A stretch of 61,839 nt of DNA from Actinomycetota bacterium (GTDB taxonomy: Bacteria; Actinomycetota; Actinomycetes; Actinomycetales; Microbacteriaceae): NCBI GenBank assembly GCA_020161315.1, contig JAIUOH010000017.1, positions 1-61,839 of the forward strand, written 5' to 3'. Below are positions 1 to 61,839 of this stretch, piece by piece; positions within the stretch are counted from its first letter, which is position 1, and every line of letters starts with the position of its first letter. The position numbers and the translations under genes were made by a program. The notes under the pieces are model-generated. The model had not been told where the DNA came from. It did not search any database and saw nothing but the letters and a program-made list of their open reading frames with translations.

Positions 1-1032
1 CGTGTCACCCTGAACCGGCCGCGCGCGCTCAATGCACTCACCAAGCAGATGGTCATCGACGTGCGCGAGGCACTCGAGGCAGCACATAGCGACGGGTCGG
101 GTGCGGTGCTGCTCGACGGGGCTGGGGATCGTGGGTTCTGCGGCGGCGGCGACATCAAGGCGATGACCGCGGGTGGCGGCGCGGGTGCGCTTGAGTTTCT
201 GCGCGAGGAGTATCGCACCGATCACGCGATTCGCGTGGCGAGGCTGCCGGTGGTCGGCATCATGGACGGCGTCACCATGGGTGGCGGAGTAGGCCTTACC
301 GGTCATGCCTCGGTGCGCGTTGTGACCGAGCGCAGCAGGCTCGCGATGCCCGAGACGCGCATCGGCATCGTGCCAGACGTGGGCGGTAGCCTACTGCTTG
401 CTGGTGCCCCTGGCCGCCTCGGTGACCTGCTTGCATCGGTGTCGGGCAGCATGACCGCCGGTGATGCGATCGCGCTCGGCTTTGCTGACTACTTCGTGCC
501 GAGTTCGCGGCTCGACGAGCTATATCGCAGGCTTCGCGAGGGAGAGGACCCGGGGCGAGCAGCTGCCGAGGTCGCCGAAGAGCCCCCCGCGGCCCCTCTG
601 CTTGCAGCCCGAGAATGGTTCGATGGGATTGCCGATGCAGCGCTGGGAAGCGCCGAGCAGACGCTCGCCGACCCACTCACCGCAGCGCGGCGTCTTGCCG
701 CCGCGCTCGCGGCCGCCGGCACCAGTGAAGCAAGAGCGCTCGCCGCAGAGCTTCACCGCGTAAATCCCACCGCAGTGGTCGTGGCGCTCGCTCAGCTCGC
801 ACGAGTTCGCTCACTGCGACTCGAACTCGCCGATGTGCTTGCCGACGACTTCCGTGTGCTCGGGCGGTTGACCGCGCGCGCCGACTTTGCAGAGGGAGTG
901 CGCGCGCAGCTCATCGACAAAGACGGAAAGCCCGCCTGGAGCCCCGCGACGCTCGAAACGGTCGATGCGGCAGAGATCGCGCGGATCCTCGACCCCAAAC
1001 TCGCCACCGGTGAAACGGAACTGGCGCTGTAG
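1..1032 (+). CDS. 3-hydroxyisobutyryl-CoA hydrolase-like crotonase, 5' end missing
   Basis: The frame is open from base 1 and begins with RVTLNRPRALNAL, the first conserved strand of the crotonase fold, so only a short N-terminus lies outside the window. The visible 343 residues carry GFCGGGDIKAM (oxyanion-hole loop), MDGVTMGGGVGL and PETRIGIVPDVGG. The combination MDGVTMGGGVGL plus PE...IG..PDVGG is characteristic of 3-hydroxyisobutyryl-CoA hydrolases of valine breakdown rather than of simple enoyl-CoA hydratases. The C-terminal helical region is also of the hydrolase type. The next gene starts 35 bp downstream with its own promoter-like box. A second crotonase, of the hydratase type, lies at 10251-11105. 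The hydrolase assignment is by motif and is fairly secure; the exact substrate is inferred. Confidence 0.85.
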   Translation, partial: RVTLNRPRALNALTKQMVIDVREALEAAHSDGSGAVLLDGAGDRGFCGGGDIKAMTAGGGAGALEFLREEYRTDHAIRVARLPVVGIMDGVTMGGGVGLTGHASVRVVTERSRLAMPETRIGIVPDVGGSLLLAGAPGRLGDLLASVSGSMTAGDAIALGFADYFVPSSRLDELYRRLREGEDPGRAAAEVAEEPPAAPLLAAREWFDGIADAALGSAEQTLADPLTAARRLAAALAAAGTSEARALAAELHRVNPTAVVVALAQLARVRSLRLELADVLADDFRVLGRLTARADFAEGVRAQLIDKDGKPAWSPATLETVDAAEIARILDPKLATGETELAL

Positions 1033-1055
1033 CTTCTGCGTTCGGTGCTGCGGAG

Positions 1056-1061
1056 TAGGCT
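1056..1061 (+). promoter_or_regulatory. -10 box TAGGCT, leaderless start for the GNAT gene
   Basis: TAGGCT is followed by six bases (ggcggc) and then the ATG at 1068. No Shine-Dalgarno sequence fits in that space, so the transcript probably begins at or next to the start codon. Confidence 0.5.
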
Positions 1062-1067
1062 GGCGGC

Positions 1068-1397
1068 ATGGCGAAGTACTCAGACGAACTTCAGGCGCAG
1101 GCCGACGGCTTTCGCATCGAACACCAGCCAGATCGGTACCGCTTCGTACTGCTGCAGGCGGGCGCAGATTCAGGCGAGGCAGGTCACATCGTCGGCGAGG
1201 CGCACTACACGCTGCTTGGCGAAGACGGTATCGATTTCGACCACACGGTGGTAGACCCGAGCCTGCGCGGCACCGGGCTCTCAGGGCTGCTCGCCGAGCG
1301 TGCGCTCACCGATGATGTCGTGCGAGGCCGCAAGATTCAGGCGTCATGCTGGTACATCGAGGGGTATCTCGAGCGTAACCCACACCTCGCGGCATAG
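1068..1397 (+). CDS. Small GNAT-type N-acetyltransferase (COG2388-like)
   Basis: A 109-residue protein that matches the short, single-domain GNAT subfamily typified by human GTLF3B/YidJ-like proteins. The acetyl-CoA loop appears as VVDPSLRGTGLSGLLAERAL (about residues 62-81) and the C-terminal CWYIEGYLERNP follows the usual pattern of the family. It has no signal peptide or membrane segment, so it should be cytosolic. The substrate of this subfamily is unknown. It is transcribed alone between the hydrolase and a convergent hypothetical gene. Confidence 0.8.
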   Translation: MAKYSDELQAQADGFRIEHQPDRYRFVLLQAGADSGEAGHIVGEAHYTLLGEDGIDFDHTVVDPSLRGTGLSGLLAERALTDDVVRGRKIQASCWYIEGYLERNPHLAA

Positions 1398-1426
1398 CTG
1401 AGATCGGCCACCCGGCAGCGGCCAGG

Positions 1427-2089
1427 CTAGGAGTCGTCGCGCTTTGAGAAGATGCGCCGCTTTGCGCTCGACTTGCCATCGCCGTCGGGGCGCTGCTTCA
1501 TCAGCTCGGTGAGGTCGCGCTGAATGAGCAGCTCGATGCGGGCCTCGCGCTCTTGCTTGTACTCATCGCTCGAGCCGCCGGCGTAGTAGGGGTGGCTGGC
1601 CTTTTCTTTGAGTGAATCGCCAATTTCGTTCCAGGCAGCACCCCGCGCCTTCTCTGCTGACTCAGAAAGGTACGTGTCGTCTTCGGCGCGCTCGCGAAGC
1701 TGGGCGGCCACCTGCTCGTAAACCTCCTGGCGGTGCTTCAGCGTCGCGTTATCGTCGCTGCCGTAGTCGTTCTCGCTCCATGAGCTGTAGCCGGTCTTGC
1801 GAATTTCGCCTCGCATGCGAGAGATGTGCCTCGCGTCGCGCTCGCGCTCTGTGGCGAGCTCAAGGGCGGCGTCTTGCACCATTCTCTTGATCTGATCTTC
1901 GTCATAGTCTGCCTTGTGCCCGAGCGCGTTCAGAATGATTGCGTTTTTTACATTCATGCGCACGGCGACGTCGGCAACCATGAGACCCTGCTCAACGATC
2001 TCTTCAACCGGAGCGAGATTGCGCTGAGGTAGGCGACGCTTTGGGCGCGGTGCAGCCTTCTGCTTGCGTTTCAGCCAGTCGAACGCCAT
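1427..2089 (-). CDS. Hypothetical charged helical protein
   Basis: I do not recognise a characterised family. The 220-residue product begins MAFDWLKRKQKAAPRPKRR, a strongly basic N-terminus. It continues with a long, highly charged, mostly helical region (many E, R, K and Q, with possible coiled coil around residues 60-165) and ends in another basic tail (SSAKRRIFSKRDDS). There is no signal peptide or membrane helix. The start at 2089 is preferred over an in-frame ATG eight codons upstream because GAGAGGGG lies just before it. Basic ends with a charged helical middle would suit nucleic-acid or ribosome association, but that is inference only. Confidence 0.75.
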   Translation of the reverse strand: MAFDWLKRKQKAAPRPKRRLPQRNLAPVEEIVEQGLMVADVAVRMNVKNAIILNALGHKADYDEDQIKRMVQDAALELATERERDARHISRMRGEIRKTGYSSWSENDYGSDDNATLKHRQEVYEQVAAQLRERAEDDTYLSESAEKARGAAWNEIGDSLKEKASHPYYAGGSSDEYKQEREARIELLIQRDLTELMKQRPDGDGKSSAKRRIFSKRDDS

Positions 2090-2184
2090 TTCGGCCCCCT
2101 CTCGTTCGCACAACCCACACTGTTATCCAGTATCCCAAAAACGCGGTCGCTTCGGGGCATGTAGCGTTTGTATTACGGCAAGCG

Positions 2185-2190
2185 TACGCT
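2185..2190 (+). promoter_or_regulatory. -10 box TACGCT for the DUF488 gene
   Basis: TACGCT sits six bases before the ATG at 2197, with no ribosome-binding site between them. This fits a leaderless transcript. Confidence 0.5.
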
Positions 2191-2196
2191 GAGACT

Positions 2197-2574
2197 ATGG
2201 ACGTCAAGATCAAGCGCATCTACGAGCCAGCTGAGGCGGCTGACGGGGTTCGCGTGCTCGTTGACCGGCTGTGGCCGCGCGGCGTCAAGAAAGCCGATGC
2301 CGCCATTGATCTTTGGGCAAAAGAGGTGACGCCGAGCGCCGAACTGCGTAAGGCTTGGCACGCGGACCCCGAAGGCCACGAGCCCTCGCATTTCGCCGCG
2401 TTTGCCGAGAGCTATCGTGAAGAGCTTGCGTCGCCGGCCGCGAGTGCGGCGGTGGATCACCTGATCTCGCTTGCAAAACAGTCGCCGCGAGTGACGCTGC
2501 TCTACGGTGCGCGAAACGAACAGAGCAATCACGCGATGGTGCTGCGCGACGAGGTGCTTCGGCGGGCGCGCTAG
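2197..2574 (+). CDS. DUF488 (YeaO-like) family protein
   Basis: The 125-residue protein has the YeaO-type signature: IYEPAEAADGVRVLVDRLWPRGVKK near the N-terminus (family motif VDRLWPRG), then WHADPEGHEPSHFAAF and LLYGARNEQSNHA. Members are small cytosolic proteins of unknown biochemical role. The start at 2197 is chosen from the family N-terminus and the -10 box directly upstream; the frame remains open further upstream but overlaps the divergent hypothetical gene. Its stop codon shares the palindromic CTAG with the stop of the convergent MocR gene. Confidence 0.85.
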   Translation: MDVKIKRIYEPAEAADGVRVLVDRLWPRGVKKADAAIDLWAKEVTPSAELRKAWHADPEGHEPSHFAAFAESYREELASPAASAAVDHLISLAKQSPRVTLLYGARNEQSNHAMVLRDEVLRRAR

Positions 2575-4046
2575 AAGCCTGCGGTGCGCGTAAGTATTTC
2601 GCGCAGCTCACGAAGCGCCGCATCGAATTGAGATTCGTCGAGGCTGCCACCCGTGCCGATCACGAGGCCGTATCGGCTTGTCTCAGCGCCGGTCCCGGTG
2701 CCCTGGCCGTGCCAATACGCACTTAGCGGTATCGGGCCGAGGTGATCGCTGCGGGTGACCACGAGAGATTCAAGTGCGGCGGAGCCCTGCAAGAGTTCAA
2801 TCACCGCGTGCAAGCCTCCGCTCATCGGTCGGACTCGGATGCCCGGTGTGCCGAAAAGGCGCTCAACCACCAGCTCGCGCCTGGCCGCGTAGCGCCGTCG
2901 CATGCGCGCGGTGTGCCGGCGCAGCTCGCCGCTTGCCAGGTATTCGGCGAGCGCGGCCTGCACCACCGCAGAGACGGGCCCGCCGAGGTCGCGGCGCGCA
3001 GGCTCGACGATGCGGCGCAGGTTTTCTGGTACGAGCAGAAAACCCGCCGAGAGCGCCTGCGAGACAGTTTTCGAAAAGGTGCCGAGCAGAGCGACTGACC
3101 CTGAGGCGCGATCGTCAAGCGCCGCGAGCGTGGGCAACGGGCTACCGCTGTGCCGCAGCTCGCTGTCGTAGTCGTCTTCGACGATCACCGCGCCCGTGCG
3201 ACGAGCCCAGTCAAGCAACTCGCGGCGCCGCGCCAGGGGGAGCGAACCACCGAGAGGGTACTGGTGGCTGGGGGTTACCAGCACCACATCGAGTAGGCCG
3301 CTCGGCAATTGCTCCGTAACAAGGCCCTCGGCATCGACGGGCAGAGCGACAATGTGGGCACCGTGGCGGGCGGCAACTTTGCGCAGTGAGGGATAGCCGG
3401 GGTCTTCGACCCCCACGGTGAGCGCACGCCCGCGCGTGGTACCAAGCGCGCTGAGCAGAAGACTCAGACCCTCGCGCGCGCCCGCGGTGACGATCACGTC
3501 TTCGGCTGGCCTTGTGGTGCCGCGCATGCGCCGCAGGTGCTCGGCGATTTCGCTTCGAAGTAGAGGATCACCGAGCTCGGGCGCTTCAAGGTGTGCGTGT
3601 GAGGCGGCACTGCGCCAGGCTTGGCGCCAGGCCTGGGTTTCGACCGCGCTCGTGTCGGGCAGCCCGGGCGAAAGCGGCCTGGTGCCCGCGGGCGTGTGTG
3701 CTGCGATCACCGTCGTCTTGGAAAGGGGCTTCTGCTCGGTGAGTTGCGGGTGCGTGGAGTGTTCGAGGCCCTCAAGCTCAGGGTGCACGCGAGTGCCGCG
3801 CCCGTGACTTGCCGAGAGGTAGCCTTCGGCGATGAGCTGCTCGTACGCCGAGACTACGACACCGCGCGCGACGCCGAGGCGGCGTGCGAGTTCGCGTGAT
3901 GCGGGCACGGCTTCGCCCGGCCGCAAGGTGTGCTGATCGATGGCTTCGCGCAGTGCGGCTGCGATCTGCGCAGGAAGCGGCGCATCGAGCTCGCGGTCGA
4001 CCGTGATTGGAAGCTCACTGAACTCGCGGTGGTGAGTCTCTGGCAT
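2571..4046 (-). CDS. MocR/PdxR-type GntR regulator with aminotransferase domain
   Basis: The 491-residue protein has a GntR-type winged helix (about residues 15-80, with PASRELARRLGVARGVVVSAYEQL) joined by a linker to a fold-type-I PLP aminotransferase-like domain. EDDYDSELRH and GTFSKTVSQALSAGFLLVP supply the PLP-contacting Asp/Tyr and the Schiff-base Lys. MocR proteins sense PLP or an amino-acid-PLP adduct and often control vitamin B6 or GABA genes. No such genes lie beside it here, so its target is unknown. The start MPETHHREF at 4046 gives the normal N-terminal length. It ends in a 4-bp overlap with the convergent DUF488 gene. Confidence 0.88.
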   Translation of the reverse strand: MPETHHREFSELPITVDRELDAPLPAQIAAALREAIDQHTLRPGEAVPASRELARRLGVARGVVVSAYEQLIAEGYLSASHGRGTRVHPELEGLEHSTHPQLTEQKPLSKTTVIAAHTPAGTRPLSPGLPDTSAVETQAWRQAWRSAASHAHLEAPELGDPLLRSEIAEHLRRMRGTTRPAEDVIVTAGAREGLSLLLSALGTTRGRALTVGVEDPGYPSLRKVAARHGAHIVALPVDAEGLVTEQLPSGLLDVVLVTPSHQYPLGGSLPLARRRELLDWARRTGAVIVEDDYDSELRHSGSPLPTLAALDDRASGSVALLGTFSKTVSQALSAGFLLVPENLRRIVEPARRDLGGPVSAVVQAALAEYLASGELRRHTARMRRRYAARRELVVERLFGTPGIRVRPMSGGLHAVIELLQGSAALESLVVTRSDHLGPIPLSAYWHGQGTGTGAETSRYGLVIGTGGSLDESQFDAALRELREILTRTAGF

Positions 4047-4050
4047 CGTT

Positions 4051-4122
4051 CCAGTGTGCCAGTGATCCCCAGCTTGGTCTATCTGAGGTGCGTGGAGGCT
4101 AGGGCCAGAATGTACCAGTGTG
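4051..4122. promoter_or_regulatory. Candidate MocR operator: direct repeats of CCAGTGTG
   Basis: CCAGTGTG occurs at 4051-4058 and again at 4115-4122, the second inside ACCA-GTG-TGGT. MocR proteins commonly bind spaced direct repeats in front of their own gene, and this pair lies directly upstream of the MocR start. The link is by analogy. Confidence 0.35.
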
Positions 4123-4212
4123 GTTGGTCGCTGCGTGAGCATTGCGCGAGGCCGTCGGTCTCGATAGCTTGAGAGTCAAGCAATCAGCGAACCCTCACGA
4201 CGGAGACAACGA

Positions 4213-4569
4213 ATGATTCAGCTCGGAATGATTACGGTCGACACGACAGACGCGCAAGCGCTTGCCGCGTGGTGGGCAGAGCGGCTCGGCGGCGAGATTC
4301 AAGCCGATATGGATGGCTGGTTCTGCATTGTGAAGGTGCCCCACACCTCGGTGGTGCTCGGATTTCAGAAACTCGAAGAGGTGACGCCGGGCAAGAACCG
4401 CATGCACCTAGACCTCAACCGCGGGCCCGAGATCGACCGCGAGCAGATGGTCGCTGAGTGGGTTGCGGCGGGCGCGACGCACCTCGGTTACCGCGGAGAA
4501 GAAGGATTTCACTGGGATACCTTCGCAGACCCGCACGGCAATGAATTCTGCATCGGCGACCCGCACTAG
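4213..4569 (+). CDS. VOC (glyoxalase-like) family protein
   Basis: This 118-residue protein has the two beta-alpha-beta-beta-beta repeats of the vicinal oxygen chelate fold. It runs from MIQLGMITVDTTDAQALAAWWAERLGG through NRMHLDLNRGPEIDREQMVAEWVAAGAT to the typical ending DPHGNEFCIGDPH. Such proteins include glyoxalases, dioxygenases and antibiotic-binding proteins; this short subfamily usually lacks an assigned substrate. Its ribosome-binding site is GGAGA, about eight bases upstream. It is a single gene between the MocR regulator, transcribed away from it, and the convergent MFS gene. Confidence 0.82.
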   Translation: MIQLGMITVDTTDAQALAAWWAERLGGEIQADMDGWFCIVKVPHTSVVLGFQKLEEVTPGKNRMHLDLNRGPEIDREQMVAEWVAAGATHLGYRGEEGFHWDTFADPHGNEFCIGDPH

Positions 4570-4596
4570 TGCGGCCTGAGCTGCTGAAGGGTGCCG

Positions 4597-6018
4597 TTAG
4601 CGATCGTCGAGGGCAAGCCCGCGACGGTCGACGAGGCCCCACGCGGCCAGCGCTGCGACCACGAAGAATGCTGCGAAGACGGAGAAGGTCAGCCCGGCGC
4701 CGCCAGCGAGCAGCAGCACAGGCACGAGCAGGGGCGCGATGATTGAGGCGATGCGGCCAATCCCCGCCGCCCAACCTGCGCCGGTTGCACGCAGCGAGGT
4801 CGGATAGATCTCTGGAGTTACCGCATAGAGCGCACCCCAGGCCCCGAGGTTGAAGAACGACAGCGCCATGCCCGAGACGATAATCGCTGTCTCGGCATGC
4901 ACGGTGCCAAACGCGATCGCCGACGCGGCGGAACCAGCGAGGAACACCGAAAGCGTGAGCTTGCGCCCCCAGACCTCAATGAGCCAAGCCGCCACCGCGT
5001 AGCCGGGGAGCTGCGCGAGCGTGATGATCAGCGTGAACGCAAATGAGCGCACGAGCGGAAAACCCGCGTCGACGAGAATGCTCGGAATCCAGATGAACGC
5101 CCCGTAGTAGGCGAAGTTGACGCAGAACCAGACCGCCCAGATTGAGGCGGTGCGCACGCGAAACTCCGGTGACCAAAGGGCAGCCAGGCGTTTGCCCGCG
5201 GTGGTCGCGAGAGGGGTATCGGTGTGGTGGGGTTCGCTCCCTTCGCCAGGCTCAGGGAGCGCAGCCTCAGGGACAGTGCCGGCGGCCTCTGGCCGCGATC
5301 CTCGTGTTGAAGCCAGCGAACCAAGCGCGGGCGAGGCCGCGAACTCGGCCACAATCTTTGCCGCCTCGTCGTGGCGCCCGCGGCCCGCAAGCCAGCGCGG
5401 TGACTCGGGCAAACCCCAGCGCACGATGAGCGCGTACACCGCCGGGATCGCACCGAGCGCAAACGCCCACCGCCAGCCGTGCTCGGACGCCGGAACGATG
5501 AAGTAGCCGATTAGTGCCGAGGCCGTCCATCCAACCGCCCAGAACGCCTCAAGAATCACGATAAGTCGGCCGCGGATGCGCGCGGGTGCGAACTCGCTGA
5601 CGTAAGTTGACGCGACCGGCAGCTCGGCACCGAGTCCAAGCCCAACGAAAAAGCGCAGCACCAGCAGCATCGCGATGCCGCCAGCCAGTGCACTGGCGCC
5701 CGTCGCAAGGCCATAGATCAGCAGGGTGATCGCGAACACCTGGCGCCTGCCAAAGCGATCGGCGAGCAAACCCCCGAGTGTCGCGCCGATCGCCATGCCG
5801 ACGAAGCCGATCGAGGTGATGAGCCCGAGCTCACCCTTCTCAAGGTGCCAGTGCTGACCGAGCGCTGCAATGATGAACGAGATCAAGCCGACATCCATCG
5901 CATCGAGCGCCCAACCAAGCCCGGAGCCAAACAACACGCGATTGTGTTTGCGGGTGTAGGGGAGCGAATCAAGCTGGTCGGCGAGGCGATCCTGCTGCGT
6001 GCGTGCGGGGGCGTCCAT
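4597..6018 (-). CDS. MFS transporter, metabolite:H+ symporter type
   Basis: A 473-residue, 12-helix major facilitator. LADRFGRRQVF between helices 2 and 3 and PESPRWLAGRGR after helix 6 are typical of the sugar/aromatic-acid (SP/AAHS) branch. The substrate cannot be told from sequence. The central cytoplasmic loop (about residues 235-275) is long and low in complexity, and part of it is encoded by a copy of a dispersed palindromic repeat at 5236-5260. The start at 6018 is chosen because TACGAT lies seven bases before it. The frame remains open far upstream, but that part overlaps the divergent MFS gene and is not coding. Confidence 0.85.
   Translation of the reverse strand: MDAPARTQQDRLADQLDSLPYTRKHNRVLFGSGLGWALDAMDVGLISFIIAALGQHWHLEKGELGLITSIGFVGMAIGATLGGLLADRFGRRQVFAITLLIYGLATGASALAGGIAMLLVLRFFVGLGLGAELPVASTYVSEFAPARIRGRLIVILEAFWAVGWTASALIGYFIVPASEHGWRWAFALGAIPAVYALIVRWGLPESPRWLAGRGRHDEAAKIVAEFAASPALGSLASTRGSRPEAAGTVPEAALPEPGEGSEPHHTDTPLATTAGKRLAALWSPEFRVRTASIWAVWFCVNFAYYGAFIWIPSILVDAGFPLVRSFAFTLIITLAQLPGYAVAAWLIEVWGRKLTLSVFLAGSAASAIAFGTVHAETAIIVSGMALSFFNLGAWGALYAVTPEIYPTSLRATGAGWAAGIGRIASIIAPLLVPVLLLAGGAGLTFSVFAAFFVVAALAAWGLVDRRGLALDDR
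5236..5260. repeat. Palindromic dispersed repeat inside an MFS coding region
   Basis: GCTCCCT and AGGGAGC form perfect 7-bp arms around TCGCCAGGCTC. The sequence is a variant of the CCCTTCG-NCAAGCTCAGGGA repeat also present at 27542-27572. It is in frame with the transporter and encodes part of its central loop. Confidence 0.6.
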
Positions 6019-6025
6019 GGCTCTC

Positions 6026-6031
6026 ATCGTA
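6026..6031 (-). promoter_or_regulatory. -10 box TACGAT for the 4597-6018 MFS gene
   Basis: Read on the minus strand, TACGAT is followed by seven bases and then the ATG at 6018, which fits a leaderless transcript. The two MFS genes are divergent, so this box lies in their shared 87-bp intergenic region. Confidence 0.45.
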
Positions 6032-6105
6032 ACCGTGTGCGTTGCTCTCGGCAGAGCCTCGCTCGCCCGAGCCGCTTTAAGGCGGGCGTGTAACATAGAA
6101 CCCTT

Positions 6106-7578
6106 ATGCCTATTTCCTCTTCGCCAGCAGACAGTACGCAAGAGTTCGGGCCACGCGAGCAACTTGCCATCTGGCTTCTGCTCGGTAGCGCGTTCACCGT
6201 GATGCTCAACGAGACCATCATGGGTGTTGCGCTGCCCAAACTCATGGAAGACCTGCACATCAGCGCGGCGGCGGGGCAGTGGCTGACCACCGCATTTCTG
6301 CTGACAATGAGCATCGTGATTCCGATCACGGGAATGCTGATCCAGCGGCTCAAAACGCGCACGCTGTTCATTACGGCCATGAGTCTGTTCACGGCGGGCA
6401 CGTTGATCTCGGCGGCAGCTCCTGGGTTTGAGCTGTTGCTCGTCGGGCGAGTGGTGCAGGCTGGCGGCACCGCAATCATGATGCCGCTGCTGATGACCGC
6501 GGTAACCACACTGGTGCCAGAGAACCACCGCGGGCAGGTCATGGGGCGCATCGCCGTGGTCATGTCTGTCGCACCCGCGCTCGGCCCTACCGTCTCGGGC
6601 ATGATTCTGCAGTGGCTTGACTGGCGATGGCTGTTTATTTTTGTGCTGCCGATTGCGATCACTGCTCTGATCTTGGGCGTGCTTCGCATGCCAAACGTCG
6701 GCGAACAAAAAATTGCCCGCATCGATGTGCTCTCGGTCTGTATCTCGATCCTGGGCTTTGGCGGCGTTGTCTACGGTCTGAGCGCGATCGGCGAGCGCGC
6801 AAGCGGTGGCGAAACCATCGCGCCCGCGATTCCAATCGGTATCGGCGTCGTCGCACTCGCGCTGTTCATTTGGCGTCAGTTGCGGCTGCAGAAAGAGGAT
6901 CGCGCGCTGCTCGACCTGCGCACCTTCAAGGTCAAGCCGTATGCGCTCTCGGTGATCCTCTTCGCCTTTGCTTCGATTGCGCTCTTTGGCAGCCTGATTC
7001 TGCTGCCGATCTACGTGCAAGACGTGCTCGGCTACGAAACGCTGCAGTCGGGCCTTGCCTTGCTGCCGGGCGGGCTGCTCATGGGCCTGCTCGGCCCCGT
7101 GGTTGGCCGCATCGTTGACAAACGGGGAGCGCGTTTTCTCTTGCTGCCTGGCATGATCGTGACCGCGATCGCGCTCTGGAGTATGGGGCTCTTCACCGAC
7201 ACCACCTCGATCTGGCAGGTCGTGGCAACTCACGTGCTGCTGAGCCTCGGCCTCGCCGGCGTGTTCACGCCGTTGTTCTCGGTAGCGCTTGGGTCGCTGC
7301 CGAGAGATCTTGCCGCGCACGGCAGCGCGACAATCTCAACGGTGCAGCAGGTGGCAGGTGCTGCAGGAACCGCGTTGTTCGTGACGGTGATGACGATCGT
7401 TTCTGCGAGCCTCGCGGGATCGCCAGAAGCCGTGAACCCGCACTCGCTCGCAGCTGGCACGCGTGTCGCCTTCTTGCTCGGCGGCGCGACGGCCACTTTG
7501 GGCGTGGTGTTCGCGTTCTTCATCACTGAAGAGAAACAAACGGGTGAGACGAGCTCAAGCAGCCACCAGCTGCACTGA
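6106..7578 (+). CDS. DHA2-family MFS drug exporter (EmrB/QacA-like, 14 helices)
   Basis: The 490-residue protein has 14 predicted membrane segments. Its motifs are those of the DHA2 drug:H+ antiporters: LNETIMGVALPKLMEDL in helix 1, GRVVQAGGTAIMMPLL in helix 4 and MSVAPALGPTVSGMILQW in helix 5. The last of these is the antiporter motif. It should export hydrophobic or amphiphilic compounds using the proton gradient. It is divergent from another MFS gene and convergent with a LysR regulator. No TetR- or MarR-type regulator, the usual partner of such pumps, is adjacent. Confidence 0.88.
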   Translation: MPISSSPADSTQEFGPREQLAIWLLLGSAFTVMLNETIMGVALPKLMEDLHISAAAGQWLTTAFLLTMSIVIPITGMLIQRLKTRTLFITAMSLFTAGTLISAAAPGFELLLVGRVVQAGGTAIMMPLLMTAVTTLVPENHRGQVMGRIAVVMSVAPALGPTVSGMILQWLDWRWLFIFVLPIAITALILGVLRMPNVGEQKIARIDVLSVCISILGFGGVVYGLSAIGERASGGETIAPAIPIGIGVVALALFIWRQLRLQKEDRALLDLRTFKVKPYALSVILFAFASIALFGSLILLPIYVQDVLGYETLQSGLALLPGGLLMGLLGPVVGRIVDKRGARFLLLPGMIVTAIALWSMGLFTDTTSIWQVVATHVLLSLGLAGVFTPLFSVALGSLPRDLAAHGSATISTVQQVAGAAGTALFVTVMTIVSASLAGSPEAVNPHSLAAGTRVAFLLGGATATLGVVFAFFITEEKQTGETSSSSHQLH

Positions 7579-7604
7579 GCGGGGGCGCCGCTGGTGCGTC
7601 GACG

Positions 7605-8513
7605 TCAGTCGAGGGTTTCGATCGTGCGCCTCACGGCCTCGGCGAGTTGTCGTACCGCAGGTGAGGGCTCGCCGCGCACCGCGGTAGACGCGAGCAAAAT
7701 CTCGCGGGCGAAGCGCTTGTCTTCGATCGGGCGAAGCGCGACACCTTCGGGCGCTCTCGCTGCGGCGAGCCGGGGCACAAGGCCGACGCCCATGCCCGCG
7801 GCGACCATGCCGAGGGCAACCGAGTAGTCATCCGTGCGCACCGCGACCTCGAAACGCCGGCCCGCGAACGCATCGCGAACCACGTCGTCGAGGGTGTCGC
7901 CCGGGGTGGCGCTGAACACCCACGGTGAGTCATCGAGCTCTAGCAGCGACTCGCGATCGAATCGCTGCTGGCTTGCCGCGGGGTGGTGGCTGGGCAGGGC
8001 AAGCAGTAGGGGATCAGTGAGAAGCGGGATCGTGTGCACCTCGCGTCGAAACGGCAGGCTGTAGCCGCTTGCTGTATACACGAGTGCCGCGTCAAGCGTG
8101 TGCTGGTTGACGCGCGCGACGAGCGGAGCGATCTCTTCGAGCACGGCGTCGAGCTCGATGCCAACGTCTCGCAGCCGGAGCGCAATTCCGGGCAGCAACT
8201 GTGCTGCCGCGGTGGGGAACGATCCAAAGCGCAGGCGCACACGGCCCACTTTTGAGAACTCGCGCACGTCGGTCAGGGCGCGATCAGAGAGCGCAAGAAT
8301 GGCGGTGCCGCGTTCGAGCATGAGCGACCCTGCGGCGGTGAGGCTGCTGCCTTTGGTTGAGCGCGTGATGAGCGGCGACCCGACCATGCGGTCGAGCGCT
8401 TTGAGATGGTAATCGACGGTTGGTTGGCTCCAGCCGAGTCTTGTTGCGGCACGAGCCACGGAGCCCTCGGCTGCCACCGCCGAGAGCGCCTGCAGCTGTC
8501 TCGGATCAATCAT
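7605..8513 (-). CDS. LysR-family transcriptional regulator
   Basis: The 302-residue protein begins MIDPRQLQALSAVAAEGSVA, the standard LysR N-terminus, with its winged helix in residues 1-65 (AATRLGWSQPTVDYHLKALD as recognition region). A periplasmic-binding-protein-like effector domain follows, with GMGVGLVPRLAA near the end. The start at 8513 is chosen by family alignment and because GATGAGG precedes it. It is divergent from the PLP decarboxylase-like gene, the classic LysR arrangement, so that gene is the likely target. The shared region carries a near-perfect palindrome at 8557-8574. Confidence 0.88.
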   Translation of the reverse strand: MIDPRQLQALSAVAAEGSVARAATRLGWSQPTVDYHLKALDRMVGSPLITRSTKGSSLTAAGSLMLERGTAILALSDRALTDVREFSKVGRVRLRFGSFPTAAAQLLPGIALRLRDVGIELDAVLEEIAPLVARVNQHTLDAALVYTASGYSLPFRREVHTIPLLTDPLLLALPSHHPAASQQRFDRESLLELDDSPWVFSATPGDTLDDVVRDAFAGRRFEVAVRTDDYSVALGMVAAGMGVGLVPRLAAARAPEGVALRPIEDKRFAREILLASTAVRGEPSPAVRQLAEAVRRTIETLD

Positions 8514-8528
8514 CGTGAACCTCATCTC

Positions 8529-8582
8529 GTATGGAGCAGGGTTGTAGTTCATGAGAACTAGATACATATCTAGTATGGAGCA
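8529..8582. promoter_or_regulatory. Divergent operator region: palindrome flanked by direct repeats
   Basis: ACTAGATA-CA-TATCTAGT at 8557-8574 is an inverted repeat with perfect 8-bp arms. It is flanked by identical copies of GTATGGAGCA at 8529-8538 and 8573-8582. The block lies between the divergent LysR and decarboxylase-like genes and is the likely LysR binding region. Confidence 0.6.
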
Positions 8583-8625
8583 AGTGCAGGGCATTCGGGG
8601 TTCCTCTGCAGGGAGTGACTGCGCA

Positions 8626-10149
8626 ATGATGATCACTATGGATCAGAGCCGTGCACCCTATGTTGAATCAATCCAACGCCTTGCTGCGAGCAACCCGTTA
8701 CAGGTGATGGTTCCAGGCCACGGCGGCACCGCCGAGGGCGGCGGAGCCCATCTCGCAGAGGTCTTTGGCGAGCAGATTGTGAACTTCGACGTGCCGCTCA
8801 TGCTCGACGGCATTGATCTGGGCGAGAACGGTTCACGAGAGCAGTCTCAGCAGCTTGCGGCAGAGGCATGGGGAGCGCGCCGAGTCTGGTGGCTTACCAA
8901 CGGCGCCTCGCAGGGCAACCGCACCGCCGCTCTCGCGGTGCGCGGCCTCGGCGAGCGCGTGCTGATGCAACGCAGCTCGCACTCGAGCTTTACCGATGGG
9001 GTGCTGCTTGGCGGCCTGATTCCGTCGTTCGTCGCACCGAACGTAGATGAGCGCCACGGCATCGCACACGGCCTGACGCCTGCGCGCCTAGACGAGGCTA
9101 TCAAAGAAGAGATTGAACACGGCCGTAAGCCGGCGAGCGTCTATGTCGTTTCACCCAGCTACTTCGGCTCGACTGCCGACGTGCGTGGCCTTGCCGATGT
9201 TGCGCACTCGCACGGGGTAGCGCTCATCGTTGATGGTGCCTGGGGTGCACACTTTGGATTTCACCCAGATCTGCCCGAGTCGCCTGCTCGACTCGGCGCA
9301 GACATCGTCATCTCAAGCACGCACAAGCTCGCTGGATCGCTCACGCAGGCATCGATGCTTCACCTTGGCGAGGGGCCGTTCGCAGACGTGCTTGAACCCC
9401 TGATCGACCGGGCCTACACGATGACTGCCTCAACCTCGGGCAGCGCAATTCTCATGGGTTCACTCGATCTTGCGCGCCGCGCACTCGTGCAGGGCACCGA
9501 GAAGATTGGTGAGTCGCTTCGCTGCGCAGAGCGCCTGCGCGAACTCGTGCGCGCTGATGATCGACTCTCGATCATCAGTGACCACTTTGACGAGTACCCC
9601 GACATCGTCGCGACCGACCAACTGCGCGTGCCAATTGACGTGTCTCAGCTCGGTCAGAGCGGTCACTGGGTGCGCAACCGACTGATTGTGGAGCACAACG
9701 TGTTCTTCGAGATGTCGACCGCCACCTCGATCGTTGCGGTGATTGGTGCGCTCGCGACACCAGACGTTGATCGAATCATGGCTGCTCTTCTTGCCGTGGC
9801 CGATGACGCAGACGCGCTGCGTCGCGCAGGTCAGGCTGACAAGGCTACCGAGTTTCCGCCGCTGCCGGCAGCAGGCACGTTGCGCATGCTGCCCCGTGCC
9901 GCATACTTTGCCGAGAGCGTGCTGGTGACCGCTCACCAGGCAATCGGCCGTGTCTCGGCAGACACCCTCGCGGCCTACCCACCAGGAATCCCGAACCTCG
10001 TGCCGGGCGAAGAAATCACTGAAGAGACGGTGACGTTCTTGCAGGCAGTTGCTGCCTCGCCGACCGGCGTGGTGCGTGGTGCAGCCGATCCACTCGTTGC
10101 AACGTTCCGCGTGGTGCGCGATCCGGTCACTGCCGCATCGATGTCGTAG
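8626..10149 (+). CDS. Orn/Lys/Arg decarboxylase-like PLP enzyme
   Basis: The 507-residue product has the fold-type-I PLP domain of the ornithine/lysine/arginine decarboxylase group. The N-terminus PYVESIQRLAASN leads to VPGHGG, and VDGAWGAHFGFHP supplies the PLP-ring Asp. SSTHKLAGSLTQASMLH contains the Schiff-base Lys, and a small C-terminal domain has the family's AYPPGIPNLVPGE motif. Substrate is not certain. The start at 8626 is chosen because GGGAG lies 10-14 bases upstream and family homology begins soon after; 8575 is possible but would start at the edge of the palindrome. It is divergent from a LysR regulator and followed by a strong terminator. Confidence 0.85.
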   Translation: MMITMDQSRAPYVESIQRLAASNPLQVMVPGHGGTAEGGGAHLAEVFGEQIVNFDVPLMLDGIDLGENGSREQSQQLAAEAWGARRVWWLTNGASQGNRTAALAVRGLGERVLMQRSSHSSFTDGVLLGGLIPSFVAPNVDERHGIAHGLTPARLDEAIKEEIEHGRKPASVYVVSPSYFGSTADVRGLADVAHSHGVALIVDGAWGAHFGFHPDLPESPARLGADIVISSTHKLAGSLTQASMLHLGEGPFADVLEPLIDRAYTMTASTSGSAILMGSLDLARRALVQGTEKIGESLRCAERLRELVRADDRLSIISDHFDEYPDIVATDQLRVPIDVSQLGQSGHWVRNRLIVEHNVFFEMSTATSIVAVIGALATPDVDRIMAALLAVADDADALRRAGQADKATEFPPLPAAGTLRMLPRAAYFAESVLVTAHQAIGRVSADTLAAYPPGIPNLVPGEEITEETVTFLQAVAASPTGVVRGAADPLVATFRVVRDPVTAASMS

Positions 10150-10190
10150 CCCGAGGTTCTCGGCTTCGCGGCTGAATTCGCAGTCAAACG

Positions 10191-10231
10191 CAAAATCCCG
10201 GGGGTTCTCAGAACACCCGGGATTCTTGCGT
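10191..10231 (+). terminator. Intrinsic terminator after the decarboxylase-like gene
   Basis: AATCCCGGG and CCCGGGATT pair around a short loop, extended by CGCAA/TTGCG at the base of the stem. It lies between two convergent genes and could act in both directions. There is no long T tract. Confidence 0.7.
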
Positions 10232-10250
10232 TGCTAGATGCGTCTTGACC

Positions 10251-11105
10251 CTAAAGGCCTAGAAACTGCGCGCGACGCTTCTCAAGAAAAGCGGTGGTGC
10301 CCTCGACCATGTCTGGGGTGCCGAAGCGCCCGGCGAAGGCCTCCGCTTCGTAGGCAAGCCCGTCATCGGTTGACATCGGGCGCACCGCGCGAGTGGTCTG
10401 TTTTGCGCTTGCGACCGCGGCGGGCGACTGCGCGGCAGCGAGCCTGAGACTCTCACGCGCGGCATCGCGCAGTGCGGCTACGTCGGGCAGCACACACAGC
10501 GCGAGCCCGAGGCGCAGCGCCTCTGCCGAGTCAATGCGACGGCCGGTAATGATGAGTTCGCGAGCGGCCGCGATGCCGACGTACTGCGTCAGGCGCACGG
10601 TGCCGCCGAAGCCTGGAATCAGGCCGAGGGCAACCTCTGGCTGACCGAAGCTGGCGTTCTCAGAAGCGAAAATGTAGTCGCAGGCCATGGCGAGCTCGCA
10701 GCCGCCACCGAGCGCGAAACCGTTGACAGCCGCAACCACGGGTACCTGGAGCATCTCGATCCATGAGGTGAGCTCTTGGGTGCGCAGCGAGTACTCGCGC
10801 GATTCAACTGGTGTCATGTGCTGCATCGCCGAGATATCAGCGCCGGCTACGAATGCCTTCTCACCAGCACCCGTGAGCATGACGCCTCGCACCGACCAAT
10901 CGGGTGCGGTATCTTCGGCGTCGTCGCACGGTACACCGAGTGTCTCGCGCAGTGCGCCAAACACCTGGCGCAACTCATCGATGACCGCCGGGGAGAGTGC
11001 GTTGAGCACCGCCGGGCGGTTGACCGTGACGGTCAGGATCGCCTCGTCGATCTCAAGTTCGAGCGTGTCGAGTTCGAGGGCGACGAGCGCCTGCGCCACG
11101 GTCAT
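10251..11105 (-). CDS. Enoyl-CoA hydratase/isomerase (crotonase family)
   Basis: The 284-residue protein shows ITVTVNRPAVLNALSPAVIDEL-type N-terminal strands, GEKAFVAGADISAM (oxyanion hole), GGGCELAMACD and PEVALGLIPGFGGTVRL. The Glu in CELAM and the Glu in PEVALGL match the two catalytic glutamates of true enoyl-CoA hydratases, so hydration in beta-oxidation or amino-acid breakdown is likely. Compared with close relatives there is an insertion near residues 58-70 (PCDDAEDTAPDW). Translation is probably coupled to the small membrane-protein gene just upstream, whose stop is only four bases away. Confidence 0.85.
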   Translation of the reverse strand: MTVAQALVALELDTLELEIDEAILTVTVNRPAVLNALSPAVIDELRQVFGALRETLGVPCDDAEDTAPDWSVRGVMLTGAGEKAFVAGADISAMQHMTPVESREYSLRTQELTSWIEMLQVPVVAAVNGFALGGGCELAMACDYIFASENASFGQPEVALGLIPGFGGTVRLTQYVGIAAARELIITGRRIDSAEALRLGLALCVLPDVAALRDAARESLRLAAAQSPAAVASAKQTTRAVRPMSTDDGLAYEAEAFAGRFGTPDMVEGTTAFLEKRRAQFLGL

Positions 11106-11109
11106 GCGG

Positions 11110-11343
11110 TTACTTGCCCGACTTTTCGAAGAGGTTGCCGACGAGTTGTGCGGTCAGCAGCACAACGAAGAGCAGTACAGCGCCGACAATGAGAATTGCG
11201 ACCACGTCGACTGGCTGGCCGGCTGACGAGAACTCTGCGGCGACGTCGTGCTTCTCACCCTCGTGCGCGAGCGCAGGGGTGGCAACGAAGAACGAAACGA
11301 GAGCCGCGGTGATGACGGCGGCGATGCGGGTGAAGATCTTCAC
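11110..11343 (-). CDS. Small exported single-pass membrane protein
   Basis: I do not recognise the family. The 77-residue product has an N-terminal signal-like helix ending in TPALA before HEGEKHD. A short extracytoplasmic stretch follows, then one strong membrane helix (VVAILIVGAVLLFVVLLTAQ) and a short tail FEKSGK. Translation starts at a GTG with AGGAG seven bases upstream. It is the first gene of a probable two-gene unit with the enoyl-CoA hydratase. The His/Glu-rich segment after the signal might bind metal, but this is a guess. Confidence 0.7.
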   Translation of the reverse strand: MKIFTRIAAVITAALVSFFVATPALAHEGEKHDVAAEFSSAGQPVDVVAILIVGAVLLFVVLLTAQLVGNLFEKSGK

Positions 11344-11421
11344 GAAATAACTCCTCGCGGGGCTGACAGTGTTGCTCCCATTCTAGCCCGGACGCCCATT
11401 GCGTGATGCCGGGCAGCGAGG

Positions 11422-12612
11422 CTAGTCTGCGGCGGCAATGGTGAAAGGGGATTCGCCGAGATCGTGAAACGCTGCCCATCGAGATGCTTGCCGCTTGAGC
11501 GCAGTGCGACCCGCGCCGAGCCTCTCACCCGGCAACGGCGTACCGACTAGGCCTTCGCCCTTGCGCGTACCCTTCTTCCAGGTGCCGACCACGCGGCCGT
11601 CTCGCACCACGGTCGCGAGAAACATGCCATTGCGGCCCGGCACAATGCGCTCGAAATGGTCTGGGTCGAGCTGCGCAGAGCGATCTTGGTAGCCGAGCAG
11701 GTGTTCGTCGAACGCGGGCAACAGTAGCCAGTCGGGCAGCGCCGCGTTACTCGCGGTTTCAAGCAGCGTGGGATCAGCCCACACGGCGACCGGTTTCTCA
11801 CCTCGGCGCACGCTCAGCTGCGCAAGCCGCCCCGCGGCCTCTGCACCAGTGAGCCCGCGCTTGGCCTCTCCGGCGGTGATGCCCGCCCACCAGCCAAGGT
11901 CTGCGGCGGTGACGACGCCGCGCGCCGATGCGTAGCGCGCCGCGAGTTCGGTGAGGGCTTCGTCACCGTCGAGCGTACGGGGGGCGGTGATCCACTCGCT
12001 TGCGAGCACGAGCCGAGGCTCTCCGTTCTCAGAGACCGGTCCGAGCACCGTGTGACCGTTCTGACAGAGCCACCAGATGAGGTGGTAGCGCCAGTTGCCC
12101 TGCCATGCGATGCCGGCCGCGCTCCAGGCGGCGGCGAGCTCGTCTCGGTCCATGCTCACTCCGCCCCGCAGCGCTGCAACGGAGGTCGAAACCAACAGCT
12201 CAAGTGTCTCGTCGGTGATGCCAAGAAACTCGCGTCGCTTTGCGGCCCCCGCGATCACGCGGCGGTTGGTGACGCCCTGCATCCACCCGATGTCTTCGGC
12301 GGCGAGCAGGTGAATCGTGCCACGCATTGGCCACGACCTTACGATCAGCCCGGTGTTGAAGGCCTCGTGCACGTCTCCAACATGCGTGCCGGGAGTGCGT
12401 AGGCCGAGCGCCCACCGCGCCGAGCGCCAGTCTTGGCCCTGCACGGCGAGCATGCCGCGGGCGGTGTTGGCGATGCGCTCCGGGCCGGTCGGTGTGGCCC
12501 CCGAGCGCGAGTCTGCCGGGGTCGAGGGCTGATCCTTTTCGATGCTGTCACCAAGCCCCTGCGCCGTCACGCGCAGTCGCAGTACCTCGTCTGAACTCAG
12601 GGTTTCTGTCAT
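11422..12612 (-). CDS. Winged-helix DNA-binding domain protein (HTH_42/AlkX-like)
   Basis: The 396-residue protein fits the large family of winged-helix proteins related to E. coli YcaQ/AlkX: LAVQGQDWRSARWALGLR near the start, IVRSWPMRGTIHLL in the middle, and LLPAFDEHLLGYQDR in the C-terminal half. Some members bind or repair damaged DNA, but most are untested. The start MTETLSSDEV at 12612 is supported by TACACT seven bases upstream. The promoter and first codons have a close duplicate at about 13506-13543, upstream of the DinB/MDMPI gene. Confidence 0.8.
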   Translation of the reverse strand: MTETLSSDEVLRLRVTAQGLGDSIEKDQPSTPADSRSGATPTGPERIANTARGMLAVQGQDWRSARWALGLRTPGTHVGDVHEAFNTGLIVRSWPMRGTIHLLAAEDIGWMQGVTNRRVIAGAAKRREFLGITDETLELLVSTSVAALRGGVSMDRDELAAAWSAAGIAWQGNWRYHLIWWLCQNGHTVLGPVSENGEPRLVLASEWITAPRTLDGDEALTELAARYASARGVVTAADLGWWAGITAGEAKRGLTGAEAAGRLAQLSVRRGEKPVAVWADPTLLETASNAALPDWLLLPAFDEHLLGYQDRSAQLDPDHFERIVPGRNGMFLATVVRDGRVVGTWKKGTRKGEGLVGTPLPGERLGAGRTALKRQASRWAAFHDLGESPFTIAAAD

Positions 12613-12619
12613 GCCCAGA

Positions 12620-12625
12620 AGTGTA
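12620..12625 (-). promoter_or_regulatory. -10 box TACACT for the winged-helix gene
   Basis: On the minus strand, TACACT is followed by TCTGGGC and the ATG at 12612. The same box, spacer and ATG recur at 13523-13538. Confidence 0.55.
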
Positions 12626-12663
12626 GACCCGGCCGCCGACGCCACACGATGCCTGGAGGCGAC

Positions 12664-12831
12664 CTAGGGCACGTTGACTTAGTCTGCACGCGCTCCGGTG
12701 CACCCGAGCAGCGCGCTTGCTTCGTTGTCAAAGCTCAACGATGCTTCCGGCATCGCCTCGCCTCTCCGCCTTGCAATCACGCATCTCGGGCGCATCCTCG
12801 CCAGCGCACAGACTAAATCAACGCAGCCTAG
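12664..12831. repeat. 168-bp foldback element
   Basis: Bases 12664-12691 and 12804-12831 are inverted copies matching at about 22 of 28 positions. CTAGG, CGTTGA, TTAGTCTG and CGC match exactly between the arms. The element fills most of the 234-bp gap between the winged-helix and MDMPI genes. It contains no convincing reading frame. A miniature transposable element or a large structured RNA are both possible. Confidence 0.5.
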
Positions 12832-12846
12832 CCAGGCCTCAGGCGG

Positions 12847-13488
12847 TCAGAGTACGCGCAGCGCGTCGGTTATGTCGCGTTCGCGGCGCGACATTGCCTG
12901 AAGCACCGCGCGATCACCATTGCGTTCTCGCGCGGCAGCGAAGAGCAGCTCAGTAGCGGCGGTGATTGCTTCGCTTGGCGCCTCGAAACTGATGCCCAGG
13001 CTGAGAGAAAGGTCTTCGATGTGCACCGCAATCTCGACAAGCCGCGTGCGCAGGTAGTCGTCAAGCAGCAACTCTTCGCCGGGGCAATGGGCCACCGCGA
13101 CCCGTCTTTCGGTGGGCTCCGCCGGTATACGAGACCGTAGTTCGGTGAGTGTCGAGCGCGTCACCTCGACCAAGGCCTCCCAGCCCTGTGCTGCGGTTTC
13201 TCTGCTGCGCTGCTCGACGCCCTGATTCAGGGCAGAAGCCCGTGAAGCGGTACCTTCGAGGCGAGCGTAGTAGCTCGCGGCGGTCACCAAATAGCCTTCG
13301 CCGGTGACCCTGCCATCGAGAAACCACTTCACCTGCAGCACACTTCTGGCGAGGTGCGCCGCGAGCGAGCCGACGCTCATTCCTTCGAGCGCAGAGGCCT
13401 CGTGCCACAGCTCGGCGGTGCGATCATGTTCGATGAGGGCAAGTGTCGACTCTGCGGCGGTGAGGTACACGTCACGAATGGAACTCAT
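12847..13488 (-). CDS. DinB-like / maleylpyruvate isomerase N-terminal domain protein
   Basis: The 213-residue protein fits the MDMPI_N/DinB four-helix-bundle family, whose best-known members are mycothiol-dependent. Recognisable parts are the first helix YLTAAESTLALIEH, MSVGSLAAHLARSVLQV (family metal-site His) and VEIAVHIEDLSLSLGI (second His, followed by Asp). The function of most actinobacterial members is unknown; some catalyse mycothiol-dependent isomerisation or dehalogenation. The ATG at 13488 has GAGAAG upstream and is overlapped by the end of a 17-codon leader frame (13472-13525). Confidence 0.78.
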   Translation of the reverse strand: MSSIRDVYLTAAESTLALIEHDRTAELWHEASALEGMSVGSLAAHLARSVLQVKWFLDGRVTGEGYLVTAASYYARLEGTASRASALNQGVEQRSRETAAQGWEALVEVTRSTLTELRSRIPAEPTERRVAVAHCPGEELLLDDYLRTRLVEIAVHIEDLSLSLGISFEAPSEAITAATELLFAAARERNGDRAVLQAMSRRERDITDALRVL

Positions 13489-13525
13489 GCCCGATCTTCT
13501 CGTCTTGGCTCAGCGGCTCTGCCAT
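13472..13525 (-). CDS. Possible leaderless 17-residue upstream ORF
   Basis: ATG follows TACACT by seven bases and opens MAEPLSQDEKIGHEFHS, stopping 14 bases inside the MDMPI gene in another frame. The promoter, spacer and first nine codons closely match those of the winged-helix gene (MTETLSSDE). It could couple translation to the MDMPI start or simply be the relic of a duplicated gene start. Confidence 0.4.
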   Translation of the reverse strand: MAEPLSQDEKIGHEFHS

Positions 13526-13532
13526 GCCCAGA

Positions 13533-13538
13533 AGTGTA
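13533..13538 (-). promoter_or_regulatory. -10 box TACACT, duplicate of the winged-helix promoter
   Basis: This box and the seven-base spacer TCTGGGC are identical to those at 12613-12625. Here they drive the 17-codon leader frame and the MDMPI gene. Confidence 0.5.
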
Positions 13539-13561
13539 AACCCTGCAACTGACAGTTTCGC

Positions 13562-13593
13562 TTGACACTGCCCCTCAGGTCAGGGTTTAGCCT
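13562..13593 (+). promoter_or_regulatory. MerR-type promoter with 20-bp spacer
   Basis: TTGACA (13562-13567) and TAGCCT (13588-13593) are separated by 20 bp instead of the usual 17. The spacer contains CCCT-N6-AGGG dyad symmetry (CCCTCAGGTCAGGG). MerR-family activators act at overlong 19-20-bp spacers with a dyad operator, so autoregulation by the downstream gene is likely. The ATG is seven bases after the -10 box. Confidence 0.65.
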
Positions 13594-13600
13594 GGTCGGC

Positions 13601-14557
13601 ATGAACATTGGTGAGGTGGCGCGACGCAGTGGAGCTTCGGTGAAAGCGGTTCGCTACTACGAACAATTGGGGTTGTTGACGCCCGCGCGCGGCACGAACG
13701 GGTATCGCGAATATGACGAAACACAGCTTCGTGTGCTTCAAGAGATACGTGAGTTGGCGGCGTGCGGCATTGCCCCGAGCCGTGCCCACGCGTTTGTGGC
13801 CTGTCTAGATCTTGGGCACGAACACGGCGATGACTGCGTATCTTCGCTCGCGGTCTACCGAAAGCATATTTCAGAGCTGGATCACACCATCGACACCCTG
13901 ATCGCTCGGCGAAACCTGCTTCAAGCGAGACTCAGCGCTGGTGCGGAGCGTGGGTTTTTGGCGGCGGCCGGTGCTGATCATCATGCGGTTGAGCATGCTC
14001 TGCTGCCTGAGGGGCTTCCGGCCCCTGAAGATGACGGGGCCGCGACGCATCTTCTTGGCCTGAGGCTGCCTGCCTTGCGCCTGCCGGTAACAGGTGGGGG
14101 CGAGCTATCGTTTGAGTCCATGAACGCCGGAACGACCGTGCTCTATCTCTACCCGCTGACGGGTCGGCCTGATGCCGATCTGCCTGAGGGGTGGGAGTCG
14201 ATCCCGGGTGCGCGGGGTTGCACCGCCGAGGCGTGTGACTTTAGAGATCACTATGGAGAGTTACGCGAGGCGGGTGCAGATCGCGTATTTGGTCTATCTG
14301 GGCAGTCGAGGACCTATCAGATGGAGGTGGCCCGGCGCCTGAGGCTGCCGTTCCAAATGATTTCTGATGAGGGCATGCTGTTGGGCGCAGCCTTGAGCCT
14401 GCCTACGTTCACCGCACCGGGGCACGAACAACTGTATTCGCGGCTTACCCTGATTGTCGTAGACGGGGTCATCGACCACGTGTTCTACCCGATTTTTCCG
14501 CCGAACACGCACGCTCAGCAAGTGTTGCACTGGTTGCGGGCACGAAAGCAGACATGA
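13601..14557 (+). CDS. MerR regulator fused to a peroxiredoxin domain
   Basis: The 318-residue protein starts with a MerR winged helix (residues 1-70, MNIGEVARRSGASVKAVRYY) and a dimerisation helix (about 80-115). After a linker comes a redoxin domain (about 150-315). GARGCTAEACDF places Cys207 and Cys212 five residues apart, the spacing of the PrxQ/BCP 2-Cys pair, and ISDEGML, LPTF and FYPIFPPNTHAQQVL follow as in stand-alone redoxins of this type. Cys55, Cys68 and Cys79 lie in the MerR half. The design suggests a transcription factor that senses peroxide or thiol state through its own peroxidatic cysteine. The start at 13601 follows the promoter and the MerR N-terminus. Confidence 0.88.
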   Translation: MNIGEVARRSGASVKAVRYYEQLGLLTPARGTNGYREYDETQLRVLQEIRELAACGIAPSRAHAFVACLDLGHEHGDDCVSSLAVYRKHISELDHTIDTLIARRNLLQARLSAGAERGFLAAAGADHHAVEHALLPEGLPAPEDDGAATHLLGLRLPALRLPVTGGGELSFESMNAGTTVLYLYPLTGRPDADLPEGWESIPGARGCTAEACDFRDHYGELREAGADRVFGLSGQSRTYQMEVARRLRLPFQMISDEGMLLGAALSLPTFTAPGHEQLYSRLTLIVVDGVIDHVFYPIFPPNTHAQQVLHWLRARKQT

Positions 14558-14596
14558 CAATGCGTCATTGTTTGCCTCTGGCTTACGTGTTGATCG

Positions 14597-15157
14597 TTAG
14601 CGCCGCACCTCGTAGATGAGCTCGGCAAAGGCACCCACCTGGCGGGCCGCGGTGAGCGTGAGCTCGTTCGTGCCGAGATTGCGGGGAAGGAGCGGTCGCC
14701 CCGAGGTGAGCGTTGCAGGCGCGACCGAGAGTCTCATCTCGTCGAGCAGGCCTGCGTCGATGAACTGGCCGACCAATTCGCCGCCGCCCATGACCCAAAC
14801 ATCGCCGCCGTTTGCCGAATCGAGAATCTCTGGCCAGGCCGCGGCGACGTCGCCAGAGACGAAACGCAGGTTCGCGCCCGGCACTTGCCGCCGCTCGCGC
14901 CCGCTGAACACCCAAGTGGGTCGGTCGCCATAGAACGGCTGCCACTTCTCGGGGTGTTGCATCAGGTCTTCGAAGTCGACTACCCAGTTGTAGGTGGTCG
15001 AGCCCATCACGATCGCGCCGACGCCCGGCATGAACCGGGTCAGATCGCCATCTTCAAGACCGTCGGTGGGCACGTCGAAGAGCCATTGCAGAGAATCACC
15101 CTCGTCGGCGAGAAAGCCGTTGATGGTGGTAGCTGTGTGAAAGACCACTTTTGTCAT
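14597..15157 (-). CDS. Dihydrofolate reductase-family (RibD C-terminal) protein
   Basis: The 186-residue protein begins MTKVVFHTATTINGFLAD and contains GVGAIVMGSTTYNWV, GDRPTWVFSGRE, NGGDVWVMGGGELVGQFIDAGLLDE and TLTSGRPLLPR. These are the standard blocks of the short RibD_C/DHFR-like reductases. It should be an NADPH-dependent cytosolic reductase, but substrates of these single-domain paralogues are unknown and it is unlikely to be the cell's main DHFR. The start at 15157 is supported by a TACGAT box six bases upstream. It is convergent with the MerR fusion. Confidence 0.85.
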   Translation of the reverse strand: MTKVVFHTATTINGFLADEGDSLQWLFDVPTDGLEDGDLTRFMPGVGAIVMGSTTYNWVVDFEDLMQHPEKWQPFYGDRPTWVFSGRERRQVPGANLRFVSGDVAAAWPEILDSANGGDVWVMGGGELVGQFIDAGLLDEMRLSVAPATLTSGRPLLPRNLGTNELTLTAARQVGAFAELIYEVRR

Positions 15158-15163
15158 GGTCTG

Positions 15164-15169
15164 ATCGTA
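15164..15169 (-). promoter_or_regulatory. -10 box TACGAT for the RibD-like gene
   Basis: On the minus strand TACGAT, six bases (cagacc), then ATG at 15157. This fits a leaderless transcript. Confidence 0.5.
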
Positions 15170-15238
15170 CGGCGAACCACCGACAGCGAGGATTTTGCTT
15201 TGGCCTGGTTCGGGTTGGCTTGGTTTCATCGAGTGTGC

Positions 15239-15292
15239 ATAGCGGTAGCGAATGTGCCCCTTAGATACCGCTATTAAGGGGCACATTCGCTA
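15239..15292 (-). terminator. Long perfect hairpin after the DEAD-box helicase, with a competing fold
   Basis: Bases 15246-15263 and 15275-15292 are perfect 18-bp inverted arms with an 11-base loop and an AAGGGGCAC core. The loop (TACCGCTAT, 15266-15274) is also complementary to ATAGCGGTA at 15239-15247, so two hairpins compete. It lies 85 bp after the helicase stop and upstream of the RibD-like gene, so a terminator or attenuator is likely. There is no T tract. Confidence 0.65.
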
Positions 15293-15377
15293 GCGCTGTA
15301 TACCTTCGATGCGCTGTGGGTTTGCGCCGCTGGTTTTGGGCTGCGGGGCTTTGGGGTGCGGGATCGCGCCCGGCCGG

Positions 15378-17051
15378 CTAGCGGTCTGACTGTACGCGGC
15401 GCGAGCCGCCCTGGCGTGGCTTCGGCGTCTGGAACGTCGGCGCGAGCCCCGAGCTGCTGGTCGAGTACATAGCGGTCGAGCCGCCCGACGAGCGCTGTTG
15501 CCCGCCCTGGCGCTGGCCACCACCGGCACGTTGCCCGCCCGAGCGCTGACCTGATCCGCCGCCGGTGCCCGAACCGCCGCGGCGACCCTGCGACTGGCCG
15601 CCCTGCCTCGACTGGCCACCCTGCTCGCCGTTTCGCGCCGATCCACCGCGCTGCTGCGAACCCGCACCCGAACCCTGCCCGCGCTGCTGACGCGAACCCG
15701 AACCCGACTCGGTCGACGAACCGGCACCCGAACCCTGCCCGCGGCCACCGCGCGAGCGCTTGCGCTTCGCATTGGCGCCCTGAGACTTACCCTCGCCCGA
15801 GGGGTTGTGGCCCGCGGCGCGCTGCTGCTGCGCCTGCGCAGCGTTTCGCAGCCGCTCGGTCTCGCGCGGGTCGACCTTCGCAGCGACCTCGCCGATCAGC
15901 TCGAGCACCTCGGGGTCGTCGATGCGCACCGAGCGCGGCGTGACCTGAATCTTGGCAGCGCGCATGATCTGGCGCATCTCGCCCCGCTGCTCGGGCATCA
16001 CGATCGTGACGACGTCGCCCTCGTTGCCGGCTCGGGCGGTGCGGCCCGAGCGGTGCAGGTAAGCCTTGTGCTCGACCGGCGGGTCGACGTGCACCACGAG
16101 ATCGACGCCGTCGACGTGCACGCCGCGGGCCGCGACGTCGGTAGCCACGAGCACCTTCGCCTGGCCGCTCACGAACTCGGCGAGGTTACGGTCGCGCGCG
16201 TTCTGCGACAGGTTGCCCTGCAGCTCGACCGCGGGAATGCCCTTGGCTGTGAGTTGCTTCGCGAGCTTCTTGGCCTGGTGCTTCATGCGGGTAAAGAAGA
16301 TGCGGCGCGCGGTGCCGCTCGCGAGCGCCTCGATCAGCTGGTCTTTGCCAGCCCCGCTCGCGACCTCAAACACGTGGTGCGTCAGCTGCGGCACCGGCGA
16401 CTCAGCGGTGTCGACCGAGTGCAAGATCTGGTTGTGCAGGTACTTCTTCACAATGTTGTCGACACCGTTATCGAGCGTCGCGCTGAAGAGCAGCCGCTGG
16501 CCCTGCTTGGGGGTTGCATTCATGATGCGGGTGACGACCGGCAAGAAGCCCATGTCGGCCATGTGATCGGCCTCGTCAAGCACGGTGATCTCGACGCCAT
16601 CGAGGCTCACAAGCTTCTGGCGCATCAGGTCGTCGAGGCGGCCGGGAGCTGCGACGACGATATCGACGCCGCGCTCGAGCACGGCCTCTTGGCGGCGCTG
16701 CGGCACGCCACCGAACACGGTTGTGACGCGCACGCCCACCGGGTCGGCGATCATCTTCACGGTCTCGGCGATCTGCGTCACGAGCTCGCGAGTGGGGGCG
16801 AGCACGATGCCACGGGGGCGGTTCGGGCGTCGCTTCTTATCGACGTCGGTGGCGAGGTTTGCCACGAGCGGAATCGCAAAGGCGATCGTCTTGCCGCTGC
16901 CGGTGCGCCCGCGCCCGAGCACGTCGCGGCCCTTCAGCGTGTCGGGCAGCGTGTCGCGCTGAATCGGAAATGGTTCGCTCTTGCCGTTCTTCTCAAGGGC
17001 GTGGGCAATGGGAGTGGGCACGCCGAGATCGGCGAATGACTGAGTGGTCAC
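15378..17051 (-). CDS. DEAD-box RNA helicase with Gly/Ser/Arg-rich tail
   Basis: The 557-residue protein has a Q motif (SFADLGVPTPIAHAL, FPIQRDTLP), Walker A GRTGSGKT (48-55), VLDEADHMADMGF, a SAT motif and HRSGRTARAG. These make a full SF2 RNA helicase core of about 400 residues. The last 130 or so residues are low-complexity G/S/Q/R repeats of RGG and GSG type, like the RNA-binding tails of other actinobacterial DEAD-box proteins. It probably unwinds structured RNA in ribosome assembly or mRNA decay, or in the cold. The GTG at 17051 (VTTQSF) is preferred. A long 5' leader with a hairpin is likely. Confidence 0.88.
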   Translation of the reverse strand: MTTQSFADLGVPTPIAHALEKNGKSEPFPIQRDTLPDTLKGRDVLGRGRTGSGKTIAFAIPLVANLATDVDKKRRPNRPRGIVLAPTRELVTQIAETVKMIADPVGVRVTTVFGGVPQRRQEAVLERGVDIVVAAPGRLDDLMRQKLVSLDGVEITVLDEADHMADMGFLPVVTRIMNATPKQGQRLLFSATLDNGVDNIVKKYLHNQILHSVDTAESPVPQLTHHVFEVASGAGKDQLIEALASGTARRIFFTRMKHQAKKLAKQLTAKGIPAVELQGNLSQNARDRNLAEFVSGQAKVLVATDVAARGVHVDGVDLVVHVDPPVEHKAYLHRSGRTARAGNEGDVVTIVMPEQRGEMRQIMRAAKIQVTPRSVRIDDPEVLELIGEVAAKVDPRETERLRNAAQAQQQRAAGHNPSGEGKSQGANAKRKRSRGGRGQGSGAGSSTESGSGSRQQRGQGSGAGSQQRGGSARNGEQGGQSRQGGQSQGRRGGSGTGGGSGQRSGGQRAGGGQRQGGQQRSSGGSTAMYSTSSSGLAPTFQTPKPRQGGSRRVQSDR

Positions 17052-17089
17052 AGTGTGCTTTCTGAAATGATGCGATGCGCTCGTCAGTA

Positions 17090-17119
17090 CGCGACTCGCT
17101 CGCAAGTACGGGAGTCGCG
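17090..17119 (-). other. Hairpin in the helicase 5' leader
   Basis: CGCGACTC and GAGTCGCG form a perfect 8-bp stem about 40-70 bases before the helicase GTG. DEAD-box mRNAs often have structured, self-regulated leaders, so a regulatory role is plausible but unproven. Confidence 0.4.
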
Positions 17120-17274
17120 TCGTGGTGCTGCGTCGCAAAGAATTCGGCGAGTGCGCGGGATCGCGCATCCGTTCGCCGCAGAGAATCTCGGTGCGCGGGG
17201 CACCTGCGCGGATCCTTTTCGAGGACCCAAAAACGTCAGCGACGATGGAGCCAGCGTTGCTGACCCACGCAATA

Positions 17275-17280
17275 AGCATA
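17275..17280 (-). promoter_or_regulatory. Candidate -10 box TATGCT of the helicase gene
   Basis: TATGCT on the minus strand is the best -10 match in the 265-bp gap between the helicase and the DUF4126 gene. It would give a leader of about 215 bases. No clear -35 is seen. Confidence 0.3.
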
Positions 17281-17316
17281 GCCGGTGAGGCTGTGAGCGC
17301 CCCTTTTTGTCGTTGC

Positions 17317-17925
17317 TCAAGCCAGTTGCGTGGCCTGAGCTGCTCTTTCGCGCCGCTTTCTGCGCACCCTGCGAATCAACGCGACGAAGGCGAATAGCAT
17401 GAGGCCCAGTGCAATCAGCACGAGTATCGGGGCGACAATTGCGAGGATCACCAGCACGATGCTCGCACCATCTTCGGCGGTGCTGAGGGCTGGGGCTGCT
17501 GCGCCACCGGTTGCGAGATTTGCGACGGGGCGCACCGCGCTCTTTGCGAGACTCATGAGCAGGGCGAGTACGATGCCGATGACCACGGGTATCCAAGCAC
17601 CCGATGAGAAGAACGTGCCAGGGTCGTCGACCGCGACCGTTGAGGTGCCGATGCCGCCCGCGAAGACAATGCCACCTGAGGCCGGGCGCACCACGGTTTG
17701 AATCCAGTCGTTGACGGAGTCGACCGCTGGCACCTTGTCGGCGATGATCTCGATGACGAGCAGCACGCCGAGAATCACCATGACCCACTCGTTTTCGAGC
17801 CAGAGCCAGCCGTTTGGTAGCTGAATCCAATCGATACGGCCGGCGATGCCCATGATGAGCAGGGGAATGTAGGCGTTGAGGCCTGCGGCCGCGGCGAGGC
17901 CGGTTCCCGTCAGAATCTCGAGCAT
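17317..17925 (-). CDS. DUF4126 family membrane protein
   Basis: The 202-residue protein has the DUF4126 N-terminus MLEILTGTGLAAAAGLNAYIPLL, then DKVPAVDSVNDWIQTVVRPASGG and four or five membrane helices. It ends in a basic cytoplasmic tail (RRVRRKRRERAAQ). The family is widespread and uncharacterised. It starts six bases after a TAAGAT box and is transcribed away from the RecB-like nuclease/helicase gene. It lies upstream of the DEAD-box helicase on the same strand, separated by 265 bp, so the two are probably independent. Confidence 0.82.
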   Translation of the reverse strand: MLEILTGTGLAAAAGLNAYIPLLIMGIAGRIDWIQLPNGWLWLENEWVMVILGVLLVIEIIADKVPAVDSVNDWIQTVVRPASGGIVFAGGIGTSTVAVDDPGTFFSSGAWIPVVIGIVLALLMSLAKSAVRPVANLATGGAAAPALSTAEDGASIVLVILAIVAPILVLIALGLMLFAFVALIRRVRRKRRERAAQATQLA

Positions 17926-17931
17926 GCTGCC

Positions 17932-17937
17932 ATCTTA
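17932..17937 (-). promoter_or_regulatory. -10 box TAAGAT for the DUF4126 gene
   Basis: TAAGAT, six bases (ggcagc), then ATG at 17925 on the minus strand. No ribosome-binding site fits between them. Confidence 0.5.
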
Positions 17938-18037
17938 GATCGCGGGTGATGCTGCCGGCGGGTGGGCACAGTTTTGCGGGCACTGCGGCGTTTGTCGGTG
18001 GGTCACGGTAGCGTCGTCGTAACAGGAAGGAGCCCGC

Positions 18038-21000
18038 ATGTTTTTGCAGCAGCTGGGCGACGGCGAGGTTCGCGTCATGACGAGCGCGAGCGATCTCACC
18101 GCCGCAAGCACGTGCGAGTTTGCGTTTCTGCGCAGGGTCGACGCGAGGCTCGGGCGTGACGTGGTGGTGCCGCCAGACGACGACCCGATGCTTGCGCGTG
18201 CAGCCCGCCTGGGCGACGCCCACGAAGAGCGGGTGCTGCAACGGTACCGAGACGAACTTGCAGACGTGGCAGAGATAGACCGGGCTGATTCGCGAGACCC
18301 CGCGGCGCTCGCTGCCGCAGAAACCGAGACTGTCACCGCAATGGAGCGTGGGGCAGATGTGGTCTTTCAGGCGACGTTCTTTGAGCCAGAGGTTCGTGCT
18401 GCTGAGGGTTCCGCACCTGCGATCGGGTTTATCGGATACGCCGACTTTCTGCGCCGCAACGCCGACGGCACATATGAGGTGCAAGACACCAAGCTTGCGC
18501 GGCGGGCGAAAGTCACCGCGCTCATGCAGCTTGCGGCATATGCCGAGCAACTGGAGCGGCTAGGGGTGCGAGCGTCGCCCGAGGTCGTGCTGATACTTGG
18601 CGATGGCTCGCGCAGCACGCACAAGCTCGCAGATATTGCTCCCGTGTTCCGGTCACGCAGGTCTCGGATGCATGAACTGCTGCTTGAGCGCGTCACCGCG
18701 GCTGGCTCAGACGGCGCTCGCGCGACGGCCGCGCCGATCGCCTGGGGCGAGAGCAGTGTGATCTCGTGTGGGCGCTGTGAGGTGTGCGAGCCAGAAATCG
18801 AGCGCACGCGCGACCCGCTCTTGATCGCGGGCATTCGAGCGGCGCAGCGCGACAGACTAATTGACGCGGGGCTCGACACCATTGATGCTGTTGCCGCGGT
18901 GCTCCCAGCGATTTCGTCGGGTGTGCTGAGCGTTGAAGGTATCGCCCAGCCCGCCCTCGAGCGGCTGGCCATGCAGGCGGCTATGCAACTTGTGGTTGCC
19001 CAGGGCGGCGTGCCGCCCTACCGAGTGGTCGACCCGCTCGCGCTCGCGGTGATCCCGCGCCCAAACCCGGGCGACCTCTTCTTCGACTTTGAGGGTGACC
19101 CGCTCTACCGAGAGCCGGGCAGCGACGAATCTGCGAGGTGGGGGCTCGACTACCTCTTTGGCATGGTCGACACGAGCGAGCAGTTCACACCCCTCTGGGC
19201 GCACGATCTTGAGGCTGAGCGCGAGGCGCTACTGCGCTTTCTTCAGCTTGTTGATGAGCGCCGCAGCCAGCATCCAGGTATGCGCATCTACCACTATGCA
19301 CCCTACGAACGCACGCACCTGCTCTCAATCGCGGCGAGGCACGGTGTGGGTGAGGCAGAGGTCGACTGTCTGCTGCGTGAGCACGTGCTCGTAGACCTGT
19401 ATCCGGTGGTGCGCTCTGCGTTGCGGGTCGGCACGAGGTCGTACTCAATCAAGAAGCTTGAGCCTCTCTACATGGGCGGTGAACTGCGCAACCAAGACGG
19501 GGTCACCAACGGGGCGCAGTCGGTTACCGAATACGCCGAGGCGAGCGCACAACTGCTGAGCGGTGATGCTTCTGAGCGGGGCGAGGGGCAGCGGCGCCTC
19601 GATGCGATCGCCGACTACAATCGCTACGACTGCGTATCGACGCTGCGTCTGCGCGACTGGTTGCTTCGTCTCGCGGCCGAACACGGCGTCGAGCCCGCAC
19701 CGTTGCCGCCCGCTGACGAACGCGAGGTCGCGACTGAACTCGAACTCAGCCCAGTTGCGAAGGCGCTGGCTGAGCACGCGAGCCGCGCCGAAGACCCCAC
19801 AGAGCGCAAAGCGGCGGCACTTGCGGGCAGCGCCATTGACTATTACCAGCGCGAACAAAAGTCATTCTGGTGGGCGCACTTTGCCCGGCTCGTCGACCCA
19901 ATCGAAGACTGGGCAGACACGCGCGACGTGCTGATCGTTGACCCCGCGCTCAGCAACTCGGGCGACGGCTGGCAAGCGCCCCAGGGGCGCGAGCGTTCGC
20001 ATCGCAGGCGGCTCACGCTTCGCGGTGAGCTTGCTCCGGGTAGCAGCCTCAAAGAAGGCAGCGAGGTCTATCTGCTTTACGCGACGCCCGTGCCGTTTGC
20101 CGTAAGCGGCTCTGCGCCGGGCACCCGCGGCACGCGCATGGCGAGGGTCGCGGAGCGCCTTGACAACGGCGTGATCGTGGAAGAGCTGCGAGGTAAAGAC
20201 CTGCCCGAGTGGTCGGCGTTGCCGATTGCTATCGCGCCAGGCCCACCTCCTCGAGCTGGAGCACAGAAGGCCGCGATTGAAGAGTGGGGTGCGGCGCTCG
20301 CCGCGGCGCTTGATGCGGGTGAGGCGTTCGCCGACCCTGTCTACGACATCATGCGCCGGGTGCCGCCGCGGCTACACGCTGACGCAGCAATCATCGAGGC
20401 AAGCTCTGAAGAGGCGTTCGCAGCTGGGGGCGGCGAAGACGCGCGTACCATCGGCGCGGTCATCGCGACGCTGAGAAGACTCGACCGTTCGGCGCTAGCA
20501 GTGCAGGGGCCTCCTGGCACGGGCAAGACCTACCTCGCAGCGCGCGTCATTCGCACGCTCGTCGAGCGTGACGGGTGGCACGTTGGGGTCGTCGCGCAGT
20601 CGCACCGCGTCGTTGAAAACGTGCTCGAGGGTGTCGTTGCCGCCGGGCTGAGCCCCATGCAGGTGGCCAAGGTGCCGCAGGGTGGCAAGCTGCAAGAGGG
20701 TGACCCCGAGCCCTCATTTACCGTGCTGGGCAACAACGGGCATGCGCGCTTTGTCGCTGATCAGCGTGAGGCCGGGCGTGGCAGTGTGATCGGGGGCACC
20801 GCGTGGGATTTCTCGAACGAGGCTCGGGTGCCTCGTGGCAGTCTCGACCTCTTGGTCATTGACGAAGCGGGGCAGTTCTCGCTCGCGCCGACCATCGCGG
20901 CGTCGGTCGCTGCGCAGCGACTGCTGCTGCTCGGCGATCCGCAGCAACTGCCTCAGGTTTCACAGGGGTCGCACCCCGAGCCCGTCGACTCATCGGCGCT

Positions 21001-21685
21001 CGGCTGGCTGCTCGGCGAGCACGAGACCATTGCCGAGGGCAAAGGTTACTTTCTCGAAGAGACGAGGCGCATGCGCCCCGAGCTTGCAGACGTGGTGTCA
21101 GAGCTTGCCTATGAGGGGCGACTACACGCGCACCCCTCGGCTTCGCTGCGTGAGGTGACCCGCGCGGGAAGGGCTGGGCTTGTCTGGCACTCGGTGGAGC
21201 ACTTCGGCAACTCGACAAGCTCAGTTGAAGAGGCAGCAGAGGTGGTGCGCATTGTGCAGCAATCGTTGCGGGGGAGCCTGACGGAGTCGGGAGAGACGCC
21301 GAGGGCGCTACACCAAGACGACGTCATCGCGGTCGCTGCCTACAACGCACAGGTTGAGTGTCTGCACGAGGCTCTCTCGGCTGCCGGGCTTGGGCAGATT
21401 CGGGTGGGCACCGTCGATAAGTTTCAGGGGCAAGAGGCAGCGATAGCGATTGTGAGCCTGGCCGCGTCGAGCGGTGACGACGTGCCCCGAGGGCTCGATT
21501 TTCTGCTGATGCGAAACCGGCTGAACGTGGCTATCAGCCGCGCGCAGTGGGCAGCTCACCTGGTGTCGTCGGCTCGACTCGGTGAGGGGCTGCCGCACAC
21601 CGCAGAGGGCGTGGCGGCATTGAGCGGTTACCTGCGGCTGCTCGAGAGGGGAACAGCTGGCACTCGGGCAGCAGAACTCAGCTAA
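18038..21685 (+). CDS. TM0106-type RecB-like nuclease, exonuclease and SF1 helicase fusion
   Basis: The 1215-residue protein joins three modules. Residues 1-250 form a RecB/Cas4-like nuclease (YEVQDTKLARR near residue 150 holds the D-x-K core). A Cys cluster in ISCGRCEVCEPE near residues 247-258 may bind iron-sulfur or zinc. Residues 345-560 are RNase H-like with LFFDFEGDP (exonuclease DxE). Residues 800-1200 are an SF1 helicase with QGPPGTGKT, VIDEAGQF, KFQGQEA and RNRLNVAISRAQ. The ATG has GGAAGGAG just upstream. Roles in repair or in defence against foreign nucleic acid are both possible. The aminotransferase follows within ten bases. Confidence 0.88.
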   Translation: MFLQQLGDGEVRVMTSASDLTAASTCEFAFLRRVDARLGRDVVVPPDDDPMLARAARLGDAHEERVLQRYRDELADVAEIDRADSRDPAALAAAETETVTAMERGADVVFQATFFEPEVRAAEGSAPAIGFIGYADFLRRNADGTYEVQDTKLARRAKVTALMQLAAYAEQLERLGVRASPEVVLILGDGSRSTHKLADIAPVFRSRRSRMHELLLERVTAAGSDGARATAAPIAWGESSVISCGRCEVCEPEIERTRDPLLIAGIRAAQRDRLIDAGLDTIDAVAAVLPAISSGVLSVEGIAQPALERLAMQAAMQLVVAQGGVPPYRVVDPLALAVIPRPNPGDLFFDFEGDPLYREPGSDESARWGLDYLFGMVDTSEQFTPLWAHDLEAEREALLRFLQLVDERRSQHPGMRIYHYAPYERTHLLSIAARHGVGEAEVDCLLREHVLVDLYPVVRSALRVGTRSYSIKKLEPLYMGGELRNQDGVTNGAQSVTEYAEASAQLLSGDASERGEGQRRLDAIADYNRYDCVSTLRLRDWLLRLAAEHGVEPAPLPPADEREVATELELSPVAKALAEHASRAEDPTERKAAALAGSAIDYYQREQKSFWWAHFARLVDPIEDWADTRDVLIVDPALSNSGDGWQAPQGRERSHRRRLTLRGELAPGSSLKEGSEVYLLYATPVPFAVSGSAPGTRGTRMARVAERLDNGVIVEELRGKDLPEWSALPIAIAPGPPPRAGAQKAAIEEWGAALAAALDAGEAFADPVYDIMRRVPPRLHADAAIIEASSEEAFAAGGGEDARTIGAVIATLRRLDRSALAVQGPPGTGKTYLAARVIRTLVERDGWHVGVVAQSHRVVENVLEGVVAAGLSPMQVAKVPQGGKLQEGDPEPSFTVLGNNGHARFVADQREAGRGSVIGGTAWDFSNEARVPRGSLDLLVIDEAGQFSLAPTIAASVAAQRLLLLGDPQQLPQVSQGSHPEPVDSSALGWLLGEHETIAEGKGYFLEETRRMRPELADVVSELAYEGRLHAHPSASLREVTRAGRAGLVWHSVEHFGNSTSSVEEAAEVVRIVQQSLRGSLTESGETPRALHQDDVIAVAAYNAQVECLHEALSAAGLGQIRVGTVDKFQGQEAAIAIVSLAASSGDDVPRGLDFLLMRNRLNVAISRAQWAAHLVSSARLGEGLPHTAEGVAALSGYLRLLERGTAGTRAAELS

Positions 21686-21688
21686 CGT
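21683..21688 (+). promoter_or_regulatory. -10 box TAACGT overlapping the helicase-fusion stop
   Basis: TAACGT includes the TAA stop of the upstream gene and lies six bases before the ATG at 21695. The aminotransferase may therefore have its own leaderless promoter. Confidence 0.4.
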
Positions 21689-21694
21689 GGAGTC

Positions 21695-22966
21695 ATGGTG
21701 AGACCAGGCGGCCCCTTTTTGACCCCTCCGGCAGGCAAGCTGCCCGATCCCGCGCGAGTAAACGCGAGTGCGCAGGTGCTGCAGCCCTCGCGGCGCTCGG
21801 CGATTCCGGCGTTCGAGGTTATGCGGATTACCGACGAGATTGCGCGCCGGCGCGCCGAGGGGCGCGATGTCGTCTCGCTCTGCGCCGGCGAGCCGAGTGC
21901 GCGGCCCGCGCCAGGCACGCTGAAACCGGCCGGCTACACCGGGCCACTTGGCACGACCCCGCTTCGCGAGGCGATCGCCGGTCACTACCGAGGCTGGTAC
22001 GGCGTTGACATTGATCCGAAAAGGATCGCGGTGACGACCGGGTCATCTGGCGCGTTTCAACTCGTGTTTCTCGCGGCGTTCGACCCCGGCGACCGCGTAG
22101 CACTGGCGAGCCCCGGCTACCCGGCATATCGCAACATTCTGGCGGCGCTCGGCGTGCAGGTGATCGAGATTCAGACCGGCATCGAAACGCGCTACCAGCC
22201 AACCCCTGAGCTGCTCGACGCTGCCGTCGCCGAACACGGAGACCTCGCGGGTCTCATTGTTGCCTCGCCCGCGAACCCGACCGGCACAATGCTCGGTAGA
22301 AACGAGCTCGAAGCTCTTGTGCGTTGGTGCGGCCTGCACGGCACGCGCTTCATCAGCGACGAGATCTATCACGGGATTACCTTTGGCGGTATTGGCACCG
22401 CTACCGGCGCCGAGGTCGCGTCAGCTCGAGAGTCAACACGCGGCGTGAGCGCCGCTGAACTCGATTCGAACGCCATAGTCATCAACTCGTTCTCGAAGTA
22501 TTGGGGTATGACGGGCTGGCGCCTCGGCTGGGCCGTGCTGCCAGAAGACCTGATCGCGCCGCTTGAAGCGCTCGCCTCGAATTTCGCGCTTTCTCCTCCG
22601 GCGCCCGCGCAAGAGCTCGCGCTGTCGGCGTTCACTCCTGAGAGCTACGCGGAGCGCGACCGCATCGTAGATGGGTTCGCGAGAGCGAGGGCGCTGATTC
22701 TCGATGCCGCACCTGCATTGGGGTGGGGCACCGCGGCACCAGCCGATGGTGCGTTCTATTACTACAGTGATCTCGGGCCGCAGCTCGAGCGCTATGGCAG
22801 CGCCACCATCTATGCGCGTGCTCTGCTTGAGCAGGCCGACGTCGCAATCGTGCCGGGAGTTGACTTCGACCCTGTTGCCGGTGATCGCGCCGTTCGCTTG
22901 AGCTACGCGGCAGGCGAGGCGGCGGTCGCTGAGGCACTCGAACGTATCATTCGGTTCCAAAGTTAG
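21695..22966 (+). CDS. Class I PLP-dependent aminotransferase (AspC-like)
   Basis: The 423-residue product has the type-I fold. LCAGEPSARPAPG is the substrate-binding loop, ASPANPTGTML carries the conserved Asn, FISDEIYHGITFG the Asp and Tyr, and INSFSKYWGMTGWRLGW the Schiff-base Lys. A conserved Arg near the C-terminus (RAVRLSYA) binds the substrate carboxylate. It probably transfers amino groups between an amino acid and a 2-oxo acid; aspartate or aromatic substrates are usual for this group but cannot be fixed here. It lies ten bases after the nuclease/helicase gene. Confidence 0.86.
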   Translation: MVRPGGPFLTPPAGKLPDPARVNASAQVLQPSRRSAIPAFEVMRITDEIARRRAEGRDVVSLCAGEPSARPAPGTLKPAGYTGPLGTTPLREAIAGHYRGWYGVDIDPKRIAVTTGSSGAFQLVFLAAFDPGDRVALASPGYPAYRNILAALGVQVIEIQTGIETRYQPTPELLDAAVAEHGDLAGLIVASPANPTGTMLGRNELEALVRWCGLHGTRFISDEIYHGITFGGIGTATGAEVASARESTRGVSAAELDSNAIVINSFSKYWGMTGWRLGWAVLPEDLIAPLEALASNFALSPPAPAQELALSAFTPESYAERDRIVDGFARARALILDAAPALGWGTAAPADGAFYYYSDLGPQLERYGSATIYARALLEQADVAIVPGVDFDPVAGDRAVRLSYAAGEAAVAEALERIIRFQS

Positions 22967-23005
22967 GTTCAGGTCATCTCTGCCGTCGCAGTTCTCAAGG
23001 ACCTC

Positions 23006-23344
23006 ATGACCGCGATCGACCAGCGGCGGTGGGGTGATTTACGCGGCTTCCTGAGTTCAGACTTCACCTGTGAGTATGTACACACCGGTGAGCGTTTTGG
23101 CCCGGACGAATGGGTTCGTCTGAATGCCGAGTACCCGGGGTTTGACCGCTTGATACTGCAGCAGATCACCGGAGGCGGCAGCACAGCGGCTTGCCGATCG
23201 CACGTCACCGGTCAAGCAAAGGCGGGGCTCATGCATTTCGAATGCGCCACGTTCGTCACCGTGCAAGACGGCTTGATTACGCATATGACCGAGGTCTGGG
23301 CAGACGTCGACCAAGCGGTTCCTAAAGAGGCTCGCCCGGTTTAG
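23006..23344 (+). CDS. NTF2-like (SnoaL/DUF4440-type) protein, possibly N-terminally shortened
   Basis: The 112-residue product looks like a small NTF2-fold protein: RRWGDLRGFLSSDFTCEYVHTG, a central sheet and TFVTVQDGLITHMTEVWADVDQ. The frame upstream of the ATG also reads like the family's first helix (VISAVAVLKDL), but it begins directly after the TAG of the aminotransferase and contains no start codon. So either translation begins at 23006, where AAGGA lies four bases upstream, or the natural start was lost. Function is unknown; relatives include small isomerases and binding proteins. It is convergent with a hypothetical gene, and the stops overlap. Confidence 0.65.
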   Translation: MTAIDQRRWGDLRGFLSSDFTCEYVHTGERFGPDEWVRLNAEYPGFDRLILQQITGGGSTAACRSHVTGQAKAGLMHFECATFVTVQDGLITHMTEVWADVDQAVPKEARPV

Positions 23345-23781
23345 AGAGCCCGAATCGGGGTGCCAGCGGCGATGCCGGTGCGTGCCTGCAGCGCCTCGTC
23401 GACCTGTGCGAGCACGGGCGAGCCGGGTGAGACTGCGAGTTCCAACGTCCTGAGCGCCTCTGCTTCACGGCCACCGAGCGAAAGTGCGACGCCGCTCACT
23501 GAACCGAGAAGCGGCTCGGGCAGCTCGGCACCGCCGCGCGCCAGCACCGAGCGCACAGCCGCCGCGAGGGCGGCTGGATTCTCGCTAGAAAACTGCTTTG
23601 TGGCGCTCGCGTAAGAAACGCCATCGAGCGAAACCCCTGAGCAACGGATGAGCGACTCTTCGGGTACGAGCGTGACGTGCAGTTCAAGCACGCTCGAGCC
23701 GCCCACGGCAGACGCAGAACCCGCCCCCTCTGCGGAGAGAGGGAGCGGGTTCGATGCGCCGAAGCTGAACTTCAAATCCAT
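23341..23781 (-). CDS. Hypothetical protein
   Basis: The 146-residue product is not recognised. It is acidic, rich in Ala, Ser and Leu, without membrane segments. It begins MDLKFSFGASNPLPL and ends TGIAAGTPIRAL. A single Cys (RCSGVSLDG) lies near residue 47. It starts seven bases after a TAACCT box on the minus strand, and its stop overlaps that of the NTF2-like gene by four bases. Codon use and GC pattern look coding throughout. Confidence 0.65.
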   Translation of the reverse strand: MDLKFSFGASNPLPLSAEGAGSASAVGGSSVLELHVTLVPEESLIRCSGVSLDGVSYASATKQFSSENPAALAAAVRSVLARGGAELPEPLLGSVSGVALSLGGREAEALRTLELAVSPGSPVLAQVDEALQARTGIAAGTPIRAL

Positions 23782-23788
23782 GTAGTCC

Positions 23789-23794
23789 AGGTTA
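23789..23794 (-). promoter_or_regulatory. -10 box TAACCT for the hypothetical gene
   Basis: TAACCT, seven bases (ggactac), then ATG at 23781 on the minus strand; this supports that the frame is a real gene. Confidence 0.45.
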
Positions 23795-23857
23795 TCGGAG
23801 GTATGGCGGCCTGGGTGTCGACTCTTCGATAGGGTCAGGGTCGACGCCTAGAGCAAC

Positions 23858-24982
23858 TTAGGCTGCAGCCACAACCTCGGTGTACGAAGTGTAGGCCATC
23901 TCGGGGAATGCCTGAGCGACACCCTCGTTGGCGAGCACGCCCTCGTGCGCGTTGAGGCCCTTCGCGAGTGCCTCATCGGCAGCGAGTGCGGCCTTCCAGC
24001 CCTTGTCTGCGAGTGCGACGACGTAGGGCAGGGTTGCGTTGGTGAGCGCCGCGGTCGAGGTCTCGGGCACCGCGCCGGGCATGTTCGCCACGCAGTAGTA
24101 GATCGAGTTGTGCACCTCGAAGGTGGGGTCGTCGTGCGTGGTCGAGTGCGAGTTCTCGAAGCAGCCGCCCTGGTCGATCGCGATGTCGACGAGCACCGAG
24201 CCCTGCTTCATCTGCGCAACCATTTCGTCGGTGACGAGCTTCGGAGCCTTCTCGCCGGGGATCAGCACCGAGCCGATCACGAGGTCAGCGTCTTTGAGCG
24301 CCTCGGTGATGTTGTGTGCGTTCGAGGTGCGGGTCTGGATGCGACCGTTGAACTCGTCTTCAAGCTGCTTCAGGCGGGGCAGCGCGATGTCGATGATGGT
24401 GACCTCTGCGCCGAGACCGTAGGCCATACGCGCAGCCTGCTCGCCTGCTGCGCCGCCGCCGATGACGACGACCTTGCCGCGGCGGGTCGCGGTGACGCCA
24501 CCGAGGAGGATGCCGCGGCCGCCGTTTGCCTTCATGAGGCTGTATGCGCCGACCTGCACCGAGAGGCGGCCTGCGACCTCGCTCATGGGAGCGAGCAGCG
24601 GCAGGGCGCGGTTTGCGAGCTGCACGGTCTCGTAGGCGATCGCGGTGGTGCCCGACTCGAGTACCTTTTCGGTCAGGGTCTTGTCTGCGGCGAGGTGCAG
24701 GTAGGTGAAGAGCACCTGGCCCTTGCGCAGCTTGTCGTACTCAGAAGCGATGGGCTCCTTGACCTTCAAGATCATGTCGCTGTCGGCCCAGACCTGCTCA
24801 GCAGTGTCGACGATGGTTGCGCCAGCGGCTGCGTAGTCAGCGTCAGTGATCGCCGAGCCGAGGCCAGCGCCAGCCTGCACGAACACCTCGTGGCCGCGGC
24901 GCTTCAGCTCGAAGACACCGGCCTGGGTGATGGCGACGCGGTTTTCGTTGTTCTTGATTTCGGTGGGAATGCCGACGCGCAT
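23858..24982 (-). CDS. ald: Alanine dehydrogenase
   Basis: The 374-residue enzyme catalyses NAD-dependent deamination of L-alanine to pyruvate and ammonia. It begins [18 protein letters not shown], the family start. It carries VKEP (substrate Lys region), [10 protein letters not shown] (catalytic His), [19 protein letters not shown] (NAD site) and [15 protein letters not shown] lies eight bases before the ATG at 24982; an in-frame ATG four codons upstream overlaps that site and is less likely. It is divergent from an Lrp-family gene, the usual ald-aldR arrangement, so induction by alanine is likely. Confidence 0.95.
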
Positions 24983-25108
24983 GCGCTGCTCCATTCAAAT
25001 TGGGTTGCTATTGCCGAACTGGTGGGCTGCTCGCTTTGCGGCGCGCAAGGTGACCCCATCGTTCGATAGCTAAATTCTGCACTATCTTCGACTGTTTCAA
25101 GAGTGGAT

Positions 25109-25118
25109 AGAATATTCT
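25109..25118. promoter_or_regulatory. Palindrome AGAATATTCT in the ald-aldR intergenic region
   Basis: A perfect 10-bp palindrome sits in the AT-rich part of the 189-bp gap between ald and the divergent Lrp-type gene. It is a good candidate for part of the regulator's binding array. Confidence 0.45.
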
Positions 25119-25171
25119 TCGGAAAGTTTGTGATAATTGCTGGACTTGTGGTGCATTAGGGGGAAGAGCGC

Positions 25172-25651
25172 GTGGAAGAGTCGAAGAATCTGCGAGAGCC
25201 GGCAGTGCTCGATACGGTGGATCGCCAGATCATCGAGCAACTACAACTCAATGGGCGCATGACAAACGCAGAACTTGCCGAGCGTGTGGGCATTGCTGCA
25301 TCGACCTGCGTTGCGCGCGTACGCAGCTTGGTGTCGCGGGGGATCATCACGGGTTTCACCGCTACGGTTGACCCCGCAGTCATGGGCATGACGCTGCAGG
25401 TGCTTGTGAGCGTCACGATTCGCTCGGGTGCCAGGCAGCGCATTTCAGAGTTCAGTGACGAACTGCGGGCGCTACCCGAGGTGCTGCAATTGTTCTTTCT
25501 TGGTGGTGTAGAGGACTTCATCATTCACCTCGCCGCTCGCGACTCTGATCACGTGCGCGACTTTGTGATGGAGCACCTCTCGGCGCACCCGGCGGTGTCG
25601 TCGACGCGCACGAGCATCGTGTTCAGCCACCACCAGAACCCGGTGGCGTAG
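25172..25651 (+). CDS. Lrp/AsnC-family regulator, likely AldR
   Basis: The 159-residue protein has an N-terminal helix-turn-helix (DRQIIEQLQLNGRMTNAELAERVGIAAS, residues about 12-40) and a C-terminal RAM effector domain with VLQLFFLGGVEDFIIHLAARD, the amino-acid-binding core. Translation starts at a GTG with GGGGGAAG upstream. Its position, divergent from ald, is the same as for mycobacterial AldR, which activates ald in response to alanine. That role is inferred from context. The antiporter gene converges on it with a 20-bp gap. Confidence 0.9.
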   Translation: MEESKNLREPAVLDTVDRQIIEQLQLNGRMTNAELAERVGIAASTCVARVRSLVSRGIITGFTATVDPAVMGMTLQVLVSVTIRSGARQRISEFSDELRALPEVLQLFFLGGVEDFIIHLAARDSDHVRDFVMEHLSAHPAVSSTRTSIVFSHHQNPVA

Positions 25652-25671
25652 GGGCTCGATGAGCGGCAGCC

Positions 25672-27444
25672 TCAGTGCCCCTGCGGCGGGGTGAGCCTCA
25701 CCTCGTACTGATCGAGCGCTTCGGCCGCCGCGCGCAGCGCCTCACTGCTGTACTGGCCGATCGCGCGCTCTTCGAGTAGCGCCGCGCGCTGCGCCTCGAG
25801 ACCGATGTGCGTGAGGCGCAGGTAGCTGTGCGCCTCTGACTCGGCAGCTGTAGGCTCGCGGTGCTCTGGCTTCGGTAGCGAGAATGCGAGCGAGGCGATC
25901 GAGTTTTGTACGCTCGATTTCACTCGCTTCTCGACCTGCGTTGACGTGGCGGTGTGCGTCGCATCGTGCTCGGCAAGCGACCGCTCGTGCTCGAGCTCGG
26001 CATCTACGGCGGCTGTGCCAGCCTTGACGAGGTCGGCATAGAGCGAGACGAGCTCTGCTGTGCGGTCGCTCGCGCTCGGCCCTTGTGGGCGCAGCTTGCG
26101 AATGAGCGGTGGCAGCGTGAGGCCGTGCAGCAGCAGGGTAACGACGGCCGCCACGAAGGCAATGAGCACGAGCTGTGAACGGAACGGCACGGTGGTTGGA
26201 ATCGACTGCGCCGCGGCGAGCGTAACCACGCCGCGCATGCCGCTCCACCCGAGAATGGTGGTGCCGCGCCAGTCGAGTCCCTGCTCGCGCGCGTGTGCGG
26301 CGTCGGCTGCGCTGCGCCTGGCTGCCCGGTCGAGGCGGGCGAGCTTTGCCCTGCCGTGCGCTGAGGGCTGTTGAAAATGCGGGTGCTGCTGCACGTGGTC
26401 TGCAAAGCGCTGCAGCCCGTCGGCGCGCGCCTCGTAGCGGGGGAGCGCACGGGCGAGCCCCCATGTCACGGGCCACATGAACGCCATGCGCAGCACGATC
26501 AAAACCACCACCACGCCAAGGCCGAGCAGCGCAGTGTGCTGCAGGTGCAGCTCGCTGCGTCCCACGTCGTTCACGAGTTTGTGCAGTTCGAGCCCCATAA
26601 GCAAGAAGACACCGTGTTCGAGCAGAAACTGCAGAGTGCGCCAGCTGAGGCGTTCGTTGACGCGCGCCAGTGCGCTGAACTTTCGAGGCGCGTGATGGCC
26701 TGAGTAGAGCCCGGTCACCACGACGGCGAGCACGCCCGATGCGCCGAAGTACTCGGTCGGCACAAACGCGATAAACGGAACGGCGAATGAAACGACGGTG
26801 TCGTATACGGGATTGTTGATCTTTGCGCGCACCCACACGGTGACAACACCGACCGCAAAGCCAATCGCAATCGCGACAGCGACGGCGAATGCGAAGTCGG
26901 CCGCCGCCTCCCAGAACACAAAACCGCCCGCCGTCGCCGCGATGGCGGTGCGCAGCAGCACGAGCGAGGTTGCATCGTTGACGAGGCTTTCGCCCTCAAG
27001 AATGGTGACAAGGCGGGGCGGCATGCCGACTCGCTTGCCAATCGAGGTTGCCGCCACCGCGTCTGTTGGGGCAACGACCGCGCCGAGCGCGACTGCGGCA
27101 GCAAACGGAATCGCGGGCACTGCGAGGTGCAAGAGCCCGCCGATTACGAGGGCAGAAATGATGACGAGGCCCACCGAGAGCGCGGTGATTGGCCCGACGT
27201 TTCGTTTCAGATCGAGGATCGGCACATTCACGGCCGCCGCATAAAGCAGGGGCGGCAGCACCCCGAGCAGAATGATCTCGGGGTCGAGCTCGATAAGCGG
27301 TACGCCCGGCAAATAGCCGATGCCGATGCCGACCACCACCAGCACGAGCGGGGCCGCAACCCCGATGCGCCCCGAGAGCATCGAAATGCCTACGACGAGC
27401 ACGAGCGCTGCGACGGCGACGAGTGACAGCTCTTCTATGTGCAT
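25672..27444 (-). CDS. CPA1-family Na+/H+ antiporter
   Basis: The 590-residue protein has about 12 membrane helices followed by a roughly 170-residue cytoplasmic tail. APTDAVAATSIGKR and LEGESLVNDATSLVL contain the ion-binding Asp residues of the NhaP/CPA1 branch. It should exchange Na+ or K+ for protons across the membrane. The tail, rich in charged residues (EHERSLAEHD, EKRVKSSVQNS), may be regulatory. A loop after about helix 10 also holds an unusual His/Gln-rich stretch (HVQQHPHFQQPSAHG). A TACGCT box lies six bases before the ATG. Confidence 0.88.
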   Translation of the reverse strand: MHIEELSLVAVAALVLVVGISMLSGRIGVAAPLVLVVVGIGIGYLPGVPLIELDPEIILLGVLPPLLYAAAVNVPILDLKRNVGPITALSVGLVIISALVIGGLLHLAVPAIPFAAAVALGAVVAPTDAVAATSIGKRVGMPPRLVTILEGESLVNDATSLVLLRTAIAATAGGFVFWEAAADFAFAVAVAIAIGFAVGVVTVWVRAKINNPVYDTVVSFAVPFIAFVPTEYFGASGVLAVVVTGLYSGHHAPRKFSALARVNERLSWRTLQFLLEHGVFLLMGLELHKLVNDVGRSELHLQHTALLGLGVVVVLIVLRMAFMWPVTWGLARALPRYEARADGLQRFADHVQQHPHFQQPSAHGRAKLARLDRAARRSAADAAHAREQGLDWRGTTILGWSGMRGVVTLAAAQSIPTTVPFRSQLVLIAFVAAVVTLLLHGLTLPPLIRKLRPQGPSASDRTAELVSLYADLVKAGTAAVDAELEHERSLAEHDATHTATSTQVEKRVKSSVQNSIASLAFSLPKPEHREPTAAESEAHSYLRLTHIGLEAQRAALLEERAIGQYSSEALRAAAEALDQYEVRLTPPQGH

Positions 27445-27450
27445 ATGAAG

Positions 27451-27456
27451 AGCGTA
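27451..27456 (-). promoter_or_regulatory. -10 box TACGCT for the antiporter gene
   Basis: TACGCT, six bases (cttcat), then ATG at 27444 on the minus strand. Confidence 0.5.
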
Positions 27457-27499
27457 GCGGCAGGGCCTGACACGCCGGGGTCATACCCGTCGTGACGCG

Positions 27500-27572
27500 T
27501 TGGTCTCAACAAGCTGGATCGGCGGGCGCCTTGGCCTCGACGGGGTCCCTGAGCTTGCCGAAGGGCTCGACA
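27500..27572. repeat. Dispersed palindromic repeats downstream of the OYE gene
   Basis: TTGGTCTCAACAAGCT at 27500-27515 recurs exactly at 61666-61681. A second unit at 27542-27572 contains TCCCTGAGCTTGCCGAAGGG, related to the copy at 5236-5260. Both lie in the 137-bp gap between the antiporter promoter and the end of the OYE gene. Confidence 0.6.
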
Positions 27573-27581
27573 GGTGGGCTG

Positions 27582-28691
27582 TTAGAACCTTGCACGGTTG
27601 TACTGCGGCGGCACCAGCTCGGCCGCTCCTGGTGCGCGCAGCTCGTGTGCCCACGAAATCGGCAGGTGCGGATTCGCGAGCACCGGGCGCCCGAGCGAGA
27701 TCACATCTGCCTGCCTCGTTGCGAGCACACTCTCTGCCTGCGCCGCCGAGGTGATAAGACCGACGGCACCGACGGGCAAGCCCGCCGCGCGCAGCCGCTC
27801 CGCAATCCAGACCTGATACGACGGCCCCACCGGGATCCTCGCATCTGCTGTGTTGCCAGCTGAAGAGGCGTCGATCATGTCGGCGCCGTCTTCGCGCAAC
27901 CAGCGGGCGAGCTGTGTCGCTGCTTCAACGTCAAAGCCTCCCTCGACCCATTCGTCGCCAGACACGCGCACGATGATCGGCAGCTGCGGGTGCGCCGCAC
28001 GGATGCCGCGAACGACCTCGCGGGTCAGCAGTGCCCTGCTCGCTGGTGAGCCGCCGAACTCGTCAGTGCGGTGGTTGCTGAGCGGCGAGAGAAACTCGTG
28101 CAGCAGATAGCCGTGTGCCGCGTGAATCTCGACCGCATCAAACCCCGCAGCCACGGCTCGGTCGGTGGCTGCGATAAACGCAGCGATGACGTCGCGTACC
28201 TCTTCGGTTTCGAGGGCGCGAGGATCAGCCAGGCCCGGAAACGCGATTGCCGAAGGGGCGACGGTCTGCCAGCCGCCCTCACCCGGAGCGATCGAGCCCT
28301 GAAACTCGCCCGGAAGCGAGGGGGCAGTAGATGCCTTGCGGCCCGCGTGAGCTAACTGAACCGCGATGTGCGCCCCGTGCGAGTGCGCGAGCGAAACAAC
28401 CTGGGCGAACGCCCGCTGCTGCGTGTCGTTCCAGAGGCCGAGGTCGTTCGGCGAAATTCGCCCCTCTGATACAACCGCGGTCGCCTCGACCACCACGAGA
28501 CCCGCGCCGCCTCGCGCGAGTGCGCCGAGGTGTTGCAGGTGCCAGTCGTTCGGAGCGCCGATGCTGTCGCCGCTCGATGCTGCGGAGTACTGACACATGG
28601 GTGCGACCCAGAGGCGGTTGCGCACGGTGAGCCCGCGCAGATTGAAGGGCTGAAAGAGCAGGGGGTTGGCCATAGGGGGTGTAACCGTCAC
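27582..28691 (-). CDS. Old yellow enzyme family NADH:flavin oxidoreductase (YqjM/NamA-like)
   Basis: The 369-residue flavoenzyme has VRNRLWVAPMCQYSA (flavin-contacting Cys typical of the YqjM class), VQLAHAGRKAS, VEIHAAHGYLLHEFLSPLSN and DVISLGRPVLANP. It should use NAD(P)H and FMN to reduce activated C=C bonds, for example enones. Translation may start at a GTG at 28691 (GAGAG just upstream) or six codons later at the ATG of MANPLLFQPF; the sequence does not settle this. It lies downstream of the ECF sigma gene on the same strand with a 36-bp gap, so co-transcription is possible. Confidence 0.88.
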   Translation of the reverse strand: MTVTPPMANPLLFQPFNLRGLTVRNRLWVAPMCQYSAASSGDSIGAPNDWHLQHLGALARGGAGLVVVEATAVVSEGRISPNDLGLWNDTQQRAFAQVVSLAHSHGAHIAVQLAHAGRKASTAPSLPGEFQGSIAPGEGGWQTVAPSAIAFPGLADPRALETEEVRDVIAAFIAATDRAVAAGFDAVEIHAAHGYLLHEFLSPLSNHRTDEFGGSPASRALLTREVVRGIRAAHPQLPIIVRVSGDEWVEGGFDVEAATQLARWLREDGADMIDASSAGNTADARIPVGPSYQVWIAERLRAAGLPVGAVGLITSAAQAESVLATRQADVISLGRPVLANPHLPISWAHELRAPGAAELVPPQYNRARF

Positions 28692-28727
28692 TCAGCTCTC
28701 GCTATTCCTGCCTCGCTGAAATTCGCT

Positions 28728-29264
28728 TTACACAGATCGGGTTGCCGGTGCAGTCTGTTCGCTGATGTCGAGCGCATCGCGTAGCGCCCGCTTCGCTCTC
28801 GCGTGCCGACCGCGGAGGGTAGAAGCGGGTACGCCCAGATGAGAGGCGGCCTGCTCGATGCTGAAACCATCCCAGTACACGAGCCTGACAAGCTCTGCGA
28901 GATCGTCGGGGAGTGCGCCGATTGCTGCGCGCACCTGCGCTTCATCGTCGAAGACACCCGCCCGATCTGCCGCGGCGAGTTCGTCTGCCGCGAGTGTCTC
29001 GCTGAGTCTGACCACCAACGCATCTCGGCGCCGGGAAGCGCGGTAGTGGTGTCGCAGCGTGTTGCGAGCGACCCCGAACAACCACATGCGTGCTTCTTCT
29101 GGGTCGTCAGGCATGCGCTTCACGCTGCCCCATGCGGCCGCAATGCACTCGCCGACAAGGTCGGCAGCGTCGGTCGGCGTGTCGATCCTGCGCAAAAAAT
29201 AGGCGAGTAGCGCTGGGGCGGCGTCGCGTATCAACGCTGCCTGGCTCTCTGCACGGGTGCTCAC
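28728..29264 (-). CDS. ECF-type RNA polymerase sigma factor
   Basis: The 178-residue protein has region 2 (ALLAYFLRRIDTPTDAADLVGECIAAAWG and RMWLFGVARNTLRHHYR) and region 4 (LAELVRLVYWDGFSIEQAASHLGVPASTLRGRHARAKRAL). There is no sigma-70 region 1 or 3, so it is an ECF factor. Its GTG start overlaps the TGA of the upstream membrane-protein gene (GTGA), which indicates translational coupling. The partner is probably its anti-sigma factor, but it lies upstream of the sigma gene, the reverse of the usual order. Confidence 0.9.
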   Translation of the reverse strand: MSTRAESQAALIRDAAPALLAYFLRRIDTPTDAADLVGECIAAAWGSVKRMPDDPEEARMWLFGVARNTLRHHYRASRRRDALVVRLSETLAADELAAADRAGVFDDEAQVRAAIGALPDDLAELVRLVYWDGFSIEQAASHLGVPASTLRGRHARAKRALRDALDISEQTAPATRSV

Positions 29265-29983
29265 CCGTCGCTCCCCGCAGCGCGGTCTGGATCGGTGGTG
29301 CACTGGATTTGCTGCGGCGACTCGAGCGGAATGTAGTCGGCTGTTCCGTGTTCGGCGATCAGCATCTTCTTGTGTTCGGTTTTCAGCGCTTGACCCGCCT
29401 GCTGAAAGGCGGCCATTTCGAGCGCCATCTGCAGAATTCGTGCGTCGCTGTATGTTGCCTGCAGCTCGTCTGGTAGCGCCCCTGACTCGATGCCCTCAAG
29501 GTCGAAGTCGTCGGGGTCGGTGCCAGGCAGCAGCCTGTCGATTTCGTTGAGCCGCCCCGCCTGCTTGAGGAAAATGGCAGTCCACTCTGGGTCGGGTTGC
29601 AGCGCATCGGTATCGAGAGCCTCAAGGTAGTCGCGCACCGTCTGCGCGACCTCATCGGGGTAGCCCTCGAGTACGGCATGCGACTCGCACGAGCCGAGCG
29701 GCTTTCCGTTTGCGTCGACCCAGTCGCGTGCGAGCACCCAGTCGGGCTCGGGCACATAGCTCCACGGCCCCCACACGCTCGCGGCCACGGCGGTGCCGCC
29801 GAATGTGAGCAGTGCGGCGGTGAGTCCGCCGGCGAGGGCGAGTCGTCGGCGTCGCTGCGCCACCCTCGCTGCGCGGCCGATTCGGGCCGTCACGAGGTCG
29901 TCAAGCGCTTGCCGGGTTGCCGGCTGCAAAACGCTGCCTGCAGCGTGGATGCGCCGCTCAAGCTCTGAATCCATTTTGTCCAT
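29261..29983 (-). CDS. Single-pass membrane protein, candidate anti-sigma factor
   Basis: The 240-residue product has a cytoplasmic N-terminus of about 47 residues with RRRRL before the membrane, one membrane helix (about 49-68, LALAGGLTAALLTFGGTAVA) and a large extracytoplasmic domain. That topology, and the four-base overlap with the ECF gene, suggest an anti-sigma factor that releases the sigma on an outside signal. I see no HxxxCxxC zinc motif. The outer domain is not recognised. AAAGG lies ten bases before the ATG at 29983. Confidence 0.7.
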   Translation of the reverse strand: MDKMDSELERRIHAAGSVLQPATRQALDDLVTARIGRAARVAQRRRRLALAGGLTAALLTFGGTAVAASVWGPWSYVPEPDWVLARDWVDANGKPLGSCESHAVLEGYPDEVAQTVRDYLEALDTDALQPDPEWTAIFLKQAGRLNEIDRLLPGTDPDDFDLEGIESGALPDELQATYSDARILQMALEMAAFQQAGQALKTEHKKMLIAEHGTADYIPLESPQQIQCTTDPDRAAGSDG

Positions 29984-30073
29984 GATCGTGCTGCCTTTCT
30001 GAAGACCAGTTCATCTCAGACATGCCCGGATCGCCGCATTCCGTCCACGCTCGGGTGCTGTCGCTGTGCGCGA

Positions 30074-30079
30074 TAGTGT
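30074..30079 (+). promoter_or_regulatory. -10 box TAGTGT for the Ski2-like helicase
   Basis: TAGTGT, seven bases (tggccgc), then ATG at 30087, with no ribosome-binding site. Confidence 0.45.
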
Positions 30080-30086
30080 TGGCCGC

Positions 30087-32735
30087 ATGAGTTTGGCGGC
30101 GACACTCGAGCAGTTTCGAGGAGCAGGTGGGGCGTTTCCCGACCCCCTCGACGTACACGCGAAATTTGAGAGTTGGGTGGCAGGCGAGCTAGCGCTCGCG
30201 CTTTACCCTGCACAAGAAGAGGCGCTGCTCGCGCTGGCACTTGGCGAGCACGTAATTCTCGCTACCCCGACAGGCACCGGCAAATCGATGGTCGCCCTCG
30301 GTGCGCACTTCTCGGCGCTCGCCGCTGGCAGGCGCACCGTCTATACGGCCCCGATCAAGGCGCTCGTGAACGAGAAGTTCTTTGCCCTGGTCGATGCCTT
30401 TGGCCCCGAACTCGTCGGCATGGTGACCGGCGATTCGAGTATCAACCCGGACGCGCCGATCATCTGCTGCACTGCCGAGATTCTCGCAAATTTGGCGCTG
30501 CGTGACGCCGAGGCGGGCGGTATTACGCAGGTGGTGATGGACGAGTTTCACTACTATGCCGACCCCGAGCGAGGCTGGGCCTGGCAGGTGCCGCTGCTGA
30601 CCATGCCGAAGGCGCAGTTTTTGCTGATGTCGGCGACCCTCGGTGACGTGACCGAGCTTGCTGCAGACCTCGAACGCCGTACGGGCAACTCGGTGACCGA
30701 GGTCACGGGCGTCGAGCGCCCGGTGCCTTTGAGCTTTGCCTACGAGCTCAAGACCGCCCACGAGCAGGTCGAGCAGCTGCGCGACGAGCGTATGACGCCC
30801 GCCTACCTCGTGCACTTCAATCAGTCGCACGCCGTCGAGCAGGCGCAGGCCCTCGCGAGTGTCAAACTAGTCGACCGCGAGGGGCGAGACGAGATCGCCG
30901 AGGCGCTCGGTGATTTCAAGTTCGCTACCGGCTTTGGGCAGACCCTCTCGAGACTCGTGCGAAGCGGCATCGGCGTGCACCACGCTGGCATGCTGCCCCG
31001 CTATCGCCGCCTGGTTGAGCAGCTCGCGCAGCGTGGTCTGCTGCGGGTGATCTGCGGTACCGACACGCTCGGCGTGGGCATCAACGTGCCCATTCGCGCG
31101 GTCGTGCTCACTGCGCTCACGAAGTTTGATGGTGAAAAGATGCGCCGACTCTCGGCGCGCGAATTTCACCAGATCGCGGGCCGCGCAGGCCGAGCCGGCT
31201 ACGACACCGAGGGTGACGTGATCGCGCTTGCGCCCGAGCACGAGGTTGAGAACGCGAAGCAGAGCGCGAAGGCTATGGCGAAGGCGGCCTCTGGCAAGAA
31301 GGTTGGCAAGGGGCCGAAGAAGAAGTCAGCGCCAGCCGGTTTCATCACCTGGAACGAGCAGACGCTTGAGAAGCTGGTCGCGGCTCAACCCGAGCCGCTC
31401 GTGAGTCGCATGCGCGTCACCCATTCGATGGTGCTGAGCATCATTGCGCGCGGCGAGGAGCGACCCGGCCAGGCGCTTGAGACCATGCGCGCGCTCATCT
31501 TTGACAGTCACGAACCGCGCGCGGCTCAGTTTCGGCACGCACGCACCGCGCTCAGCATCTTTCGCACGCTGCGCCAGGGCGGCATCGTCGAGGCGGTGCC
31601 CTTCGGCCCAGAAGGGGCCTACGAGCCGCTCGACCCCAGCCCGTTCGACAAGCACGCGAGGAGTGTGCTCTCGCTCACTGTGGATCTGCAGCAGAACTTC
31701 GCACTGAATCAGCCGCTCTCGCCGTTTGCGCTTGCCGCTATCGAGTTGCTCGATCCCGCTTCTGAAAGCTATGCGCTAGACGTAATCTCGATTGTCGAGG
31801 CAACGCTTGAAGACCCACGGGCAATCTTGCGCTCTCAGGAGCACAAAGCCCGCGGCGAGGCGGTGCAGGCGATGAAGGCCGAGGGCATCGAGTACGACGA
31901 GCGTATGGAGCGGCTCGAAGAGATCACACACCCACAGCCGCTGAAAGAGCTGATCGACGAGGCGTTCGAGGCGTACACGAGAGAGGTGCCGTGGGCGCGC
32001 GACTATGAGCCGCGGCCGAAGTCTGTGGTGCGCGAGATGATCGAACGTGCCTTCGGGTTTCGCGACCTCGTCTCGGCCTATGATCTCGGGCGCTCAGAGG
32101 GTACGGTGTTGCGTTACCTCTCAGACGCGTTTCGCGCGATCGAGCGCACCGTGCCCGAGCCCGCGAAGACCGACGAGCTCAACGCGCTCGTCGACTGGCT
32201 CGGCGAGCTCGTGCGACAGGTCGATTCGAGCCTGCTCGACGAGTGGAACGCGGCGCAAGCACTCGAACACGACGCCGATGACGGCGTGCTCGACGCGACG
32301 CTCGCTGCCGTGGCAGCCCATAAGGCGCACGAAGATCTTGCGCCGCCGGTGCGTGCGGTCACTCAGAACGAGCGCGCCTTCACCGTGATGGTGCGCAACG
32401 CCATCTTCAAGCGTGTGCTGGCTGCTGCGTTTGACCGCATAGAAGAGCTCGGCGAGCTCGACGGCCCAACCGGCTTTGGTGAGGGCGAATGGGATGCGGC
32501 GCTCGAGCGTTACTACGACGAGTATGACTCGATGGGGTCGGGGGCCGACGCGCGATCGGCGAAGCTGCTCACGCTCGATCGTTCCCGGGCGGCTCAAGGC
32601 GAATGGGGTTTTCGTCAGGTGCTCGATGACCCGAAGGGCGATCACGACTGGGCGATCGAGGGCATCGTCGATCTGGCAGCATCGGCCGAAGCCGGCGACG
32701 CAGTGATTCGAGTCGGGAAAGTCGGCACTGCGTAA
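30087..32735 (+). CDS. Ski2-like DEAD/DEAH helicase with DUF3516 tail
   Basis: The 882-residue protein has an SF2 helicase core with ATPTGTGKS (59-67), DEFHYYAD, SATLGDV, a regulatory HHAGMLPRYR block and QIAGRAGRAGYDTEGD. A Lys-rich insert follows (KAASGKKVGKGPKKKS). The remaining 400 or so residues match the DUF3516 region found in actinobacterial members of this group. Such proteins are thought to be RNA helicases of the Ski2/Mtr4 type, but their bacterial role is not settled. The start MSLAATLEQF at 30087 is chosen from the promoter box just upstream. Confidence 0.85.
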   Translation: MSLAATLEQFRGAGGAFPDPLDVHAKFESWVAGELALALYPAQEEALLALALGEHVILATPTGTGKSMVALGAHFSALAAGRRTVYTAPIKALVNEKFFALVDAFGPELVGMVTGDSSINPDAPIICCTAEILANLALRDAEAGGITQVVMDEFHYYADPERGWAWQVPLLTMPKAQFLLMSATLGDVTELAADLERRTGNSVTEVTGVERPVPLSFAYELKTAHEQVEQLRDERMTPAYLVHFNQSHAVEQAQALASVKLVDREGRDEIAEALGDFKFATGFGQTLSRLVRSGIGVHHAGMLPRYRRLVEQLAQRGLLRVICGTDTLGVGINVPIRAVVLTALTKFDGEKMRRLSAREFHQIAGRAGRAGYDTEGDVIALAPEHEVENAKQSAKAMAKAASGKKVGKGPKKKSAPAGFITWNEQTLEKLVAAQPEPLVSRMRVTHSMVLSIIARGEERPGQALETMRALIFDSHEPRAAQFRHARTALSIFRTLRQGGIVEAVPFGPEGAYEPLDPSPFDKHARSVLSLTVDLQQNFALNQPLSPFALAAIELLDPASESYALDVISIVEATLEDPRAILRSQEHKARGEAVQAMKAEGIEYDERMERLEEITHPQPLKELIDEAFEAYTREVPWARDYEPRPKSVVREMIERAFGFRDLVSAYDLGRSEGTVLRYLSDAFRAIERTVPEPAKTDELNALVDWLGELVRQVDSSLLDEWNAAQALEHDADDGVLDATLAAVAAHKAHEDLAPPVRAVTQNERAFTVMVRNAIFKRVLAAAFDRIEELGELDGPTGFGEGEWDAALERYYDEYDSMGSGADARSAKLLTLDRSRAAQGEWGFRQVLDDPKGDHDWAIEGIVDLAASAEAGDAVIRVGKVGTA

Positions 32736-32791
32736 CTGTCTAGCGTGACTTCTCAGCCACTCGTTGCAAGGATGGGTGTGAGGGGGATTTT

Positions 32792-34177
32792 ATGACTGAG
32801 CAGACTCGCGGGGTGCCCGCGCGGCCGGCCGCACCGCAGGCAGCCAACCCAACCAAGAAACTGGTGCGCGACGCAGAAACGCAGGCACGCGTGCAGGGCG
32901 ATCGCATGTCGATTCTTGTAGCGATTGGCACGCGGCCCGAGGCGATCAAGATGATCCCAGTGGTTCGAGCGCTGCAGCACTCAGACACATTCTTTCCGAT
33001 CGTGATCAGTACAGGCCAGCACGAAGAGCTTGTCGCCGATCTGTTTCGAGAGGCGGGCATGCGCATCGATGCGACGCTGCACGCCGCGCGCCGAGAAGAC
33101 GGTCGGGTGCCATCGCTCAACGAGATGGTGGCTCGCATCATTGTCGGCATCGACCGACTCTGGGCCTCACAGAGCGTGCCAGAAGATATGCGCGCAGACG
33201 GGCACCGCGACCCGCGCGGGGCGATCGCGTGCATGGTTCACGGCGACACCAGCTCGGCGAGTGCGGCCGCGCTCGCGGCGTTCAACATGCAGCTGCCTGT
33301 GATTCACGTCGAGGCGGGTCTGCGTACTTCAAACCTCATGGAGCCCTTCCCAGAGGAGGGCAACAGGCAGATCATCTCACGCCTCGCTGCGGTGCACTTC
33401 GCCCCGACCGCCGCGAACAAGGCAAACCTCGTGCACGAGGGGGTCGACTTCGACCGCATTGTGGTGACGGGCAACACCTCTATTGACATGCTCATGCATG
33501 CTGCAGAACACGACGGCGATTTCGGGCCCGGTTTGCATGAGGTATACGAGGATCGCGGCCGCCGTGTGGTGCTCGTGACAGCACATCGTCGCGAGAACTG
33601 GGGCGAGGGTCTTTCGGGAGTGGCCGAGGCGCTGGTGCGACTTTCGGCGCGCTATCCCGAGACCGCATTCGTGGTGCCGATGCATCCAAACCCGGTCGCA
33701 AGGCAGCCGCTGCTAGATCGCCTCAGCGATCTAGCTAACGTGTACTTGGTTGAGCCACGCGACTACTTCTCGTTTATGCGGCTCATTGCGCGATCCTCGC
33801 TCATCATTACCGACTCTGGGGGAGTGCAAGAAGAGGCTCCCGCTCTGGGTATTCCGGTGCTGGTGACCCGAAGCGTGACCGAGCGAGCAGAAGGGGTGAC
33901 CGCTGGCACGCTCGAGCTGGTGGGCACCGACCCCGACCGTATCATGCTCTCGGCCGCTCTTGTGCTCGACCGCAGCGACGAAGAGCTCGCCGAAGCGCGT
34001 GCAAACGCGCCGACGAACCCCTACGGAGATGGGCGCGCTGCCGAGCGTATCGTGCAGGCGCTCGCACAGGTGCGCCGGGGTGGCCCGATGCCTGAGCAAT
34101 TCGAGGGCGAGACCCTGCAAGATGCAGTGTTTAGGCACATGAACCGCACCGATCTGCTTCGCCAGCGACGGGGGTAG
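32792..34177 (+). CDS. wecB: UDP-N-acetylglucosamine 2-epimerase (non-hydrolysing)
   Basis: The 461-residue enzyme interconverts UDP-GlcNAc and UDP-ManNAc. GTRPEAIKMIPVV, VHGDTSSASAAALAAF, HVEAGLRTSNLMEPFPEEGN and ITDSGGVQEEAPALGIP are the family blocks. It carries an N-terminal extension of about 38 residues rich in Ala, Pro and charged residues; an ATG (MSILVAIG) at the normal family start is an alternative, but the upstream ATG has a strong GAGGGGG site. Three bases separate it from the glycosyltransferase gene, so the two probably act together in making a surface polysaccharide. Confidence 0.9.
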   Translation: MTEQTRGVPARPAAPQAANPTKKLVRDAETQARVQGDRMSILVAIGTRPEAIKMIPVVRALQHSDTFFPIVISTGQHEELVADLFREAGMRIDATLHAARREDGRVPSLNEMVARIIVGIDRLWASQSVPEDMRADGHRDPRGAIACMVHGDTSSASAAALAAFNMQLPVIHVEAGLRTSNLMEPFPEEGNRQIISRLAAVHFAPTAANKANLVHEGVDFDRIVVTGNTSIDMLMHAAEHDGDFGPGLHEVYEDRGRRVVLVTAHRRENWGEGLSGVAEALVRLSARYPETAFVVPMHPNPVARQPLLDRLSDLANVYLVEPRDYFSFMRLIARSSLIITDSGGVQEEAPALGIPVLVTRSVTERAEGVTAGTLELVGTDPDRIMLSAALVLDRSDEELAEARANAPTNPYGDGRAAERIVQALAQVRRGGPMPEQFEGETLQDAVFRHMNRTDLLRQRRG

Positions 34178-34179
34178 GC

Positions 34180-35556
34180 GTGATCGAGTGGCTGCAGCAA
34201 ACTGCGGGCGAGGTCTGGCAGTGGCTGCTGAGTCTGTACCTCGGGCTACCGTTCTGGGCGGTGCCGATCTTCTGGGTTGCCGCGATCGTGGTTGTGAGTT
34301 CGGCAACATCGCTCGCGATCTTGATCGTTCGCGCGCAGATTGCGATTCGCCGCGCTGAAGGCACCCCTATCGCCGCGCACGGCAGAGCCGAGCAAAGCGA
34401 CTACCTCTGGGTGTTCTTCGTGCCCGCGCTCAACGAAGAGGTCACCATTCAAGACTCAGTGAGTCGCCTTCGCGAGGTAGAGGTTGATCACAAGCGCATT
34501 CTCGTGATTAACGACGGGTCTGACGACCGCACGGGCGAGATTCTTGCTGCGATGGATCAGCGAGATCTCACTGTGCTTACCCGTGTGGCTCCAAACGCCA
34601 GGCAGGGCAAATCAGAGGCGCTCAATGACGCATGGCGCTATCTCTCGAACGTGCTGCTCACCGAGGGTGAACTCGCGCACTGGAATACGAACCGAGTGAT
34701 TGTCACGATTGTCGATGCCGATGGGCGGCTCGACAAGCAAGCGGGGCGAGTGGCCGCGCACTTCGCCGACGATCGCGTGGGCGGCGTGCAGTCGCTCGTG
34801 CGAATCTACAACCGGCGCAGCTTTCTCACCTGGGCGCAGAACATCGAATTCTCGGTGTTTGGCTTCGTGTTTCAGATGGGGCGCGTCGGCTGGGGCACCG
34901 CGAACATGGGCGGCAACGGGCAGTTCAACCGCCTGCAGGCGCTGAACGAGGTGGCAGTGCCGGGCCGCGGGGGCGAGCTCGGGCCCTGGCGCGAGGGGCG
35001 CCTCACCGAAGACCAAGACATCGGGTTGCGCCTTATTCGTGCCGGTTGGCAGGGGCGACAGTCGACGCTCGTGACGGTTGACCAGCAGGGTCTGAACTCG
35101 TTAAGTGCCCTGTACCGTCAGCGCACCAGGTGGGCGCAGGGTGGCTGGCAAATGCTTGACCTCGTGCCGATGATGGCAAGAAACCCGCACCTCGGCTTTG
35201 CCTCTAAGTGGGATCAGTTTTGGTACCTCATGACGCCGCTGCTGCAGGCATTCGTTGGTGCGACGGTTGCGCTGTCGATTGTGCTGCTCGCAAGCGGCAT
35301 GGTCGAGGTGCGCTGGACTGTGCCGATTGTGTTGCTGATCTATCTGTTCTCTGTCGTGCCCGGCGTGGCTGGGGTGCTGTTTGCGAGGCGTTCACTGAAC
35401 CCGCTGCGCATTATTTGGCAGGTTATTTTGGCGCACGGGTACGTCTTGTACTCATGGATAATCTTTCCGGTGGTCTACCGGGCGCTTTGGCGTTATTTGC
35501 GCGGCTCGAAGAGCTGGGCAAAGACACGGCGCGAGGCCATCGCGCCTGCTCGTTAG
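34180..35556 (+). CDS. Membrane family-2 glycosyltransferase (processive type)
   Basis: The 458-residue protein has an N-terminal membrane helix (about 25-50), a GT2 domain and C-terminal helices (about 350-440). FVPALNEE and INDGSDD bind the nucleotide, VDADG is the DxD metal site, EDQD holds the catalytic base and QRTRW the QxxRW motif of processive synthases. This set is typical of cellulose, hyaluronan and poly-GlcNAc synthases. Coupled to UDP-GlcNAc 2-epimerase, it may use UDP-ManNAc or UDP-GlcNAc. GTG start, preceded by GGGGG that overlaps the wecB end. Confidence 0.88.
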   Translation: MIEWLQQTAGEVWQWLLSLYLGLPFWAVPIFWVAAIVVVSSATSLAILIVRAQIAIRRAEGTPIAAHGRAEQSDYLWVFFVPALNEEVTIQDSVSRLREVEVDHKRILVINDGSDDRTGEILAAMDQRDLTVLTRVAPNARQGKSEALNDAWRYLSNVLLTEGELAHWNTNRVIVTIVDADGRLDKQAGRVAAHFADDRVGGVQSLVRIYNRRSFLTWAQNIEFSVFGFVFQMGRVGWGTANMGGNGQFNRLQALNEVAVPGRGGELGPWREGRLTEDQDIGLRLIRAGWQGRQSTLVTVDQQGLNSLSALYRQRTRWAQGGWQMLDLVPMMARNPHLGFASKWDQFWYLMTPLLQAFVGATVALSIVLLASGMVEVRWTVPIVLLIYLFSVVPGVAGVLFARRSLNPLRIIWQVILAHGYVLYSWIIFPVVYRALWRYLRGSKSWAKTRREAIAPAR

Positions 35557-35573
35557 AGCATGCGCGCAGGTGT

Positions 35574-35611
35574 TGCGCAGCATGCTGCTCATTTGAGCAA
35601 CATGCTGCGCA
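35574..35611. promoter_or_regulatory. 38-bp palindromic operator before the DeoR-type gene
   Basis: Outer arms TGCGCAGCATG (35574-35584) and CATGCTGCGCA (35601-35611) share one centre with the inner TGCTCA-TT-TGAGCA (35586-35599). The inner part matches the operator at 41094-41107. It lies 17 bp before the TACGCT -10 box and 31 bp before the start. Confidence 0.75.
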
Positions 35612-35627
35612 GAGGTGCGAAACCGCG

Positions 35628-35633
35628 TACGCT
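35628..35633 (+). promoter_or_regulatory. -10 box TACGCT of the deoR-deoC operon
   Basis: TACGCT lies eight bases before the ATG at 35642. The surrounding GTACGCTCTG is identical to the -10 region at 41195-41204 of the nucleoside-transport operon. Confidence 0.55.
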
Positions 35634-35641
35634 CTGTTCTT

Positions 35642-36592
35642 ATGAGTCGACTGGCCGCTGACAAAGATCTCTTGATCGTGCGCGTTGCCGAGCTCTATTA
35701 CGAAGAAGGCAAGACGCAAGACGAGATCGGCGCGCTGCTCGATCTCTCTCGCTTCAAGGTGGGCCGTCTGCTCTCGCAGGCGCGCGCCGATGGCATTGTG
35801 CGCATCGAGATCGTGCACCCGCGTGCGCGCCGGCTCGGCCTTGAGCGCCAGCTTCGCGATCGTTTCGGCCTTGCCGAGGCGGTCGTCGTGCCGGCGTCGA
35901 ACAGCGCCGACGAAGACCTGAAGCGAGTTGCCCAGGCAGCGGCCGATCAGCTCACCATGCTGCGCCCGGTGCCGCGCACCCTCGCCGTGAGCTGGGGGCG
36001 CACGCTCACTGCGGTTGCCTCAAGCCTCGAAGACGGCTGGGCGCGCGGCGTCACCGTCGTACAGATGAACGGCGGTGTCAGCGTCAATCGTCGCCCCGGC
36101 GGCGCTGCCCCGCTCGCCGCCACTATCGCGAAGCGGGCGGCAGGTCATGCCGTGCTGCTGCCCAGCCCGGCGATTCTCGACAGGCTTGAGACGAAACGTG
36201 CCATCGAATCTGACCGCACTATCGCGGGCGTGCTCGATCAGGCAGCAAGCGCCGACGCATATCTTTTTACCGCTGGCGTCTGCGACGAGAGCTCGGCGCA
36301 CGTCGAGAACGGTTATCTCTCGCCGGGCGACGTCGATGAGCTCACCCGCAGGGGAGCAGTGGGTGACGTGCTCGGCCGCTACGTCGATGCCGACGGCAAC
36401 ATCGTTGATCCCGAACTCGACTCGCGCACCCTCGGCCTCGGTCTTGACCAGCTGCGAGCGGCAAAGACGGCGATTTTTGTGACCTCGGGCCTTGCGAAGC
36501 ACGACATTGCGCGCACCGTAGTGCGTGGTGGGCTCTGCACCACTATGGTCACCGACGAAGACACCGCGCGAGCACTTTTGGAAGAAGTATGA
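35642..36592 (+). CDS. deoR: SorC/DeoR-type sugar-phosphate-responsive regulator
   Basis: The 316-residue protein has an N-terminal helix-turn-helix (LYYEEGKTQDEIGALLDLSRFKVGRLLSQAR, residues about 16-46) and a SorC-type sugar-phosphate domain with LAVSWGRTL and GVTVVQMNGGVS. Bacillus DeoR, a SorC-family protein, is a repressor released by deoxyribose-5-phosphate. The coupled deoC gene makes the same effector likely here. A 38-bp palindrome lies at its promoter, so it should control itself, deoC and the ALDH genes, and probably the nucleoside-transport operon at 41245. Its stop overlaps an in-frame ATG of deoC. Confidence 0.88.
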   Translation: MSRLAADKDLLIVRVAELYYEEGKTQDEIGALLDLSRFKVGRLLSQARADGIVRIEIVHPRARRLGLERQLRDRFGLAEAVVVPASNSADEDLKRVAQAAADQLTMLRPVPRTLAVSWGRTLTAVASSLEDGWARGVTVVQMNGGVSVNRRPGGAAPLAATIAKRAAGHAVLLPSPAILDRLETKRAIESDRTIAGVLDQAASADAYLFTAGVCDESSAHVENGYLSPGDVDELTRRGAVGDVLGRYVDADGNIVDPELDSRTLGLGLDQLRAAKTAIFVTSGLAKHDIARTVVRGGLCTTMVTDEDTARALLEEV

Positions 36593-36618
36593 AGAACACA
36601 ACCATGAAGGGTGGAGAG

Positions 36619-37629
36619 ATGACGACGATCGAAACTGCGACCAGCACAGCGAATGCCGTCAGCACCGTGCTGGGGGGTAACCCCGACAACGAGACGCTGC
36701 GTCGGTTTCTGCACGGTTTGCCTGGCGTAGACGCGGTCGGGCTCGAGCAGCGCTCTGCCGCGCTCAGCACACGGTCGATCAAGACCTCCTCGAAGGCGTG
36801 GGCGCTCGACAAGATCATCACGCTGATCGATCTCACCACGCTCGAAGGCGCAGACACCGCTGGCAAGGTGCGCTCGCTCGTTACCAAGGCAAAGCACCCC
36901 GATGCCTCTGATCCGAGCTGCCCCCAGGTCGCAGCTGTCTGTGTGTACGGCGACATGGTGCCGCATGCGGTCGCCGCGCTCGGCGCGTTGCACGGTGACC
37001 CCGATGATGGGCTGATCTCGGTTGCAGCGGTTGCCACTGCCTTTCCGAGTGGCCGATCCTCGCTCGCGATCAAGCTTGCGGATACCCGCGAGGCGGTCGC
37101 GGCAGGTGCCGACGAAATCGACATGGTGATCGACCGCGGTGCGTTTCTCTCTGGCGACTACGCGAAGGTCTACGACGAGATCATGCTCGTGAAAGAGGCG
37201 TGTGTGCGCCCCGACGGCAGCTTCGCCTCGCTCAAGGTGATTCTCGAAACCGGCGAGCTGAAGACCTACGACAACATCAAGCGCGCCTCGTGGCTTGCGA
37301 TTCTCGCGGGTGGCGACTTCATCAAAACTTCGACGGGCAAGGTTCAGCCTGCAGCCACGCTGCCGGTGACCCTGCTGATGCTCGAAGTCGTGCGCGACTG
37401 GTATCGCGCAACCGGCGAGCGCATCGGTGTGAAGCCCGCGGGCGGCATTCGCACCTCGAAAGACGCGATCAAGTACCTCGTGCACGTGGTCGAGACTGTT
37501 GGCGAGGAGTGGCTGCAGCCACACCTGTTCCGTTTCGGCGCCTCGAGCCTCTTGAACGATGTGCTCTTGCAGCGCCAGAAACTTACGACCGGCCGCTACT
37601 CCGGTCCCGACTACGTCACGATCGACTGA
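36619..37629 (+). CDS. deoC: Deoxyribose-phosphate aldolase, long form
   Basis: The 336-residue enzyme cleaves 2-deoxyribose-5-phosphate to acetaldehyde and glyceraldehyde-3-phosphate. GADEIDMVIDRG, ILETGEL, FIKTSTGK (Schiff-base Lys) and KPAGGIRTSKDA are the catalytic blocks. It is longer than the usual 220-260-residue bacterial enzyme and closer to the eukaryote-like long form. The start at 36619 is chosen because GGTGGAG precedes it. An ATG at 36589 overlaps the regulator's stop and has GGAAG upstream, so it is also possible. The product acetaldehyde would feed the next gene. Confidence 0.92.
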   Translation: MTTIETATSTANAVSTVLGGNPDNETLRRFLHGLPGVDAVGLEQRSAALSTRSIKTSSKAWALDKIITLIDLTTLEGADTAGKVRSLVTKAKHPDASDPSCPQVAAVCVYGDMVPHAVAALGALHGDPDDGLISVAAVATAFPSGRSSLAIKLADTREAVAAGADEIDMVIDRGAFLSGDYAKVYDEIMLVKEACVRPDGSFASLKVILETGELKTYDNIKRASWLAILAGGDFIKTSTGKVQPAATLPVTLLMLEVVRDWYRATGERIGVKPAGGIRTSKDAIKYLVHVVETVGEEWLQPHLFRFGASSLLNDVLLQRQKLTTGRYSGPDYVTID

Positions 37630-37658
37630 CCGGCCTACGCCACAAGCCAAGGAGCATC

Positions 37659-39101
37659 ATGGGATTTCTTGAATACGCGCCGGCCCCCGAGTCGCGCAGC
37701 ATTTTGCAGCTAAAGGACAGCTACGGGCTGTTCATCAACGGTGAGTTTGTTGAGGGGCGCGGCGGCGCATTTGACACTATCTCGCCAGCCGACGAGTCGC
37801 GCATCGCATCGCTCGCGATCGGCTCAGACGAAGACGTTGACGCAGCGGTAGCTGCTGCACGTCAGGCACACACCAAGGTGTGGTCGAAGATGAGTGGCCG
37901 CGACCGCGGCAAGTACCTCTTCCGCATCGCCCGCCTCGTGCAGGAGCGAGCCCGCGAGCTTGCGGTCGCAGAGAGCCTCGACAACGGCAAGCCGATTCGC
38001 GAGAGCCGTGACGTTGACGTGCCCCTCGTCGCCGCATGGTTCTTCTACTATGCCGGTTGGGCAGACAAGCTGGATCACGCGGGCGTCGGTGCGAACCCGC
38101 AGTCGCTCGGCGTCGCAGGCCAGGTCATTCCCTGGAACTTTCCGCTGCTCATGCTCGCGTGGAAGGTTGCGCCAGCGCTCGCGGCGGGCAACACCGTCGT
38201 GCTGAAGCCAGCAGAGACTACCTCTCTGACCGCGCTGATCTTCGCCGAGATTCTGCAGCAGGCTGACCTGCCTGCCGGTGTCGTGAACATCGTGACTGGC
38301 GCCGGTGCGACGGGTGCCTCGCTCGTGCGTCACCCCGACATCAACAAGGTCGCGTTCACGGGCTCGACCGGCGTTGGTCGCGACATCGCGAAGGCCGTTG
38401 CAGGAACCGGCAAGAGCCTCACGCTCGAGCTCGGCGGCAAGGCCGCGAATATTGTGTTCGACGACGCGCCAATCGACCAGGCCGTCGAGGGCATTGTGAA
38501 CGGCATCTTCTTCAACCAGGGCCACGTGTGCTGCGCAGGCAGCCGCTTGCTCGTGCAGGAGTCGATTCATGACGAGGTCATCGACCGGCTCAAGGCGCGC
38601 CTCTCGACTCTGCGCCTCGGTGATCCGCTTGACAAGAACACCGACATCGGTGCGATCAACTCGGCCTCGCAGCTGGCCCGCATTCGCGAGCTGAGCGATA
38701 TCGGCGAGGCAGAGGGCGCGGAGCGCTGGACCGCCGACTGCGAGATTCCAGAGCAGGGCTTCTGGTTTGCACCGACCATTTTCACCGGAGTCGAGACCTC
38801 GCACCGTATTGCGCGCGAAGAGGTGTTCGGCCCCGTGCTCTCGGTGCTCACCTTCCGCACCCCCGACGAGGCGGTTGCAAAGGCAAACAACACGCCCTAC
38901 GGCCTCTCGGCTGGCATCTGGAGCGACAAGGGATCGCGCATTCTTGCGGTCGCCGACCGCCTGCGGGCTGGCGTCGTCTGGGCCAACACATTCAACCGCT
39001 TCGACCCGTCGAGCCCGTTCGGCGGATACAAGGAGTCGGGCTACGGCCGCGAGGGCGGTAAGCAGGGCCTGGCGGCATACCTGAAGGGGGCCTCGGCATG
39101 A
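37659..39101 (+). CDS. NAD(P)-dependent aldehyde dehydrogenase
   Basis: The 480-residue enzyme is a complete aldehyde dehydrogenase: VIPWNFPLLMLAWK, KPAETTSLTA, FTGSTGVGR (NAD loop), LELGGK (general-base Glu), NQGHVCCAGSRL (catalytic Cys) and EEVFGPVLSVL. By position after deoC it probably oxidises the acetaldehyde released by the aldolase. AAGGAG lies five bases before the ATG. Its end overlaps the next gene by four bases (ATGA), and the pair together resembles a bacterial ALDH16 split into two proteins. Confidence 0.93.
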   Translation: MGFLEYAPAPESRSILQLKDSYGLFINGEFVEGRGGAFDTISPADESRIASLAIGSDEDVDAAVAAARQAHTKVWSKMSGRDRGKYLFRIARLVQERARELAVAESLDNGKPIRESRDVDVPLVAAWFFYYAGWADKLDHAGVGANPQSLGVAGQVIPWNFPLLMLAWKVAPALAAGNTVVLKPAETTSLTALIFAEILQQADLPAGVVNIVTGAGATGASLVRHPDINKVAFTGSTGVGRDIAKAVAGTGKSLTLELGGKAANIVFDDAPIDQAVEGIVNGIFFNQGHVCCAGSRLLVQESIHDEVIDRLKARLSTLRLGDPLDKNTDIGAINSASQLARIRELSDIGEAEGAERWTADCEIPEQGFWFAPTIFTGVETSHRIAREEVFGPVLSVLTFRTPDEAVAKANNTPYGLSAGIWSDKGSRILAVADRLRAGVVWANTFNRFDPSSPFGGYKESGYGREGGKQGLAAYLKGASA

Positions 39102-39949
39102 GCGCTCGATTGACTGTTCCGAAGACCTACAAGCTCGCCATCGGCGGCGCGTTTCCGCGCAGCGAGTCGGGTCGCACCTATGAGGTGCGCTCGCCCAAGG
39201 GTGAGTTTCTTGCGAACGCCTCGAAGGCGTCGCGCAAAGACGCACGCGATGCGGTAGTGGCCGCCCGTACCGCCCAGGCAAAGTGGGCGGGTGCCACCGC
39301 TTACAATCGGGGCCAGGTGCTCTACCGTGTGGCCGAGGTGCTTGAGGGTCGCCGCGCACAGTTCGTAGACGAGATCGTCTCGCAGCAGGGCGTCTCGGCA
39401 GCTGCGGCGGGTGCGCAGGTCGACGCAGCCGTTGACCTCTGGGTCTGGTACGCGGGCTGGTGTGACAAGTACGCCCAGGTCGCGGGCAACCTGAACCCGG
39501 TTGCTGGCGCTTATTTCAATATCTCGGCGCCCGAGCCGACTGGTGTGGTAGCAATCGTCGCGCCGCAGAGCGACTCGCTGCTCGGCCTGGTGTCGGCGGT
39601 TGCTCCGGCGCTCGTGTCGGGCAACGCGGTTGTGGTCATCGCGAGTGAGCAGTTTCCGCTGTCGTCGATCAGCTTCGCCGAGGTGCTCGCGACGAGCGAT
39701 GTGCCGGGTGGCGTAGTGAACATTCTCACCGGTTCGCCTGCAGAGATCGCTCCGTGGCTCGCCGACCACGCAGATGTGAACGCGCTCGATCTCGCGGGTG
39801 CCAGCGACCTTGATTGGGTCGACCTGCAGCTGCGCGCCGCCGAAACATTGACGCGCGTGCTCGAGCCGGGTGAGATCGTCGCCTCGCCGCAGCGCATCGC
39901 GGCGTTCACCGAGGTGAAGACGGTGTGGCACCCCAAGAGCATGGTGTAG
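39098..39949 (+). CDS. Catalytically empty ALDH-like partner protein
   Basis: The 283-residue protein aligns with the N-terminal half of aldehyde dehydrogenases: YKLAIGGAFPRSESGRTYEV, then GVVAIVAPQSDSLLGLVSAVAPALVSGN where an active enzyme has the NAD-loop region. It lacks the LELGGK Glu, the catalytic Cys and the whole Cys domain. The C-terminal domain of ALDH16 enzymes is similarly a catalytically dead ALDH copy of about this size. It may stabilise or channel substrate to the preceding enzyme. Translation is coupled by ATGA overlap. It is not a pseudogene by reading frame. Confidence 0.82.
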   Translation: MSARLTVPKTYKLAIGGAFPRSESGRTYEVRSPKGEFLANASKASRKDARDAVVAARTAQAKWAGATAYNRGQVLYRVAEVLEGRRAQFVDEIVSQQGVSAAAAGAQVDAAVDLWVWYAGWCDKYAQVAGNLNPVAGAYFNISAPEPTGVVAIVAPQSDSLLGLVSAVAPALVSGNAVVVIASEQFPLSSISFAEVLATSDVPGGVVNILTGSPAEIAPWLADHADVNALDLAGASDLDWVDLQLRAAETLTRVLEPGEIVASPQRIAAFTEVKTVWHPKSMV

Positions 39950-39962
39950 CCACCGCTGGTCG

Positions 39963-40028
39963 TAGCCCCGTTCATCGAGCTTGTCGAGATGAATGGGGCT
40001 AGGTGATCTCGACAAGCTCGATGAACGG
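39963..40028. repeat. Dispersed palindromic repeat with nested hairpin
   Basis: Bases 39968-39990 and 40006-40028 are perfect 23-bp inverted arms containing TCGAGCTTGTCGAGAT. The left half also folds on itself (TAGCCCC with GGGGCTA at 39963-40001). It follows the deoC operon and may terminate it. Relatives lie at 52146-52199 and about 61639. Confidence 0.7.
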
Positions 40029-40071
40029 CTGGAGCTCGATAAGCGGTGCTGGCTTGATGCGCGAATACCCG

Positions 40072-40077
40072 TAGAAT
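40072..40077 (+). promoter_or_regulatory. -10 box TAGAAT for the Ppx/GppA gene
   Basis: TAGAAT, six bases (cgcacc), then ATG at 40084. One of the clearest leaderless starts in the window. Confidence 0.6.
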
Positions 40078-40083
40078 CGCACC

Positions 40084-41040
40084 ATGCGCCTTGGAGTGAT
40101 TGACGTCGGTAGCAATACCGTGCACCTGCTCGTTGTTGATGCACACCCGGGTGCGAGCCCGGTGCCCTATCATTCTCAGCGTTCAACGCTGCGACTGATG
40201 CGGTACCTCGATGAGCAGGGCAACATCACCGAAGAAGGCCAGCGGCTCATCATTGATGCGATTCGTGAGGCCGTCGATACGGTTGCGCGCATCGGTGTCG
40301 ACGACCTCATCGCGACGGCAACCTCGGCGATTCGCGAGGCGCCGAACGGTGACCAAGTGCTCGCCCGCGTCGAGTTCGAGTGCCGTATCAAGCTGCAGGT
40401 GCTTTCTGGTGAAGACGAGGCGCGCATCACGATGCTCGCCGTGCGGCGCTGGCTTGGTTGGTCGGCCGGCGAGATCCTGCTCTTTGATATTGGCGGGGGG
40501 TCGTTCGAAATCGCCCAGGGTGCCGACGAGTATCCCGATGTTTCGCTTTCGCTGCCGCTCGGTGCCGGGCGCACGACGGTCAATTTCTTGAGCGAAGATC
40601 CGCCGCCGCGCGAGGCGGTCTCGCAATTGCGGGCGCACGCCCGAGAGGTCTTCACCGAGGCGCGCAAGAACATGTTCTTGGATCGCCCGGCGCCCACGCG
40701 GGTGGTCGGCACTTCGAAAACGATTCGTTCGCTTGGGCGGCTCATCGGTGGCCCCGCAAACCCCGTGACGGGGGAGCTCGCGCCGCTGCACTACACGGGT
40801 CTGCGTGAGTGGGAGCCGACGCTGCGCGAGATGCCGGGCTCGGTGCGCGAGTATCTGCCGGGCATTACGCCCGAACGCGGCTACCAGATTCTTGCCGGCG
40901 CGATCGTGCTGCGCACCGCGATGAAGGTCTTCGAGGTTGAAACCCTGACGGTGTCACCGTGGGCGCTGCGAGAGGGCATCGTGCTGCGCTACATCGACCT
41001 GCTCGATGGCACAGGGGCGACGCCGCTCGGGTCTGCCTAG
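40084..41040 (+). CDS. Ppx/GppA-family exopolyphosphatase
   Basis: The 318-residue protein has the short two-domain form of this actin-fold family: DVGSNTVHLLVVDA (phosphate 1), ATSAIREAPNG, FDIGGGSFEIAQG (phosphate 2) and TSKTIRSLGRL. It may hydrolyse polyphosphate or pppGpp; the short form without the C-terminal HD domain is usually an exopolyphosphatase in actinobacteria. It sits between the two arms of the deoxynucleoside system but has its own promoter and is probably not part of that pathway. Confidence 0.88.
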   Translation: MRLGVIDVGSNTVHLLVVDAHPGASPVPYHSQRSTLRLMRYLDEQGNITEEGQRLIIDAIREAVDTVARIGVDDLIATATSAIREAPNGDQVLARVEFECRIKLQVLSGEDEARITMLAVRRWLGWSAGEILLFDIGGGSFEIAQGADEYPDVSLSLPLGAGRTTVNFLSEDPPPREAVSQLRAHAREVFTEARKNMFLDRPAPTRVVGTSKTIRSLGRLIGGPANPVTGELAPLHYTGLREWEPTLREMPGSVREYLPGITPERGYQILAGAIVLRTAMKVFEVETLTVSPWALREGIVLRYIDLLDGTGATPLGSA

Positions 41041-41093
41041 CGGCCCGGCTGATCCCGCGCGCTTATTAAAAGTGCAGGGAGCAGTGGGCAATC

Positions 41094-41107
41094 TGCTCAT
41101 ATGAGCA
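41094..41107. promoter_or_regulatory. Second DeoR-type operator TGCTCATATGAGCA
   Basis: A perfect 14-bp palindrome that matches the inner core of the deoR operator at 35586-35599. It lies about 95 bp before the -10 box of the nucleoside-transport operon and next to TTGCGCA at 41122-41128, which resembles the outer arm at the deoR site. Confidence 0.7.
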
Positions 41108-41195
41108 ATTCGCTCGAACTGTTGCGCAATCGAGATATGTTTTCACAACAGCTCGCTTGGGAAGCCAACGCAGTCTGAGTATTTTTAGTATCACG

Positions 41196-41201
41196 TACGC
41201 T
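41196..41201 (+). promoter_or_regulatory. -10 box TACGCT of the nucleoside-transport operon
   Basis: TACGCT within GTACGCTCTG, the same ten bases as at the deoR promoter. The start codon is about 43 bases downstream, so this transcript would have a leader with a Shine-Dalgarno site. Confidence 0.5.
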
Positions 41202-41244
41202 CTGCTTGCGATCGGCGCGAGTGGGCACTTCTAGGAGGAATGCG

Positions 41245-42336
41245 TTGAATATTTCAAGCAAGAGGCTGTTCGGCGGCGTCGCCGCTGCTGGCCTGATCGT
41301 TGGCCTCGCGGCATGTGCGCCCGCTCCCGAGAAGGGCGATGGCGGTGCTGAGGGCGCTGCTGACTTCGTTCCCTGCATCGTCTCTGACGCGGGTGGCTTC
41401 GACGACCGTTCGTTCAACCAGCTTTCTTGGGAGGGCGCAAAGAAGGCTGCCGATGAGCTCGGTGTCGAGCTCAAGCAGGCTGAGTCGAACAGCGAGACCG
41501 ACTTCGGACCGAACCTCGAGAGCATGGTCGGTGAGGGCTGCAATGCAGTTGTCTCGGTTGGCTTCGCACTCTCGGCAGCAACCGTCGAGACCGCAAAGGC
41601 AAACCCCGACACCGACTTCATCCTCGTTGATGACGCAGCTGACACCGACTTTGACGGCAAGAAGGACGCCGACAACGTGAAGCCGCTGCTGTACAACACC
41701 GCTGAGGCAGCGTTCCTCGCTGGCTACCTGTCGGCAGGCTACTCGCAGGCTGGCAAGGTCGGCACCTTCGGCGGCATGGAATTCCCGACTGTGACCATCT
41801 TCATGGACGGCTTTGCGCAGGGTGTGAAGCACTACAACGAGGTCAAGGGCACCAACGTTGAGGTTGTGGGCTGGGATACCGCCGCAGCAACCGGTAGCTT
41901 CACCGGCGGCTTCGAGGCAAACCAGGAGGCCAAGTCGGTCGCCCAGAACATTCTCGACCAGGGCGTCGACGTGCTGCTGCCCGTTGGCGGACCGATCTAC
42001 CAGTCGGCATTGCAGGCAATCAAGGAGTCGGGTCGCGACGTTGCACTGATCGGCGTTGACGCTGACCTCTTCAATACCGATGACACCACTCAGGACTTCG
42101 TGCTTACCTCGATCCTGAAGAACATGGATGTTTCGACCTACGAGGCGGTCATGTCGAGCGCGAAGGGCAAGTTCGACCCTGAGGCTTACGTCGGCACGCT
42201 CGACAACGGTGGCGTCGGCATTGCGCCGTTCCACAACTTCGAGTCGAAGGTTGCCCCCGAGCTCGTCAAGGAAGTTGACGCGCTCAAGCAGGAGATCATC
42301 GACGGCAAGGTGAAGGTCACTTCGTACCTGAGCTAA
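41245..42336 (+). CDS. BMP-family nucleoside-binding lipoprotein
   Basis: The 363-residue lipoprotein has a signal peptide ending in the lipobox GLAAC (lipidated Cys24) and then the Med/BMP fold: VSDAGGFDDRSFNQLSWEG is the signature, and GTFGGMEFPTVT and LPVGGPIYQSALQ follow. BMP proteins bind nucleosides outside the membrane for ABC uptake. Translation starts at a TTG with AGGAGGA just upstream. It is first in an operon with an ATPase, two permeases, cytidine deaminase and thymidine phosphorylase, which supports a nucleoside substrate. Confidence 0.92.
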   Translation: MNISSKRLFGGVAAAGLIVGLAACAPAPEKGDGGAEGAADFVPCIVSDAGGFDDRSFNQLSWEGAKKAADELGVELKQAESNSETDFGPNLESMVGEGCNAVVSVGFALSAATVETAKANPDTDFILVDDAADTDFDGKKDADNVKPLLYNTAEAAFLAGYLSAGYSQAGKVGTFGGMEFPTVTIFMDGFAQGVKHYNEVKGTNVEVVGWDTAAATGSFTGGFEANQEAKSVAQNILDQGVDVLLPVGGPIYQSALQAIKESGRDVALIGVDADLFNTDDTTQDFVLTSILKNMDVSTYEAVMSSAKGKFDPEAYVGTLDNGGVGIAPFHNFESKVAPELVKEVDALKQEIIDGKVKVTSYLS

Positions 42337-42350
42337 TCGCTTGAAATTCC

Positions 42351-42390
42351 GAGGGAGCGATCGGTGCAAGCCGGTCGCTCCCTCTTCTTT
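42351..42390 (+). terminator. Partial terminator after the binding-protein gene
   Basis: GAGGGAGCGA and TCGCTCCCTC form a stem (42351-42384) with a GC extension, followed by TTCTTT. Such a hairpin commonly lets the binding protein be made in excess over the downstream transporter subunits. Confidence 0.75.
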
Positions 42391-42443
42391 CGTCTGACAC
42401 TGTGGTTGGGGCTATCAGCACACGCCAACCGCCTTACGACCGC

Positions 42444-42449
42444 TAGGAT
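42444..42449 (+). promoter_or_regulatory. -10 box TAGGAT before the transporter ATPase
   Basis: TAGGAT, seven bases (cgagcac), then ATG at 42457. It may be an internal promoter giving leaderless expression past the upstream hairpin. Confidence 0.45.
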
Positions 42450-42456
42450 CGAGCAC

Positions 42457-43968
42457 ATGAAGCTTGAACTTCGAGGCATTACGAAGCGCTTCGGCGCATT
42501 TACCGCCAACGATCACATTGACCTCATAGTCGAGCCAGGTGAGATCCACTGTTTGCTCGGTGAGAACGGTGCCGGCAAGTCAACCCTGATGAACGTGCTG
42601 TACGGCCTGTACCGTGCAGACGAGGGCGAGATCTTGCTCGATGACCAGGTGCAGCACTTTGAGGGGCCCGGCGATGCAATGGCCGCCGGCGTGGGCATGG
42701 TGCACCAGCACTTCATGCTGATCCCAGTGTTCACCGTTGCTGAGAACGTAATGCTCGGCAACGAGACAACGAAAGCCGGCGGGGTTCTCGACCTCGCCGC
42801 CGCGCGCAAGCGCGTAAAGGAGATTTCTGATCGCTTCGGGTTTCATGTAGACCCCGACGCGATCGTTGAAGACCTGCCGGTCGGTGTACAGCAGCGGGTC
42901 GAAATTATTAAGGCGCTCTCTCGCGATGCAAAGGTGCTCGTGTTTGATGAGCCGACTGCGGTGCTGACGCCACAAGAGACCGACGAACTTATGGCAACCA
43001 TGCGTCAGCTGCGCGATGAGGGCACCTCGATCGTGTTCATTACGCACAAGCTCCGCGAGGTGCGCGAGGTTGCAGACCGCATCACGGTGATTCGCCTCGG
43101 AAAAGTCGTGGGCGAAGCCTCACCAACGGCGAGCAACGAAGAGCTGGCGTCGCTCATGGTGGGGCGTGCGGTTGAGCTCACTGTGCAGAAGAACCCGCCG
43201 CAGCTGGGCGTCGAGGCGCTTGTGGTTGAGCACTTGACCGTCACTGACGCATCGGGCTTGGTGCTCGTTGATGACGTAAGCTTCGAGGTCAAGCGCGGTG
43301 AGGTGCTCGCAATCGCGGGTGTCCAGGGCAACGGTCAGACCGAGCTCACCGAAGCCATCGTTGGTGTGCAGACAGGCATGCGTGGCAGCATCAAATTGAA
43401 CGGCACCGAACTCATCGGCCGTACCGTGCGCGACATTCTCGATGAGGGTGTCGGGTTCGTGCCTGAGGATCGCAGCGTTGACGGCCTCGTGAAAGAGTTC
43501 AGCGTTGCCGAGAACATGATGCTCGATCGCTCACACGGTGAGCCGTTCGTGAAGGCGGGCACACTGCAGCTTGGCGCGCTGACCGAGTTTGCTAAGGGCA
43601 AGATCACCGAGTTTGATATTCGTACCCAGGGGCCGAAGCAGGCTGCCGGTGCGCTTTCTGGTGGCAACCAGCAGAAGGTCGTGATTGCGCGAGAGCTCAG
43701 CCGAGAGCTGCAGCTGTTTGTAGCAGCTCAGCCTACGCGCGGCGTTGACGTGGGTTCGATCGAATTCATTCACCAGCGAGTGATTGAAACCCGTGACTCC
43801 GGGGTGCCCGTCATTTTGATCTCAACAGAACTCGACGAGGTCACCGCCCTTGCCGATCGCATTATGGTGATGTACCGGGGCAAAGTAGTCGGCATCGTGC
43901 CAGGCGACACGTCGCGAGACAAGCTTGGCCTCATGATGGCCGGTATGAACGAGGGAGCAGAGCAATGA
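42457..43968 (+). CDS. Nucleoside ABC transporter ATPase, two nucleotide-binding domains
   Basis: The 503-residue protein joins two ABC domains like RbsA and YufO. The first has GENGAGKS (35-42), a degenerate signature (LPVGVQQR) and FDEPTAVL. The second has a weak Walker A (GVQGNGQT) and a full LSGGNQQK signature, with AAQPTRGVDVGS as Walker B. This asymmetry is normal in the family. It drives uptake with the two permeases that follow. Its end overlaps the first permease gene by four bases (ATGA). Confidence 0.92.
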   Translation: MKLELRGITKRFGAFTANDHIDLIVEPGEIHCLLGENGAGKSTLMNVLYGLYRADEGEILLDDQVQHFEGPGDAMAAGVGMVHQHFMLIPVFTVAENVMLGNETTKAGGVLDLAAARKRVKEISDRFGFHVDPDAIVEDLPVGVQQRVEIIKALSRDAKVLVFDEPTAVLTPQETDELMATMRQLRDEGTSIVFITHKLREVREVADRITVIRLGKVVGEASPTASNEELASLMVGRAVELTVQKNPPQLGVEALVVEHLTVTDASGLVLVDDVSFEVKRGEVLAIAGVQGNGQTELTEAIVGVQTGMRGSIKLNGTELIGRTVRDILDEGVGFVPEDRSVDGLVKEFSVAENMMLDRSHGEPFVKAGTLQLGALTEFAKGKITEFDIRTQGPKQAAGALSGGNQQKVVIARELSRELQLFVAAQPTRGVDVGSIEFIHQRVIETRDSGVPVILISTELDEVTALADRIMVMYRGKVVGIVPGDTSRDKLGLMMAGMNEGAEQ

Positions 43969-45227
43969 GTGACACCGCGACGCAGCAGACTGTGCCCGGT
44001 TCCGCTCCCGGCGGCGCTGAGGCCCCGTCGCGCTGGCGCAAAGCGTTTACGTCGATCACGAGCGGCAACGCGATCATCTCGCTATTTGCGGTGCTCGCGG
44101 CCGTTATCGTTGGCTCGATCATGATCGCGTTCACCGACAAAGATGTGCAGGAGGCGGCTGGATACTTCTTCTCGCGCCCAGGTGACACCCTCGTCGCGAT
44201 CTGGGATTCGGTTTCGGGCGCCTACGTCGCGCTCTTCAAGGGATCGATCTACAACTTCACCGCAGACACCTTTGTGAAGGGCATTCGCCCGCTCACCGAG
44301 ACCCTGAAGTTTGCCACGCCGCTGATCGCTGCGGGGCTTGGTGTCGGCCTCGCGTTCCGCGCAGGCATGTTCAACATTGGTGGACAGGGCCAGATCTTGA
44401 TGGCCGCCGCGGCCGCTGGCTGGGTGGGCACGACAATGTCGATGCCTTGGCCTCTGCACATGATCGTCGGCATCATCGCGGGTATGGCTGCCGCAGCAAT
44501 CTGGGCGGGCATCGCAGGCTTCTTGAAAGCCCGCACGGGCGCCCACGAGGTGATCGTGACGATCATGCTCAACCACATTGCTGTCTACTTGCTCGCGTGG
44601 ATGCTCGCGACGCAGGGCGTCTTGCAGGCTCCCGGTTCGAAGAACCCGAAGACCGCAGCCATGGCCGAGTCGGCGATCATGCCGCAGATTCTTGGCCCGC
44701 AGTTCAAACTGCACCTTGGGCTACTGCTGGCTCTGATCGCGGTTGCATTCTCGTGGTGGCTGCTCGAGCGATCGAGCCTCGGCTTCCGCTTCCGCGCAGT
44801 GGGTCTGAACCCGAGCGCAGCAAAGGTCGCCGGTATCAACGTCGGGCGCACCTACTTCGTCGCGATGGTGATTGCCGGTGCGCTCGTCGGTATCGCGGGC
44901 GTGAGCCAGGTGCAGGGCACCGTGACCTCAGGCTTCGGTGGCGACATCGACGCGGGCATTGGCTTCGATGCGATTACCGTCGCGCTGCTCGGCCGCTCAT
45001 CGCCGCTCGGCATCCTTGCCGCTGGCCTGCTCTTCGGTGCGTTTAAGGCAGGCGGCTTCGCGATGCAGGCATCGCAGGGAGTGCCGGTCGAGATTGTGCT
45101 CGTCGTGCAGTCGCTCATCGTGCTGTTCATCGCGGCTCCACCGCTCGTGCGTGCAATGTTTGGCCTGCCAGACCCCGAGCGTAAGGCCCGAAAGCAACGT
45201 CGTCAGAAGAAGGGGGTGTCGGCATGA
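43965..45227 (+). CDS. Nucleoside ABC transporter permease 1
   Basis: The 420-residue membrane protein is of the BPD_transp_2 (branched-chain/ribose) type: TLKFATPLIAAGLGVGLAFRAGMFNIGGQGQ and GRTYFVAMVIAGALVGIAGV, with about ten membrane helices. NIGGQGQ is the signature of the BMP-linked permeases. A long N-terminal cytoplasmic segment and helix come before the core. ATGA overlaps join it to the ATPase and the second permease, so all three are translationally coupled. Confidence 0.92.
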   Translation: MSDTATQQTVPGSAPGGAEAPSRWRKAFTSITSGNAIISLFAVLAAVIVGSIMIAFTDKDVQEAAGYFFSRPGDTLVAIWDSVSGAYVALFKGSIYNFTADTFVKGIRPLTETLKFATPLIAAGLGVGLAFRAGMFNIGGQGQILMAAAAAGWVGTTMSMPWPLHMIVGIIAGMAAAAIWAGIAGFLKARTGAHEVIVTIMLNHIAVYLLAWMLATQGVLQAPGSKNPKTAAMAESAIMPQILGPQFKLHLGLLLALIAVAFSWWLLERSSLGFRFRAVGLNPSAAKVAGINVGRTYFVAMVIAGALVGIAGVSQVQGTVTSGFGGDIDAGIGFDAITVALLGRSSPLGILAAGLLFGAFKAGGFAMQASQGVPVEIVLVVQSLIVLFIAAPPLVRAMFGLPDPERKARKQRRQKKGVSA

Positions 45228-46513
45228 GCGCCGCAACCGTTCCCGCCGCTGAACACCTCGTGAGCGACGACCTTCGCCGCGTCGCAGTGAAATCGTGGAA
45301 GGCACCGATGATCTTCGGTATCTTCGCGGTGCTCTTTACTCTGCTGCCGCTGCTCGGCCCCCGCGCGGGCGTAACTACCTTCCGGCTTGCCGCCGGCCAC
45401 GAACTCTTCGCGCTGCCTGATTTCGTAGTGCCGGCCACGGCGACAGCCTGGGGCGCGGCAATCGTGTTGCTGCTCTGCGCAGCCTTCTCTGCCTATCTCA
45501 CTTCGGCAGGCCGCAAGAATCCTCTCTGGCTCACCATTCTGTATGTGGTCGCGCTGCTCGTCGGCTTCCTTGCATGGGCAGCTGCCGGCGGCACGATTCC
45601 AATGATCGGTCTGCTGGGTGGCGCGCTCGCGCTGGCCACGCCGCTCGTGTACGGCGCACTCGGCGGTGTAATCGGTGAGCGCGTAGGCGTCGTAAACATC
45701 GCGATCGAGGCGCAGCTGCTCGCGGGCGCGTTCTGCGCCGCGGTTGTAGGCTCACTCACTCACAGCCCCTGGGCTGGCCTGGTGGCCGCAATGGTTGCGG
45801 GCGTACTGGTTTCGCTGATCCTCGGCGTATTCGCGATCACCTACTTCGTTGACCAGGTAATCGTCGGTGTCGTGCTCAACGTGCTGGTGATCGGTGTCAC
45901 CACCTTCCTCTTCAGCAAGGTGCTCGCGCCGAACCAAGCGACACTGAACTCGCCCGAGCCGTTCAAGGCGTTTGCGATTCCGGGGCTCAGCGAGATTCCA
46001 ATCATCGGGCCGGTGTTCTTTAGGCAGACCGTCATCGTCTACCTCATGTACATCATGGTGTTCGGAGTCTGGTTCGCGATGTACCGCACTCGCTGGGGCC
46101 TGCGCCTACGCGCTGTGGGCGAACACCCGCAGGCGGCAGACACCGTGGGCATCAAGGTTGCGCGCACCAGGTACCTGAACCTGATGCTCGCCGGCGCGAT
46201 CGCTGGCATGGGCGGCGCGTTCTTCACGCTCGCATCGGTGCCCTCGTTCAACCGAGAGATGACCGCCGGTGCTGGCTTCATCGCGCTGGCCGCCGTGATC
46301 TTTGGCAAGTGGGATCCGATCAAGGCGACCCTCGCAGCGCTGCTCTTTGGCTTCGCTACAAACCTGCAGGGGGTACTTTCGGTGATTGGTTCGCCGGTGC
46401 CGAGCCAGTTCATGCTGATGTTGCCCTATATCGTGACGATCTTCGCGGTGGCGGGTCTTGTTGGCCGCTCCCGCGGGCCAGCCGCCGCGGGCAAGCCGTA
46501 CATCAAGTCTTAA
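45224..46513 (+). CDS. Nucleoside ABC transporter permease 2
   Basis: The 429-residue permease pairs with the preceding one. It has extra N-terminal helices (TM at about 25-45 and 65-90) before the core, where GVVNIAIEAQLLAGAFCAAVVG is the standard BMP-permease motif and GLRLRAVGEHPQAADTVGI the cytoplasmic loop for the ATPase. It starts in a four-base overlap with permease 1. The cytidine deaminase gene follows after 30 bases. Confidence 0.92.
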   Translation: MSAATVPAAEHLVSDDLRRVAVKSWKAPMIFGIFAVLFTLLPLLGPRAGVTTFRLAAGHELFALPDFVVPATATAWGAAIVLLLCAAFSAYLTSAGRKNPLWLTILYVVALLVGFLAWAAAGGTIPMIGLLGGALALATPLVYGALGGVIGERVGVVNIAIEAQLLAGAFCAAVVGSLTHSPWAGLVAAMVAGVLVSLILGVFAITYFVDQVIVGVVLNVLVIGVTTFLFSKVLAPNQATLNSPEPFKAFAIPGLSEIPIIGPVFFRQTVIVYLMYIMVFGVWFAMYRTRWGLRLRAVGEHPQAADTVGIKVARTRYLNLMLAGAIAGMGGAFFTLASVPSFNREMTAGAGFIALAAVIFGKWDPIKATLAALLFGFATNLQGVLSVIGSPVPSQFMLMLPYIVTIFAVAGLVGRSRGPAAAGKPYIKS

Positions 46514-46543
46514 GTCGACCTAGTCGTCATTCTGGGGAACAAT

Positions 46544-46960
46544 ATGTCAAATCAGCAGATCGATTGGGAGTCGATTCGGCAAGCAGCGATTGCTGCGCTG
46601 GATCACGCCTACGTGCCCTACTCGAACTACCCGGTGGGCGCCGCAGCACTCGTAGATGACGGCCGAATTGTGAGCGGCTGCAACGTAGAGAACGCATCGT
46701 ATGGGGTGACGCTCTGTGCTGAGTGCACCATGGTCGCCGACCTCTGTATGGGAGGCGGCGGCAAGCTCGTAGCGTTTGTCTGCGTCAACCGCGACGCCGA
46801 GACCATCATGCCGTGCGGTCGCTGCCGCCAGCTGCTGTATGAACACTCAGCTGAGGGCATGATCCTCGACACTGTATCTGGCCTGCGCACGATCGATCAG
46901 GTGCTGCCCGACGCGTTCGGCCCGCGCGACCTTGAGGCTGTCGCCTCGTCAAAGAACTAA
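46544..46960 (+). CDS. cdd: Cytidine deaminase
   Basis: The 138-residue enzyme converts cytidine and deoxycytidine to uridine and deoxyuridine. NVENASYGVTLCAECTMVAD contains the zinc Cys and the catalytic Glu region (CAE), and MPCGRCRQLLYE supplies the PCxxC zinc ligands. This is the short tetrameric class. GGGGAA lies before the ATG. In this operon it prepares cytidine taken up by the transporter for the next enzyme. Confidence 0.95.
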   Translation: MSNQQIDWESIRQAAIAALDHAYVPYSNYPVGAAALVDDGRIVSGCNVENASYGVTLCAECTMVADLCMGGGGKLVAFVCVNRDAETIMPCGRCRQLLYEHSAEGMILDTVSGLRTIDQVLPDAFGPRDLEAVASSKN

Positions 46961-46970
46961 AGGAAATCTC

Positions 46971-48269
46971 ATGAGTGTGGAGCCGTTCGACGCAGTCGAC
47001 GTCATTCGAATCAAGCGCGACGGTGGGGCAGTGACCGAGCCGGCGCTGCGCTGGATGATCGACGCGTACACGCGCGGCTATGTGAGCGACGCTCAGATGG
47101 CGTCGTTTGCGATGGCGGTGTTCCAACGAGGTATGCAGCGCGACGAAATTCGCGTGATGACCGATGCGATGATCGCATCGGGTGAGCGCATGAGCTTCGC
47201 GAACCTCGGCAAGCGCACCGTTGATAAGCACTCGACCGGTGGCGTGGGCGATAAGATCACACTGCCGCTCGCGCCCCTCGTCGCCGCGTTTGGCGTTGCC
47301 GTGCCGCAGCTCTCTGGCCGCGGCCTCGGGCACACCGGGGGCACGCTCGACAAGCTCGAGTCGATCCCTGGCTGGCGTGCATCGCTCTCAAACGAAGAGA
47401 TGTTTGCGCAGATGGCGGGTGATGTGGGCGCGGTGATCTGTGCCGCGGGCAGCGGCCTCGCGCCGGCCGACAAGAAGCTCTACGCGCTTCGCGACGTGAC
47501 CGGGACCGTCGATACGATCCCGCTAATCGCCTCAAGCATCATGTCGAAGAAGATTGCCGAGGGCACCGACGCACTCGTGCTCGACGTGAAGTTTGGCTCG
47601 GGTGCATTCATGACCGACGTCGAGGCCGCGCGCGAGCTCGCACGTACTATGGTGGCGCTTGGCAACGACTCGGGCGTCGCGACTACCGCACTGCTCACCA
47701 ACATGAACGTGCCTCTCGGTCTTGCGATCGGCAACGCCAACGAAGTGCGCGAGTCGGTCGAGACGCTCGCTGGCGGCGGCCCCGCCGACGTGCGCGAACT
47801 GACCGTGGCGCTTGCGCGCGAGATGCTGGCGCTCGCCGGGCAGCCTGACGCGGACGTTGAGTCGGCGCTCGATGACGGGCGCGCGATGGACGCGTGGCGC
47901 CGCATGATCTCAGCGCAGGGCGGAGACCCCGACGCGGCGCTGCCGGTCGCGCGTGAGACGCACACCGTCGTTGCTGCGACCTCTGGTGTGATTACCCGCA
48001 TGGAGGCCCTGCCGTTTGGCATCGGCGCATGGCGGCTGGGTGCCGGCCGCGCTCGCGCCGAAGACCCGGTGATCTTCGCAGCGGGCATCGACCTGCACGC
48101 GAAGCCCGGCGACACGGTGAAGGCGGGCGACCCGCTTTTCACGCTGTCTGCTGATGACGCGGCACGCTTCGATCGCGCGCTCGATGCCGTTGAGGGCGCC
48201 TGGTCGATCGAAGAGGGTGGCGTCGCCGAGACCGGCGGACCGCTCGTGCTCGAAAAGATCACCGCGTAG
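46971..48269 (+). CDS. deoA: Thymidine phosphorylase
   Basis: The 432-residue enzyme splits thymidine and deoxyuridine into base and deoxyribose-1-phosphate. KHSTGGVGDK (phosphate and substrate), SGRGLGHTGGTLDKLE (family signature), SSIMSKKIAEG and LDVKFGSGAFM are all present. AAGGAAA lies six bases before the ATG at 46971. Deoxyribose-1-phosphate needs a phosphopentomutase to reach deoC; no such gene is in this window. It is the last gene of the operon. Confidence 0.95.
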   Translation: MSVEPFDAVDVIRIKRDGGAVTEPALRWMIDAYTRGYVSDAQMASFAMAVFQRGMQRDEIRVMTDAMIASGERMSFANLGKRTVDKHSTGGVGDKITLPLAPLVAAFGVAVPQLSGRGLGHTGGTLDKLESIPGWRASLSNEEMFAQMAGDVGAVICAAGSGLAPADKKLYALRDVTGTVDTIPLIASSIMSKKIAEGTDALVLDVKFGSGAFMTDVEAARELARTMVALGNDSGVATTALLTNMNVPLGLAIGNANEVRESVETLAGGGPADVRELTVALAREMLALAGQPDADVESALDDGRAMDAWRRMISAQGGDPDAALPVARETHTVVAATSGVITRMEALPFGIGAWRLGAGRARAEDPVIFAAGIDLHAKPGDTVKAGDPLFTLSADDAARFDRALDAVEGAWSIEEGGVAETGGPLVLEKITA

Positions 48270-48384
48270 GCGGGGCAGCAGCCACGGGGTTTTAGATCGC
48301 GAGCAGGTCCATCCGCTCGCTGCGCTCGCTCCCGCCAGACCCGGCCATGCGCACGATCCAAGACCTCACGCCCGCGAAGAATGC

Positions 48385-49863
48385 CTAAGCACCCTCTGTG
48401 GGGGCGTGCGCACTCAAGAACTCGTACATCTCGGTGTCGTCGACGCCAGGAAACGAGCCGGTTGGCAGCGGAGAGAGTACGTGCGCGTGCATGCGGGCGC
48501 TCGGCCAAGCCTTGCCCTGCCAGCGTTCGAGAAGCCCCTCGCTGGGGGTCTGGCAGCATGCCGGGTCGGGGCAGGTTGAGTGCGTGCGCGCCGAGGTGTC
48601 TCGGCCTCTAAACCACTTTGAGTCATCGAACGGAACACCACACGCAATTGAGAATGCGCCCTGGGTGATGTCGCCAATTTGCACGGTCGACCAGTACGTG
48701 CCGTTGGGAGTGTCGGTGTACTGATAGAACTCACTCGTGCGGTTGGTGCGATCGAACGCGGTGCGGCCGGCCCACTTGCGGCACACGACTTGGCCCTCGA
48801 TGCCGCCCGTGGCGTCGGTAGGAAGTGGCAGCCCGTCATTTTCGTACCCCCTGGTGATGACGCCCGCGGAGTCGAGACGATAGTGGTGCACGTTCAGATC
48901 GAGGTGACGCGTCGCCAGGTTGGTGAAGCGGTGAGCCGCTGCCTCGTGCGTGACGCCGAACGCGTCGCGCAGGTCTTCGATTGCGAGATTGCGTTCTTTC
49001 TTGGCTGCGCCGAGAAACTCTGCCGTGCGCGTCTCTGGCATGAGACAGGCTGCTGCGAAGTAGTTGATTTGCAGGCGCTGCTCGAGAAACTCGGCGTAGC
49101 TTGAGGGCTCTTCGTGGCTGAGCACACGGTGGGCCATTGCCTGCAACGCCAGCGAGCGAAGCCCGTGCCCGCCAGGGATCGATGCTGGCGGTAGGTAGAT
49201 GCGCCCGTTCTCAAGGTCGGTGATGCTGCGGGTATTGGCAGGCAGGTCATCGACAAAGATCAGCGTAAAACCGAGCTTCTCTGCGAGCACCGCGACGTCT
49301 CGGTGCGTGAGCGCGCTCGTGGTTGTGTGGCCGAGGCCTCGCATGAGATCTTCGGCGATTCGCTCAATCTCTGGCAGATAATTGCCGCACTCGCGCATCT
49401 TGAGTCGAATCTCGGTGTTTGCTCGACGAGCCTCTTCCGGTGTCGCCGCGGCAGCGAGCGATCTGCGGGCAAGCTCGCGGTGCAGGCCGACGAGCGACTC
49501 GAGGGCTTCGTCGCTGAGGGTCTTTGGGGTGCGTACGTGGGGCAGCTTGAGTTGCAGGTAAGCGGGGGAGTGCTGCACTCGTTCCAGCTCAAGTTCCATC
49601 GCGCTGCGGGCGTCTGGTGCCTCCTGGCGAAGCAACTCGGCTGGGTCAATGCCGAGTTCGCTCGCGATCGACTGCAGCAGGGAGAGGCGGGGTTCGCGTT
49701 TGCCGTTCTCGATGAGCGAGAGCTGGCTGCCCACCACCCCGACGCGATCTCCGAGTGCATCGAGGGTGAGTCCCGCCTGCGTGCGAAAGTGCTTGATGCG
49801 CTTTCCCAGCAGCATTCTGTGCAGTGAGCTGTCGGCGATGCCTGTCTTCGTTGTGGGGCTCAT
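48385..49863 (-). CDS. ramB: RamB-like regulator (XRE helix-turn-helix, ImmA/IrrE-like, DUF2083)
   Basis: The 492-residue protein has an XRE helix-turn-helix (LGKRIKHFRTQAGLTLDALGDRVGVVGSQLSLIENGKREP), an ImmA/IrrE-like middle with a degenerate metal site (AHRVLSHE rather than HExxH), and the short-chain fatty-acyl regulator C-terminal domain with conserved Cys and a CPDPACCQ motif. RamB of corynebacteria controls acetate and gluconeogenic genes. Divergence from pckG, with RamB-like sequence between them, fits such a role. A TATAGT box lies six bases before the ATG. Confidence 0.87.
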   Translation of the reverse strand: MSPTTKTGIADSSLHRMLLGKRIKHFRTQAGLTLDALGDRVGVVGSQLSLIENGKREPRLSLLQSIASELGIDPAELLRQEAPDARSAMELELERVQHSPAYLQLKLPHVRTPKTLSDEALESLVGLHRELARRSLAAAATPEEARRANTEIRLKMRECGNYLPEIERIAEDLMRGLGHTTTSALTHRDVAVLAEKLGFTLIFVDDLPANTRSITDLENGRIYLPPASIPGGHGLRSLALQAMAHRVLSHEEPSSYAEFLEQRLQINYFAAACLMPETRTAEFLGAAKKERNLAIEDLRDAFGVTHEAAAHRFTNLATRHLDLNVHHYRLDSAGVITRGYENDGLPLPTDATGGIEGQVVCRKWAGRTAFDRTNRTSEFYQYTDTPNGTYWSTVQIGDITQGAFSIACGVPFDDSKWFRGRDTSARTHSTCPDPACCQTPSEGLLERWQGKAWPSARMHAHVLSPLPTGSFPGVDDTEMYEFLSAHAPTEGA

Positions 49864-49869
49864 ATATTG

Positions 49870-49875
49870 ACTATA
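49870..49875 (-). promoter_or_regulatory. -10 box TATAGT for the RamB-like gene
   Basis: TATAGT, six bases (caatat), then ATG at 49863 on the minus strand. Confidence 0.6.
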
Positions 49876-49912
49876 TGGCAAGAATTGAATTTCTTTACAT
49901 GGCAACTTTGCG
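49875..49912. promoter_or_regulatory. Candidate RamB-type sites between ramB and pckG
   Basis: ATGGCAA occurs at 49875-49881 and 49899-49905, and AACTTTGCG at 49904-49912 resembles the corynebacterial RamB motif (AACTTTGC). The first copy touches the ramB -10 box, consistent with autoregulation. Confidence 0.5.
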
Positions 49913-49978
49913 TATTTGTCATCTAATGTTCACCGAGAATGGTGGTAATCCAACTTTTTACTAAGGAGAAGCGAACGC

Positions 49979-51826
49979 ATGGGCAGTGCATCGACTCTTG
50001 ATACGTCAGCTCCGATTTCAGAACTCGTGAGCGAGGGTGCGACCACCTCAACACCCGAGGTGTTGCAGTGGGTTGCCGAGGTCGCTGAGCTCACTCAGCC
50101 CTCAGCAGTGGTGTGGTGCGATGGCTCGCAAGATGAATGGGCCCGCATTACCTCGGAGATGGTTGACGCAGGTACCCTGATCTCGCTCAACAAAGACTTG
50201 CGACCCGGCAGCTTCCTGGCGCGTTCGCACCCGGCCGACGTTGCCAGGGTCGAGGATCGTACCTTCATCTGCAGCGAGAACGAAGCAGAGGCTGGCCCCA
50301 CGAACAACTGGCGCGCTCCCGCTGCGATGAAGGCTGAGCTCATGCCGCTCTTCGAAGGCAGCATGCGCGGGCGCACCATGTATGTGGTGCCCTTCTCGAT
50401 GGGCCCCGTCGGCGGCGCGATCACGCAGCTCGGCATCGAGATCACCGACTCGCCTTACGCTGTGCTGAACATGCGCATCATGACCCGTATGGGTCAGGCC
50501 GCGCTTGATGGAATCACTCCGGGTAGCGAGTGGGTGCGTACCGTGCACTCGGTTGGCGCGCCGCTGGTTGACGGCGCAGAAGACGTCGCATGGCCCTGCA
50601 ACGACCTGAAGTACATCACGCACTTTCCTGAGACCCTCGAAGTGTGGTCGTACGGCTCGGGCTACGGCGGAAACGCGCTGCTCTCGAAGAAGTGCTTCGC
50701 GCTGCGCATCGCGAGCGTTATGGGCAAGAACGAGGGCTGGCTTGCAGAGCACATGCTGCTTTTGAAGCTCACCAACACTGAGTCGGGCAGGGCGTACCAC
50801 CTTTCGGCGGCGTTCCCCTCGGCGTGCGGCAAGACCAACCTCGCTATGCTTCAGCCCACCATTCCGGGCTGGAAGGTCGAGACCATCGGTGACGACATCG
50901 CTTGGTTGCGCCCCGGCCGCGACGGTCGCCTCTACGCGATCAACCCCGAGGCAGGCTTCTTCGGTGTAGCACCTGGTACCGGCGAATCGACCAACCCTGT
51001 CGCGATGGAGACCCTCTGGGGCAACACCATCTACACAAACGTTGCGCTCACCGACGAAGGTGACGTCTGGTGGGAGGGCAAGACCGATACCGTGCCCGCG
51101 CACCTGATCGATTGGCAGGGCAACGATTGGACGCCAGAGTCAGGTCGCCCCGCAGCTCACCCGAACTCACGCTTCACCGTGCCGATTCAGCAGACTCCGA
51201 CCCTTTCGGATGACTGGTTTGAACAAGACGGCGTGCCACTCGATGCGATTCTCTTCGGGGGCCGCCGCGCTACCAACATTCCGCTGGTTGCTCAGTCGCT
51301 CTCTTGGGAACACGGTGTGTTTGTCGGTGCGACCATCTCGTCTGAGAAGACCGCGGCCCAGGAGGGCACCGTTGGCGAGCTTCGCCGCGATCCCTTCGCG
51401 ATGCTGCCCTTCTGCGGCTACAACATGGCCGACTACTGGGGCCACTGGCTCGAGATGGGCGAGAAGCTCGGCGAGAACGCACCGAAGATTTTCCAGGTGA
51501 ACTGGTTCCGCAAGGGCGCCGACGGCCGCTTCCTGTGGCCCGGCTTCGGCGACAACTCGCGCGTGATCGACTGGGTCATTCGCAGCGTTGAGGGCGAGCA
51601 CGAAGGCCGCAAGACCGCAGTTGGCACCGTGCCGGCGGCTGGTGAGCTGAACCTCAGCGGCATCGAGTCGGTAGAAGCGGAGCTCGACGAGCTGTTCGCA
51701 GTTGACTCAGCCTCGTGGCTCGCAGAGTGCGATCTCACCGAAGAGTTCTTCGCCCAGTTCGGCGACCGCCTGCCCAAGGCGCTCGAGACCGAGCTAAGCG
51801 CGCTGCGGAGCCGCCTGAGCGCCTAA
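49979..51826 (+). CDS. pckG: Phosphoenolpyruvate carboxykinase (GTP)
   Basis: The 615-residue enzyme makes PEP from oxaloacetate and GTP, the first step of gluconeogenesis. [14 protein letters not shown] contains the P-loop with the reactive Cys, FGGRRA is a second family motif, and [11 protein letters not shown] and [15 protein letters not shown] are typical of the GTP class. AAGGAG is upstream of the ATG. It is divergent from the RamB-like regulator and is followed by two hairpins, so it is probably transcribed alone. Confidence 0.95.
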
Positions 51827-51839
51827 CCGTAGCAAGACC

Positions 51840-51874
51840 GTGGATCCTTACGCGCTGCCCCGCGAAGGATCCAC
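51840..51874 (+). terminator. First of two tandem hairpins after pckG
   Basis: GTGGATCCTT and AAGGATCCAC are perfect 10-bp arms; CGCG/CGCG can extend the stem. The loop contains GCGCTGCCCCGC, repeated in the next hairpin. Confidence 0.65.
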
Positions 51875-51882
51875 CACATACC

Positions 51883-51915
51883 GTGAGCCCCGTGCGCTGC
51901 CCCGCCGGGGCTCAC
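51883..51915 (+). terminator. Second tandem hairpin after pckG
   Basis: GTGAGCCCCG and CGGGGCTCAC are perfect 10-bp arms around a loop with GCGCTGCCCCGC, followed by TACTTTCT. It is a plausible intrinsic terminator; the arm sequences differ completely from those of the first hairpin. Confidence 0.7.
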
Positions 51916-51953
51916 TACTTTCTACCGCTAGGCTTGGTGAAGCTCGAGAGCAA

Positions 51954-52027
51954 CCCCCAGTAGCCCAACTGGCAGAGGCAGCGGACTTAAAATCCGCACA
52001 GTCAGGGTTCGAATCCCTGCTGGGGGA
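51954..52027 (+). tRNA. tRNA with anticodon UAA and short variable loop (Leu by anticodon)
   Basis: A full cloverleaf can be drawn: acceptor CCCCCAG with CTGGGGG, D-arm with GG in the loop, anticodon stem GCGGA/TCCGC with loop CTTAAAA, and T-arm CAGGG-TTCGAAT-CCCTG. Discriminator A; CCA is not encoded. UAA reads the leucine codon UUA, but bacterial tRNA-Leu has a long variable arm, whereas this one has only ACAGT. It also begins with a C1-G72 pair. Its true amino acid is therefore uncertain. The 415-bp region from 51827 to 52241 has no protein gene. Confidence 0.75.
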
Positions 52028-52115
52028 CTTTTGTGAATGATCGAGGCGGGCCGAATCGCTTCGCGATCTCGGCGGCATCGCCGCGCGACGTGTTGCGTCG
52101 CTTTAGCGGCTGGCC

Positions 52116-52137
52116 GGGTTCGAATCCCTGCTGGGGG
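52116..52137 (+). repeat. Second copy of the tRNA 3' end (attachment-site-like)
   Basis: These 22 bases repeat 52005-52026 exactly: the T-loop and 3' acceptor half of the tRNA (GGGTTCGAATCCC core). The copies are 111 bp apart. A duplicated tRNA 3' end is the mark left by an integrase-mediated element; no integrase lies between them now. Confidence 0.65.
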
Positions 52138-52145
52138 GCGATCGC

Positions 52146-52199
52146 TGATCGAGCTTGTCGAGATCAAGAGGCCGTCGCTCATCTCGACAAGCTCGATCA
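52146..52199. repeat. Dispersed palindromic repeat
   Basis: Perfect 19-bp inverted arms at 52146-52164 and 52181-52199 contain TCGAGCTTGTCGAGAT, the same core as at 39974-39989. It lies 30 bp before the -10 box of the next gene. Confidence 0.7.
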
Positions 52200-52229
52200 A
52201 CGCATAACTCAGCAACAGGCCTGTGTCGA

Positions 52230-52235
52230 TAGACT
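52230..52235 (+). promoter_or_regulatory. -10 box TAGACT for the aldolase-like gene
   Basis: TAGACT, six bases (gctaag), then ATG at 52242. Confidence 0.5.
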
Positions 52236-52241
52236 GCTAAG

Positions 52242-53513
52242 ATGACCCTAGATCTGGCGGCAACGGAGCTGCTGAGCGCCGCGGGCAAACAGCCCTGGCT
52301 GCAGCCCGAAAGCTATTGGAAACGCCTCACCGAGGCAACGAAACACCTCAGCGCACCGGTGGTGGCGCTCGGCGTCGAAGCACTTGCGCACAACGCTCAC
52401 GACATCTTGCGCCGCGCAAAAGGCAAACCCGTTCGCGTCGCTTCAAAGTCGATCAGGGTGCGCAGCGTGCTCGACGCAGTGCTCGCGCTACCCGGCTATC
52501 GAGGCGTGCTCGCATACACACTGGCAGAAGCCCTGTGGCTGAGCGAAACCATCGACGACATTGTGGTCGCATATCCGACCGCTGACCGCGCGGCCATCGC
52601 CGCACTCGCCGCCGATGAGCAAGCCGCGACACGCATCGCCGTCATGATCGACAGCGTCGACCAGCTTGAGTTGATCGATAGCGTTGCGCCGCCCGCGACC
52701 CGCTCGCCCATTCGAGTGTGTCTCGACTTCGACGCGTCTTGGAACACCAAGCTGCTCGGCAGCATCGGGGCTCTGCGTTCACCTGTGCACGAACCCGCCG
52801 AGCTGCGACGCCTCGCCGAGCGAGTGCTGCAGCGCCGCGGCTTCGAACTCGTCGGCATCATGTCCTACGAGGCCCAGATCGCGGGTGTTGGTGATGAGCC
52901 GATAGGCGATCCCGCGAAGGGTCTCATGATGCGCACCATCCAGCAGAAGAGCGCCGCAGAACTTGCCGACCGTCGCGCTGAGGCGATCGGAGCCGTGCAG
53001 GCGCTGAACCCGCTGGAGTTCGTGAACGGCGGCGGCACGGGTTCGATCGAACGCACCATTGCCGAAGACGCAATCACTGAGGTTGCCGTCGGCAGCGGGC
53101 TCTTCGGTCCGCACCTCTTCGACAACTACCGCTCGTTTACCCCGGCTCCGGCGGTAGCCTTTGCGCTCGATGTGGTGCGCCGACCGAACCGCGACACCGC
53201 GACCCTGCTCGGCGGTGGCTGGATCGCCTCGGGCGTTGCCGGGCAAGACCGTCTGCCGCAGGTCGTGCACCCGGCGGGGCTCTCGTACGCGCCGCGCGAG
53301 GGCGCCGGTGAGGTGCAGTCTCCGCTCATCGGCAAGGCCGCGCGGCGGCTCTCGGTTGGCGACCGGGTATGGCTGCGGCACACCAAATCTGGCGAGATCA
53401 TGGAGCACACGAACGAAGTCGTTCCCGTGCTGGTCGACGCGCCGGGCGATGGGGGATCCTCGCCGCTCGAAACAATGCTTAGTTACAGAGGCGAAGGGAA
53501 GTGCTTTCTATGA
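52242..53513 (+). CDS. D-threonine aldolase/amino acid deaminase-like PLP protein (alanine-racemase fold)
   Basis: The 423-residue protein has an N-terminal fold-type-III PLP barrel: PVRVASKSIRV holds the Schiff-base Lys, and LVGIMSYEAQIAG and EFVNGGGTGSIE bind the cofactor phosphate. The C-terminal D-serine-dehydratase-like domain has HTNEVVPV with a likely metal-site His. Relatives are D-threonine aldolases and D-serine dehydratases; the substrate here is unknown. Its TGA overlaps the ATG of the oxidase gene, so both are made together and may act on one pathway. Confidence 0.83.
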   Translation: MTLDLAATELLSAAGKQPWLQPESYWKRLTEATKHLSAPVVALGVEALAHNAHDILRRAKGKPVRVASKSIRVRSVLDAVLALPGYRGVLAYTLAEALWLSETIDDIVVAYPTADRAAIAALAADEQAATRIAVMIDSVDQLELIDSVAPPATRSPIRVCLDFDASWNTKLLGSIGALRSPVHEPAELRRLAERVLQRRGFELVGIMSYEAQIAGVGDEPIGDPAKGLMMRTIQQKSAAELADRRAEAIGAVQALNPLEFVNGGGTGSIERTIAEDAITEVAVGSGLFGPHLFDNYRSFTPAPAVAFALDVVRRPNRDTATLLGGGWIASGVAGQDRLPQVVHPAGLSYAPREGAGEVQSPLIGKAARRLSVGDRVWLRHTKSGEIMEHTNEVVPVLVDAPGDGGSSPLETMLSYRGEGKCFL

Positions 53514-54814
53514 CCGCAACGTGGCGCAACTGGGCGCGCACAGAGAAGTCGCGACCGGTGCTCGAGGTCGCTCCAAGAACCGTCGAGCAGGTGGTGCTCG
53601 CGGTGCAGCGAGCACGCGAGACCGGCCACGCCGTCAAGCCGATCGGCGCCTCGCACAGCTTCACCGCGATCGGCGCGACCGACGGCGTGCGCCTCAGCAT
53701 GGAGGGCCTGCGCGGTCTCGTGGACGTCGACCTTGAGCGTGGCAGGGTCACGCTCTGGGCGGGCACACACCTGTGGGAGCTGCCCTCGATTCTTGACCCG
53801 CTTGGTCTTGCGCTCGAGAACATGGGCGACATCGACCGCCAAACCATTTCGGGTGCAACCTCGACCGGTACACACGGCACCGGCCTTGGCCTTGGCGGGC
53901 TTTCTACCCGGATCGTTGGGGCCACACTCGTCGCCGGCACCGGTGAGATTATCGATATCGACGAGGATCAGGGCGCCGAGCTCTTGCCTGCTGTCGCGCT
54001 CGGCCTGGGTGCTCTCGGGGTGCTGCTGACCGTGACCATACAGTGCGTTCCGTCGTTCCTGCTGCACGCTGTAGAAGCGCCGGCTCCGTACGAAGAGGTG
54101 CTGGAAAACTACGTCGAGCTCAACAGAGCGGCAGATCACTTCGAGTTCTATTGGTTTCCGCACACCGAGAGCACGCGCACGAAGACCAACACGAGGTTGC
54201 CCATTGAATCTGGCGCCAACCCGCTCGGTAAGGTGTCGCGCTTCGTAGACGAAGAGGTAGTGAACAACGCCATGCTCGCCGCCGTAGTGGGGTTTGAGCG
54301 ATTCGTGCCGAGCACCACGCCAAGCATCAACCGAGCAATTGAATCGATCTCGAGCAGCCGCGACTACTGCGATGTCTCGCACCGGGTGTTTGTGACGAAC
54401 CGACGAGTGCGCTTTCGCGAGATGGAATACGCGCTGCCGTTTGAAACGGTGCCAACGGCCCTGCGTGAGCTGCGTGACTTGATCGAGCGCAAAGACTACC
54501 GAATCTCGTTTCCCGTCGAGGTGCGTGCGGCAGCGGCCGATGACCTCTTGCTCTCGACAGCGCACGGCCGCGAGAGCGGCTACATTGCAGTGCACCGCTA
54601 CTCGCGCGACCCCGATCACGAGTACTTCCGCGAGGCAGAAGCCGTGCTGAAGGCCCATGACGGGCGGCCGCACTGGGGCAAAATGCACACGCGTGACGCA
54701 GAGTCCTTGCGCCAGACCTACCCGAAGTTCGACGAGTTTCTTGCGATTCGAAACAGGCTCGACCCAGACAGGGTGTTTGCGAACCCTTATCTTGATCGGG
54801 TGCTCGGCGCGTAG
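53510..54814 (+). CDS. FAD-dependent alditol/aldonolactone oxidase
   Basis: The 434-residue flavoprotein starts MTATWRNWARTEKSRP and has the VAO-type FAD domain with GASHSFTAIGATDG and SGATSTGTHGTGLGLGG, where the His in GTHG can bind FAD covalently. The C-terminal D-arabinono-1,4-lactone oxidase domain ends with HWGKMHTRDAESL and RNRLDPDRVFANPYL. Substrates in the family include gulono-lactone, xylitol and sorbitol. It overlaps the aldolase-like gene by ATGA and has AAGGGAAG upstream. Confidence 0.87.
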   Translation: MTATWRNWARTEKSRPVLEVAPRTVEQVVLAVQRARETGHAVKPIGASHSFTAIGATDGVRLSMEGLRGLVDVDLERGRVTLWAGTHLWELPSILDPLGLALENMGDIDRQTISGATSTGTHGTGLGLGGLSTRIVGATLVAGTGEIIDIDEDQGAELLPAVALGLGALGVLLTVTIQCVPSFLLHAVEAPAPYEEVLENYVELNRAADHFEFYWFPHTESTRTKTNTRLPIESGANPLGKVSRFVDEEVVNNAMLAAVVGFERFVPSTTPSINRAIESISSSRDYCDVSHRVFVTNRRVRFREMEYALPFETVPTALRELRDLIERKDYRISFPVEVRAAAADDLLLSTAHGRESGYIAVHRYSRDPDHEYFREAEAVLKAHDGRPHWGKMHTRDAESLRQTYPKFDEFLAIRNRLDPDRVFANPYLDRVLGA

Positions 54815-54879
54815 CTGACGTACGCCGCAGTCGACGCAATTTGCGGCACTACTCACAGCGTTCTTAAACCCGCGATCGA

Positions 54880-54885
54880 TAAGAT
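54880..54885 (+). promoter_or_regulatory. -10 box TAAGAT for lemA
   Basis: TAAGAT, six bases (ttgagc), then ATG at 54892. Leaderless start. Confidence 0.55.
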
Positions 54886-54891
54886 TTGAGC

Positions 54892-55458
54892 ATGTCTGGC
54901 CTGGTTACGACGCTCATTATTGTCGGCATTGTCGTGGTGCTCGCACTCTACGTGTGGATCACCTACAACTCTTTTGTGACCCTGCGCGTGCGGGTTGACG
55001 AGGCGTGGAGCGACATCACCGTGCAGTTGAAGCGCCGCGCAGACCTGATTCCCAACATTGTTGAGGCTGTGAAAGGCTATGCGGCTCACGAGAAGGGCGT
55101 CTTCGAAGAGGTGACCCGGGCGCGCGCCGAGACCATTTCTGCCCAGTCGCCCGCCGAGGCCACTCTTGCCGAGGGGCACATGCAGCAGGCGCTGAAGAGC
55201 ATTTTCGCCGTTGCCGAGGGGTACCCGCAGCTGCAGGCAAGCCAGAACTTCTTGCAGCTGCAGTCTGAACTTGTTGACACCGAGAACAAGATTCAAGCTT
55301 CTCGCCGCTTCTACAATGGCGGCGTGCGCGAGTACAACACGAAGCTGCAGATCTTTCCGAACAACCTGTTTGCGAAGATGTTTGGCTTTATCGCTCGCGA
55401 GTTCTTCGAAGTTGAGAACATGGCAGCGATCTCGGAGCCACCGCGCATTCAGTTCTAA
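54892..55458 (+). CDS. lemA: LemA family protein
   Basis: The 188-residue protein has an N-terminal membrane helix (LVTTLIIVGIVVVLALYVWI) with a short outside segment, then the helical LemA domain. YNSFVTLRVRVDEAWSDITVQLKRRADLIPNIVEAVKGYA is the standard block, and FYNGGVREYNTKLQIFPNNLFA closes it. The bulk of the protein is cytoplasmic or extracytoplasmic depending on the family member, and its role is unknown. It is transcribed from its own leaderless promoter. Confidence 0.92.
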   Translation: MSGLVTTLIIVGIVVVLALYVWITYNSFVTLRVRVDEAWSDITVQLKRRADLIPNIVEAVKGYAAHEKGVFEEVTRARAETISAQSPAEATLAEGHMQQALKSIFAVAEGYPQLQASQNFLQLQSELVDTENKIQASRRFYNGGVREYNTKLQIFPNNLFAKMFGFIAREFFEVENMAAISEPPRIQF

Positions 55459-55530
55459 GCGTAACGCCTCGCCCGCGGTGACACCGTGGGCGTAGGGTAG
55501 AGGCAGCGATTCAGGGAGGCTGCCTACAAC

Positions 55531-56994
55531 GTGTCATCGATGTTCCGATCTCTGAACGTGCGAAACTACCGCGTCTGGTTCGTCGGAGCGCTGATATCGA
55601 ACGTCGGAGCCTGGATGCAGGCCACCGCTCAGAACTGGGTGGTGCTCACCGAGCTGAGCGACACGAACGCGATAGCGGTCGGTGTGACGATGGCACTGCA
55701 GTTCGGCCCGCAGTTGCTGCTTGTGCCTTTCAGTGGCGCCATTGCCGACCGCTTCGACCGGCGCAAAGTGCTGATGGTCACGCAATCGCTGCTGATGCTG
55801 TTGGCGCTCGGCCTTGGCCTGCTGCTGATCTCAGGTGTTGCTGAACTCTGGCACCTCTACGCATTCGCGCTCGCGCTTGGCGTAGTGAATGCATTCGATA
55901 CCCCCGCGCGCCAGGCATTCGTGTCAGACCTCGTCGGCACCGAACAGCTCTCGAACGCCGTCGCGCTGAACTCCGCCTCGTTTAACTCGGCAAGGCTGAT
56001 CGGGCCCGCCGTGGCGGGCGTGCTCATCGCGCTGATCGGCTCAGGCTGGGTGTTCGTACTGAACGCTGTCTCGTTTATCGCGATGCTGGTGGCTCTTGCC
56101 GCGATCCGCATACCGGCTGCGCCGCCGCGTGTGAGTGGCCGGGAGTCGCAGGGCAACCAGCTCGCCGCAGGCTTTCGCTACGTGGTCAGGCGGCACGACC
56201 TCGTGGTGATCTTTCTCATCGTGTTCGTGATCGGCGCCTTTGGCATGAACTTTCCAGTCTTCTCATCAACGATGGCAGTTGAGTTCGGGCGCGGGGCAGG
56301 GGAGTACGGGCTGCTCTCCTCTATTCTCGCGATTGGCTCACTTGCGGGGGCACTGCTCGTCGCAAAGCGCCCCGCAGCGAGATTTCGGGTGGTGGTGCTC
56401 GCGGCCGGTGGCTTCGGGGTCGCTAGCCTTGTATGTGCGCTCATGCCCAACTTCTGGGCGTTTGCGGTGACGCTCGTGCTGCTGGGGTTCTGCACGGCGA
56501 CACTGCTCTCGACCGCAAACGCGTTCGTGCAGACCACCACAGACCCAGCGGTGCGTGGCCGGGTACTTTCGCTGTACTTTGCGATCCTCATGGGTGGCAC
56601 TCCGCTGGGGGCGCCGATTGTCGGTGCGATCTCAGACGCGTTCGGCGCGCGGTGGGGGCTCGGCGTCGCCGCACTCTCTGGGTTCGTTGCGTTTGCGATT
56701 GGTATCGGCTGGTTATTCGTTGAGCGCAGGCTCCGGGTGCGCATCGACTTGGGTGGGCATCTCACCGTCACGCACGCGGGTCGCCCTGATGCTGGTGGCG
56801 ATCCTCGTGCCCAAGTCGAAACATTGACCGCGCCGCTCTCGGTGCTGAAACGCGGGCCGGTGATCCTTTCTGAGGCAAACTCAGCACCGCAAAGCGGGCC
56901 ACTGAGCGAGGCGCTGACCGGGCCAATTTCGATCATCGAAGATGAGGCCGAGAGTGACCCCGATATGCCCTCGGGCGCGGCTAAAGACGGGTAA
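55531..56994 (+). CDS. MFS exporter, MFS_3 (EntS-like) group
   Basis: The 487-residue protein has 12 membrane helices: FRSLNVRNYRVWFVGALISNVGAWMQ is the typical start of this group, and ADRFDRRKVLM and DTPARQAFVSDLVG are its loop motifs. The group includes siderophore and macrolide exporters, so efflux of a small molecule is likely. A cytoplasmic tail of about 85 residues, rich in Pro, Ser and Glu, follows the last helix. GTG at 55531 is used as start, with GGGAGG 12 bases upstream. Confidence 0.83.
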   Translation: MSSMFRSLNVRNYRVWFVGALISNVGAWMQATAQNWVVLTELSDTNAIAVGVTMALQFGPQLLLVPFSGAIADRFDRRKVLMVTQSLLMLLALGLGLLLISGVAELWHLYAFALALGVVNAFDTPARQAFVSDLVGTEQLSNAVALNSASFNSARLIGPAVAGVLIALIGSGWVFVLNAVSFIAMLVALAAIRIPAAPPRVSGRESQGNQLAAGFRYVVRRHDLVVIFLIVFVIGAFGMNFPVFSSTMAVEFGRGAGEYGLLSSILAIGSLAGALLVAKRPAARFRVVVLAAGGFGVASLVCALMPNFWAFAVTLVLLGFCTATLLSTANAFVQTTTDPAVRGRVLSLYFAILMGGTPLGAPIVGAISDAFGARWGLGVAALSGFVAFAIGIGWLFVERRLRVRIDLGGHLTVTHAGRPDAGGDPRAQVETLTAPLSVLKRGPVILSEANSAPQSGPLSEALTGPISIIEDEAESDPDMPSGAAKDG

Positions 56995-57057
56995 GCTTGA
57001 GGGCGGTACTGCAGCGGGGCTACTCGCTGTTCAACTTCGAAACCGGAGCCGATACAC

Positions 57058-58473
57058 GTGAGTGATTTCCTGTCCGCCCAAACCCGCACCGAGACCGATT
57101 CAATCGGTAGCCTCGAGATCCCGGCAGCAGCCTACTGGGGGGTGCACACCGCCAGGGCGCACGAGAACTTTCCTATCGCGCGCAGGCCGATCTCGGTCTA
57201 CCCAGACTTCGTGCGCGCCTTCGCGTGCGTGAAGCAGGCCGCAGCTCGCGCCAACCTTGAGATTGGTGCGCTTGACGAGCAGCGCGCAACCCTGATCGAC
57301 CGCGCCTGCGAAGAGATCAAGACCGGCATGCTGCTCGACCAGTTCGTGGTCGGCGTAGTGCAGGGCGGCGCCGGCACCTCGACAAACATGAACGCGAACG
57401 AGGTCATCACCAACCGGGCGCTCGAACTTGCTGGCCACCGCAAGGGCGATTACGACTTCATCAACCCGAACGATCACACCAACCGCAGCCAGTCGACCAA
57501 CGACACGTACCCGACCGCAATCAAGATTGCGCTCGCGTTCTCGATCACCACGCTGCTCGAAGAGCTCGCTCTGCTTGCCAACTCGTTTGAGGCGAAGGGC
57601 AAAGAGTTCTCGCACATCATCAAGGTCGGCCGCACCCAGCTGCAAGACGCCGTACCGATGACCCTCGGCCAGGAGTTCAACGCTTTTGCCGTGACCCTGC
57701 GCGAAGACATCGACCGCCTGCGCGAGACCGTGAAGCTGCTCGGCGAGGTCAACATGGGCGCCACCGCGATTGGCACCGGCATTAACGCCCCCAAGGGTTA
57801 CCGCGAGTCGGTTGTGCGCCACCTGCGCGACATCACCGACCTCGACATCGTTGGTGCTGGCGACCTCATCGAGTCGACTAGCGACACCGGTGTCTTCATC
57901 ACCTTCTCGGGCGCGCTCAAGCGTAGCGCGCTCAAGCTTTCGAAGATCTCGAACGACCTGCGCCTGCTGTCGTCGGGCCCGCAGGCTGGTTTCGGTGAGA
58001 TTAACCTGCCCGCCCGCCAGGCCGGTTCGTCGATCATGCCGGGCAAGGTCAACCCAGTGATCCCTGAGGCCGTTTCGCAGGTGGCCTACTCGGTCGCCGG
58101 TGCTGACGTCACAGTGTCGATGGCAGTAGAGGCGGGGCAGCTGCAGCTGAACGCATTCGAGCCCATCATTGCGCACTCGCTGTTCCAATCAATCACCTGG
58201 CTCGAGCGCGCCTGCACCACGCTGCGCATCAACTGCGTCGACGGTATCACCGCAAACGAAGATCGCCTCGAAGACATGGTCTCGCGCTCGGTGACTGTGA
58301 TCACCGCGCTCGCCCCAGTGATCGGCTACGCGCCGGCAGCGAAGCTCGCAAAGGAAGCGCTCGCGACGAACGAGAAGGTCTCTGACCTGGTGATTTCGGC
58401 CGGCCTGCTTGATGAAGCCCAGCTTGCTGAGATTCTGCAGCCCGCGAGGCTTGCTGGTCTCAGTGACGACTAA
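57058..58473 (+). CDS. aspA: Aspartate ammonia-lyase
   Basis: The 471-residue enzyme splits aspartate into fumarate and ammonia. VQGGAGTSTNMNANEVI, NDHTNRSQSTNDTYPTA, GRTQLQDAVPMTLGQEF and the SGSSIMPGKVNP-type loop (GSSIMPGKVNP) are those of the aspartase/fumarase superfamily, and TNRSQSTND with ITANEDRLEDMVSRSVTVITALAP point to aspartase rather than class II fumarase. GTG start with GGAG upstream. A bidirectional terminator follows. Confidence 0.9.
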   Translation: MSDFLSAQTRTETDSIGSLEIPAAAYWGVHTARAHENFPIARRPISVYPDFVRAFACVKQAAARANLEIGALDEQRATLIDRACEEIKTGMLLDQFVVGVVQGGAGTSTNMNANEVITNRALELAGHRKGDYDFINPNDHTNRSQSTNDTYPTAIKIALAFSITTLLEELALLANSFEAKGKEFSHIIKVGRTQLQDAVPMTLGQEFNAFAVTLREDIDRLRETVKLLGEVNMGATAIGTGINAPKGYRESVVRHLRDITDLDIVGAGDLIESTSDTGVFITFSGALKRSALKLSKISNDLRLLSSGPQAGFGEINLPARQAGSSIMPGKVNPVIPEAVSQVAYSVAGADVTVSMAVEAGQLQLNAFEPIIAHSLFQSITWLERACTTLRINCVDGITANEDRLEDMVSRSVTVITALAPVIGYAPAAKLAKEALATNEKVSDLVISAGLLDEAQLAEILQPARLAGLSDD

Positions 58474-58480
58474 GGACTAG

Positions 58481-58529
58481 GCATACAAAAGAGCACCCGA
58501 GCCGAAGGGCCGGGTGCTCTTTTGTATGC
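58481..58529. terminator. Bidirectional terminator between aspA and the FAH gene
   Basis: Perfect 19-bp arms (58481-58499 and 58511-58529) with GAGCACCCG/CGGGTGCTC at the stem top. The stem base AAAAGAGC/GCTCTTTT gives a T run in both directions, so it serves both convergent genes. Confidence 0.9.
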
Positions 58530-58570
58530 GCGGGCGGGGTTGAAACCGCGTGTGCCTGAGGGCCTGCTCG

Positions 58571-59437
58571 CTATGCCTCGATGCAGCGATTGGTGATCGC
58601 GCCGATGCCCTCGATAGTGACGGTGACCTCGGTGCCGGGCATGAGATACAGCGGCGGCTTGCGCGAGCGACCCGCACCTCCCGGCGAGCCCGTCGAGATG
58701 AGCGTGCCGGGCAGCAGCGTGAGCGACTGCGAGATGCTCGAAATGAGCTGCGCAACCGTGCGGATCATGAATTCGGTGGTTGAGTCTTGCACCCGCAGGC
58801 CGTCGACGTCGGTGGTGAGACCAAGCGCTTGCGGGTCGGGAATCTCGTCTGCGGTAACGACAACGGGGCCCACCGGTGAGAAGCCGTCGAACGACTTGCA
58901 GCGCGACCACTGCGGTTCGGCAAACTGAATGTTGCGGGCAGTGATGTCGTTCACGATCGTGTACCCAAACACGTAGTCGAGCGCCTCTTCTGGGCTGACG
59001 TTTTTCGCCGCGCGACCAATCACCACGCCAAGTTCGCCCTCGTAGTCAACTTCTTCGCTGAGGCTGAGCGGGAGCGGTACCTCTTGGTTGTGCCCGTTCA
59101 GTGAGTTCGGAAACAGTGAAAAGAGCACTGGGCCAGAATCATTGTCGAGGTTCAGTTCGCTTGCGTGTTCGTCGTAGTTCAGGCCAACGGCGAGCACAAT
59201 AGGGGGTTCGAGGATCGCCGAAGCATACTCAACAGAGTCGAGCGAGACGCCCGCGCCCTCGGGCTGCGCCGCAACCTTTTCACGCACTCGATCTAGCGCG
59301 CTCTGGCCGGCTTCGATGAGGCTGCCGAGCGTTGCAAAGTGCTCGCCCAAGGCGTCGAGAGGGATCGCGCGATCGCCGCGGACCGCCACGAGAGTCGGCT
59401 GCTTATCTTCTGCCCTGATCACATGCGCAAACTTCAC
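58571..59437 (-). CDS. Fumarylacetoacetate hydrolase family enzyme
   Basis: The 288-residue protein has an N-terminal beta domain and the FAH catalytic domain: VGLNYDEHASEL, EEVDYEGELGVVIGR (metal Glu and Asp), GYTIVNDITARNIQ, KSFDGFSPVGPVVV and ISTGSPGGAG. Members hydrolyse C-C bonds in acyl-pyruvate type substrates or act as isomerases in aromatic catabolism; the exact substrate is unknown. It starts at a GTG six bases after a TAGCCT box. Confidence 0.88.
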   Translation of the reverse strand: MKFAHVIRAEDKQPTLVAVRGDRAIPLDALGEHFATLGSLIEAGQSALDRVREKVAAQPEGAGVSLDSVEYASAILEPPIVLAVGLNYDEHASELNLDNDSGPVLFSLFPNSLNGHNQEVPLPLSLSEEVDYEGELGVVIGRAAKNVSPEEALDYVFGYTIVNDITARNIQFAEPQWSRCKSFDGFSPVGPVVVTADEIPDPQALGLTTDVDGLRVQDSTTEFMIRTVAQLISSISQSLTLLPGTLISTGSPGGAGRSRKPPLYLMPGTEVTVTIEGIGAITNRCIEA

Positions 59438-59443
59438 CTCACT

Positions 59444-59449
59444 AGGCTA
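59444..59449 (-). promoter_or_regulatory. -10 box TAGCCT for the FAH-family gene
   Basis: TAGCCT, six bases (agtgag), then GTG at 59437 on the minus strand. The start here is GTG rather than ATG, showing that the spacing pattern is not limited to ATG. Confidence 0.45.
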
Positions 59450-59511
59450 CCGACAAGTTGACCCCGATGCTCGTCGCAAATCAACTACCAAATCCTAAAA
59501 TCGTGATTGAA

Positions 59512-59547
59512 ACCCCACAAACTACAGGTCTTGCCTGTAAGCGGGGT
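59512..59547. other. Bulged hairpin in the FAH-FKBP intergenic region
   Basis: TACAGG-TCTTG-CCTGTA forms an inner stem and ACCCC/GGGGT an outer one. It lies about 60 bp before the FKBP start. It may be an operator or a structured leader; nothing else points to a function. Confidence 0.35.
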
Positions 59548-59609
59548 CGAGATACTCTGTTAGCGAACTCACTGATTCGGCGCAGCAAATGTCGTAAAGA
59601 ATGGGTGGC

Positions 59610-59981
59610 ATGAGTGAATCACCGCTGACCAAACCAGAAATCGAGTTTCCCGAGGGCCCGGCCCCCGCAGAACTGCAGATCATTGATGTGATCGAAGGCA
59701 GCGGCGACGAGGCGCTCGCAAGCTCAACCGTCGACGTGCACTACCTCGGCGTTGACTTCGAGTCGGGCGAAGAGTTTGACAGTTCATGGGGTCGCGGCGA
59801 GTCGATCAACTTTCCGCTTCGCTCGCTGATTCAGGGCTGGCAGATCGGCATCCCCGGCATGAAGGTTGGCGGCCGTCGCAAACTGATCGTGCCCCCGGCT
59901 CAGGCTTACGGTATGGGCGGCGGTCACCCGCTCGGCGGCAAGACCCTGATCTTTGTGATTGATCTGCTGGGCGTGAGCTGA
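59610..59981 (+). CDS. FKBP-type peptidyl-prolyl isomerase
   Basis: The 123-residue protein folds proline-containing polypeptides. TKPEIEFPEGPAPAELQIIDVIEG, VDVHYLGVDFESGEEFDSSWGRGE, LIQGWQIGIPGMKVGGRRKLIVPP and GKTLIFVIDLLGV are the complete FKBP core, with no signal peptide, so it is cytosolic. The start MSESPLTKPEIEFP at 59610 agrees with relatives; an ATG three codons earlier is also possible. A strong terminator follows. Confidence 0.93.
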   Translation: MSESPLTKPEIEFPEGPAPAELQIIDVIEGSGDEALASSTVDVHYLGVDFESGEEFDSSWGRGESINFPLRSLIQGWQIGIPGMKVGGRRKLIVPPAQAYGMGGGHPLGGKTLIFVIDLLGVS

Positions 59982-59995
59982 GCTCCAAGTCCTCT

Positions 59996-60040
59996 AACAC
60001 GAAGCCCGCTCTGCGCTACGCAGGGCGGGCTTCGTGTTTT
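59996..60040 (+). terminator. Intrinsic terminator after the FKBP gene
   Basis: A stem of 20 bases per side (59996-60015 with 60019-60038, one mismatch) with GAAGCCCGC/GCGGGCTTC at its base, a three-base loop and a TTTT tail. Confidence 0.9.
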
Positions 60041-60103
60041 CTGAACGTTCGCTGAATGGTAAGTTTTTGTAGCGAGTGCCTCTTCACACTAAAGGAGACG
60101 TTG

Positions 60104-61552
60104 GTGGCAGAAACCCAGCCAAAGGCTGAAACGAGTTCAGGATCGGGGCAGCCAAAGGGCGCCATCGATCGTTATTTTGAGATTACCGAGCGCGGCTCGA
60201 CCATTGGCCGCGAGGTGCGCGGCGGCATTGTGACCTTCGTCACCATGGCCTACATCGTGGTGCTGAACCCGATCATTCTGACCACGACTACCGACGTCGC
60301 TGGCAACCAGCTGAACTTTGGCCAGGTTGGCGCTGTGACAGCGCTCACCGCAGGCGTCATGACGATCCTCTTCGGTATTGTCAGCCGCCTGCCATTTGCG
60401 TTTGCTGCCGGTCTCGGCATCAACGCGTTCCTGGCGTTCACCGTAGTCGGCCAGGTGACCTGGCCAGAGGCGATGGCACTCGTCGTGATTAACGGTGTGT
60501 TCATCGTGATTCTCGCCGCCACCGGCCTGCGCCGCATGATCTTCGATGCGGTTCCGATGGAACTGAAGATCGCTATCACCGTGGGTATCGGTCTCTTCAT
60601 CGCGTTCATTGGTTTCGTGAACTCGGGCTTCGTGACCGCGAGCCAGTCGCCTCCCGTTGGGCTTGGCGTGTTCGGCTCGGTTGCCACCATTCCGACCGTG
60701 ATCTTCGTCATCACGCTGATTCTCACCGGTGTGCTCGTGGCTCGCAAGGTGCGCGGCGGTCTGCTCATTGGTCTTGTCGTGGGCACCCTGCTCTCGGTCG
60801 TTGCCGAGGCGATCTGGCACCTCGGGTCAAAGGTCGACAACCCCGGTGGGTGGGGCCTGACCGTGCCCGCGCTGCAGGGTAACCCTGTCAGCGTGCCCGA
60901 TCTTAGCCTGGTTGGTGCGGTGAGCTTTGACTTCGGCAAGGTTGGTCTGATCAGCGTCATCATGCTGGTATTCAGCCTGCTCTTCATGAACTTCTTCGAT
61001 GCAATGGGTACCTTCACCGGTCTCTCGCGTGAGGCAGAGCTCGCAGACGAGAAGGGCAACTTTCCTCGTCTCAAGTCGGCTCTCGTTGTCGAGGGCGTTG
61101 GTGCTGTTGCCGGCGGTCTGACCTCGTCATCTTCGAATACCGTCTTTATCGAGTCGGGTTCTGGCATTGGCGAGGGTGCTCGCACCGGCTTCGCCAACAT
61201 CATCACCGGTGGCCTGTTCCTGCTTGCGATGTTCTTCACCCCGGTTGCTGAGATCGTGCCAACCGAGGTTGCTGCCGCGGCTCTGGTAGTCGTCGGTGCC
61301 ATGATGATGACCCAGATCAAGGGCATCGATATGGCTCGCTTCGACGTGGCGCTGCCTGTCTTCTTGACCGTGACCGTCATGCCGTTCACCTACTCGATCG
61401 CAAACGGTATCGGCGCAGGCTTCATCGCTTGGGTGCTGATTCGCGCGTTCTCGGGCAAGGCTCGTGACATTCACTGGCTGCTCTGGGTGGTTGCCGCAGG
61501 CTTCGTTGTGTACTTCGCGCGCGGCCCGCTTGAGGCGTTGCTCGGCGCATAG
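60104..61552 (+). CDS. NCS2-family purine permease (AzgA/PbuG-like)
   Basis: The 482-residue membrane protein has about 13 helices. REVRGGIVTFVTMAYIVVLNP is the start of the AzgA-like branch, and FNFFDAMGTFTGL-like FMNFFDAMGTFTGLSR and SSSSNTVFIESGSGIGEGARTG hold the substrate-binding residues. It should import hypoxanthine, guanine or adenine with protons. This complements the nucleoside importer at 41245. GTG start with AAAGGAG six bases upstream. Confidence 0.9.
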   Translation: MAETQPKAETSSGSGQPKGAIDRYFEITERGSTIGREVRGGIVTFVTMAYIVVLNPIILTTTTDVAGNQLNFGQVGAVTALTAGVMTILFGIVSRLPFAFAAGLGINAFLAFTVVGQVTWPEAMALVVINGVFIVILAATGLRRMIFDAVPMELKIAITVGIGLFIAFIGFVNSGFVTASQSPPVGLGVFGSVATIPTVIFVITLILTGVLVARKVRGGLLIGLVVGTLLSVVAEAIWHLGSKVDNPGGWGLTVPALQGNPVSVPDLSLVGAVSFDFGKVGLISVIMLVFSLLFMNFFDAMGTFTGLSREAELADEKGNFPRLKSALVVEGVGAVAGGLTSSSSNTVFIESGSGIGEGARTGFANIITGGLFLLAMFFTPVAEIVPTEVAAAALVVVGAMMMTQIKGIDMARFDVALPVFLTVTVMPFTYSIANGIGAGFIAWVLIRAFSGKARDIHWLLWVVAAGFVVYFARGPLEALLGA

Positions 61553-61568
61553 CGCTACTGCGAAAGCA

Positions 61569-61629
61569 GGCAAAGGGGCACTTGGTGTTGCCCGGCTCGG
61601 CCGGAAGCAACACCAAGTGCCCCTTTGCC
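61569..61629. terminator. Very long perfect hairpin after the purine permease
   Basis: Bases 61569-61591 and 61607-61629 are perfect 23-bp inverted arms, and CCGGC/GCCGG extends inward. Its AAGGGGCAC core is shared with the hairpin at 15246-15292. There is no T tract on the plus strand. Confidence 0.65.
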
Positions 61630-61638
61630 GTAGTCGCC

Positions 61639-61690
61639 CATCGAGTTTGTCGAGATGAACGATGCTTGGTCTCAACAAGCTCAACCGGCG
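61639..61690. repeat. Degenerate palindromic repeat
   Basis: ATCGAGTTTGTCGAGAT resembles the core at 39974 and 52149, and TTGGTCTCAACAAGCT at 61666-61681 is identical to 27500-27515. The two halves form an imperfect inverted repeat next to the insertion-sequence end. Confidence 0.5.
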
Positions 61691-61713
61691 TGGGCGCGAC
61701 CGGCGCGCGAAAC

Positions 61714-61839
61714 TAGGGCGTGTCTCCTATATGCGTAGCCAGGTCAGGATCGCTGCGATCACGACCCCTGCACGGTACGTGACCGCGAGTTTGTCGTAGC
61801 GTGTCGCGAGTCCGCGCCACTGCTTCATGAGGCTGAATG
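61714..61839 (-). mobile_element. End of an IS5-family insertion sequence
   Basis: Starting at about 61714, CTAGGGCGTGTCTC is the probable terminal inverted repeat (or target plus repeat), followed by the C-terminal end of a transposase gene. The other end of the element lies outside the window. Confidence 0.65.
61727..61839 (-). CDS. IS5-family transposase, C-terminal end only
   Basis: The minus strand encodes 36 codons running off the window: FSLMKQWRGLATRYDKLAV, then TYRAGVVIAAILTWLR and a stop at 61727-61729. The KQWRGLATRYDK and YRAGV blocks are the conserved C-terminus (after the catalytic Glu) of IS5/IS427-group DDE transposases. Whether the gene is intact cannot be judged here. Confidence 0.8.
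   Translation of the reverse strand, partial: FSLMKQWRGLATRYDKLAVTYRAGVVIAAILTWLRI

Follow-up and report, generated by a model that had tools for sequence, protein, structure and literature searches.

The window, a stretch of 61,839 nucleotides of actinomycete DNA, contains on its forward strand an open reading frame (13601–14557) in which a transcription regulator of the MerR family runs on into a peroxiredoxin. This raises the question of what such a protein would sense, with which of its two halves it would do so, and which genes it would control.

Domain structure of the fusion protein

The frame extends from the ATG at 13601 to the stop codon at 14557 and encodes 318 residues, according to the reading-frame listing and its translation. 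The amino-terminal part is a MerR winged helix-turn-helix (residues 1–57, positions 13601–13771), covered by the Pfam models PF00376 and PF13411, the former with an E-value of 5.4e-14 at residues 2–38. Redoxin and AhpC-TSA models match at residues 155–304, with an E-value of 3e-8 for PF08534 (Redoxin), and all these matches lie above the curated cut-offs. The proposal of the first-pass annotation that a MerR regulator and a redoxin are encoded in one frame is thus borne out by the two domains that Pfam finds in a single protein, and its coordinates and start codon agree with our analysis of reading frame and promoter. A longer frame given by the ORF finder, beginning with a TTG at 13562, was rejected, as this TTG is part of the -35 box of the promoter.

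In the AlphaFold2 model, calculated from a 76-row alignment (mean pLDDT 92.3, pTM 0.67), the MerR head is followed by one long helix, the predicted dimerisation helix (residues 80–124, positions 13838–13972). The protein thus has the winged helix-turn-helix (from Pfam) and the long dimerisation helix (from the model) that characterise the MerR family. After a weak stretch at residues 126–130, within a linker delimited by sequence comparison and from the model (residues 125–147, positions 13973–14041), the chain continues as a peroxiredoxin domain with a PrxQ/BCP-like fold (about residues 148–317/318, positions 14042–14551). Foldseek and VIA-align, with rows covering about residues 148–318, place this part with PrxQ/BCP and other peroxiredoxins. 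The MerR half matches the structures of TipA (PDB entry 2vz4, E-value 9e-5) and of SoxR (PDB entry 2zhg, E-value 1.6e-8). SoxR had earlier been set apart as having a different fold, which is wrong for this comparison, SoxR being itself a member of the MerR family.

Five cysteines are present, at residues 55, 68, 79, 207 and 212. From the alignment and the AlphaFold2 model, Cys207 (codon at 14219–14221), the first residue of helix 207–216, is predicted to be the peroxidatic cysteine, and Cys212 (codon at 14234–14236) the resolving one; the first-pass annotation had located this pair correctly. Their C-x4-C spacing is that of PrxQ/BCP, and the closest solved sequences, as found with a profile of unfused peroxiredoxin relatives, are BcpB of M. 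tuberculosis (PDB entry 5epf) and a Burkholderia enzyme (PDB entry 5enu). The usual active-site motif of peroxiredoxins is PxxxT/SxxC. This spacing is absent from the fusion, in which the residue at position -3 is Ala204 and that at -7 is Ser200, although Pro185 and Thr187 might serve instead. Compared with the PrxQ/BCP structures (PDB entries 5enu, 5epf and 3drn), the domain thus has an alanine at the usual threonine position, about 15 extra residues inserted before the first cysteine, Cys207, and a regulator joined to it. As the motif is not matched, the domain is termed PrxQ-like here, rather than PrxQ. The missing spacing and the insert also mean that peroxidase activity, expected by analogy with the peroxiredoxin family, is not certain; given the alanine in place of the usual threonine, and the insert, it may be a slow or a specialised enzyme. 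In most of the free peroxiredoxin relatives (L014, L015, L113–L119 and L141–L152) the first cysteine is preceded by an insert and a PGARGC motif is found, and similar free proteins, annotated as peroxiredoxin, are present on haloarchaeal and Agrobacterium plasmids.

Distribution and integrity of the fusion

Relatives were taken from samples of 60 genomes, of 54 genomes of the window's genus, of 398 of its family and of 394 of its class, from a further 392 genomes of one genus (probably Streptomyces, judging from named plasmid kin), and from a sample of named genomes, of which the best 80 of 422 relatives were used. The first set consists of 34 loci with both domains, from which the duplicates L105 and L106 had been dropped beforehand; 32 of these have a single frame that runs through both domains with no stop codon, and in the remaining two, L025 and L153, the frame is broken. 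The second set consists of 29 loci, 27 of them new among the 30 loci of the 392-genome sample and two from plasmids, all 29 in one frame. Among the matches listed there are at least 61 distinct intact fusions, all in actinomycetes, and these 61 proteins all differ from one another. Since a single uninterrupted frame covers both domains in 32 of 34 and in 29 of 29 loci, the fusion is, judging from these sequences, more than chance or a local accident.

Fifteen of the 54 genomes of the window's genus contain the fusion. In the 392-genome sample, 40 genomes match at an E-value of 1e-60, and loci were obtained from 30 of these; one of the other ten is G690, whose architecture was seen through the class sample (as L138). 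Intact fusions were found, among other named hosts, in Microbacterium azadirachtae, Mycobacterium aquaticum, Nocardia acidivorans, Bailinhaonella and Streptomyces. The six plasmid records with a query coverage of 80% or more are annotated after one half alone, three as 'redoxin family protein' and three as 'MerR family transcriptional regulator', and the architecture is therefore hidden. A literature search, weak on subscription papers, revealed no MerR-peroxiredoxin fusion in titles or abstract openings.

When the labels fused and solo are mapped onto the MerR tree, with 46 of the 96 solo rows included, at least four changes are needed, and the labels fused and free require six changes on the peroxiredoxin tree. 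A single origin of the fusion is unsupported by either tree, and these changes make losses or repeated fusions possible; L112 and L138 may represent a separate fusion event. The window copy has lost Pro64 and Arg178, which the remaining 31 fusions in the alignment all retain, and, as it also has no strong internal start, it may be diverging. The linkers of L011, L013 and L006 are extended by short in-frame repeats (GAEAVP-like, GDTPVPPA-like and STHQK-like). Adjoining the fusion promoter in the window is a divergent MDMPI_N (mycothiol-type) gene on the reverse strand (12847–13488); as a conserved partner it was rejected, with no match at an E-value of 1e-3 in the other loci compared, most of which have flanks of about 1.5 kb.

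Promoter and operator

Directly upstream of the gene lies a MerR-type promoter and operator (13562–13593, forward strand), made up of a -35 box TTGACA (13562–13567), a 20-bp spacer with an imperfect dyad (CCCTCAGGTCAGGG) and a -10 box TAGCCT (13588–13593). Seven nucleotides separate the -10 box from the ATG, and a leaderless mRNA is therefore possible. The dyad of the window copy matches at 7 of 12 positions, and it is perfect in L005 or L136, where it reads ACCCTGCCCC...GGGGCAGGGT. A spacer of 19–20 bp is described as the hallmark of MerR-controlled promoters (PMC9909328), and a spacer of this length containing a dyad is what is found at 13562–13593. When spacers of 16–21 bp were allowed, the pattern TTGACN-N20-TANNNT was found upstream of all 32 intact fusions of the first set, the spacer being N20 in 31 of them and N21 in L011. 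In the second set, where spacers of 19–21 bp were allowed, the operator is present with a 20-bp spacer upstream of 28 of the 29 fusions; in the one exception, L194, the dyad is there and the -10 box is altered.

In the window's own genome, the operator pattern occurs once, exactly, at 13562–13593. With up to three mismatches, it is present in 14 of the 15 genomes of the genus that carry the fusion, in every case directly upstream of it (in G035 it is also read on the other strand at the same place); the remaining genome, G001, carries L011, whose 21-bp spacer cannot fit the pattern. Among the 39 fusion-less genomes of the genus only one has matches, namely two copies of a repeat in G067, with three mismatches and unlike sequence. 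As the operator is found in the 54 genomes only at fusion promoters, this repeat excepted, the fusion gene is probably the sole target of its own regulator.

Conservation of the cysteines and the probable sensing half

In the alignment of the 32 first-set fusions, Cys68, Cys79, Cys207 and Cys212 are kept without exception, while Cys55 is present in the window copy only. A motif search of the second set gave the Cys68/Cys79 pair in 29 of 29 fusions and the peroxiredoxin motif in 28 of 29; L188, which does not fit the motif, still has both peroxiredoxin cysteines, in a GASGC...C context. The four cysteines are thus present in all 61 distinct intact fusions. The first-pass annotation had named a local fusion with non-conserved cysteines as the outcome that would count against it, and the relatives show instead that the fusion is conserved, and with it the Cys207/Cys212 pair.

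The other pair belongs to the MerR half, with Cys68 encoded at 13802–13804 and Cys79, located by the alignment and the AlphaFold2 model just ahead of the long helix, at 13835–13837. In the alignment of unfused MerR relatives, both are present in 96 of 96 proteins (91 distinct), while the free peroxiredoxin relatives have Cys207 in 29 of 29 cases and Cys212 in 28 of 29. Being invariant with or without a peroxiredoxin, the Cys68/Cys79 pair is independent of that domain.

The unfused relatives are also informative through their neighbours. A same-strand thioredoxin-like frame with a WCxxC motif lies within 1500 nucleotides of the MerR start in 87 of the 96 solo loci (82 of the 91 distinct), and a narrower version of the motif, used in a first pass, was found for 64 of 75; the nine loci lacking the motif downstream are L094, L120–L125, L127 and L130. 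This neighbourhood, a matter of motif evidence rather than of a domain search, would tie the MerR family to thiol redox. None of the 96 solo MerRs runs in frame into the thioredoxin-motif gene; in the loci compared, peroxiredoxin, unlike thioredoxin, is found fused to such MerRs. The solo MerR proteins are about 40–55% identical to the MerR half of the fusion and share with it the invariant cysteine pair and mostly the N20 promoter layout, but their downstream gene is separate and in most of them the operator half-sites differ. By title or abstract opening, the literature search gave no recognisable paper on cysteine-pair MerR genes before thioredoxin genes.

Such short MerRs with Cys68 and Cys79, placed before a thioredoxin-motif gene, make up most of L026–L100, L128–L133 and L154–L161, from many actinomycetes. 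The solo MerRs L120–L125 and L127, with no thioredoxin motif after them, are nested in the fusion clade; these, and L163, are perhaps fusions that lost their enzyme. In L163, which is the place of L121 with a wider region, the list of reading frames contains no recognisable thioredoxin or peroxiredoxin. The window's own genome has six PF00085 (thioredoxin) matches.

Given a pair that is invariant with or without the peroxiredoxin, and partners that are thioredoxin-like or peroxiredoxin-like, oxidation of Cys68/Cys79 is the most likely signal according to the sequences, and this pair a likelier switch than that of the peroxiredoxin. SoxR and NmlR/AdhR are the reported redox-responsive MerR proteins, the iron-sulphur cluster of SoxR being held by a carboxy-terminal loop (PMC9909328). 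They have the MerR fold in common with the fusion. The loop of SoxR contains four cysteines, which are absent from the fusions, where only C68, C79, C207 and C212 are conserved; the SoxR model scores 42.6 bits on the fusion, against a cut-off of 116.9. Neither SoxR nor NmlR/AdhR is known to carry a peroxiredoxin.

A different signal for the same pair would be a metal ion, bound by Cys68 and Cys79, or an aldehyde or quinone reacting with them as in NmlR, with the peroxiredoxin as mere output. The curated models that score best with the MerR half are indeed those of CueR, SoxR, NmlR and CadR/PbrR, though all are far below their cut-offs, and a metal signal is made possible by the alignment of Cys79 with the CadR cysteine at the start of the long helix. 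Two histidines (His73 and His75) lie between the two cysteines and are common in the aligned fusions, but they are not fixed. The metal-sensing proteins CueR, ZntR and CadR have metal-binding cysteines in a carboxy-terminal loop, whereas the fusions have no conserved cysteine between residues 79 and 207; without any further conserved cysteine, there is no such loop. With thioredoxin or peroxiredoxin as the recurring partner genes, a metal or electrophile sensor is considered unlikely.

In the first-pass annotation, the peroxiredoxin itself was the sensor: peroxide would oxidise Cys207 and Cys212, and a change of shape would reach the MerR half by way of the linker. The conservation of the fusion and of both its peroxiredoxin cysteines in 61 intact cases is consistent with this, as is the long MerR helix, which in the AlphaFold2 model points towards the peroxiredoxin domain. 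A peroxiredoxin required for sensing is, however, not supported, since the MerR half owns an invariant cysteine pair that the 96 relatives devoid of a peroxiredoxin also have. The linkers differ widely in length and composition, some being repetitive, and therefore fit a loose tether better than a rigid coupling, and 28 of the 61 fusions are apparently able to make a free peroxiredoxin as well. Sensing by the peroxiredoxin is thus regarded as decidedly improbable.

Internal start codons in the linker

Many of the linkers read ...AAGGAG-N6-ATG-ACC-GAC-TAC..., that is, a ribosome binding site followed by the start of a free peroxiredoxin. A good internal start was defined as a linker start codon with a Shine-Dalgarno sequence of at least five nucleotides, and this is present in 28 of the 61 fusions (13 of 32 in the first set and 15 of 29 in the second). 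Over both sets, 30 of 113 start codons in the linker have a good Shine-Dalgarno sequence, compared with 14 of 626 elsewhere in the genes. In the first set, 14 of 63 linker starts have one, compared with 11 of the 361 in-frame starts that lie outside the linker of these genes (p=8e-7). The corresponding figures for the second set are 16 of 50 and 3 of 265 (p=1e-11, likewise with an in-frame control); these p-values are rough, because related sequences are not independent. None of the 27 out-of-frame linker starts of the first set has a good Shine-Dalgarno sequence; together with the in-frame controls of both sets, this led to the rejection of chance matches as the explanation. The linker starts of the 28 fusions thus seem to predict a second product, a free peroxiredoxin, as in TipAL/TipAS.

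When weaker sites, picked by hand, are included, 17 of the 32 first-set fusions have a linker start. On the fusion tree, its presence or absence requires at least eight changes, a value reached or undercut in 26 of 500 shuffles; with so little clustering, it appears to have been gained or lost often, and in the window's genus copies that have the second start are found alongside copies that lack it. Several of the fusions without a linker start have repetitive linkers rich in alanine and proline. Fifteen of the 32, including the window copy, lack an internal start at the expected place, and in these the fused form is apparently the main peroxiredoxin product; in the window, the sole candidate is a weak one, an in-frame TTG at codon 120 (13958–13960, forward strand) with a four-nucleotide GGAG upstream.

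The good internal starts and the scattered distribution of the linker start would also suit a functionless fusion, in which a stop codon between neighbouring genes was lost, with the free peroxiredoxin as the working product and the fused protein tolerated. This is very unlikely given the 15 copies without such a start, the absence of any thioredoxin fusion among the 96 solo MerRs of this kind, and the loci examined, which include no intact adjacent pair of separate MerR and peroxiredoxin genes, L025 and L153 being frame-broken.

Proposed mechanism and comparison with TipA

Our preferred reading, with a probability of roughly 0.55, is that the fusion is a self-contained, TipA-like, self-regulated and redox-switched peroxidase gene. 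What is read from sequence is the fusion itself, the conservation of its cysteines, the arrangement of the promoter, the single operator site per genome within the genus and the over-representation of internal starts; from these we infer the signal, the distortion of the DNA, the activity of the enzyme and the use of the internal start. By analogy with the MerR family, a dimer of the MerR half would bind its own promoter at the overlong spacer and keep it nearly shut. Oxidation or another modification of Cys68 and Cys79 would then make the dimer twist the DNA, allowing RNA polymerase to start. The output would be more fusion protein, whose PrxQ-like domain, as in other peroxiredoxins, would reduce peroxides through Cys207 and Cys212 and be recycled by thioredoxin or a similar reductant, removal of the oxidant ending the signal. 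In many relatives, not clearly in the window copy, the linker start would add free peroxiredoxin to the fused sensor.

A variant of this scheme is a relay within one chain, in which the peroxiredoxin is oxidised first and passes the oxidation on to its own Cys68/Cys79, a transfer from peroxidase to regulator that otherwise usually takes place between two proteins. In relatives with the linker start, the free peroxiredoxin would compete for peroxide and so set the threshold. This relay is considered doubtful.

TipA of Streptomyces lividans, also of the MerR family, is described as a single autoregulated gene with two start codons, the products of which together act as drug sensor, activator and neutraliser (PMC7762955). 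Like TipAL/TipAS, the fusion combines an amino-terminal MerR part with a carboxy-terminal effector domain in one gene, behind its own MerR-type promoter, and in many of its relatives two starts are predicted to yield a long regulator and a short effector. The effector is a peroxiredoxin where TipA has the antibiotic-binding TipAS domain; that domain (PF07739) is not among the Pfam matches of the fusion at an E-value of 0.001, Redoxin being found in its place. The fusion is therefore not a TipA, though built like one. It also differs in its predicted switch, the cysteine pair in the MerR half, and in the internal start, which is weak or missing in the window copy.

If the preferred reading is correct, the gene would be a minimal one-gene redox circuit, the antioxidant counterpart of TipA, and it would add to SoxR and NmlR a further kind of redox-responsive MerR protein, based on a cysteine pair. 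Were the relay true, one gene would be sensor, switch and remedy, and itself the sole target. The fusion also points to a wider family of cysteine-pair MerR proteins, encoded before thioredoxin genes in actinomycetes, and the copies with and without an internal start in one genus would be a natural experiment on the tethering of an enzyme to its own regulator.
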